DNA of 30,756 nt, taken from IMG/VR virus record IMGVR_UViG_3300022591_000047, positions 1 through 30,756 of that record, one strand, 5' to 3'. Shown piece after piece: positions 1-30,756 of this stretch (position 1 is its first letter; the number at the start of each line of letters is the position of its first letter). This DNA is from a virus. A model generated the notes under the pieces. That model worked only from the letters and a program-made list of their open reading frames with translations. It had not been told where the DNA came from and ran no database searches. Both the position numbers and the translations under genes were made by a program.

Positions 1-520
1 ATTTAATTTAGCTAGCGGTAAAGCATATCAAATTAATGGTACAACAGTTATCAGTAGTACATCATTAGGCCCAACGATTGCAAGTGCGCCGTCATTAACC
101 TCCGTTGGTAATTTGTTAAGTTTACAAGCTGGTAATATTAATATTAGTACTAATAATGTTATTAGTTTTATTAATGCTGGTATTACTAACGGTGATATAG
201 TGTTGACACCAAAGGGCTCTGGCAATGTTAGCGTATCTGGTAGAAAAATTACAAACTTAGCATCACCATCGGATAATGCAGATGCTGTTCCACTAGCCAC
301 ATTAAATGCAACAGTCCGTTCAATATCATTGGCATTTAGCGCAGATACTACTGGTCTAACAAATTTACAAATTGCATCAAATATCTTAGCAGTTGTATAC
401 CCGGTGTTAGAGCACGATGCCGGAACAATTTGCAGAATGTGGTGTACTAGCGGATTAAGCCACTCTGTTAAACAGTTTCAAATACTTAACGGTGTGTGGA
501 CATACATCGCAGACCTATAA
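1..520 (+). CDS. Tail-fibre-like virion protein, C-terminal part (5' truncated by window)
   Basis: The reading frame is open from base 2 with no stop, so the protein begins outside the window; about 172 C-terminal residues are present. The visible part is rich in Asn, Ser, Thr, Gly and Ile. It contains a phrase typical of phage fibre repeats, GSGNVSVSGRKITNLASP followed by DNADAVPLATLNA, in which a Gly-rich beta turn leads to a DAV motif. The last 80 residues (from about FSADTTGLTN) look like a small beta-rich tip domain with two cysteines. It lies directly upstream of another fibre-like gene, which supports a virion role. No enzymatic motif is visible. The fibre assignment is inference from composition, repeat style and context. 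Confidence 0.65.
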   Translation, partial: FNLASGKAYQINGTTVISSTSLGPTIASAPSLTSVGNLLSLQAGNINISTNNVISFINAGITNGDIVLTPKGSGNVSVSGRKITNLASPSDNADAVPLATLNATVRSISLAFSADTTGLTNLQIASNILAVVYPVLEHDAGTICRMWCTSGLSHSVKQFQILNGVWTYIADL

Positions 521-539
521 TGCAAACGGGTAAAACAGC

Positions 540-546
540 ATAAATA
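540..546 (+). promoter_or_regulatory. T4-type late promoter (ATAAATA)
   Basis: The heptamer ATAAATA lies in the 48-base gap between two virion genes, 23 bases before the ATG at 569. T4-like phages use TATAAATA or NATAAATA as the only core element of late promoters, read by the gp55 sigma factor. A Shine-Dalgarno-like AAGGAA lies between it and the start codon. Position and match are seen directly; use in vivo is inferred. Confidence 0.6.
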
Positions 547-568
547 CAATGGATAAGGAATAAACGAG

Positions 569-2056
569 ATGTCATATACTATTAATAGATTTAACGGAGC
601 GCAAGTTGCTGTTGTTGCCGACGGAACGGTTGACAGCACACTTGACATTAAAATCATTGGTAAAAACTACGCAGGTTACGGTGAAATTCAGAACGAAAAC
701 TTGGTTTTTATGCTGGAAAATTTTGCCAATACTACACAACCACCAAAGCCTATTAGCGGCCAAGTTTGGTATGACAGCGGCAATAAAAAGTTAAAATTCT
801 ATGACGGTGTAAAATTCCGTACAGCAGGCGGTGCAGAAGTTGGTTCAACAGATCAACGTCCTACTACTCCGTCACTTGGAGACTTCTGGTTTAATACTGA
901 TACTAAGCAATTATTTGCTTATAACGGAGCAAGCTATACATTAGTTGGTCCTCAAGCAGTTCAAGGCGCACAGACTACTGAAATGGTATCTCGTAGCGTA
1001 ACTGATGCTGGCGGGTTAACTCATCCAATCATTGAAGCACAAATTAACGGTGCTACTATCTACATTATTAGCCAGGATGCAACATTCCAGTTAGATAATA
1101 CAATTAATGCTATTACAGGATTTACTAAAATTCATCCTGGTATTACAATGGCATATACTCAGCTTGAAGGTGATACAACTTTAGGTGTTAGTCAAGGTGC
1201 ATTTAGATTCTTTGGTAGTGCAACTAACGCTGAAAAATTAGGTGGTATTGATGCAACTAGTTTTGTTCGATCAGATGTAACTCCATCCTTTACTACTCAA
1301 GCTAACTTTGCTGACGTTGGTTATACAGTTGGTTTGCCAACTAAGAAATTATATGTGTTTGTTGACGGCAACGGTGTTCCAACAATTCAAGCAAACTATG
1401 ATACATTATTATTCCAGACAAAAACTGGCGGTACTAATACACCATTAAAGTTAGTTGGCCCTGATATATTACCAGGTACAAATAATGCAACTGATATTGG
1501 CTCGGCTGGTGTTAAATTTAAAACAATGTATGCCGCCGTATTTAACGGTGTTGCAACTCAAGCAGATACTGTTACTGTAGCAGGTATTGCTCGTTCTGCT
1601 AGTACAGCAATGTCAGCGAATACTGTAGCAATCCGTGACGCTAATCAAGATTTATATGCACGTTATTTCCAAGGTACTGCAACATCAGCACAATACGCTG
1701 ACTTGGCAGAAAAATATCTTGCAGATGATGAGTATGAAGTTGGTACAGTAGTATCAGTAGGCGGTGAAAAAGAAGTTACTGCAACAACCTACGGTGATCG
1801 TGCATTGGGTGTAGTATCTGCTAATCCAGCATTTATGATGAACAAAGATCTTGTTGGTGGAACATATATTGCATTGAAAGGTCGTGTACCAGTAAAAGTA
1901 CAAGGTCCAGTTAACAAGGGCGATGAATTATGCCCAGGCGATGGCGGAGTTGCAATAGTTGATACCTCAGCAGAATCAGAAGGTAAAACATTTGCTATTG
2001 CTCTTGAATCAAGCGATGATGCTGGCACAAAACTAATTGAAGCAGTAGTATTATAA
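569..2056 (+). CDS. Tail-fibre-like virion protein
   Basis: This 495-residue protein starts at an ATG preceded by AAGGAA and follows a late promoter. The N-terminal 130 residues contain YTINRFNG, then two related blocks, GQVWYDSGNKKLKFYDG and LGDFWFNTDTKQLFAYNG, an internal repeat of the kind found in fibre and adhesin-like virion proteins of marine T4-like phages. Near residues 372-392 there is a YADLAEKYLADDEYEVGTVV segment, followed by GDRALGVVS; this C-terminal module is common at the ends of phage tail fibres. No signal peptide or membrane segment is present. The role in host attachment is inferred from these features and from its place among virion genes; no receptor can be deduced. Confidence 0.7.
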   Translation: MSYTINRFNGAQVAVVADGTVDSTLDIKIIGKNYAGYGEIQNENLVFMLENFANTTQPPKPISGQVWYDSGNKKLKFYDGVKFRTAGGAEVGSTDQRPTTPSLGDFWFNTDTKQLFAYNGASYTLVGPQAVQGAQTTEMVSRSVTDAGGLTHPIIEAQINGATIYIISQDATFQLDNTINAITGFTKIHPGITMAYTQLEGDTTLGVSQGAFRFFGSATNAEKLGGIDATSFVRSDVTPSFTTQANFADVGYTVGLPTKKLYVFVDGNGVPTIQANYDTLLFQTKTGGTNTPLKLVGPDILPGTNNATDIGSAGVKFKTMYAAVFNGVATQADTVTVAGIARSASTAMSANTVAIRDANQDLYARYFQGTATSAQYADLAEKYLADDEYEVGTVVSVGGEKEVTATTYGDRALGVVSANPAFMMNKDLVGGTYIALKGRVPVKVQGPVNKGDELCPGDGGVAIVDTSAESEGKTFAIALESSDDAGTKLIEAVVL

Positions 2057-2067
2057 TAGGATAACCC

Positions 2068-2973
2068 ATGGCAGCATTAATTCAAGCAACAGACTATAAC
2101 ACGTTGCAATCAAAAGTTGCTTTGATTTTAGGAGCAGGTAGTGCTGACTACGGCTATGGTCAAACAGTTTCTAGTGCGCCAGTTGTGCAGGCGGTATCAA
2201 TTAGTTCACCTCAGTGGGTTAACTTACGTAACGATTTATTAAAAGCTCGTCAACATCAAACTGGTACAGATTTAAGTTCGGTTATTACATATCCGGGAGT
2301 GGGGGTGCTTATTACACAAGCCGATTTTAATGCCGCCACTACGTTAGCTAATGATATGGTTACTAATCGTCTAGTAAGACCACCAGATAATCAAGTTACA
2401 GTTGCAAATTTAATAACTCCGGCAGTGCGTACAAATCCTTGGAACGGCCAAATAAATCAAATTGTAACAGTGAATTTCGCTAGCGCAAATGATATCAGAT
2501 ATTTCTTTAATACAGGAAGTACTATACAATTTAGTGCGTCAATTGCTAACTATACCGGAACAGGATCAGATAAAGGCCCTACTTGGTATGCAATGTTAAA
2601 TGGTATGGGAATAATTAGTTTTGGTCAAAGTGATACTACTTGTAGCGGCTCTGGTACTAACTCGGCAATTGGTTATGCACAGTTATCATCAACATACCAG
2701 CAAATATTTCAAAAGCCAGCTCCAGCTGGAACTTATGCATCAAACGATTATTTTATCTATGCTAAATTAAATTCAGCAACACAAATTGAATTTAAAATTT
2801 CATTCCAGGATAATGCAACATTTACTAATACTACAATTTATCCAGGTGGATATGGCCCGTACGGTGTTGACGAGGATGTTAACGGAACATTAACAAGTAA
2901 TGTACAAATGAGATATGCTACTGGTTCAAACGTTGCAGTTGCCGCCCCAACCGGCAATTCAACAGGTATTTAA
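2068..2973 (+). CDS. Virion-like protein, paralogue A of a tandem pair
   Basis: A 301-residue protein starting 11 bases after the previous stop, with AGGA just upstream of the ATG. It shares a clear architecture with the next gene: ATDYNTLQSKVALILG at the start, QWVNLRNDLLKARQHQTG near residues 50-67, VTNRLVRPPDNQV in the middle, and TGSDKGPTWYAMLNGMG further on. I recognise no enzyme motif. Thr/Ser/Asn-rich beta composition and position downstream of fibre genes point to a virion component, possibly a baseplate or fibre-associated protein. It ends about where the paralogue's Ig-like extension begins, so it is the short form of the pair. Confidence 0.6.
   Translation: MAALIQATDYNTLQSKVALILGAGSADYGYGQTVSSAPVVQAVSISSPQWVNLRNDLLKARQHQTGTDLSSVITYPGVGVLITQADFNAATTLANDMVTNRLVRPPDNQVTVANLITPAVRTNPWNGQINQIVTVNFASANDIRYFFNTGSTIQFSASIANYTGTGSDKGPTWYAMLNGMGIISFGQSDTTCSGSGTNSAIGYAQLSSTYQQIFQKPAPAGTYASNDYFIYAKLNSATQIEFKISFQDNATFTNTTIYPGGYGPYGVDEDVNGTLTSNVQMRYATGSNVAVAAPTGNSTGI
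2227..2264 (+). repeat. 38-bp direct repeat, copy 1 (paralogue A)
   Basis: This stretch and 3126-3163 differ at one base. Both encode the conserved RNDLLKARQHQTG segment of the two tandem virion-like genes. DNA identity here is higher than in flanking codons, consistent with recent duplication or gene conversion between neighbours. Confidence 0.75.
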
Positions 2974-2984
2974 TTTTATAAATT

Positions 2985-4139
2985 ATGGCAACAAAAGTAT
3001 CCGCCACCAGCTATAATTCAATTCAGACTCAAGTAGCCGATGTATTATCAGGTTACGGTCAATCTGTTGCTAGCGGACAAGTTACACAGTCAATATCAAT
3101 TAAATCATTACCTTGGGTTAATTTGCGTAACGATTTATTAAAAGCTCGCCAACATCAAACTGGATTAGATGAAACTGCTAAAATTCCAGCAACCGGTGTC
3201 GGCGCAAAAATTACAAATACTATCTATACTGGTGCAGTTACTATGGGTAACGATATAATTACTAATCGTTATGCACAACCGCCAGATAGTCAAGTTAGCG
3301 TGTCGAACGTAGCAACTAGCCCTGCCGCTAATGGATGGAATGGAACAATTAATCATACTGTAGTTTTAGATTTTCCAAACTCATCTGCAGCCGCTGCCTT
3401 TTTTAATTCTGGTAGCACTATAGATATTAGTGCAGGTATTAGCGGATATCCGGGGTCTGGATCAGATAAAAGTCCTACCTGGTATGCAATGTTTACTGGT
3501 ATGGGAACAATTCGAATGAATTATAACTCAACAGTTTGCACAGGTTCTGGTACAGGATCGGCAATTGGTTATCGCCAACTTACTGGTTCTTATCAACAGA
3601 TATTTAGAAAAGATGCTCCATCAGGAAATTATTCAAGTAATATATATCTTGTGTATGCACAAGCTAATTCAGCAACACAGTTACAATTCTTAATTCAATT
3701 GCAAGATAATGCAACAGGCGGACAAGATGAACCGGTTGACGGAGCATTATACAGTTATGTTAAAGCACGTTATTCATACGGTTCAAATGTGCAAGTTACT
3801 GCTCCTACAGCAAGTACAAATTCAGTCGATAGTGCATGGACAACATTAACCAGTTTACCGTTGCTCGATATTAACCCAGATTTAATTGCCGCTGGTATCC
3901 AGCAATATATAGAAGTGCAATTTACTGCTATCGGTGGCATTGCTCCTATTACTTGGAGTGGTGGCGCACCTCCAGGATTTACATTTAGAAGTGATGGCTT
4001 GTTATACGGATCGAGTCCGGGTGTAGGACAAACTACTCCAGCAGTTAGCGGATCGTATAACGTCACAGCTACTGATTCTCGAGGTTATCAGATTACCCAA
4101 ACTATCAGTTATAACTTCGGCCCAAGCCCAGGTTATTAA
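2985..4139 (+). CDS. Virion-like protein, paralogue B with C-terminal Ig-like domain
   Basis: A 384-residue paralogue of the preceding gene: residues 1-280 repeat its layout (NSIQTQVADVLSGYGQSV, PWVNLRNDLLKARQHQTG, ITNRYAQPPDSQV, SGSDKSPTWYAMFTGMG). The last roughly 90 residues are extra and read as a putative Ig / cadherin-like fold of the He_PIG type: VQFTAIGGIAPITWSGG, PPGFTF, GLLYG, and SGSYNVTATDSRG. Such domains on phage virions often bind surface carbohydrates weakly. The ATG has no good Shine-Dalgarno sequence (TTTTATAAATT precedes it), so translation may depend on coupling to the upstream gene. Virion location is inferred. Confidence 0.62.
   Translation: MATKVSATSYNSIQTQVADVLSGYGQSVASGQVTQSISIKSLPWVNLRNDLLKARQHQTGLDETAKIPATGVGAKITNTIYTGAVTMGNDIITNRYAQPPDSQVSVSNVATSPAANGWNGTINHTVVLDFPNSSAAAAFFNSGSTIDISAGISGYPGSGSDKSPTWYAMFTGMGTIRMNYNSTVCTGSGTGSAIGYRQLTGSYQQIFRKDAPSGNYSSNIYLVYAQANSATQLQFLIQLQDNATGGQDEPVDGALYSYVKARYSYGSNVQVTAPTASTNSVDSAWTTLTSLPLLDINPDLIAAGIQQYIEVQFTAIGGIAPITWSGGAPPGFTFRSDGLLYGSSPGVGQTTPAVSGSYNVTATDSRGYQITQTISYNFGPSPGY
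3126..3163 (+). repeat. 38-bp direct repeat, copy 2 (paralogue B)
   Basis: Second copy of the near-identical 38-bp segment, 899 bases downstream of the first and in the same reading frame of the paralogous gene. Recombination between the two copies would fuse the genes into one chimera. Confidence 0.75.
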
Positions 4140-4164
4140 AATATTTTCCACCCCCTGAAATTTA

Positions 4165-4195
4165 GATAATTACTGTAGTTACTACAAGGATTATC
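4165..4195 (+). promoter_or_regulatory. RNA hairpin abutting a start codon
   Basis: GATAAT pairs with ATTATC at the outside and TGTAG pairs with CTACA around a TTA loop, with a 3/3 internal loop between them. The AAGGA ribosome-binding sequence (4186-4190) lies in the 3' arm and the ATG follows one base after the hairpin, so the structure could reduce initiation at the 116-residue gene. Pairing is seen in the sequence; function is inferred. Confidence 0.4.
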
Positions 4196-4196
4196 T

Positions 4197-4547
4197 ATGG
4201 ATGAGCGGGTTGAAAAGGCATTTGAAATTGCCAATTATATGTCTACATTGTCTAATCAAAGACGTGTGGCATTAGAAGAATTAGAACAAAAATTAGTACA
4301 CTATACTAATGGCGGCACTTTCAAAATTACGCCTACCCTAATTAACTTTACCAAAACAGTTTTGGATTTAGGTCATGACAGTGACATGGCATTTATTGAT
4401 GAAAATAATTTGCCAATCCTTATTAACGATGTACAAAAATTCTTTGACACGATTGTTGAAATTTATTTCCAAGCAGTAAATGAATATGCATCTAAGTATG
4501 CTGAAATTAAATCTAAACGTAAAGTAGAGGATATAGTTAAACTATGA
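4197..4547 (+). CDS. Hypothetical protein, 116 aa, helical
   Basis: A small, charged, mainly helical protein beginning MDERVEKAFEIANYM and ending KRKVEDIVKL. No signal peptide, membrane segment or catalytic motif is visible. It opens the operon that carries the glycosyltransferase-like genes; its stop codon overlaps the next start as ATGA (4544-4547), which suggests coupled translation. An upstream hairpin covers its ribosome-binding site. I do not recognise the family with confidence; similar short proteins occur next to fibre genes in marine T4-like phages. A role as a chaperone or assembly helper for a fibre would be a guess. Confidence 0.6.
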   Translation: MDERVEKAFEIANYMSTLSNQRRVALEELEQKLVHYTNGGTFKITPTLINFTKTVLDLGHDSDMAFIDENNLPILINDVQKFFDTIVEIYFQAVNEYASKYAEIKSKRKVEDIVKL

Positions 4548-5389
4548 CCCGTGGCGGATTAATATTTGCTCAAAATAACGGCACAGTTGATTACATAAAA
4601 CTTGCTGTATTTGCCGCCGCACGAGTGGATGAGTTTCTTGGTATTCCTGTAACATTAGTCACTGATAATCTTGACTGGCTAGAAAAGAATTATCCCAATC
4701 ACAAGTTTGATCATGTTATTGAAGTTAAGAATGAACAAGCACGGTATAAAAAGTTTTACGACGGTAGTTTAGCATCTAAGCAATTAATGTGGAAGAACAC
4801 AACTCGCAGTCAAGTGTATGACCTTAGTCCTTACGATACTACACTAGTTATTGACAGTGATTATATTCTTAATAGCGATATTTTGTTATCTGCTTTTGAT
4901 AATGATTATGACTTGCAACTATACAAGAAAAGTTTTGATCTAGCAGGTTGGAGAGATACTAGTAGCTTTACACGTATTAATCAATATTCAATTCCTTTTT
5001 ATTGGGCTACAACTTTTGTATTCCGTAAGAATTCTGTTATGGAAGCGTTCTTTACTTTGATCACACATATTAAAGATAATTGGGATTACTATAGAGTTTT
5101 ATACAATATGGATAGTAATTTATATCGTAACGACTACGCATTTAGTATTGCGATACATTTAATGAATGGAAAGACTGATGGTAATTTTGCTGTTGAACTT
5201 CCAGGTACAATGACCTATATAACTGACAGAGATTTAATGCTAGATATGAAAGATACCAGTATGAATTTTCTTGTAGAAAAGAAAAATCATTTAGGCGAAT
5301 ATTTTGCTGTTAAAACCCAAGATATTGATGTACATGTTATGAACAAATATAGTCTAACACGTTTTATAGACGGAGGTTCAGGTGTCTAA
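4544..5389 (+). CDS. GT-A-type glycosyltransferase-like protein (pair 1, copy a)
   Basis: A 281-residue protein starting GGLIFAQNNGTVDYIKLAVF and carrying a D-x-D-like motif, LVIDSDYI, at residues 102-109, after a predicted Rossmann-like half. This layout fits GT-A nucleotide-sugar transferases of the GT8 kind, in which the acidic pair binds a metal and the sugar nucleotide. It is paralogous to the next gene (FAQN.TVDY at the start, YDTT.VIDSDYI against YDETIVLDGDML). It overlaps its neighbours at both ends. Substrate is unknown; virion proteins or host surface glycans are possible acceptors. Donor specificity cannot be read from the sequence. Confidence 0.6.
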   Translation: MTRGGLIFAQNNGTVDYIKLAVFAAARVDEFLGIPVTLVTDNLDWLEKNYPNHKFDHVIEVKNEQARYKKFYDGSLASKQLMWKNTTRSQVYDLSPYDTTLVIDSDYILNSDILLSAFDNDYDLQLYKKSFDLAGWRDTSSFTRINQYSIPFYWATTFVFRKNSVMEAFFTLITHIKDNWDYYRVLYNMDSNLYRNDYAFSIAIHLMNGKTDGNFAVELPGTMTYITDRDLMLDMKDTSMNFLVEKKNHLGEYFAVKTQDIDVHVMNKYSLTRFIDGGSGV

Positions 5390-6224
5390 AGGGTTCCTTG
5401 TATTTGCACAAAATACTGACACAGTGGATTATGTGCGCCAAGCATACGCATTGGCTTTAAGCATTAAGACAAGTCAGCATACAGTTAAGGACATTAGTCT
5501 AGTGACTAATAGCCCAGTACCAGAAGAGTATAAAAGTGTGTTTGACCAGATTATTCCAATTCCGTGGTGGGAAGAAGCTAGCACAAGTTTACAAGCAGAG
5601 CATCGCTGGAAGTTGTATCACTCAACACCATATGATGAAACTATTGTGCTTGATGGTGATATGCTGTTCTTAGATGATATTAGCGATTGGTGGGAGTATC
5701 TATCCAATCATGAGATTAAGTTTTGCTCACGAGTGTTAAACTATAAGGGTCAGGCAATTGGTCCTGATCCATATCATCGTAAGGCGTTTATTGCTAACAA
5801 TTTGCCTAACCCGTATTACGCATTACACTATTTTAAAAAGACAGATAAAGTATTAGCATTTTACAAAGCACTTGAGTTTGTTATCAACAACTGGGAATTG
5901 TGCTATGGTAAATTTGCACCTAAAGAATATCAAAATTGGGTTAGCATGGATTTAAGTTCTGCTATTGCTATTGACATTGTAGGCTTACATGGTGATGCTA
6001 TTGATGCAGGATGCCCGTTAGAGTTTGTACATATGAAAGCACCATTGCAAGGTTGGACGCCTATTCCGTCAAGCTGGCAAGAAGCTGTACCTGTACACTA
6101 TAACAAGAATAAAGAATTACTAGTGGGCAATATTAAACAACCAAAGTTATTTCATTATGTAGAAAAAAATTTCCTAACTGACACATTGTTAGCAAAATTG
6201 GAGGCCGCATGTACGATGAATTAA
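5382..6224 (+). CDS. GT-A-type glycosyltransferase-like protein (pair 1, copy b)
   Basis: A 280-residue protein with GTG start; GGAGG lies 5 bases upstream, inside the previous gene, and the two genes overlap by 8 bases. It begins KGFLVFAQNTDTVDYVRQAY and has VLDGDMLFLDD at residues 89-99, the D-x-D motif expected of a GT-A enzyme. A Trp-rich centre (PIPWWEEAS, SDWWEYL) and a late His (LEFVHMKAPLQGW) resemble GT8-like proteins, where a distal His completes the metal site. It is the tandem paralogue of the preceding gene. Activity and substrate are inferred from motifs only. Confidence 0.62.
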   Translation: MSKGFLVFAQNTDTVDYVRQAYALALSIKTSQHTVKDISLVTNSPVPEEYKSVFDQIIPIPWWEEASTSLQAEHRWKLYHSTPYDETIVLDGDMLFLDDISDWWEYLSNHEIKFCSRVLNYKGQAIGPDPYHRKAFIANNLPNPYYALHYFKKTDKVLAFYKALEFVINNWELCYGKFAPKEYQNWVSMDLSSAIAIDIVGLHGDAIDAGCPLEFVHMKAPLQGWTPIPSSWQEAVPVHYNKNKELLVGNIKQPKLFHYVEKNFLTDTLLAKLEAACTMN

Positions 6225-6808
6225 CTGACGAGCAAATAGAGGCAATGTCTTACAAACAACCTCCTGTACAATATTTTGCTTGCTATGATAAAAAAACAGG
6301 AGAGATTAGTGCAATTACTAACGCATATAATCCGTCGTATCCTAATCAACTTGAAATAGATGCGGCAACTGCACATCCGTTTCTTAGCGGCGAAATGAAC
6401 TTTGTTGACTATGTAGTAACCTACGGTAAGAACAAAGATAAAAAACTTGAGCTGATGCTTGTACCCAAAGTAGACTATATGCATAGTTTACAAAACAAAA
6501 TTTATGAACAAGTAGAAAATACTACCAATTTAGATACTAAAGATTTTATTGTAGAATGGACTAAAGACGGTTGGAACTTTATTCTTAATGCTACTATTGA
6601 TAATGATTTACTAAAAAATTTAGTATTTTTTATCACATATGAAACTAATGTTGATGCGCTAATCCGCACAATTACCATTGATACAGAAGATCTATATCAG
6701 CCAGTACACGTGCCATTTATTACAATACAAGAACATAACATTGATAATTTAGCAGTATCTACTAAATCAGTATTTGGTTCCTATGGATTGAGAATTAGCC
6801 ATGATTAA
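6209..6808 (+). CDS. Hypothetical protein, 199 aa, in glycosyltransferase cassette
   Basis: Begins MYDELTDEQIEAMSYKQPPVQYFACYDKKTGEI with GGAGG 6 bases before the ATG; overlaps the preceding gene by 16 bases and the following one by 8. The protein is acidic and rich in beta-prone segments (YFACYDKKTGEISAITN, FVDYVVTYGKNKDKK, DFIVEWTKDGWNFIL). No membrane segment or catalytic motif is seen. It separates the two paralogous glycosyltransferase pairs and is translationally linked to both, so it may act with them, for example as the acceptor virion protein or an adaptor. That link is inference; I do not recognise the family. Confidence 0.6.
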   Translation: MYDELTDEQIEAMSYKQPPVQYFACYDKKTGEISAITNAYNPSYPNQLEIDAATAHPFLSGEMNFVDYVVTYGKNKDKKLELMLVPKVDYMHSLQNKIYEQVENTTNLDTKDFIVEWTKDGWNFILNATIDNDLLKNLVFFITYETNVDALIRTITIDTEDLYQPVHVPFITIQEHNIDNLAVSTKSVFGSYGLRISHD

Positions 6809-7697
6809 AATTATTGAACAAGATATCATCTTCCTTAGTTATGATGAACCAAATGCTGAAAAAAATTATGCAGACTTGCTGACTAAAGCACCGTGGGCAA
6901 AACGTGTACACGGAGTTAAAGGCAGTGATGCCGCACACAAAGCATGTGCCGCATTAAGTGAAACAGAATATTTTGTTACTGTAGATGCTGACAACATTGT
7001 TGATCCAAAGTTTCTTGAAGTTGAAATTAATTTAGATGAACTTGGACTAACACCTAATCATGTATTCAGTTGGTGCGGTAAGGTTCACGTTAATCATTTA
7101 ATGTATGGCAACGGCGGTCTTAAATTATGGACACGCGAGTTTGTTAACAATATGCGAACCCATGAAAACTCAGATCCTAACGATGTTAAGGGTCTAGTAG
7201 AGTTTTGTTTTAATGATTACTACTATCAATTCAATGAATGTTATAGTGAGAGTTTTACTAACGGTAGTCCGTTTCAAGCATGGAGAGCAGGATTCCGTGA
7301 AGGCGTAAAAATGTCATTAGAACAAGGTGCTAAAACTAAAGACATAAAATCAATTTGGTGGCAAAACTACCAACGTTTAATTGCCTGGTGTTCAGTTGGT
7401 TCTGATGTGGAGAACGGAATGTGGTCCATTCTTGGCGCACGTGAAGGATGTTACTTAACTAACTGCACTAATTGGGACTATGCTAATGTACGTGATTTTG
7501 AATATCTAACAGAACATTGGCAACGACAGCATGAAGGCAAAGATCCTGAGGATACTTCTGCACATATAAATTACTTGTTTAAAGAACTAAGAGATAAATG
7601 TCAACTTGAAATTGCTAACTTAGATCCGGCAGGTAGTAAGTTCTTTAAAGCAATATATCAAAATGCTCCAAGAAGGAATCGTCGCGCAAATGTATGA
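6801..7697 (+). CDS. GT-A-type glycosyltransferase-like protein (pair 2, copy a)
   Basis: A 298-residue protein starting MIKIIEQDIIFLSYDEPNAEKNYADL. It has the signature of a group of phage GT2-like proteins: FLSYDEPNAEKN at the N-terminus, AKRVHGVKGSDAAHKAC, then VTVDADNIVDP at residues 59-69, where DAD is the expected metal/nucleotide-sugar motif. Later segments GNGGLKLW, FQAWRAGFRE and LIAWCSVGSD are shared with the next gene. The start overlaps the previous stop. Acceptor and donor sugars are unknown; context with fibre genes suggests decoration of virion or host surface. Confidence 0.65.
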   Translation: MIKIIEQDIIFLSYDEPNAEKNYADLLTKAPWAKRVHGVKGSDAAHKACAALSETEYFVTVDADNIVDPKFLEVEINLDELGLTPNHVFSWCGKVHVNHLMYGNGGLKLWTREFVNNMRTHENSDPNDVKGLVEFCFNDYYYQFNECYSESFTNGSPFQAWRAGFREGVKMSLEQGAKTKDIKSIWWQNYQRLIAWCSVGSDVENGMWSILGAREGCYLTNCTNWDYANVRDFEYLTEHWQRQHEGKDPEDTSAHINYLFKELRDKCQLEIANLDPAGSKFFKAIYQNAPRRNRRANV

Positions 7698-8400
7698 TAT
7701 AATTTTTATCAGTTATAATGAGCCAAATGCTGAAAAAAACTTTTCTATTTTAAAAGAACGATTTCCGTTAGTTAAGCGTATAGACGGAGTTGTAGGCATA
7801 CACCAAGCACATATTGCCGCCGCAAAAAAAGCATTTACTAAAATGTTTTGGGTAGTAGATGCTGACGCAGAAATACTACCATCATTTAAATTTGATTACA
7901 TTGTACCTGAATGGGATTTAGAAACAGTACATGTGTGGCGCAGTCGTAATCCTGTTAATGGATTAGAGTACGGCTACGGCGGAGTTAAACTATTGCCTAA
8001 AGATCTAACTAAAAACATGGACTTATCTAAAACAGATATGACCACAAGCATTAGTAAGTCATTTAAACCTATTCCGGAAGTGAGTAATATTACAGCATTT
8101 AACACAGATGCGTTTAGTGCATGGCGTTCAGCATTTCGCGAATGTGCTAAGTTAGCTAGTAATACTATTGATCGTCAAGATAGTTCAGAAACATTTGAAA
8201 GATTAATAACTTGGTGTACTACAGGTGATGAACAACCTTGGGGCATCTATGCCATTGCAGGCGCACTCGCCGGCAAAACATACGGTGAAAGAAATGCCGC
8301 TGATCAAGCGGCATTGAGTAAGATAAATGATTATACCTGGTTGCTAGATAAGTTTAATTCTGAACAAGCTCATCAGCCATTGGAAAGATTTCAGAAATAA
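7690..8400 (+). CDS. GT-A-type glycosyltransferase-like protein (pair 2, copy b)
   Basis: A 236-residue paralogue of the preceding gene. I place the start at the ATG at 7690 rather than the in-frame ATG at 7663: the protein then begins MYDIIFISYNEPNAEKN, matching the paralogue's first strand, and AAGG lies upstream, while 7663 has no ribosome-binding sequence. WVVDADAEI at residues 54-62 holds the DAD motif. GYGGVKLLPKDLTKNM, FSAWRSAFRE and LITWCTTGDE repeat those of the paralogue. It lacks about 60 residues found in copy a. Its last 47 bases overlap the 3' end of the convergent thyX gene. Confidence 0.65.
   Translation: MYDIIFISYNEPNAEKNFSILKERFPLVKRIDGVVGIHQAHIAAAKKAFTKMFWVVDADAEILPSFKFDYIVPEWDLETVHVWRSRNPVNGLEYGYGGVKLLPKDLTKNMDLSKTDMTTSISKSFKPIPEVSNITAFNTDAFSAWRSAFRECAKLASNTIDRQDSSETFERLITWCTTGDEQPWGIYAIAGALAGKTYGERNAADQAALSKINDYTWLLDKFNSEQAHQPLERFQK
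8293..8315 (-). terminator. Candidate terminator for the minus-strand early block
   Basis: AATGCCGC and GCGGCATT form a perfect 8-bp stem with a 7-base loop. Read on the minus strand, just past the thyX stop, the stem is followed by a T-rich TTTCTTTC tail. The hairpin lies inside the plus-strand glycosyltransferase-like gene, where the opposite flank is not T-rich, so it would act mainly on minus-strand transcripts. Structure is seen; termination is inferred. Confidence 0.4.
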
Positions 8401-9022
8401 CTTTTGCACAAGCAATAGCAACTTCTTGATGTTCTTTCTGTGTACCATTAGCACTACGTAATTCAATGAAATGAATCCAACTACGTAATGTACCATTCAT
8501 ATATAGACGACTTTCGATAAGTCCTTCTGGTAATACAGCACGAGCTTGTTCTTTAGCTATGCCGTTAGCAATAGCCCATTCATACTCTCGTTTAGCGGCA
8601 TAAATGACTCGTTGTTGAGCTCTATACCATTCATTTTGTAACAGTTGATCATCGACTTCGATGCTGTTCTGTCTATTTTTGTCGTCTTGCAATCTTGCTT
8701 CTCTTGTGACAAAATTAAGGTCTTTAGTAGGGTCCGCATATCGCTGACTAAATTCTTGAAAGCTAAAGGATCTATGTCGCAAGATCTGTCTTGCAATATC
8801 TCTTGTTGTTGTAATTTCGATACAGGCACTGACCATTTCGAGCGGAGACCAGTGCTGGTGTTTGACCAAGTATCGGATAAGTTTTTCGGATGTCTCTGTG
8901 TTAAGTTGATTGGAAGGATTGCTAACACGGGCGCAATACGCAATGAGTTCCTGTGCATCTGCAATGCCAAGATCTGCAAATTCTTGTGTGGGCTGACTGT
9001 AACTGAGTAATCGAACATTCAT
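8354..9022 (-). CDS. thyX: Flavin-dependent thymidylate synthase ThyX
   Basis: Converts dUMP to dTMP using methylene-tetrahydrofolate, NADPH and FAD, raising the dTTP supply for phage DNA synthesis. The 222-residue length is typical. The diagnostic ThyX motif RHRxxSxxxxSxR is exact at residues 82-94 (RHRSFSFQEFSQR). HWSPLE (57-62), ARAVLPEG (160-167) and the C-terminal RSWIHFIELR (180-189), which carries substrate-binding arginines, also match the family. ATG follows the preceding TAA directly. The gene is the last of the minus-strand block and its 3' end overlaps the convergent gene by 47 bases. A FolE homologue further upstream in the same block does not supply its cofactor directly. Confidence 0.95.
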   Translation of the reverse strand: MNVRLLSYSQPTQEFADLGIADAQELIAYCARVSNPSNQLNTETSEKLIRYLVKHQHWSPLEMVSACIEITTTRDIARQILRHRSFSFQEFSQRYADPTKDLNFVTREARLQDDKNRQNSIEVDDQLLQNEWYRAQQRVIYAAKREYEWAIANGIAKEQARAVLPEGLIESRLYMNGTLRSWIHFIELRSANGTQKEHQEVAIACAKVISEIFPMADELVQN

Positions 9023-9340
9023 TTATAATTTCTTTTTCTTTAAAAATTGCTGGGTTGATCTTTCAATGTCTTTTTTAACTCTTTTAGTATCAAGTTTAAA
9101 ATCAACATTGTCTATTTTAGCCTCATAGGACTTGCAAAGTTCAGAGAGCGTTTCTTGGAACTGCTCCCATCCCTTACGCTTGGTTTCTGTTGTTATTTTT
9201 ATTTCCCAAGTCTTGCCATCTTTAAAATTGACCAGCACCGCATGGAGATACCCGATCGGTAGTACATTAAGTTCTACCTCCCCGAACACTTCTGGCCAAT
9301 GCTGTATGACTTCTTTGGGAAGAGGTCTTCCCTTAGTCAT
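9023..9340 (-). CDS. Conserved T4-like phage hypothetical protein, 105 aa
   Basis: Begins MTKGRPLPKEVIQHWPEVFGEV. I chose the ATG at 9340 because it overlaps the upstream TGA by one base (TGATG); an in-frame GTG one codon earlier is less likely. The centre contains a beta-rich FKDGKTWEIKITTETKRKGW segment and the C-terminus is very basic (QQFLKKKKL), which would suit nucleic-acid contact, though no named fold is visible. The family seems familiar from T4-like cyanophages, where it is also unassigned. It is translationally coupled to its upstream neighbour and adjoins thyX. Confidence 0.65.
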   Translation of the reverse strand: MTKGRPLPKEVIQHWPEVFGEVELNVLPIGYLHAVLVNFKDGKTWEIKITTETKRKGWEQFQETLSELCKSYEAKIDNVDFKLDTKRVKKDIERSTQQFLKKKKL

Positions 9341-9951
9341 CACTTAGTTTTTTTGGTCGGAACCAACTCCTCGGCCTTGCGGCGCATAGCGGCTGCTTCT
9401 TTAGCTAATTTATCTGCTTGTGAGCGATAAAATTTTGCTTGATCTTCTGGCGTGCCTTCAGGAGCAACAACTGGTGCTGCCTCTTCACTTAATGGTGCCT
9501 TAACTTCTTCAGAACGTGCAACTTCTGTGACAGTAGTATTAGCTTTAGCTTTATCCATACTGCTCATCGGAACAGCTAATCCGTCTACTGCTACACCACG
9601 TTGTTCTGCAATGATTTGGTTAAGTTCAGATAACTGAATTGACACACCGATAGTAGGAGTCATTTCAATTGCGTCAGTTGAAACTTTAACTAATCGACCA
9701 GTTGCGTGTAATGCTGGTAACATTCTTGAGCCATCTGGAAATTGTGTACGATCCAATGCATCGGCAAATTCATATGCTTCCTGTGCCGCCGGACTTTCTA
9801 CACAATTGATAATAGCGTTGTGCATGTCATCTGGCAAATTCTCTGTCGGAACAACTAGTGCGCTATAAGCGTCACCTGGTAGAGTTCTAAAAGCAACTAG
9901 TACTTTTTTACCTGTAGCTTTAATTCTACCTACGTGTTTAAGTGATTGCAT
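9340..9951 (-). CDS. Conserved T4-like phage hypothetical protein, 203 aa
   Basis: Begins MQSLKHVGRIKATGKKVLVAFRTLPGDAY. The N-terminal 130 residues form a conserved domain with PDGSRMLPALHATGRLVKV and LNQIIAEQRGVAVDGL; I recall close relatives in cyanophage genomes, with no known function. The C-terminal 60 residues are a charged Ala/Glu/Lys-rich stretch (EDQAKFYRSQADKLAKEAA) that probably forms a coiled coil, ending in a basic tail. It lies two bases downstream of a small acidic helical gene and one base overlaps the next gene. Possibly part of a small complex with its neighbours; this is inferred from conserved order only. Confidence 0.7.
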   Translation of the reverse strand: MQSLKHVGRIKATGKKVLVAFRTLPGDAYSALVVPTENLPDDMHNAIINCVESPAAQEAYEFADALDRTQFPDGSRMLPALHATGRLVKVSTDAIEMTPTIGVSIQLSELNQIIAEQRGVAVDGLAVPMSSMDKAKANTTVTEVARSEEVKAPLSEEAAPVVAPEGTPEDQAKFYRSQADKLAKEAAAMRRKAEELVPTKKTK

Positions 9952-9953
9952 AA

Positions 9954-10193
9954 TTATGCTCCTGGCTGTGCCGCTTTTTGTGCTTCTGCTTGTTTAGCAA
10001 CAGTATCTAAAAATGTTGATAATTTGTTATATAATGTACCTACGGCAGCCATTTCATTTGCCTTAAATGTTCCACGTGAACTAGCAATATCGATGATTTG
10101 CTTCATTGCGGCTAGATCGTTTAAGTTTAACTCTGCCGCACCTTCTTGAGGTTCTTGGGCTTCTGGTTGTGTATTTTCTGTAGTATCAGTCAT
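9954..10193 (-). CDS. Conserved small acidic T4-like phage protein, 79 aa
   Basis: The first 20 residues are Glu/Gln/Thr-rich and likely disordered (MTDTTENTQPEAQEP). The remainder is a conserved helical unit, ELNLNDLAAMKQIIDIASSRG followed by FKANEMAAVGTLYNKLSTFLD. I recognise this small protein as recurrent in cyanophage genomes next to the 203-residue gene, without a known function. AAGGAGA lies 4 bases before the ATG, a strong ribosome-binding site suggesting high expression. Confidence 0.7.
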   Translation of the reverse strand: MTDTTENTQPEAQEPQEGAAELNLNDLAAMKQIIDIASSRGTFKANEMAAVGTLYNKLSTFLDTVAKQAEAQKAAQPGA

Positions 10194-10223
10194 GGTATCT
10201 CCTTTGATAATATACTAACTTAA

Positions 10224-10511
10224 TTATCTCAAGTTTAAATGTGGGCAGGCAATCGTGAAGAAACTAAGTTCCTTTTCAGATTCAAACCCTATAAGCGTAG
10301 TGTATATAATTGTATTATTATGATCGAGCGCAATACTTTGCCCAATATAATATCTATTATTTAAATTGTTTTTAATCCACTCGTCTAAATTGCGAAGTAA
10401 CGGTGTATTATATTTTTCTATAGTTGTATATTTAAAATGCGGAGCGGCAAACTCTACCCTCCGTAGATCAAAATAATTTAGAGGATTTGGTTTGCCGTTC
10501 TTTAACGCCAT
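10224..10511 (-). CDS. Hypothetical protein, 95 aa
   Basis: Starts at an ATG immediately after the TAA of the VWA protein gene and so is probably translated by coupling. It contains YFDLRRVEFAAPHFKYTT, a positively charged central part, and a beta-rich end (NNTIIYTTLIGFESEKELSFF). No membrane segment, metal motif or named domain is visible. It forms an operon with the VWA gene and may be functionally tied to it, but this is position-based inference. Confidence 0.55.
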   Translation of the reverse strand: MALKNGKPNPLNYFDLRRVEFAAPHFKYTTIEKYNTPLLRNLDEWIKNNLNNRYYIGQSIALDHNNTIIYTTLIGFESEKELSFFTIACPHLNLR

Positions 10512-11702
10512 TTATGCTGTAGCCTTTGCAAACTCGTAGTATGCGTACTCGCCAAATGGCGGAACAATTTTATCATTGCCATGGATAATGAATACTGTGT
10601 CACAGTAATTTTCATCGCCCCAGCTACCCCAGGGATAACCGTCTGTGAACATGATAAACTTTTTAGGGTTAATATCATTTTCTTTCATGTATTCCCAGTT
10701 GGCATCAAAGTCTGTACCGCCACCACCCATGACTTCATAGTTATCAAAATCATCCATTGAGTAACCATCAAAGTCTTGCTCGTTGTAAACTCGTGTATCA
10801 AAGCACCAAACTTTAATTTTAAAGTCTTGATATTCTTGCATGATACCTTTGATTTCAGCCATAAAATCTTTAGCTTGCTCATCACCGATTGAACCAGACA
10901 TGTCGATTGCTACACAGATATCAATTGTTTCTTGGAATTGTTGACCTGGCAGTACTGCATTCATGTGCCATCCCTTACGGTTAGGACGCATAAATGAATA
11001 GTCATTCTTGATAGTGCTTTGGATTTGTTGACGCAAAATATCACGCCAATTCATCTTAGGCTCAGTCAGCTCTTTAATCATGCGTTGAATGCCTGCAGGC
11101 GTATTACCCGCACCCGCTGCCTGAGCCGCCGCAATAGTAGCTTCGCGGATTTCATCGCGAATTTGTTTTAGTTCTTCTTTAGAATATTTAGGTTTGTTGC
11201 CACTACCATTGCCATCTTGGTTACCCCAATCGACGTGATCATCAAGCAACTGTCCTAATGCTTCTAATTGCTCGTCATCCATTTTATCTTTAATGTCGTC
11301 ATAGACGGCTTCGGCCGCCCAGCCGTAGTATTTAGGATCGTGGAAAATTTTAATTTCTGGAGGTTGTTCTCCAATGCGGTCGCGTACTAATTGCCCGTTA
11401 ACGCAATAGTCAGCGGCAATGTTGAAAATCTTACGATCACGGCCTTCAGTACGACCCAAGTGATCAAAAACATTATGGAGGATTTCATGTGCAAGAACAA
11501 ACTCAATTTGTTTAACACTAAGTGGCGTAAAAAAATCACGGTTAAAGAAAACAGTACGACCGTCTGTTGCGGCAGTAGCACACCACTCACTGCCATCTTT
11601 AATTTGTAGGCGTGTAGCCATATTACCAAAGAATGGATGACGCAGTAGCAGACCAACTCGTGCTACAATAATTTTATCGATAATTGGATCTAAATGTGCC
11701 AT
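10512..11702 (-). CDS. DUF2201-type metallopeptidase/VWA-like protein
   Basis: A 396-residue two-domain protein. The N-terminal half has HEILH at residues 72-76 and a further His at 81, the zinc-site pattern of the putative metallopeptidase domain of the DUF2201 family. The C-terminal half is a von Willebrand A-like domain with a MIDAS: DMSGS at 267-271, Thr330 in GGGGTDF, and TDGYPWG at 353-359. Such proteins pair with MoxR-type AAA+ ATPases, one of which is encoded just upstream, as chaperone-like or metal-insertion machines. Its own perfect sigma-70 promoter and AAGGAG site suggest early, strong expression. Cellular target in infection is unknown. Confidence 0.85.
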   Translation of the reverse strand: MAHLDPIIDKIIVARVGLLLRHPFFGNMATRLQIKDGSEWCATAATDGRTVFFNRDFFTPLSVKQIEFVLAHEILHNVFDHLGRTEGRDRKIFNIAADYCVNGQLVRDRIGEQPPEIKIFHDPKYYGWAAEAVYDDIKDKMDDEQLEALGQLLDDHVDWGNQDGNGSGNKPKYSKEELKQIRDEIREATIAAAQAAGAGNTPAGIQRMIKELTEPKMNWRDILRQQIQSTIKNDYSFMRPNRKGWHMNAVLPGQQFQETIDICVAIDMSGSIGDEQAKDFMAEIKGIMQEYQDFKIKVWCFDTRVYNEQDFDGYSMDDFDNYEVMGGGGTDFDANWEYMKENDINPKKFIMFTDGYPWGSWGDENYCDTVFIIHGNDKIVPPFGEYAYYEFAKATA

Positions 11703-11727
11703 GAATGCTCCTTAACTGTATGTATAT

Positions 11728-11756
11728 ATTATAACAGGGACCGTAGTCCCTGTCAA
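11728..11756 (-). promoter_or_regulatory. Perfect consensus sigma-70 promoter for the VWA gene
   Basis: On the minus strand TTGACA (11756-11751) and TATAAT (11733-11728) are separated by exactly 17 bases, a full consensus match. The predicted start lies near 11721, giving a leader of about 20 bases with AAGGAG before the ATG at 11702. The spacer is a perfect palindrome (separate entry). It should be read by unmodified host RNA polymerase early in infection. Confidence 0.8.
11734..11753 (-). promoter_or_regulatory. Perfect 8-bp palindrome with TACG loop inside the promoter spacer
   Basis: ACAGGGAC, TACG, GTCCCTGT: an 8-bp perfect stem closed by a C(UACG)G tetraloop, one of the most stable RNA loops. 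It occupies the whole spacer and the last three bases of the -35 box of the VWA promoter, 20 bases past the moxR stop codon. It may be an operator, a terminator-like hairpin for the moxR transcript (the downstream tail TATAATATATA is AT-rich but not a T tract), or both. Confidence 0.55.
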
Positions 11757-11772
11757 TTGATGCTATGCCAAA

Positions 11773-12861
11773 TTACTTCTCAGTGGCTTGGGCAATGTAC
11801 TTACCAAATTTAGTATGAAACTCATCAAAACATGCAATCTCATCTGGATCCAATGGCAACTTATAAGTTGACAATGCAATCTTAGTACCCATAATAACCA
11901 ACTCAGTTTCGAAGTTCTTCATCATGAATTCAAAGAAGCAGTTAACTTTTGAGTTCCAATCTTTGTCTTTCTTGTCGCAAGCATCTTTTAGCTCATAGCA
12001 CAATGACACAGTTAAAGAATACATAGCTGAAATCTCTTTTGAGTTCATTGTTTTAACTTTGCCATTCAAAATATCACGTGGATCTGGCATTTTGCTAGAA
12101 ATCTTACGGTGTGCCATAAACTTAACAGCAAGGCCTTCACCAACTGAACCCGATACTAAGTCTGCTAATGTTTCAACATCACAGTCGTCATCATGAAGCA
12201 ATTCGCTTACAAATGCCCAAGAGCGTGGTGTAGCAAATGCACGTGAGCTAGACTTTGGATCGAAGTCATACAAGTCTTTCTTAGAGAAAGTCAAAAAGCC
12301 TACAACGTCTTTATGGACTTTGTTTTCAGTAGCCCACTCAAAGTAGTCATCCCAATCCACTGTCATTTCTAAGTGAACAAAACGATTAGCCAACGGAGCA
12401 GGCATACGATAAGTAACACCCTTGTCAGTTTCACGGTTACCTGCGGCAACGATTACAACGTTTTCTGGCAAATAGTAAGTACCAACACGTCGATTCAAAA
12501 TAAGTTGATAAGCGGCGGCTTGTACACTAGGTGCCGCAGAGTTCATTTCATCCAAGAATAGGATAATTTGTTTATGATTCTTAGCAAATTCTTTGCTAGG
12601 CAATTCTGAAGGAGGTGCCCAACGCATAGTGCCATCGTTGGAATCAAAGTATGGAATACCTTTAATGTCTGTAGGCTCCCACAATGACAATCGGACGTCA
12701 ATTACATGAGCTTCGAGCTCAGTGCCCAATTGTTTGATAATATCCGACTTACCAATGCCGGGAGGACCCCATACAAAGATTGGACGCTGATTTTTAAATG
12801 CTTTACGCAGTGACTTTTTAGCACCTTTTGGGCCCACTGTGCGACTGATAATCTCGCTCAT
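11773..12861 (-). CDS. MoxR-type AAA+ ATPase
   Basis: A 362-residue AAA+ protein. Walker A is WGPPGIGKS (31-39), Walker B LFLDEMN (101-107), sensor 1 AAGN (139-142), and PAPLANRFVH (154-163) carries the likely arginine-finger region. The order and spacing fit the MoxR branch, which works with VWA proteins to remodel or activate client proteins. The downstream gene encodes the expected VWA partner, but the two have separate promoters. It lies between unknown early genes; the client in the infected cell is unknown. Start is the ATG at 12861 with AGGAA upstream. RavA/MoxR relatives appear in bacterial stress and defence contexts, so a host-manipulation role is possible but unproven. Confidence 0.88.
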   Translation of the reverse strand: MSEIISRTVGPKGAKKSLRKAFKNQRPIFVWGPPGIGKSDIIKQLGTELEAHVIDVRLSLWEPTDIKGIPYFDSNDGTMRWAPPSELPSKEFAKNHKQIILFLDEMNSAAPSVQAAAYQLILNRRVGTYYLPENVVIVAAGNRETDKGVTYRMPAPLANRFVHLEMTVDWDDYFEWATENKVHKDVVGFLTFSKKDLYDFDPKSSSRAFATPRSWAFVSELLHDDDCDVETLADLVSGSVGEGLAVKFMAHRKISSKMPDPRDILNGKVKTMNSKEISAMYSLTVSLCYELKDACDKKDKDWNSKVNCFFEFMMKNFETELVIMGTKIALSTYKLPLDPDEIACFDEFHTKFGKYIAQATEK

Positions 12862-12911
12862 ATAATTCCTATCTTAAAAAAGTTTTGTTGAAAAACGCTG
12901 TTGATGTAAGT

Positions 12912-12940
12912 ATTATACGTGGAAGTGCTAGAAGTGTCAA
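12912..12940 (-). promoter_or_regulatory. Perfect consensus sigma-70 promoter for moxR-type gene
   Basis: TTGACA (12940-12935), a 17-base spacer and TATAAT (12917-12912) on the minus strand. The upstream gene's TGA stop (12939-12937) is part of the -35 hexamer. The leader of about 45 bases ends in AGGAA before the ATG at 12861. The match is complete, so host polymerase should use it strongly. Confidence 0.8.
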
Positions 12941-13344
12941 CGATTATTTTGGCTATCTAGCTCTTTTTGTCGCTCATTCATTGCTTTAATGAGTCCAAAT
13001 TTTCGAATGTCGTCTGAAAACAAAAATAACTCAAACGACTTTTTTTCTGAAAATACAGTAATGCTTTCTATGGTAAGATAGTATGGGCAATCTATATACC
13101 TTTCCAAAAAGATGATAGTTTGTGGACTAAGCTCAATTGGCTCAGTAAACGGAATTTCATAACTAGCCAATTCCAATTCTTTTGTTAGAAAATCAAATCC
13201 AGCATCGCTTAATCGAAATGCTGTTTGTTTATTAACACGGTTGGATTGCCACCAAGTTCTTGAGTACATTGTTACGTTGGTCTCGTCTGTACTCTTGCCC
13301 CACTGCTGTAGGAAAATTTTGGTTAATGTATCTCTGTCGATCAT
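12937..13344 (-). CDS. Hypothetical protein, 135 aa
   Basis: Begins MIDRDTLTKIFLQQWGKSTDE, with an aromatic MYSRTWWQSNRVNKQTAFRLSDAG segment and a DIRKFGLIKAMNERQKEL helical end. The middle has a hydrophobic ELSPQTIIFLERYIDCPYYLT stretch that looks like a buried helix plus strand rather than a membrane segment. Its start overlaps the upstream gene's TGA as ATGA (13341-13344), so the two are co-translated. I recall relatives in T4-like cyanophages with no function assigned. The stop codon overlaps the promoter of the next gene. Confidence 0.62.
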   Translation of the reverse strand: MIDRDTLTKIFLQQWGKSTDETNVTMYSRTWWQSNRVNKQTAFRLSDAGFDFLTKELELASYEIPFTEPIELSPQTIIFLERYIDCPYYLTIESITVFSEKKSFELFLFSDDIRKFGLIKAMNERQKELDSQNNR

Positions 13345-13625
13345 TTAACAATAGTACCAGAAGTTAACTTAACTACTTGAAAGTCTTCTGTACCAAATGT
13401 TAAATTTAATTTCTTAGCTAAGTTGTGTGCGTGACCAGGATTACTAAAAGAAACCTTTTTGTATTTTGGGCCAGGATAAGATGTGAGGCTATTAAAGCTC
13501 TTAAGATTGAAAGGCTCATTTTTATAAAAGACAGCCCAAATTGCCTCTGCTTCGAGGATCTGTTCTGCTTTATAAGTTTTTTTGTTTACGTGCTCTAATA
13601 GTATGCGCGGTTTAGGTCTACTCAT
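13341..13625 (-). CDS. Conserved T4-like phage hypothetical protein, 94 aa
   Basis: I place the start at the ATG at 13625 (MSRPKPRILLEHV) because a strong GGAGGA lies 7 bases upstream; the in-frame ATG at 13640 would put that site inside the coding region. Features: Arg/Lys-rich start, EAIWAVFYKNEPFNLK in the middle, then GPKYKKVSFSNPGHAHNLAKKLN. The basic, compact character may suit nucleic-acid binding but no named fold is evident. It follows a late-promoter-like element by about 17 bases and is coupled to the 135-residue gene. Confidence 0.68.
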   Translation of the reverse strand: MSRPKPRILLEHVNKKTYKAEQILEAEAIWAVFYKNEPFNLKSFNSLTSYPGPKYKKVSFSNPGHAHNLAKKLNLTFGTEDFQVVKLTSGTIVK

Positions 13626-13641
13626 TACTGAGTCCTCCATT

Positions 13642-13661
13642 ATGTACGCATATATTTATCT
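13642..13661 (-). promoter_or_regulatory. Late-promoter-like 20-bp element, copy A
   Basis: On the minus strand it reads AGATAAATATATGCGTACAT. It contains ATAAATA, the T4-like late core, and the same 20 bases recur exactly at 14958-14977, also just upstream of a gene. The copy lies 17 bases before the 94-residue gene's start. Conservation beyond the 7-base core suggests the downstream TATGCGTACAT matters too, or recent duplication. Confidence 0.6.
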
Positions 13662-13662
13662 T

Positions 13663-14235
13663 TTATTCTGTGTATAGACCAGGCTTTAATTCAGTGTCCA
13701 TATTCCACGATATAATAGTTTTACGACTTGTACTACTATTAATAGGTGCTCGATGTATCACATAGCTTGGGAACGTTAAGATATCACCTTCTTTAATATC
13801 AAACTCTCCAATTGTAGTTTGATCATACGGATTGATAAATTGAGTTCTAGGACAATCTGCCGGAAGTTCTAAGAAATAAACATTTGTCCAATTACTGCCA
13901 TGAACATGCCACCCGTGTAACGAGTTGTGTTCATATTGCTGAAACCAAATTTCTCTAATTTTAAATTCAGCGTATCCTAACAATGTAGTTACTTCTTGGA
14001 GATGAGTAAACAATGCCGGCCTAACGACTTGAAGCCACGGCCGATTATAGTCCCATCGACTTGTATTCCAGTCACACCTTGTAATATCGACAGCATCTTC
14101 AGTTTCTACTAATCGATCAAATTCTTTTTGATTGTTAATTTCATTAAGAATTTGATCTTTAAGTGCTAGATGTTCTTTGAACTCGCCAATGACATATGGA
14201 CTGTTAAGACTTGTTTTCTTCAAAGCCACCGCCAT
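13663..14235 (-). CDS. 2OG-Fe(II) oxygenase-like protein (double-stranded beta helix)
   Basis: About 190 residues with the layout of a viral 2OG-Fe(II) dioxygenase. GWHVHGSNWTNVYFLELP supplies the HxH pair in the position of the iron-binding HxD/HxH motif, ILTFPSYVIHRAPIN supplies the distal His, and TSRKTIISWNMD holds the Arg expected to bind 2-oxoglutarate. Substrate is unknown. The start is unclear: ATG at 14235 is used here, an in-frame GTG lies at 14247 and a TTG at 14223 with a GGCGGTGG upstream. It overlaps the end of the preceding gene. Two further proteins of similar fold lie at 17182 and 18187. Confidence 0.65.
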   Translation of the reverse strand: MAVALKKTSLNSPYVIGEFKEHLALKDQILNEINNQKEFDRLVETEDAVDITRCDWNTSRWDYNRPWLQVVRPALFTHLQEVTTLLGYAEFKIREIWFQQYEHNSLHGWHVHGSNWTNVYFLELPADCPRTQFINPYDQTTIGEFDIKEGDILTFPSYVIHRAPINSSTSRKTIISWNMDTELKPGLYTE

Positions 14236-14455
14236 CCATACTAACACTAACTACTTCAGTATCTACTGATTGTTTAAGTTGATTAAACATTGTTTCGAAG
14301 TCCTGGTTTACCTTATCTAGCAACTCAGTTAATGCCATGTTAAGCATCCTAGCTTGTGCAAGAGACATTTTAACTTCTTTTGCTTGACTAAGTTCCGCAC
14401 TACGCACCTGTTGAACAAATTGTGTTACAGGAGTTAGGTTAATCTGATTTTGCAT
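14204..14455 (-). CDS. Small helical protein, 83 aa
   Basis: Begins MQNQINLTPVTQFVQQVRSAEL. Residues 8-68 are predicted to be almost entirely helical and probably coiled coil (SLAQARMLNMALTELLDKVN), ending in a glycine-rich DGGGFEENKS tail. It overlaps the upstream gene by 17 bases and runs over the start of the oxygenase-like gene. Similar small helical proteins are frequent in T4-like cyanophages. Function is not recognisable. Confidence 0.6.
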   Translation of the reverse strand: MQNQINLTPVTQFVQQVRSAELSQAKEVKMSLAQARMLNMALTELLDKVNQDFETMFNQLKQSVDTEVVSVSMDGGGFEENKS

Positions 14456-14918
14456 TGGCTAATACCGTTTTCATTTCAAGTTCACTTTTAAACGGACCTT
14501 TAAATGGATAACGTTCAATAGTAATTGCTTTAGGACAGAATGATTTAACCCATCCTTTATCAAATTTAATTACATAATACCCTGCACAATACAAACTTTT
14601 ACTTGCATTACTTTTTGTAAACAGCGGTAATTTCTTTTGTACATTGTACATTGCGTTGTAAGGTTTGCAACTAGTAGGATAACCGTGACATTCATTTGGC
14701 TCGGCTTCTGTAATTTTAACCTTAGTGCTAGTTAAGAAAAAATTTGCTCCAAATTGCTTTGTGAGATCTTGTTTTTTATTAAACATAATCTCGCCCTGGG
14801 TGCTACTTAAAATAAATTTGTTGTTTTCTTTTTTGTGGAGCGTGGCAATTTTATTGCCGTCTTGCTCCACAATCCAAAATTTGCCATCGACGATGGGCTT
14901 TGCATGTATCTCTGTCAT
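14439..14918 (-). CDS. Conserved T4-like phage hypothetical protein, 159 aa
   Basis: Begins MTEIHAKPIVDGKFWIVEQDGNKIATL and continues with beta-rich segments (NKFILSSTQGEIMF, ANFFLTSTKVKIT). A Cys-containing centre, ECHGYPTSCKPYNAMYNVQKKLPLFTKS, is followed by SLYCAGYYVIKFDKGWVKSFCPK. I recall relatives in cyanophages with the same HGYPTSC.P phrase, unassigned. The four cysteines might bind a metal, but their spacing matches no zinc motif I know. AGGGGA lies upstream of the ATG, after a hairpin and a late-promoter-like element, so late expression is likely. Confidence 0.68.
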   Translation of the reverse strand: MTEIHAKPIVDGKFWIVEQDGNKIATLHKKENNKFILSSTQGEIMFNKKQDLTKQFGANFFLTSTKVKITEAEPNECHGYPTSCKPYNAMYNVQKKLPLFTKSNASKSLYCAGYYVIKFDKGWVKSFCPKAITIERYPFKGPFKSELEMKTVLANAKSD

Positions 14919-14934
14919 TTTAGTCCCCTTTATA

Positions 14935-14953
14935 AGAGCCCCGCAGGCGCTCT
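14935..14953 (-). promoter_or_regulatory. GC-rich leader hairpin
   Basis: AGAGC pairs with GCTCT, then after one G-G mismatch CC pairs with GG around a TGC loop. It lies between late-promoter-like copy B and the AGGGGA ribosome-binding site of the 159-residue gene. It stands out in AT-rich surroundings and could stabilise the 5' end of the late transcript. Function is inferred. Confidence 0.35.
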
Positions 14954-14957
14954 ATTA

Positions 14958-14977
14958 ATGTACGCATATATTTATCT
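14958..14977 (-). promoter_or_regulatory. Late-promoter-like 20-bp element, copy B
   Basis: Exact copy of the 20 bases at 13642-13661, with ATAAATA at the same place. It overlaps the last codons and stop (14972-14974) of the small Cys/His-rich gene and stands 40 bases before the 159-residue gene. Confidence 0.6.
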
Positions 14978-15130
14978 CTCTTTTTTCTGAAATAAATTCT
15001 TAAAAAAATTCAACAGGTTATAAAACCGCATTTGATAATTGCTAAACATAGGGGGATGATGTGGGCAACGACCTTGCCTCCAGTTACAATCCTGTGTATA
15101 TTCTTTACCGCAAGCAGTACACTTGTCCAT
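14972..15130 (-). CDS. Small Cys/His-rich protein, 52 aa (possible zinc-binding)
   Basis: A short gene in what would otherwise be a 211-base gap. Its ATG overlaps the preceding TAA (TAATG), as at other junctions here, and it runs 52 codons to a TAA inside the late-promoter-like element. The start reads MDKCTACGKEYTQDC, followed by GRCPHHPPM: C4-x2-C7, C15, C22, H24, H25, enough ligands for one zinc site. The C-terminus is basic and aromatic (FFKNLFQKKER). I believe similar CPHHPP mini-proteins occur in T4-like cyanophages. A nucleic-acid or protein-binding zinc knuckle is the likeliest reading, unproven. Confidence 0.65.
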   Translation of the reverse strand: MDKCTACGKEYTQDCNWRQGRCPHHPPMFSNYQMRFYNLLNFFKNLFQKKER

Positions 15131-16164
15131 TATGATTTTCCGTTAATTTCTTCGCCAAGCTCTGCTACCATCTTTTCTAATTCTGCAACACTTTCATCAA
15201 AGTTTTCTTCATTAAACGCAACCGTAAGTGCATCTGCAACTGAATCTAAGTGTGCTTCCATAGTTGTATCAGCATCCGGATCTTGTGCAAGACCCTGCCA
15301 TTCTTTAATTTTAATTTCTTCAGAGTCTGGTACATCATCGTGCCAGCTATTAATCCAACGTGTGCCAGCCCATTTGGCTTGATATGTGTAACTGTTCTTG
15401 CCCGCAGTCTTAACCATATAGATACCGTTGCGTACAGGGTTGATCTTTTTAGGGAACCATTCGGTCATTTCATATTCAATGTCATCCATGTTTGAATACT
15501 TTTCCCACTTGTTATCGTTTTTATTTGAGCCTGCAATGTAAAATCCAAAGTCTGAACTCTTACCATCTGTGCTACCGCCCCAGTTGTCAATCTGTTCACC
15601 ATCGTACTCTACATAGTTAACAATTTCTTCACCGTCGATCTCATCGTAACCTAATGTTAGTTTAGTAATATCAAACGGCATTTTAAGGTCGAGGTCAGCT
15701 TCGAAGAAAGTTCCCTTCTCATTACTATTTCCAAGGAACACTACAGTACCGTCAGGTTGGCTTCCAATCCATACTTCATCGTTGCAAGTCCATTCTGGCT
15801 CACCTTCTAATCCACACAGGTCTTCGAGTGATCTCTCAAACACTATTTCGCCATTCTCGTCTTCAATTTGTAGTGTGCCTGCGTTGCGACTAACACCCCC
15901 TGCATGACCCATGTTATCACACTCATACCAACTGCCTGGAGGAAACGGCCACATGTCTTCTGGAATATTATTTTCTTCGGCATAATCACTTTGCCAAGCA
16001 AAGTCCATTAAGTCAATTCTACGATGTTTAAAGTAATCGTAAATCTTACGATCTACTGTGCCCATAACTTTCTCGCCACCGTAACCCCACATACTAATTT
16101 TGTATGTGCGAGGAGTGAACGCTAAAATTTCAACCAGTTTTGCTTTTTCTTCAGATGTTGCCAT
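15130..16164 (-). CDS. Conserved acidic T4-like phage protein, 344 aa
   Basis: A strongly acidic protein beginning MATSEEKAKLVEILAFTPRTYKI. It has many Trp, Gly and Asp residues in beta-prone segments (WTCNDEVWIGSQPDGTVVFLG, LTLGYDEIDGEEIVNYVEYDG, GIYMVKTAGKNSYTYQAKW). The last 55 residues are helical and acidic (AHLDSVADALTVAFNEENFDESVAELEKMV, shown here in part). No catalytic motif is recognised. Length and segments resemble a recurring unassigned cyanophage protein. It sits directly after the RNase H gene, with GAGGT before the ATG, in a dense early/middle operon. Confidence 0.6.
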   Translation of the reverse strand: MATSEEKAKLVEILAFTPRTYKISMWGYGGEKVMGTVDRKIYDYFKHRRIDLMDFAWQSDYAEENNIPEDMWPFPPGSWYECDNMGHAGGVSRNAGTLQIEDENGEIVFERSLEDLCGLEGEPEWTCNDEVWIGSQPDGTVVFLGNSNEKGTFFEADLDLKMPFDITKLTLGYDEIDGEEIVNYVEYDGEQIDNWGGSTDGKSSDFGFYIAGSNKNDNKWEKYSNMDDIEYEMTEWFPKKINPVRNGIYMVKTAGKNSYTYQAKWAGTRWINSWHDDVPDSEEIKIKEWQGLAQDPDADTTMEAHLDSVADALTVAFNEENFDESVAELEKMVAELGEEINGKS

Positions 16165-16165
16165 G

Positions 16166-17185
16166 TTATACCTCTTCGGTTAATTTACGCCAAGTAACAT
16201 CCTTTTCAAGATATTTTGCTTGGAACGGTTCTGCATAAGTTTGAATGTTGTCTGAGATTTTCTTCATATCCCAAGTATTACAGAATTTAAGCATACGGAT
16301 ACCAACCTGATCTACAGTCTTAGGTACTGCGTTTGCATCAATAGTTTCACGGATGTATTGTTTAATTTCGGGAGGTTGTGCTGTTAAATCACATAATTTA
16401 ACATTGCGAGTGTAATCATCTAGTACACGATGTTCTTCACCATTATGGTCTACCCAACGTTGCAACATGAGATTGTTCCAAGAATATCCTTTAGCGTTAC
16501 GATCTTCAAACGCTTCTGTGAGACCAACTTTATTCTTTGACCCCTTAGTTCGAACACCTGGGTAAGCTGAAAAGACATTATCTGATGTGTCGCCTCGCAT
16601 ACACTTTTCAAATAGTAACCATTCTGGGTTGGGTGCAGACTTAGGCTCCCCTGTCTTTTTATCTTTAATCGGTTTACCTTTTGCATCAAAGTACCCCTCG
16701 TGTGTAATATGAATATCGCCTACACCATTATATTGACTAACGTTAGGACCTATTAGCTGTGCAAAGTCGCCATCTGTCGAAATAATAACATGTTTGCTAT
16801 GCGGATGTGCTTGCACCCAACCTGCAATTAAATCATCTGCTTCTAAGTTAGGATGTTGCATTACAGTAGCATTAGTTTTTTCTTCAATAAATTTTTTAAA
16901 CTCGTCAAACGCTTCCCAGAACAATTTGTCTTCTTCTTGTTCTTTGACAGTCATAGCATCACGTGTTTCTTTACGATTAGCCTTGTACGGCTTGTAAAAA
17001 TCTTTACGCCAGCTACGACCTTCGAGACAGAATACTACGTGAGTGCCGCCAAAGTCTTGCCATGCTTTCTTAATGCTGTTAAAAGTGATATGGAAAGCCA
17101 TGCCAAGTTTAATGTCACTAGAACCTTGTACAACGTGTCTAGCACGGAAAAATGTGTTGGCTGTATCAACCAAAATGTATGTCAT
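16166..17185 (-). CDS. rnh: T4 RNase H-type 5'-3' exonuclease / flap nuclease
   Basis: Removes RNA primers and flaps during lagging-strand synthesis. The 339-residue length is close to T4 RNase H (about 305). Metal-binding acidic residues of the FEN family appear in order: D7 in ILVDTAN, E115-D117-D118 in NLEADDLIAGW, D138 and D140 in STDGDFAQL, and D199/D202 in MRGDTSDNV. PGVRTKGSKNKVG fits the helix-hairpin-helix region that grips the duplex. The ATG overlaps the preceding TGA as ATGA. It belongs with the polymerase and clamp encoded further upstream. The gene symbol follows T4 usage. Confidence 0.88.
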   Translation of the reverse strand: MTYILVDTANTFFRARHVVQGSSDIKLGMAFHITFNSIKKAWQDFGGTHVVFCLEGRSWRKDFYKPYKANRKETRDAMTVKEQEEDKLFWEAFDEFKKFIEEKTNATVMQHPNLEADDLIAGWVQAHPHSKHVIISTDGDFAQLIGPNVSQYNGVGDIHITHEGYFDAKGKPIKDKKTGEPKSAPNPEWLLFEKCMRGDTSDNVFSAYPGVRTKGSKNKVGLTEAFEDRNAKGYSWNNLMLQRWVDHNGEEHRVLDDYTRNVKLCDLTAQPPEIKQYIRETIDANAVPKTVDQVGIRMLKFCNTWDMKKISDNIQTYAEPFQAKYLEKDVTWRKLTEEV

Positions 17186-17757
17186 TTATAATATTCCATA
17201 TCTGCCGCAAATACAAACCGGTATTCAATGCTGTCAGTAATACCGGGCCTATGCCACAGTTTACTAGGATATACGTTCCAAGTCAAGTTATTCGGCTTTA
17301 AAAAGATAGTGTCGTTAAATGTCGGGTGATCAAAACCAAATTCAGTACCTGATAAATCGGGCTCACTAACTGGTGGAATATGCACATACCAAATTCCACT
17401 GATAGTGTCTGTAGTACCATCATTATCGCTAACATGGTGATTGTGCCACATATTGTTTCGATCTTCGCAATCTCTTGAACTAGTCATAAATGCCCAACTC
17501 ATAATATTCTTAATTCGAACTTCCCGTCCTAAAAACATAAAACATGAGTAGATAAAACTTTGGCGCATTTTTAAAAAGACAGGTTCGGGTCTTGCAAACA
17601 AGTTTTCTTTAGTTTGAAACTTTGGACTATTTTCAAAATAGTGACCAGCATCAATAATGTCCTTAGTAATGAACATTAATTGGGTATTGTCTTCTTCAGT
17701 AATTAAAGAACTGAAGTCATATTGATCAATGTACTCGTTTGATGTAACTATTTTCAT
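17182..17757 (-). CDS. 2OG-Fe(II) oxygenase-like protein, 191 aa
   Basis: The C-terminal half has the strand pattern of a double-stranded beta helix: NMWHNHHVSDNDG (His105, 107, 108), TISGIWYVHIPP, LTWNVYPSKLWHRPG (His169), then SIEYRFVFAADMEYY with Arg180 where 2-oxoglutarate usually binds. The iron ligands are thus plausible but the exact HxD is replaced by HNHH. The N-terminal 90 residues show no motif. Its start overlaps the upstream stop (TAATG) and its stop overlaps the RNase H start. Substrate unknown; it could hydroxylate a protein, nucleotide or small molecule. Confidence 0.55.
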   Translation of the reverse strand: MKIVTSNEYIDQYDFSSLITEEDNTQLMFITKDIIDAGHYFENSPKFQTKENLFARPEPVFLKMRQSFIYSCFMFLGREVRIKNIMSWAFMTSSRDCEDRNNMWHNHHVSDNDGTTDTISGIWYVHIPPVSEPDLSGTEFGFDHPTFNDTIFLKPNNLTWNVYPSKLWHRPGITDSIEYRFVFAADMEYYK

Positions 17758-18185
17758 TATGATGCTTCTGCTCTGTTGTTGCCAATTTTACTGACATTAA
17801 TAAATCCAGCGGCCCGTGAAGTATCTAACCCTTCATCGCCTAGCATATTACGTACAATATCTCTAAACCAGCGATCAACAATTTCTTCTTCTGGGTCGCT
17901 TTCAAAACCGTATCCAGCTTTGATCAAATCTTGTATAAAGAATTGATTCCAATCAAGTTCAAAAAACCCGTTACGCGGATTATCTGCATTTACTTTAGTA
18001 TCCATAACTGCAATAAACGCTTCGCCTTTAGCAGTAGCACGATCCTTTGGTGCTAGATTAGCAATGCGTTCTGCTTCCTTAGCCGCTTCTTCTCGTAGCT
18101 TTGCTTGTTCAAGTCTAGCAACAGCTTCTGCTTTTTCTTTCTCTATTTTTTCAATACCAAAGATTTTTTTAATAAGTTGTTTCAT
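17757..18185 (-). CDS. Conserved coiled-coil T4-like phage protein, 142 aa
   Basis: Residues 1-45 are a Lys/Glu/Ala-rich coiled coil (KEKAEAVARLEQAKLREEA). The second half has a conserved block, TAKGEAFIAVMDTKVNADNP then GFFELDWNQFFIQDL, and EEIVDRWFRDIVRNML. I recognise this block from cyanophage genomes, where it is unassigned. The protein is co-translated with two oxygenase-like genes on either side. A scaffold or partner role is possible but only inferred. Confidence 0.65.
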   Translation of the reverse strand: MKQLIKKIFGIEKIEKEKAEAVARLEQAKLREEAAKEAERIANLAPKDRATAKGEAFIAVMDTKVNADNPRNGFFELDWNQFFIQDLIKAGYGFESDPEEEIVDRWFRDIVRNMLGDEGLDTSRAAGFINVSKIGNNRAEAS

Positions 18186-18186
18186 T

Positions 18187-18792
18187 TTAAATTCCTACAA
18201 AGTTCATACTAATTGCAATTCTATTATCCTGCGACTTGTTTATTTGACTTCTATGTTTTAACCAGCTTGGAAATACTAATAAATCAAATTCATCTGCTTC
18301 TACTTCATTATATGCCGCATCAGTTTCTAACACATAATTTTTTCTTGGCGTTAATGAATGTATATAATCTAACGGATCTCTAAATTCTATATTTCCTGAG
18401 TTTGCTGGCTTTTTAAAATAGTATACTGCTGACAGATGTGATTTTTCAGCACCACTGCAATGACTGTGCTCACCTGTTACTTGTCCTGGTGTGTGTAAGT
18501 TAGCCCATGAAGCTGGACATGTAATATTTTTACCATCTTCATAATTTAGTTCTGCCCATACTTTATGTACACGAGCAGATGCAACAGTTATCAACCATTG
18601 CATTTCTTGAATAGTATGTAAAAATAAATGATGCTCACCTGTCGATTTACCAGTTTCAGATGCCCATTTACCTTCATCGGATCTTTCAAAGATTGTAGTT
18701 AACGCATCATCTAGCTCGTGGTGTTCAATCTCAGTTGGAACTACTCTGAATTTAAACACTGGCACAGAAAACAAGTTTACAACATCACTCAA
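18187..18792 (-). CDS. 2OG-Fe(II) oxygenase-like protein (PF13759 type)
   Basis: A 201-residue protein with TTG start (GGGGA 6 bases upstream, immediately after the queE stop). It matches the common phage 2OG-Fe(II) oxygenase pattern: SWANLHTPGQVTGEHSHC provides H109 and H111, KSHLSAVYYFKKP and SGNIEFRDP follow, FDLLVFPSWLKHRSQ provides the distal His180, and NRIAISMNFVG provides the Arg (191) for 2-oxoglutarate. Such genes are frequent in T4-like cyanophages; substrates are mostly unknown. The TTGAGTGA start is the same as that of folE. Confidence 0.75.
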   Translation of the reverse strand: MSDVVNLFSVPVFKFRVVPTEIEHHELDDALTTIFERSDEGKWASETGKSTGEHHLFLHTIQEMQWLITVASARVHKVWAELNYEDGKNITCPASWANLHTPGQVTGEHSHCSGAEKSHLSAVYYFKKPANSGNIEFRDPLDYIHSLTPRKNYVLETDAAYNEVEADEFDLLVFPSWLKHRSQINKSQDNRIAISMNFVGI

Positions 18793-19632
18793 TTAAGTTC
18801 CCCACTCATTTTTAAATAATGGCACTTGTAACCGATCACTGTATCGTAATCCATGTTTCATCGCCATGTCAGCAACAGCTCTGTTATTAAGGGTGTAAAC
18901 ACTTTCAACGCCTCCGACTGGCATTAAGTAGACATGACCTTTAAATCCAGCGGCACGATATTCGCTAGCGGCTTTAAGAGCATAATCTCGATCTTCTTCT
19001 GTAGCAATAACAAATTTCAAATATGCTGTACCGATGTCTTCATATTCGCATACAACTTCTGGAAGAATTGCTTCCTCCCACTTTTCACCACTGCAAGGAA
19101 GTTTGGCACTTACACTAAATGTAAGTTCTTTGCCTACTTCACTATTCCACTTAGCTAAGTAACCTTTAAATTCTGGAGTAAGTTTTTGAGTACCATTTGT
19201 TTCAAATGTGATCTCTTTCAATGCTTTCATCTTAGAATTGTTTAACAAATCTGGATAAGCACGTTGCCACCCTAGTAGTGGCTCGCCACCTGTAATAACT
19301 AGATGTTCATCTAACCATTCATTGTGCGGAAGAATTTCCATAATGCGATCTGCTATAGCATCCGATGTAAGCATTGGGCTAAGATCCTTAAAGCGAGGAT
19401 CCCAGCTAGCATAGCTATCGCAACCTGTAGACACCAAAGGAAGTTCTTCATATTTTTTATATTTTGTTGGATCAACATTATTTGCTTCTTCGCTTAGTTC
19501 GCCTTTAGGCATACCAAAGCCTGCACATTTAAAGTTACAACCAAATGTGCGTAGAAACACAGAAGGGACGCCCATATAGCGTCCTTCACCTTGAATTGAA
19601 TAAAACAACTCAGCTATTTTAATTTTGCTCAT
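18793..19632 (-). CDS. queE: 7-carboxy-7-deazaguanine synthase QueE (radical SAM)
   Basis: Converts 6-carboxy-tetrahydropterin to 7-carboxy-7-deazaguanine in the preQ0 pathway. The N-terminus KIAELFYSIQGEGRYMGVPS and FLRTFGCNFKC are classic QueE. The radical-SAM cysteines appear as C32 and C36, with the third most likely C71 in STGCDSYASWDP, where the usual motif ends C-D-T. That gives C-x3-C-x34-C, with an inserted loop. ITGGEPLLGW (113-122) is the SAM-binding GGEP. The 279-residue length is above the usual 210-240. Its start overlaps the preceding gene by 14 bases. FolE lies three genes upstream; QueD-like and DpdA-like genes lie further upstream. Confidence 0.92.
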   Translation of the reverse strand: MSKIKIAELFYSIQGEGRYMGVPSVFLRTFGCNFKCAGFGMPKGELSEEANNVDPTKYKKYEELPLVSTGCDSYASWDPRFKDLSPMLTSDAIADRIMEILPHNEWLDEHLVITGGEPLLGWQRAYPDLLNNSKMKALKEITFETNGTQKLTPEFKGYLAKWNSEVGKELTFSVSAKLPCSGEKWEEAILPEVVCEYEDIGTAYLKFVIATEEDRDYALKAASEYRAAGFKGHVYLMPVGGVESVYTLNNRAVADMAMKHGLRYSDRLQVPLFKNEWGT

Positions 19633-19963
19633 TTCTTTTTTTCCTAAATTGCTCTAAATCTTCAATGGCACTTAACAATGTATTTGCATAATTAAATGCT
19701 TGTTGCTTACGCATGATAACAGTAGATTCTGTATCAACGTAACCTTTAGTTAGCAATGTCCAAATAGCATGCCATCGAGTTTTACTCCACCAATTACTAT
19801 GTACAGTTGTATAGATAGTAACGCTTACATCGCTTTCGTCTGCCTCTACCCACACATGGTGATCGTGGTCTGAAGCACCACAGCTACAAGTGACTCGGTA
19901 GACCTTACTGTCTCCCCAATCATTTGTTTTCATAATGCCTTCTGCGGGTACTTCAATTTTCAT
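19619..19963 (-). CDS. Conserved T4-like phage hypothetical protein, 114 aa
   Basis: Begins MKIEVPAEGIMKTNDWGDSKVYRVTCSCGASDHDHHVWVE in part; the VTCSCGASDHDHHVWVE segment has two Cys and three His and could bind a metal. A Trp-rich NWWSKTRWHAIWTLLTKGYV follows, then a helical, basic end. I recall similar proteins in cyanophages with the CSCG...DHDH phrase, of unknown role. It is linked by ATGA overlap to the upstream gene and overlaps queE by 14 bases. Membership in the deazaguanine pathway is possible from position only. Confidence 0.62.
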   Translation of the reverse strand: MKIEVPAEGIMKTNDWGDSKVYRVTCSCGASDHDHHVWVEADESDVSVTIYTTVHSNWWSKTRWHAIWTLLTKGYVDTESTVIMRKQQAFNYANTLLSAIEDLEQFRKKRNEQN

Positions 19964-20178
19964 CGCATTTCCTCAAACCACTCGTCAACCATTTCTTCTG
20001 CTTCTTGTTGTGTAAGTGCAGGGACAAAAATACGTGCAGGTTGTCCAACAGTATGTTGTACATCAAATTTAATTACACCAGTTAATGGTACATCATCAAA
20101 CTCGCGTTCGACTACAAATTCTTGTAAATTTTTAGCACGGTTGATCAATTGATCAGTTAGGTCTTTTGCAGTTGTCAT
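19960..20178 (-). CDS. Hypothetical protein, 72 aa, between folE and queE
   Basis: Begins MTTAKDLTDQLINRAKNLQEF and ends QQEAEEMVDEWFEEMR. Two acidic helices flank a beta-rich centre (PLTGVIKFDVQHTVGQ). The ATG overlaps the folE stop (ATGA). No named domain is visible. It is translated between FolE and QueE. Confidence 0.6.
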   Translation of the reverse strand: MTTAKDLTDQLINRAKNLQEFVVEREFDDVPLTGVIKFDVQHTVGQPARIFVPALTQQEAEEMVDEWFEEMR

Positions 20179-20870
20179 TTTGAAGCATACTCCTGTTGCA
20201 TTTTAATGTTATCAAAGAATTCTTTCTTTGTACCCATGTCGTCTTTAAACGCACCTTTCAATACTGTGGTCTGTGTTAAACTACTCTTGGCCATAATGCC
20301 ACGGTTTTCACAACACCCGTGAACGGCTTGAACATATACTGCTACGTTTTCTGAGTCGGTTGCTTTTTGGATCTCCCGAGCAATGTCATTACAAAGCTCC
20401 TCCTGGAGAGTACCTCGTCTAGCGCACCATTGTGCGATGCGTGTGTATTTGCTAAGTCCGATGAGCTTTTGAGCCGCAATGATACCAATATAAGCAACAC
20501 CGGTAACAGGCTGGTGATGATGACTGCACATAGAACGCAACTCACTGCGAACCACGAGCATGCCTTCATAACGATCTGCGCTGTCGTTTGGAAATGCCGT
20601 TGCGTCTGGTGCTTTTTCATATCTACCTGCCATTATTTCGTTGTAGTACATTTTAGCAAGGCGACGAGCTGTACCTTTGCTGTTAGGATCTGTTTCGCGG
20701 TCAATAAGCAATGTATCTAGCACTTTTTCAAATGCTGTAGTTGCCTCATCAATTAGAACTTGTTTTTGTTCTTCGTCAACGTAATCACTAATGTTATCTC
20801 CAGCCCAGAATCGTTTATTCTGTGCTTTCATTTGTTCGCGGATAACTTGCGATAAATTCTTTTCACTCAA
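20175..20870 (-). CDS. folE: GTP cyclohydrolase I FolE
   Basis: Opens GTP to 7,8-dihydroneopterin triphosphate, the first step for both folate and 7-deazaguanine synthesis. The 231-residue protein has the FolE zinc ligands: C115 and H118 in LRSMCSHHHQPV, and C186 in QAVHGCCENRG. GIIAAQKLIGLSKYTRIAQWCARR and TLQEELCNDIA also match. Start is TTG at 20870, chosen because GGAGA lies 6 bases upstream and no ATG fits. A sigma-70-like promoter precedes it. With queE downstream and the QueD-like and DpdA-like genes upstream, a role in deazaguanine DNA modification is more likely than folate supply. Confidence 0.94.
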   Translation of the reverse strand: MSEKNLSQVIREQMKAQNKRFWAGDNISDYVDEEQKQVLIDEATTAFEKVLDTLLIDRETDPNSKGTARRLAKMYYNEIMAGRYEKAPDATAFPNDSADRYEGMLVVRSELRSMCSHHHQPVTGVAYIGIIAAQKLIGLSKYTRIAQWCARRGTLQEELCNDIAREIQKATDSENVAVYVQAVHGCCENRGIMAKSSLTQTTVLKGAFKDDMGTKKEFFDNIKMQQEYASK

Positions 20871-20914
20871 TTTTAATCTCCGATGTTAAGGCAGAGGATT
20901 GCCATATGTATATT

Positions 20915-20943
20915 ATTATACAATATTATTTAGGTTTTTGCAA
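20915..20943 (-). promoter_or_regulatory. Sigma-70-like promoter for folE operon
   Basis: TTGCAA (20943-20938), 17 bases, TATAAT (20920-20915) on the minus strand, with a perfect -10 and a 4/6 match at -35. It overlaps the end of the upstream membrane-protein gene. The predicted leader is about 38 bases with GGAGA before the TTG start of folE. Confidence 0.6.
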
Positions 20944-21153
20944 ATCTTTTGAAATATTATTTGCCCGAGCTTGCCTGCAGGCTTCTCGCATTTCTATAGT
21001 AAAGTCTGGACTAAACTCACTTATACTACAATTAATTACAACAACCTCGCCTTGCTTATGTCGAGGTGCAATCAACCAAACTATTGGTAAACTGAATATA
21101 ACTAGTAACACAACTATAACATCTATAATCTTTCGCTTAGAAGTATCTTGCAT
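20926..21153 (-). CDS. Small single-pass membrane protein, 75 aa
   Basis: After a short basic start (MQDTSKRKIID) there is one hydrophobic helix, VIVVLLVIFSLPIVWLIAP, then a 45-residue polar tail with two cysteines (NCSISEF, EACRQA). This predicts a one-pass inner-membrane protein with the N-terminus inside. It overlaps the upstream gene by 31 bases and its end contains the -35/spacer of the folE promoter. Function unknown; an imported lysis-spanin role is not supported because no lipobox is visible. Confidence 0.6.
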   Translation of the reverse strand: MQDTSKRKIIDVIVVLLVIFSLPIVWLIAPRHKQGEVVVINCSISEFSPDFTIEMREACRQARANNISKDLQKPK

Positions 21154-21389
21154 AGTTCTGCATCTCTCTCTGATTTAAATAAAAATTCCATTTGATCCAT
21201 CTTTGGGTGACTAGTAAATCGTTCACCAGGCAACCCAAATACTTCAAGTACATCTGCACATGCCTCATTCCACCAATATTCTTTTTGCCCTTGCCATGGA
21301 ATAGTAACTAGATGAATATAACCGTTATCTTTTGATTTCAATCGACTATCAACCTTTTGATGTATAGTTGCCTTTGCTTGGAATGACAT
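21123..21389 (-). CDS. Hypothetical protein, 88 aa
   Basis: I use the ATG at 21389 because AGGAGG lies 8 bases upstream. The protein begins MSFQAKATIHQKVDSRLK and contains IHLVTIPWQGQKEYWWNEACADVLEVFG, then a charged end (MEFLFKSERDAELCKILL). It looks like a small alpha/beta fold; no motif or membrane segment is seen. It overlaps the HIT gene by 41 bases and the next gene by 31, so it is embedded in a tightly packed operon. Confidence 0.58.
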   Translation of the reverse strand: MSFQAKATIHQKVDSRLKSKDNGYIHLVTIPWQGQKEYWWNEACADVLEVFGLPGERFTSHPKMDQMEFLFKSERDAELCKILLSERL

Positions 21390-21726
21390 GCCTAACACCT
21401 CCTCTTGGATCTTCCATATCGCCTGTGCGCCTAGGAATCATATGTACATGCGGATACATTACAGTTTGACCAGCGGCTACACCAACATTTTGTCCAACAT
21501 TAAATGCATCCCACCTTTCTGATTCAATACCTTCAAATCCAAATTTATAAGCGGCTTTATAGCACTCCCACAGACTAGGTCCTTCAAGGGTAGTGGGTAC
21601 AAATAACAAGTGCCCTTCGGATACCGGATATGCATCTTTAAAGACCCAAAAGTCTTTAGTTCGGTATTCTATTTCGGTCCACGGTGCAATTTTATTATCG
21701 AGGGCTTGTTCCAGATCGCTGTTCAT
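21349..21726 (-). CDS. HIT-family protein (histidine triad, first His replaced)
   Basis: A 125-residue protein of the HIT fold, usually nucleotide hydrolases or transferases. FVPTTLEGPSLWEC and RWDAFNVGQNVGVAAGQTV match the nucleotide-binding half. The triad region is YPHVHMIPRR (91-100): compared with HxHxH followed by IPR, the second and third His are kept and the first is Tyr91. GDMEDPRGGVRHVIP fits a known bacterial HIT extension. The catalytic second His is retained, so activity is possible. Target is unknown. Overlaps the preceding gene by 32 bases. Confidence 0.75.
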   Translation of the reverse strand: MNSDLEQALDNKIAPWTEIEYRTKDFWVFKDAYPVSEGHLLFVPTTLEGPSLWECYKAAYKFGFEGIESERWDAFNVGQNVGVAAGQTVMYPHVHMIPRRTGDMEDPRGGVRHVIPSKGNYTSKG

Positions 21727-21886
21727 TTTTCAGTGCCTTAAGATCATCTTCGAGAAATTCTTTATACTGTGATAGTACTTCCATTTTGCGACTGCTTTCT
21801 CCAGTTGAACGTAATAGTTCAAGATCAGCAATCACTTGTTTGATCTTAGCTTCAAGATCTGAAATCGACAAATCATTTAAACTCAT
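21695..21886 (-). CDS. Small coiled-coil protein, 63 aa
   Basis: Almost entirely helical with heptad-like spacing (LSISDLEAKIKQVIADLELL, then YKEFLEDDLKALKNE). It is preceded by GGAGGA and its ATG overlaps the upstream TGA (ATGA). No further motif. It could oligomerise or act as an adaptor for a neighbour; function unknown. Confidence 0.58.
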   Translation of the reverse strand: MSLNDLSISDLEAKIKQVIADLELLRSTGESSRKMEVLSQYKEFLEDDLKALKNEQRSGTSPR

Positions 21887-22089
21887 TCTTTCCTCCGATT
21901 TAAGCCAAAGCGTAAACCAGTCAAGCTACCAAATAATAAGAAATACGCACACCATGTTTCAAGTGTATATGGAATATGTAATACTGGGAACAGAGTATTT
22001 AAACTCCAAATACCTACAATAGGTCCAAAGATAATTGCTATAAGAATTAGAGCAACACCAAACGCAATTTTAATTAATGCACCAATCAT
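21883..22089 (-). CDS. Small two-pass membrane protein, 68 aa
   Basis: Start taken as ATG 22089, which overlaps the phosphoribosyltransferase stop as ATGA and has GAGGAG upstream. Two hydrophobic helices are visible: IGALIKIAFGVALILIAIIF and a second around LETWCAYFLLFGSLTGLRFG, with a basic tail (NRRKE). Predicted to lie in the inner membrane. Holin-like size is noted, but no lysis gene is adjacent, so no function is assigned. Confidence 0.6.
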   Translation of the reverse strand: MIGALIKIAFGVALILIAIIFGPIVGIWSLNTLFPVLHIPYTLETWCAYFLLFGSLTGLRFGLNRRKE

Positions 22090-22610
22090 TTCCACCACTC
22101 CTCATATGGGAATTCAATCCAAACATCTTTCTCAGCTTTGTTAATTTCTTCGCCGACAAAGTCCATCTTAACATTACATTTACTAGCAAGATTATCTATA
22201 ATTACTGCAAACTTTACATTTTGTCCCCATACATGGTTCCAACGTGCATCACTTGGCAAACACCCACTGCGCCAATCTTCCATAAGCCAATTAAGTGTAG
22301 TACCTTGATCGTTGATATCATCTACTACGAGAATATTTTTACAACAAGGGTCGCCAACATTCTCAGCATTAAATCCGTAAGCATCCTCGGCCATCCATAA
22401 ATTGCTTTCACCAGTGGAGCCATCACGCAAACTAATTTTAAGCATCTCGCATGGAATATCAAAATACTGACTAATCATAACAGCTGGTAAACTGCCACCG
22501 CGGGTAATGCCAACAACATAGTCTGGACGCCAATTAGTATTTGCAATTTGGCGACATACTTCATTAACCAGGCCTTTATATTCGCTAAAACTTATAATAC
22601 GCTTGTTCAT
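22086..22610 (-). CDS. Phosphoribosyltransferase-like protein
   Basis: A 174-residue type I phosphoribosyltransferase. The PRPP-binding loop is ILVVDDINDQGTT (93-105), GITRGGSLPAVMIS (34-47) is the beta-strand/loop that also contacts PRPP, and DVWIEFPYEEWW near the C-terminus resembles the purine-binding end of xanthine-guanine or hypoxanthine phosphoribosyltransferases. It probably salvages a purine base. Related genes occur in T4-like cyanophages. In this genome it might also handle a deazapurine base or nucleotide, which is speculation. ATGA overlaps link it to both neighbours. Confidence 0.85.
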   Translation of the reverse strand: MNKRIISFSEYKGLVNEVCRQIANTNWRPDYVVGITRGGSLPAVMISQYFDIPCEMLKISLRDGSTGESNLWMAEDAYGFNAENVGDPCCKNILVVDDINDQGTTLNWLMEDWRSGCLPSDARWNHVWGQNVKFAVIIDNLASKCNVKMDFVGEEINKAEKDVWIEFPYEEWWK

Positions 22611-22828
22611 TGAAGCACCTGTGTATTGAATGTATGTACTTGATCTCTGCGATCAGAAATATTATCAACCATAGCATTATATTCATTGGCACTTAACACA
22701 GTTTTATAAATGCTTAATGCTTGTATAACCATAATAGCCGCAACTTCGATCGGATCATATTCGCCAACCATCTTGTCAGTGAATTCAAGATAACTATTAT
22801 ATAAATTTTCTATTTTATCTTCGGTCAT
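22607..22828 (-). CDS. Hypothetical protein, 73 aa
   Basis: Begins MTEDKIENLYNSYLEFTDKM; mostly helical, acidic, with EVAAIMVIQALSIYKTVLSANEY in the middle. ATGA overlaps join it to the genes on both sides. I recall similar small helical proteins in cyanophages near the phosphoribosyltransferase. No function can be given. Confidence 0.6.
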   Translation of the reverse strand: MTEDKIENLYNSYLEFTDKMVGEYDPIEVAAIMVIQALSIYKTVLSANEYNAMVDNISDRRDQVHTFNTQVLQ

Positions 22829-23055
22829 GCTGTTAGACCGTATGCTAGAGTTTGCATTTCTTCTTTAGTCATGAAGAAGTTGTAAGTTTGTGAATCAACT
22901 ACTTCGCCGTCCTTTAAAGACTCTTGAACCATGTCAACACTGAACAACCCCTTAGGGCTTAGTACTTCATGTTTCTTTAGCGTTAGGCGAAAGCCAGGGT
23001 GTTCTTTGATAACCATTTCTTTATAGGTATCTCTAACTGATTCATGTAGTTCCAT
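22825..23055 (-). CDS. Hypothetical protein, 76 aa
   Basis: I start it at ATG 23055 (MELHESVRDTYKEMV) because AAGGAG lies 6 bases before it. Earlier in-frame ATGs would fall well inside the upstream gene. A basic N-terminal helix is followed by HPGFRLTLKKHEVLSPKGLF and a beta-hairpin-like VDSQTYNFFMTKEEM. No known domain. It overlaps its upstream neighbour by 14 bases and its downstream one by 4. Confidence 0.58.
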   Translation of the reverse strand: MELHESVRDTYKEMVIKEHPGFRLTLKKHEVLSPKGLFSVDMVQESLKDGEVVDSQTYNFFMTKEEMQTLAYGLTA

Positions 23056-23521
23056 CTTCTTCTCCTTTAATTGCTTCAAATGTTCTGTATTTGCCCAAAG
23101 CCGCAATGTATTCATCATACAGTTTTTTTAGCTTTGGATGCTTTTTTTCTAGTTTAACATCTCTTTCTGGAATTTGCAAGACTTTTTCAATTGTCTTTAA
23201 CCGTTCTTCTAAGTCAATGCCATTAATAACCATTCGACCTCTAACTTCTAATTCTGGAGGATTGGTTTGCTTAACAGTCATTACTTGATCAGCAGGATTT
23301 TGCCAGGTATATGTATTAGAAGTCCCTGTGCCGGTTGTATAAATGGTGCTGTTTCCAGCACCACCAACGCCAGTTGATGTTAAATAAGTGCCGTTAGCAC
23401 CTGCGCCAGTATTTAAAGTTATAGTTGAGCCAGTTGTACTTGCCCAACTACTACCGCCGTTAGCTACAGTTACATTACTTGTTGGTTGCGCTAAGTTGTT
23501 TATCGTGTAAGTATTCGCCAT
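23042..23521 (-). CDS. Fibre-like/structural protein in the early block, 159 aa
   Basis: The first 75 residues are Ser/Thr/Gly/Asn-rich with little charge (NGGSSWASTTGSTITLNTG, GAGNSTIYTTGTGTSNTY), like a fibre or adhesin repeat. The second half is conserved and helical: ELEVRGRMVINGIDLEERLK, TIEKVLQIPERDVKLEKKHPK, KKLYDEYIAALGKYRTFEA. I recall the second half from marine T4-like phages, often called a structural protein. It lies on the minus strand among early genes rather than with the plus-strand virion genes. Start overlaps the cupin gene by 47 bases; GTGGA precedes the ATG. Confidence 0.62.
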   Translation of the reverse strand: MANTYTINNLAQPTSNVTVANGGSSWASTTGSTITLNTGAGANGTYLTSTGVGGAGNSTIYTTGTGTSNTYTWQNPADQVMTVKQTNPPELEVRGRMVINGIDLEERLKTIEKVLQIPERDVKLEKKHPKLKKLYDEYIAALGKYRTFEAIKGEEDGTT

Positions 23522-23954
23522 TTGGAATCCACTTGTTATTAACGAGAAAACCCCATTCTCGTTTTTGTGGGCCTGGCATAAACAATGTCCAAGCAGTTAC
23601 ACCTTCTTTTAATTCGATGCGATGATAACTGTTAGGACTACAAATACGGAAATGACCAGGGCCACGCCACTTGCGAACTTCACATGACTTAGTACCGTCA
23701 GCGTTGAATTGAGGAATCCATTCGTAGTAGCCGCCTTTTAAGATTAACGTGGCATATGGCCACGGATGATCATGGACATCGTCCGGATCACCTTTTAAGA
23801 ATTTATGTAAGAAAACGTTAAACGGAAACTTTTTACGATCTTTAAGAAACAAATAGTAACGTTCCAAATAAGGCTCGTCACATACACGATCCATAATAAT
23901 CAGTTTACGACCTTTGCCTTCAAGCCAGTTTAAGAATCTGTCTGTGAGTTTCAT
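23475..23954 (-). CDS. Cupin-fold protein, 159 aa
   Basis: VHDHPWPYATLILKGGYYE (60-78) is a cupin strand pair with metal ligands His61 and His63, GPGHFRICSPNSYHRIEL supplies a later His, and TLFMPGPQKREWGFLV ends the barrel. Proteins of this type recur in T4-like cyanophages and bacteria without an assigned substrate. Possible roles are sugar-nucleotide epimerisation or oxygenation; the glycosyltransferase gene just upstream (ATGA overlap) makes a sugar link worth noting. No signal peptide. Confidence 0.72.
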   Translation of the reverse strand: MKLTDRFLNWLEGKGRKLIIMDRVCDEPYLERYYLFLKDRKKFPFNVFLHKFLKGDPDDVHDHPWPYATLILKGGYYEWIPQFNADGTKSCEVRKWRGPGHFRICSPNSYHRIELKEGVTAWTLFMPGPQKREWGFLVNNKWIPNGEYLHDKQLSATNK

Positions 23955-25018
23955 TTTATGTTCTTTAGTAAGTCAGTTGCTGAAAAGAAGTTCTCGTGTA
24001 ATGATTGTGCTTGCTTATGGATATACGGAATACGTGATGTATAGTTATCCATATGTTGTATAATTGCACCACACAAGTCTGGTCGATATACTGTATATGA
24101 GTCAAAACTTTCAGTCCATACACTTGGATATTTGAAAGTATCAAAGTACATTTCTGTGTAACTAAGTCTATCCGGCACCATAGGAATAGCATCTACCACA
24201 GCACCCTCATAACAAGAGATGCCTAATGTTTCTTGTAGGTTTGCACTAAACACTATTTTCGCTTCGCCTAACAAGTTATGATATTCATTTTTTGTTAGTT
24301 GTTGATCCTGACAGACTACAAACTCGTACTGTGGCAAGTGTTCTTTTAAATCACGGAAGATTTCAACTTGCTTCTCTGGTGCAATGCGATGTGGGAAAAG
24401 AATTAAGTCACGTTTCTGCATACCTTTGTAAGGCAACAGAGTATCGTGCATATACTCCATGGGCCAGCCAGTGCGTACTACCTTACCTGTAGTATTAGCT
24501 TCGGGAACATAACCGCCTTTGCCTAACAAATTCTTGCCAAACATTTCAATATGGAATGTTGTAGCAAAGTAATTATGGTCAAATGCATGATAGAAACTTT
24601 GTTCTGCATGACGTACCCAAGGTTTATCTCCAACTAAGCGTCCAAGAAAGTCTTGAGGATCATAACTGCCAGCATGCCATAAGCCGTGTGTAACTACTGG
24701 AATATTCAGTAACTCACTCATGTATTTTAAGTTTATGATGCCAGGGTGCCAAGCGTCAGTAAAGATAAAGTGATCGCCGGCATGAACGGATCCGTCACAA
24801 AATAAACGGCCCATTTGCTCAACCTGTACAGACTTGTATATATTGGTGCCACCAAAATTAAGAAAAGCACCAGGAGTAGTGGCTGTAGGAATATCCGTAG
24901 GCCCGCATATAACTTGAACATTATGTCCTGCCTTTTTAAGTAGTTGAGGTACATGGGACTTCCACTGTCCCGTGTACCTTGTTTCTACAGCTTCGAGATC
25001 AACGAGAAAAACGTTCAT
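23951..25018 (-). CDS. GT-B-type glycosyltransferase (GT4-like)
   Basis: Start set at ATG 25018 (MNVFLVDLEAVETRYTGQW), a clean first strand. An upstream extension in frame would run through the whole preceding gene. The 355-residue protein has a GT-B outline: N-terminal GHNVQVICGP, the linker VVRTGWPMEYM, LILFPHRIAPEKQVEIF (205-221) as the start of the donor domain, and the E-x7-E motif ETLGISCYE (263-271). I recognise close relatives in cyanophages. It probably transfers a sugar to DNA, a virion protein or a host glycan; which is unknown. Coupled to the cupin gene downstream. Confidence 0.82.
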   Translation of the reverse strand: MNVFLVDLEAVETRYTGQWKSHVPQLLKKAGHNVQVICGPTDIPTATTPGAFLNFGGTNIYKSVQVEQMGRLFCDGSVHAGDHFIFTDAWHPGIINLKYMSELLNIPVVTHGLWHAGSYDPQDFLGRLVGDKPWVRHAEQSFYHAFDHNYFATTFHIEMFGKNLLGKGGYVPEANTTGKVVRTGWPMEYMHDTLLPYKGMQKRDLILFPHRIAPEKQVEIFRDLKEHLPQYEFVVCQDQQLTKNEYHNLLGEAKIVFSANLQETLGISCYEGAVVDAIPMVPDRLSYTEMYFDTFKYPSVWTESFDSYTVYRPDLCGAIIQHMDNYTSRIPYIHKQAQSLHENFFSATDLLKNIK

Positions 25019-25268
25019 TGTTATTGTTGTACTGTGGACGTGGGTTCTTGCCCATATATGGCTTGCGTTCACCGTTCCATGGCTTTTTAGGACGGGTACT
25101 CTTTTCATAGTTACGCCATGCCCAGCTTTCTCTGTTGTACAAATGACTCTCATCGAATGGAGCCATTTCCATACGACAGAAGTCTTGGAACTTTTCGAGA
25201 TCATCAAAGATCTTTACTACGTCCGGACGATTTTCGAAATATTTGTAATCGTTGTAATTCTTAGCCAT
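24999..25268 (-). CDS. Conserved T4-like phage hypothetical protein, 89 aa
   Basis: Begins MAKNYNDYKYFENRPDVVKIF with FDDLEKFQDFCRMEMAPFDE and HLYNRESWAWRNY, then a very basic, Asn/Pro/Arg-rich tail (RPKKPWNGERKPYMGKNPR) that is probably disordered. I recall the first half from cyanophages. The basic tail suggests contact with nucleic acid. AAGAGG lies upstream of the ATG. It sits between the QueD-like and glycosyltransferase genes and overlaps the latter by 20 bases. Confidence 0.65.
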   Translation of the reverse strand: MAKNYNDYKYFENRPDVVKIFDDLEKFQDFCRMEMAPFDESHLYNRESWAWRNYEKSTRPKKPWNGERKPYMGKNPRPQYNNNNERFSR

Positions 25269-25282
25269 AATAGCCTCTTATA

Positions 25283-25672
25283 TTAATATTTGATAAATGA
25301 ACCATTTTCTCCATCTTCGGAGACCTCAATCCAAACCTCACGGCCTGGATACTTATTGGAGATAGCGTCATGCAAATCGCCTGACATCATCTCGCAACTC
25401 TTATAGTCTAGTTGAAGTGTACCTTCTTTGTACAGATTCTCCAACCAGCGTTTAAACTGAATAAATTCGATATCGCGATCATCGTGTGTAACACCAATCC
25501 ATACTTTAAAATGGAAAATGTGACGATGCGGATAGCCTAGAAAACTTACATCATACTCATCACCTGTAGCAAGTGCTGGATCTGTAAGTGCGGCTGGGTA
25601 TTTGTGTATACCTTCTTTGCGAAAGGTAACCCAAATCATTTTGTTAGGTCTAATATCTTGTCTAATAATCAT
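25283..25672 (-). CDS. QueD-like T-fold (6-pyruvoyl-tetrahydropterin synthase family) protein
   Basis: A 129-residue protein with T-fold signatures: GIHKYPAAL (His23), YPHRHIFHFKVWIGV (His49, His51, likely zinc ligands with His23), IEFIQFKRWLENL in place of the family's DF..L segment, and a C-terminal EVSEDGENGSFI. Cys93-Glu94 may supply a catalytic Cys. QueD makes 6-carboxy-tetrahydropterin from dihydroneopterin triphosphate, the step between FolE and QueE, both encoded in this window. The sequence differs from housekeeping QueD and belongs to a phage-typical branch, so the activity is likely but not certain. ATGA overlap with the upstream gene. Confidence 0.68.
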   Translation of the reverse strand: MIIRQDIRPNKMIWVTFRKEGIHKYPAALTDPALATGDEYDVSFLGYPHRHIFHFKVWIGVTHDDRDIEFIQFKRWLENLYKEGTLQLDYKSCEMMSGDLHDAISNKYPGREVWIEVSEDGENGSFIKY

Positions 25673-26220
25673 AGTAAAATTTCATCGTTGCCGTATTCAT
25701 CCCAATTGGTAAAATACTTGCGTTGTGTTAATTCAGATAGTGTAATGCACCACACACCTGGGTTAGTTGCGTCAAAACCTTTGTCATCAATTTTAATAGT
25801 AGCGTTATAGCCTAACTGTTGCATATATGGTAATTTTACACTAATCTGTGGAATAAATCTACGATTTTCGGTTAAACTGCTTTCCAAAAGAGCTTCAGCC
25901 GCTTTTACGTCCAAATCGAGTGTACACCAGTAGCCAGCATCTAAACACTCCTGGATCATTTCTTCCCAAGGTCTCCAAGCATCTGCATCGTTTACATCTG
26001 GATTTGGAAAACTTTGATTAGCACCAAAATACAGATGTTTGATGCGTTTGCTTTCATCAAGCAGAGCTTGTGTATCATTTGCAAGGTGTAGTATAGTTGC
26101 CGAATCATGTACACCTACTACAAACAGGGTTTGCATACCAAATGCAGGAGTACGTTCAATTTCACGACCAACAAAGAATGTAATACCTTCTTGAACTCCG
26201 TCTTTATAATCACGCTTCAT
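25669..26220 (-). CDS. Conserved T4-like phage protein, 183 aa, next to QueD-like and DpdA-like genes
   Basis: Begins MKRDYKDGVQEGITFFVGREIE, with RTPAFGMQTLFVVGVHDS, HLYFGANQSF, WRPWEEMIQECLDAGYWCTLDLD and ISVKLPYMQQLGYNATIKIDD. The alternating strands and helices suggest a TIM-barrel-like or Rossmann-like alpha/beta fold. I recall relatives in cyanophages, always unassigned, commonly near QueD-like genes. No QueC signature (SGGxDS) is present, so it is not ordinary QueC. It overlaps its neighbours by 11 and 4 bases and is therefore a candidate unknown member of the deazaguanine module. Confidence 0.65.
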   Translation of the reverse strand: MKRDYKDGVQEGITFFVGREIERTPAFGMQTLFVVGVHDSATILHLANDTQALLDESKRIKHLYFGANQSFPNPDVNDADAWRPWEEMIQECLDAGYWCTLDLDVKAAEALLESSLTENRRFIPQISVKLPYMQQLGYNATIKIDDKGFDATNPGVWCITLSELTQRKYFTNWDEYGNDEILL

Positions 26221-26461
26221 TTTTCTTTTCTTCCCATACTTTAAACATTCGAGTTACTTCTTCCATACGTTCTTGAAACACATGGGGCGAACCTTCTGCG
26301 GCCTGTTGCATATCCCAAGGACTAGGATAATGACGTAAGATGCCGCGAGCACGTTGACGTAGTTCTTTAGGAACCCGTTTTGTGATATTTGGATCACTTA
26401 GTGCAATTAAAAACTCTTGTGCTTGTATTACAGCACGATATCTTTCGTCAGGTAATGTCAT
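26210..26461 (-). CDS. BPSL0761-family protein, 83 aa
   Basis: MTLPDERYRAVIQAQEFLIAL, then TKRVPKELRQRARGILRHYPSPWDMQQAA, matches the pattern of the small BPSL0761 family found in proteobacteria (M-T-x-P-D-E-R start, RVP..LR..A...LRHYP). Function of that family is unknown. The protein is helical and basic. Its ATG overlaps the DpdA-like stop (ATGA). The nearest cellular relatives being proteobacterial would fit a proteobacterial host, which is a weak inference. Confidence 0.72.
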   Translation of the reverse strand: MTLPDERYRAVIQAQEFLIALSDPNITKRVPKELRQRARGILRHYPSPWDMQQAAEGSPHVFQERMEEVTRMFKVWEEKKNEA

Positions 26462-28017
26462 TCAAATAAATTATCAAAAGTTGAAGTTAAGGGTTTATCA
26501 TCTTTAGCAACAGGTTTGTCTTTTGCTAAATTTGCTTCGATTTCAAAATGCTTATCTGCGTATGTACTTGAGTTTACAGTCTTTTTGCCTGTAGCACCAC
26601 GAGTACCGATAATTTCCATCCAGTATTTGTTATACTCTTCAATCAATGCATCACTTTTACCTTTACTACTTGTAGCAAAGATTTCGTTTACAATGTCTTT
26701 AAAGAACATTTGATTATATGACAAATTATTCTTTGGAGCAACATCTGCGACACTCATCATAGATGGCATTTTACCTGCATCATATTGACGATTGGCTTCT
26801 TGTACTGCATTAATATGCATCCAAACATTATGCCCCATTAGTAGCGCATAACTAAAGCTGTCCCATGATGTCTTACCTTCTTTGCCATTCTTATTTAGGT
26901 CGCCGGGAGCATAGATACAAATATCTTTCATTTGCAATTGATCGATAAGCGGACTAGATTCAAATCCAGTAAAGATACCATCTTGTATTACTGCATCTTT
27001 GAAGAGTCGTGTATCTGTTGCATACTTCTTGTCGTCTGCAGAAGCCTGCATACGGTAGACCCACTTTGTTCTATCTTCGGTTTCTGTCTGGATGTAGACT
27101 TGTCCATTTGCTGTGGCGAGGAACGGTGAGGCGCAATCAAAAGAGATGGTAAATTGGTCATTATGATATTTCCTTACGGCACGTTGAAGATCAGTTAGCA
27201 AGACAGCCCATTCGAGCTTGCTTGTACCCAAGAAGTGCATCCAATCCTGTTCGCCCTTCTCAAGCAATCCCTCAAACCTTAAAGTGTTAATACGCTTTAA
27301 GACTAAGTGAATATCGCACATATTCTGACCACCCATACCCCAACCGTTAAATGCACGGTCGCCGTATTGTTTTGGGTCACAATACTTTTTCATTCTATCA
27401 TACCAATCGTCTGCATCAGCATGGTTTTCACCTTGCAAGACGTTTAGGAATTTACAGTTGCCATTACGATTGTTAACAAACCAATCGTTGTTAATATATG
27501 TACCTTGTACTGCTTCTGCATAGGTAGTAATACCTGTAGCGGCAGCACCTGCCGGACTACGAGCTACCCACGCTGGGATATCAAGCCCCATACCGTAATC
27601 CATTAACGTGTCCATCCAAGTTAATACTTGAGCACGTTTCTTTTGTGCTTGTGGACAGTTAGGATCTTTCCAGTCAGCTGGCCAAACACCTTTACCAATC
27701 TGGAATCCGCCCGAGTCACCTAACACCCAACTAGTATTACGATCTCGATTGCGGAACATGTCCTCGCTTTCATCTTGTTTAGTTAAATCAAGATTAGCGT
27801 GTCCTGCTGAATACAAACAATGGTCGTAGTAGAACTGCCCCTTTTCAGGTTCAAGATAATTAAGACTTTCAACACCATTAGTAAGACTTGGCGGAATACG
27901 TGCAGGATCTACATAATTACCATAACGTTGCTTACCGATAAAAGTAGAATAGAATCCACTTGTTGCCGGTAAGAAGTATGCGTAATCGTTTTGTGTTGCT
28001 GTTAAGTTCTTATTCAT
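26458..28017 (-). CDS. dpdA: DpdA-like tRNA-guanine-transglycosylase-family protein (DNA 7-deazaguanine insertion)
   Basis: Start at ATG 28017, which overlaps the upstream TGA as ATGA, gives 519 residues. The TGT active site is visible in order: DSGGFQ (101-106, base recognition Asp101), LNVLQGE (191-197), GWGMGGQ (225-231), MHFLGTSK (260-267) and ISFDCASPF (291-299), where Asp294 corresponds to the TGT nucleophile in FDCV. The zinc motif CxCx2C of tRNA TGTs is absent, and the C-terminal 200 residues are unlike tRNA enzymes. Both points fit DpdA, which exchanges guanine in DNA for a 7-deazaguanine. FolE, QueD-like and QueE in the same block would supply the base. Confidence 0.82.
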   Translation of the reverse strand: MNKNLTATQNDYAYFLPATSGFYSTFIGKQRYGNYVDPARIPPSLTNGVESLNYLEPEKGQFYYDHCLYSAGHANLDLTKQDESEDMFRNRDRNTSWVLGDSGGFQIGKGVWPADWKDPNCPQAQKKRAQVLTWMDTLMDYGMGLDIPAWVARSPAGAAATGITTYAEAVQGTYINNDWFVNNRNGNCKFLNVLQGENHADADDWYDRMKKYCDPKQYGDRAFNGWGMGGQNMCDIHLVLKRINTLRFEGLLEKGEQDWMHFLGTSKLEWAVLLTDLQRAVRKYHNDQFTISFDCASPFLATANGQVYIQTETEDRTKWVYRMQASADDKKYATDTRLFKDAVIQDGIFTGFESSPLIDQLQMKDICIYAPGDLNKNGKEGKTSWDSFSYALLMGHNVWMHINAVQEANRQYDAGKMPSMMSVADVAPKNNLSYNQMFFKDIVNEIFATSSKGKSDALIEEYNKYWMEIIGTRGATGKKTVNSSTYADKHFEIEANLAKDKPVAKDDKPLTSTFDNLFE

Positions 28018-28367
28018 TTTATCCAATGTTGTGCTAGTACCATTAAGCTCAACCATGCCCACATAGTATTAAAACCTACAAGGGTTGGTAATGCTTTCTT
28101 ACGACTTGCCCAAATAAGTGTTACACTTGTTAAAAGTGTTAGATAGTATAGTTCCCAGATTTGAATACCAAAAATTAAACCTGGAATGATAATGATAGCT
28201 TTTGCCAACCAGCTAACAAACTCTACAGTATTATAACCGGTCCAGTATTCTTTTGTAAACCACATACCGTAGCAGTCTCGCATGTTACGCCAACCACTAT
28301 GTGTATAGCAGATCACCATTAATACTAACCATACTCCGACTGCTACTAAAATTTGATCTAACGTCAT
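28014..28367 (-). CDS. Three-pass membrane protein, 117 aa
   Basis: Hydrophobic segments: ILVAVGVWLVLMVICYT at the start, AKAIIIIPGLIFGIQIWELY in the middle, and YLTLLTSVTLIWAS, with a possible fourth at WAWLSLMVLAQHW. Loops contain several Tyr/Trp residues and RNMRDCYGMWFTKEYW. No named family recognised. ATGA overlaps at both ends link it to a DUF2061-like protein and to the DpdA-like gene. Confidence 0.65.
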   Translation of the reverse strand: MTLDQILVAVGVWLVLMVICYTHSGWRNMRDCYGMWFTKEYWTGYNTVEFVSWLAKAIIIIPGLIFGIQIWELYYLTLLTSVTLIWASRKKALPTLVGFNTMWAWLSLMVLAQHWIK

Positions 28368-28567
28368 TCTATTCTACCCCATTTAATTTTTAGCCATATT
28401 CTTTCATGAATATAGTAGTCTAAACTTAATAAAATATGTAATAGTGTAGCAAAGCCTGTCGCTTGCCCTATATCTCCTGTGAACATATATGTCCACAAGA
28501 TAGTGAACAGCCACGCTGTTATGCGATAGCTGATCATTCTAACAATGGTACGTTTATGTGTTTCCAT
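28364..28567 (-). CDS. DUF2061-like membrane protein, 67 aa
   Basis: METHKRTIVRMISYRITAWLFT with TGDIGQATGFATLLHILLSL and DYYIHERIWLKIKWG match the DUF2061 pattern (KR...K..SYR, two membrane helices, YYxHERxW). The family is widespread in bacteria and some phages, with no known function. Its ATG overlaps the clamp gene's TAA. Predicted to be an inner-membrane protein with two helices and basic ends. Confidence 0.8.
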   Translation of the reverse strand: METHKRTIVRMISYRITAWLFTILWTYMFTGDIGQATGFATLLHILLSLDYYIHERIWLKIKWGRIE

Positions 28568-29298
28568 TACTTGCTCTGTGCTGGTAGAATATAGTTGTAC
28601 TCGGCCATACCACTATCTACAGTAATTTGTAGAGCACCGACGTCTGCAATACGGATAGTCTTGTCACCTGCTAATGATAAGATACTCATCATTTGTACAA
28701 CAGGCCATGACCAAACTTGTTTTAGTTTACCACCAATATTTGATTGGAATACAAATTCACCTGCGTGTGTTGATGCATCACCAAAACTAAACACTAGATT
28801 ATCGTTTTCAGTTTTAACTTGGAAAACGCTTTCTTCTGAGTGTGCGTTAGCTTGGAATTTCAAACGCTGAATGCTTGCAACATTTGGTTCAAACTCAATA
28901 TCCCACTTAGCACCTTTAAACTTAACTGATTTTAACTTTTCATTAATCACTTCAGTGTTCATGAATCGATAGTCATTCTGGAAATCACCAGCGGCATTTT
29001 TAAAATGCAAGCCGGTTGGAATGTCTTCACCGTTACGTTGTGTAGTAACTACACTAATTTGTGCGCCTTCTTTGTATTCTGGGCACTTCAAGTGGATGTC
29101 TAACTTGTTTAGGTTAGGCATACCAAAAACGCCATCAAACTCGCCTACCGGTGATTTAGTAGTAGCTTGAACAATAACTGAACGATCTTCAGCCATTGCT
29201 TCAATTTCTGTCTTGTCAGTAGCAGAACTAATCTTAACCAATGGGATAAAGCCCAATGCGTGTGTATGTGCTACTAAGTCTTGTAAAATATCTTTCAT
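28567..29298 (-). CDS. Sliding clamp, gp45-like DNA polymerase processivity factor
   Basis: A 243-residue protein close in length to T4 gp45 (228). EFDGVFGMPNLNKLDIHL (52-69) aligns with the T4 DFDVAIYDLNGFLGILSL region, the middle ASIQRLKFQANAHSEESVFQV is placed like the second clamp domain's first helix and strand, and DSGMAEYNYILPAQSK at the C-terminus resembles clamp endings. It would encircle DNA and tether the polymerase and the late transcription machinery. Location next to the gp43 gene supports the call; the clamp loader genes (44, 62) are not in the window. A sigma-70-like promoter and AAGGAG precede it. Confidence 0.78.
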   Translation of the reverse strand: MKDILQDLVAHTHALGFIPLVKISSATDKTEIEAMAEDRSVIVQATTKSPVGEFDGVFGMPNLNKLDIHLKCPEYKEGAQISVVTTQRNGEDIPTGLHFKNAAGDFQNDYRFMNTEVINEKLKSVKFKGAKWDIEFEPNVASIQRLKFQANAHSEESVFQVKTENDNLVFSFGDASTHAGEFVFQSNIGGKLKQVWSWPVVQMMSILSLAGDKTIRIADVGALQITVDSGMAEYNYILPAQSK

Positions 29299-29316
29299 AC
29301 GATTCTCCTTATGTGT

Positions 29317-29345
29317 ATTATATTTAGGTTTTGTCTAAAAGTCAA
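29317..29345 (-). promoter_or_regulatory. Sigma-70-like promoter for the clamp operon, overlapping a CTAAATA late-like motif
   Basis: TTGACT (29345-29340), 17 bases, TATAAT (29322-29317) on the minus strand. The TGA stop of the dehydrogenase gene (29344-29342) is inside the -35 box. CTAAATA (29327-29321), resembling the T4-like late core, overlaps the -10, so the site could be read both early and late. The leader is very short, about 13 bases, with AAGGAG. Confidence 0.7.
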
Positions 29346-30115
29346 GAGGTTTTTCTTACTTTATTGTTATACTGGATGGCCGATTCCACCAAAGTCATCG
29401 GATAGCCAATTGTGTTTGCCCATTGTGTAAATGCTTGTGTATCTTTTGGAAAGCAAGCACCTCCCCAACCTCGTTCGCCGTCTGGGCCTGGAACCATAGT
29501 ATGGTCTGAACCTATACGAGTATCAGCTGATATGATTTGCCTAACAATATCATAATCCATCCCATTGTTATCGCATATATCAGCAATCTGATTAAAGAAA
29601 CTAGTTTTTAATGCTAGGAAACTGTTAGTGGAGTACTTTATCATGCTTGCTTCTTTAGCAGTACAATTAAAAATCAAATTACAGTTAGGTAATGTAGTTT
29701 GAAATAAGTCCTGCCAGAAACATTCGGGATCCTCACCACCAATAACAACATATTTTTGATTAATAAAATCTTGATTAGCACTACGAGCTCTTAAGAACTC
29801 TGGACTATAACAAATGCTATGATCCGAATATACTTTTTCAAAACCTTCAACAATGGCGGGTGTTACAGTACTCTTAACCAACACAGGCATGAAGATAGGT
29901 ACTTCATCTAAAATATTTGCAACAATGCTAGCATCGCAAATATTATTTTCTGTAGTCGGTGTAGGAGCACAAATAATTAATCCATCTGCATCGTGATGAA
30001 ACTTAATTTCATTAGTTGTGTATGCTGGATCTACTATAATTATATCGTGTTTATCTTTAAGGGCGTTAAACACTGCTTTACCAACAAAGCCATACCCTGC
30101 AATTATTATTTTCAT
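29342..30115 (-). CDS. UDP-glucose/GDP-mannose dehydrogenase-like protein, shortened
   Basis: Start at ATG 30115, just after the polymerase TAA, gives 257 residues. NAD-binding GYGFVG (7-12) and VDP at 28-30, KSTV (81-84), YSPEFLRA (103-110), the dimer/helix segment KYSTNSFLALKTSFFNQIAD, and the catalytic Cys221 in GWGGACFPKDT are all present. Cellular UGDs are 390-450 residues; the C-terminal UDP-binding domain is missing here. The gene ends at a clean TGA inside the next promoter, so it looks like a stable short form, not decay. It may oxidise a nucleotide sugar to a uronate, possibly for the glycosyltransferases nearby. Confidence 0.85.
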   Translation of the reverse strand: MKIIIAGYGFVGKAVFNALKDKHDIIIVDPAYTTNEIKFHHDADGLIICAPTPTTENNICDASIVANILDEVPIFMPVLVKSTVTPAIVEGFEKVYSDHSICYSPEFLRARSANQDFINQKYVVIGGEDPECFWQDLFQTTLPNCNLIFNCTAKEASMIKYSTNSFLALKTSFFNQIADICDNNGMDYDIVRQIISADTRIGSDHTMVPGPDGERGWGGACFPKDTQAFTQWANTIGYPMTLVESAIQYNNKVRKTS

Positions 30116-30116
30116 A

Positions 30117-30756
30117 TTAGAACTCAAATAAACTGTTAAAAGTATTCTTTTCTTCTGTACTGCGAACGTCCCATTTCAAAACGCCAATTAAGTTATCTAA
30201 CTTATTGTCAATAATAGTTTGTTCCATTTCGGCATCATCAAATGGTAAGTCTTTAAACCACTGTGGCAAACGCAATTCATCAACTGGATACGCAACTGAT
30301 GTAAAGCCCAGTGGATTTTGTTTTAGCTTACACACAATAACTTTGGCACCGTCAGTGATACCCATTGAGTACTTGTCGCCAAACATACGTTTGAGTGTGT
30401 TCCAGTTAATACTAGCACGGACATGTCCTGGCATATTAGCTTTACCTGCTTTAACTTCTTTAGCTTGATACTCGGTAATCTTGTTGGCACGTTTAGGTGA
30501 TCCTTTCTCCCATCCCGGTCTGCTTTTAAACTGCATACGGAATTCGCTAATGTGATCTAACACTTCCTGTTCACCTTTGCCCATAAGTACCATTTCAAGG
30601 ACATCGCTTAAAAAGTTTTGAATAAATTCTGGAGTATCACTACGCTTTAGATCCAAACCCATGGCCTTGATCTTACCTGGCTTACCATCTACGTCTGCAC
30701 GTTTGCCTTCTTTGTCGTAATACAACACAGCGTAACGCTTCTTAGTAATAAACAGA
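30117..30756 (-). CDS. Family B DNA polymerase gp43-like, C-terminal part (5' truncated by window)
   Basis: The frame is open to the window edge and beyond, about 212 residues being visible. They correspond to the thumb and C-terminal end of a T4-type replicative polymerase: KKRYAVLYYDKEGKR at the beta hairpin after the palm, KAMGLDLKRSDTPEFIQNFL, EFRMQFKSRPGWEKGSPKRANKI in part, and the C-terminal NTFNSLFEF, which resembles the clamp-binding tail of gp43. The catalytic palm and exonuclease domains lie outside. The next genes are a dehydrogenase and the clamp. Confidence 0.85.
   Translation of the reverse strand, partial: LFITKKRYAVLYYDKEGKRADVDGKPGKIKAMGLDLKRSDTPEFIQNFLSDVLEMVLMGKGEQEVLDHISEFRMQFKSRPGWEKGSPKRANKITEYQAKEVKAGKANMPGHVRASINWNTLKRMFGDKYSMGITDGAKVIVCKLKQNPLGFTSVAYPVDELRLPQWFKDLPFDDAEMEQTIIDNKLDNLIGVLKWDVRSTEEKNTFNSLFEF

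Follow-up and report, generated by a model that had tools for sequence, protein, structure and literature searches.

The stretch analysed here (the window) is a virus record of 30,756 bases, and its source is a T4-like phage. On the minus strand it carries a gene for a MoxR-type ATPase and, after a gap of 70 nt, a gene for a protein that joins a metallopeptidase domain to a VWA domain. Each gene lies behind its own promoter, and the second promoter encloses a hairpin that was missed in the initial annotation. From upstream to downstream, the features are:

12912-12940, minus strand: moxR promoter, TTGACA-17-TATAAT (-35 at 12940-12935, -10 at 12917-12912; 12/12)
11773-12861, minus strand: moxR, open reading frame of 362 aa, MoxR-type AAA+ ATPase (Pfam)
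11728-11756, minus strand: VWA promoter, TTGACA-17-TATAAT (-35 at 11756-11751, -10 at 11733-11728; 12/12), with TG at the extended -10 position
11734-11753, minus strand: hairpin ACAGGGAC-UACG-GUCCCUGU, in the VWA promoter spacer and 3' of the moxR stop codon; proposed terminator or 3' end of the moxR mRNA
10512-11702, minus strand: VWA-metallopeptidase gene, open reading frame of 396 aa, N-terminal minigluzincin-like zinc domain and C-terminal VWA domain with full MIDAS

The pair was initially named from the letters and their translations, and the Pfam domains and intact motor, MIDAS, and zinc motifs agree with those names. The ATPase matches AAA (3.3e-7) and AAA_3 (3.8e-7; PF07726, 30.5 bits for a cut-off of 27), with Walker A as GPPGIGKS (32-39), Walker B as DE (104-105), and sensor-1 as N142. 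We aligned both proteins with those of IMG/VR relatives and reference phages (72 MoxR rows and 89 VWA rows, the window included), and MoxR residues G35, G37, K38, S39, D104, E105, N142, R160, and R213 are kept in at least 71 of the 72 homologues. The structure model of MoxR (mean pLDDT 76) has fold matches to NorQ, on its own as well as complexed with the VWA domain of NorD, and to CbbQ, and these two are its best MoxR-type structural matches. By analogy, a hexameric MoxR ring bound to a VWA partner is the most likely arrangement. An NCBIfam search returned weak generic matches only, all below cut-off.

The partner matches DUF2201_N metallopeptidase (2.4e-40) and DUF2201 VWA-like (8.4e-17) within one protein. 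Its HEILH zinc-site pattern, to which the initial annotation drew attention, occupies residues 72-76, and both H72 and H76 are found in 89/89 homologues. H81 and D98 of the zinc domain are likewise invariant among the 89 VWA rows, D98 being a possible further zinc ligand, and each of the MIDAS residues D267, S269, S271, T330, and D354 is present in 89/89. E73 is kept in 88 of the 89; the exception is Agrobacterium phage Atu_ph07 (L082), in which the motif reads HQILH, so that the catalytic glutamate is a glutamine and catalysis is not universal in the family. Peptidase activity may have been lost in that phage. The N-terminal domain has a weak sequence match to selecase, a minigluzincin (E 0.005), which is also its top fold match (E 0.03, probability 0.99). 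The AlphaFold model of the whole protein is poor (mean pLDDT 57), and past the N-terminal domain it is too weak to use. It should be noted that this family is labelled “HNH endonuclease” in PHROG 1314 and in many GenBank records. A Pfam search up to E=1 gave no match to an HNH domain, and the label is probably a propagated misannotation.

Of 50,697 phage records searched with tblastn, 821 hold relatives of MoxR and 762 hold relatives of the VWA protein, and the pair is present in roughly 1.5% of records, from N4 to jumbo phages. The record counts for the two proteins are equal in Escherichia (187), Pseudomonas (112), Klebsiella (70), Erwinia (34), and Pectobacterium (26), and the motor, MIDAS, and HExxH motifs are conserved across jumbo, N4-like, and T4-like phages. 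Among IMG/VR relatives with enough upstream sequence (76, the window itself excluded), moxR is present in all 76 and directly adjoins the VWA gene in 75, the remaining one (L008) having a single inserted gene. Co-occurrence in related phages, which had been proposed as a check on the pair, is therefore seen both in these relatives and in the near-identical counts per genus. The accompanying suggestion that a phage copy of such a pair is unusual is not supported, given that homologues were already known from jumbo phages (Iyer et al. 2021) and from N4 (gp24/gp25). Adjacency has exceptions farther away; in Vequintavirus EmilHeitz both genes are present, separated and on opposite strands. Within the clade, where the proteins are ~75-90% identical to those of the window, the gene neighborhood of the pair is fixed and comprises replication and nucleotide genes, without structural genes.

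Some other genes of the window merit a brief mention. Those at 18793-19632 and 20175-20870 encode QueE-like radical SAM and GTP cyclohydrolase I proteins, which suggests a 7-deazaguanine pathway, perhaps for DNA modification. The 534-aa protein encoded at 26458-28062 is without a Pfam or PHROG match, and its stretch “GDSGGFQIGKG” recalls, to the eye, tRNA-guanine transglycosylase-like (DpdA) proteins. The run of open reading frames at 4544-8400, 3' of a tail-fibre-like gene, appears glycosyltransferase-like by eye; the single one that was searched (4544-5389) has no PHROG match.

Both genes had been described as lying behind perfect host-type promoters, and this is what we find: each site scores 12/12 with a 17-nt spacer, and each is conserved. 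In the relatives, the moxR promoter scores 11-12/12 in 61 of 61, and the VWA promoter scores 10-12/12 in 75 of 76, the 76th (L008) having its 12/12 copy before the inserted gene. For comparison, a score of 11 or 12 is reached by about 2.6% of random 150-mers from the same loci, a figure that includes these promoters themselves. A skeptic might regard the sites as chance or compositional artefacts of an AT-rich phage, and it is true that sites of at least 9/12 are barely commoner in the window than in shuffled sequence (29 vs. 22.2, sd 4.1). However, the two 12/12 sites are the only ones in the 30.7-kb window, for which 0.12 are expected (first-order Markov control, both strands, any spacing of 15-19), and both sit just 5' of gene starts on the correct strand. 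Their conservation in all relatives refutes the chance explanation, to which we assign a practically negligible probability. That two dedicated perfect promoters are noteworthy also stands, as sites of the form TTGACR-17-TATAMT number only 0-6 per contig in 13 relative contigs of 60-165 kb and are most often those at moxR and VWA.

Other such sites in the relatives precede genes that, by reading of the sequence, encode a sliding clamp, FolE, and possibly a late sigma factor. Five relatives (L209, L213, L214, L222, and L223) have one of their few other perfect sigma-70 promoters (TTGACAGGCTCCGTTTAAGATAGTATAAT and variants) 5' of a phage DnaJ gene, whose identity is confirmed by Pfam. This distribution would fit transcription of chaperone and replication genes by the host polymerase in the early or middle phase, and from the type of promoter the pair would be expressed early. 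A literature search for RNA-seq on phages with the pair turned up nothing useful. The spacer of the moxR promoter has no hairpin (fold z +0.45); at 12922-12936 it does contain a direct repeat, GAAGTG-CTA-GAAGTG, which, with just two short copies, may be a chance match.

The VWA promoter differs in what lies between its hexamers. The spacer and the end of the -35 hexamer read ACAGGGAC-TACG-GTCCCTGT, an 8+4+8 inverted repeat that forms a perfect 8-bp stem closed by a tetraloop and whose folding is much stronger than that of shuffled sequence (z -3.9). A hairpin is present inside the VWA promoter in all 76 relatives, with small variations (a G-U pair in L031, shifted loops in L064 and L073). Across these relatives, 99.7% of stem cells are paired, and two-sided changes occur at five of the eight pairs. 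The covariation score is 0.457; shuffles give 0.107, slid versions give no more than 0.140, and the observed score was not reached in any of 500 shuffles. The outer ACA/TGT pairs are nearly invariant, since they double as the end of the -35 and as the extended -10. Likewise, the U-tract after the stem, UAUAAUAUAUAC, is poor, as the same bases must serve as the -10 box. Termination may therefore be partial, or the hairpin may instead protect or process the 3' end.

A perfect dyad placed exactly between -35 and -10, the site bound by many repressors, could also be an operator at which a dimeric repressor or activator controls VWA on double-stranded DNA. Two features speak against this. The half-site varies freely (GGACC, CCTCC, CCACC, CCGCC, GGGAC, GGAGC) with complementarity kept, and, of 60 distinct elements, 42 carry a UNCG (41) or GNRA (1) loop; a site in DNA would call for neither a free half-site nor a strand-bound loop. 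To follow the strand, we scanned IMG/VR with TTGACA-N5-loop-N5-TGTTAT and counted distinct contexts among the matches listed. Full complementarity was found in 65/103 of those with the loop TTCG, in 1/78 with GCTT, and in 0/89 with CGAA, the last being the strand control, in that it is the same hairpin read from the opposite strand. The tetraloop is thus strand-specific, so the hairpin acts in RNA, in the direction of the promoter, and not as a double-stranded operator. We consider the operator very unlikely and rejected it on the covariation and the strand control. Because the hairpin is upstream of the VWA start site, the RNA that carries it must be the transcript of the preceding gene, and we infer from covariation and loop strand that the hairpin works at the RNA level of the moxR transcript.

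Hairpins at this point are found well beyond the clade. There is a strong one at the moxR 3' end in Atu_ph07, RaK2, Vibrio phage 2.275, and Phosso, and, by inspection, in UB; that of Vibrio phage 2.275 (AAAAAGCCCGCC-UAGUG-CGGGCUUUUUU) is terminator-like and in the same place as the window's. Their occurrence at the same point in distant phages suggests selection for separating the two genes. Conversely, promoters with nested hairpins are found at other genes. In the T4-like phage RB49, several hairpins lie within sigma-70 spacers, between the -35 and the -10 (e.g., TTGACAggggatcggtgatccccTATACT, TTGACGgggatcgcgagatccccTATACT), and the TTCG form of the element precedes the genes for a gp44-type clamp loader (contigs L193, L088, L107, and L178), NrdB (L101 and L155), and gp32 (L185 and L174) in other viral contigs, where stem sequences differ and complementarity is kept.

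The reading that we favor, and think probable, is a separately fired MoxR motor and VWA/metallopeptidase co-chaperone, divided by a hairpin-nested promoter and directed at a phage complex. Host sigma-70 polymerase would start the moxR transcript just after the promoter at 12940-12912, and this mRNA would end, or have its 3' end trimmed or defined, at the UNCG-type hairpin; the VWA transcript would start a few bases past the hairpin, from the promoter that encloses it. The hexameric MoxR ring would engage the VWA protein at its MIDAS, and the substrate so presented would be cleaved or bound by the zinc domain. This substrate is most likely a phage assembly intermediate or another large complex of the phage, and less likely a host defence protein. 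The parts (MoxR ring, MIDAS adaptor, and zinc domain) are all present; contact among them and cleavage of the substrate are predicted by analogy with cellular pairs. In a broader form, uncoupled transcription of moxR and VWA might be a conserved design of the phage MoxR/VWA module, in which unrelated phages would put a terminator behind moxR and a new start ahead of VWA, and which the T4-like clade packs, terminator and start together, into a 29-bp promoter with the hairpin in its spacer. We offer this tentatively, as a possibility with the balance against it. If true, the dose or timing of motor and peptidase could be set separately.

Two other readings of the locus need to be weighed. With only 70 nt between the genes and a weak U-tract after the stem, moxR and VWA could form one operon, in which a leaky hairpin stabilizes or spaces the mRNA and the second promoter just boosts VWA. 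Terminator-like hairpins at the same place in distant phages with the pair (e.g., Vibrio phage 2.275) count against this, and we judge a single operon unlikely, if still a serious competitor. The other reading, raised in the initial annotation, concerns purpose: the pair may act early on the host, in takeover or anti-defence, by remodeling or cleaving a host complex. Perfect host-type promoters do suggest early expression by unmodified host polymerase, and N4 gp24/gp25 have non-structural genes around them and lie upstream of dCTP deaminase and DNA polymerase. However, a PADLOC search gave weak generic AAA matches only, the pair is conserved over phages of many hosts (anti-defence genes are typically patchy), and its neighborhood in the clade is fixed and made up of replication and nucleotide genes. 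Wide conservation and a fixed neighborhood suggest instead a housekeeping role in the phage cycle. The takeover proposal thus gained no positive support, and we hold such a role to be possible and distinctly improbable.

For the assembly role favored above, the only physical evidence that we found for the pair comes from a distant homologue. The virion proteome table of phage phAPEC6 includes gp265c, an ATPase of 49.52 kDa detected with 6 peptides, and gp259c, of 35.51 kDa; in phage UB, MoxR (49.50 kDa) and thymidylate synthase (35.51 kDa) match these two, and by mass and synteny with UB gp265c would be MoxR. For the VWA protein, of 54.1 kDa, the table has no suitable entry at the corresponding position of the gene order, and the same preparation also contained thymidylate synthase, SSB, and a RecA-like protein. 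The detection mildly favors an assembly role of MoxR, with replication proteins present alongside. We also count in its support the strong promoter 5' of the DnaJ gene in relatives.

In the literature we found no experimental test of function for a MoxR/VWA-metallopeptidase pair. The conserved motor, MIDAS, and (nearly always) zinc residues, together with the apparent transcriptional separation, make the pair testable in N4, a phage that can be grown on laboratory E. coli. The part most worth following is the fixation of the element between motor and partner gene. A strict signature, TTGACA-N5-UNCG-N5'-TGTTAT, retrieves the element 5' of the genes for clamp loader, ribonucleotide reductase, and SSB in other phages. 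It thus allows the class to be mapped and termination to be tested directly.

Regarding known systems, the cellular NorQ-NorD, CbbQ-CbbO, and RavA-ViaA pairs share with the window a MoxR ring and a VWA partner; we know of none among them in which the partner has a DUF2201 metallopeptidase domain. In N4 (Schitoviridae), gp24/gp25 are a homologous MoxR ATPase and VWA-metallopeptidase (HELWH, MIDAS) and neighbors in the genome. These two are middle genes, and, unlike in the window, no host-type promoter was found at them. Transcription of the N4 middle genes falls to an RNA polymerase that the phage encodes, gp15/gp16 (PMC2784036). For the MoxR-vWA chaperone-cochaperone pair of group 2.2 jumbo phages, a role in virion assembly and the processing of structural proteins was proposed (Iyer et al. 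2021, PMC7824862). It has the same two proteins in the same order, with the metallopeptidase domain N-terminal to VWA, and the Atu_ph07 proteins named in that study (ASV44729.1/ASV44728.2) match the window pair at 38% over 90% and 37.5% over 98%, respectively. Atu_ph07 differs in its HQILH motif and in that its junction hairpin is not nested in a recognizable promoter, whereas that of the window clade is.

For the regulatory element, the relevant comparison is with the promoter-early stem-loops (PeSLs) of T4-like phages, described as mediators of gene shuffling (Arbiol 2010; Comeau 2014, both as cited in a later paper). PeSLs share with the window element a strong sigma-70 promoter and a stem-loop, RB49 having the hairpins nested in the spacer. 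The VWA element likewise has a consensus sigma-70 promoter (12/12) joined to a stem-loop, and, because of the nested hairpins of RB49 and the TTCG forms before other genes, we file it, on sequence features, as a PeSL-type member fixed at one gene junction. As for shuffling, L008 has a gene (an open reading frame at 6940-7563, oxygenase-like by eye) directly 3' of the element, between the hairpin promoter and VWA, the latter being left without a strong promoter of its own. This insertion was possibly PeSL-mediated; the junction is otherwise fixed. Compared with PeSLs so described, the window element is set apart by its covariation and by having stayed at one gene junction throughout 76 relatives. 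The pair itself was already known; what is new is the composite element, which joins a known class as an unusually well-supported member.
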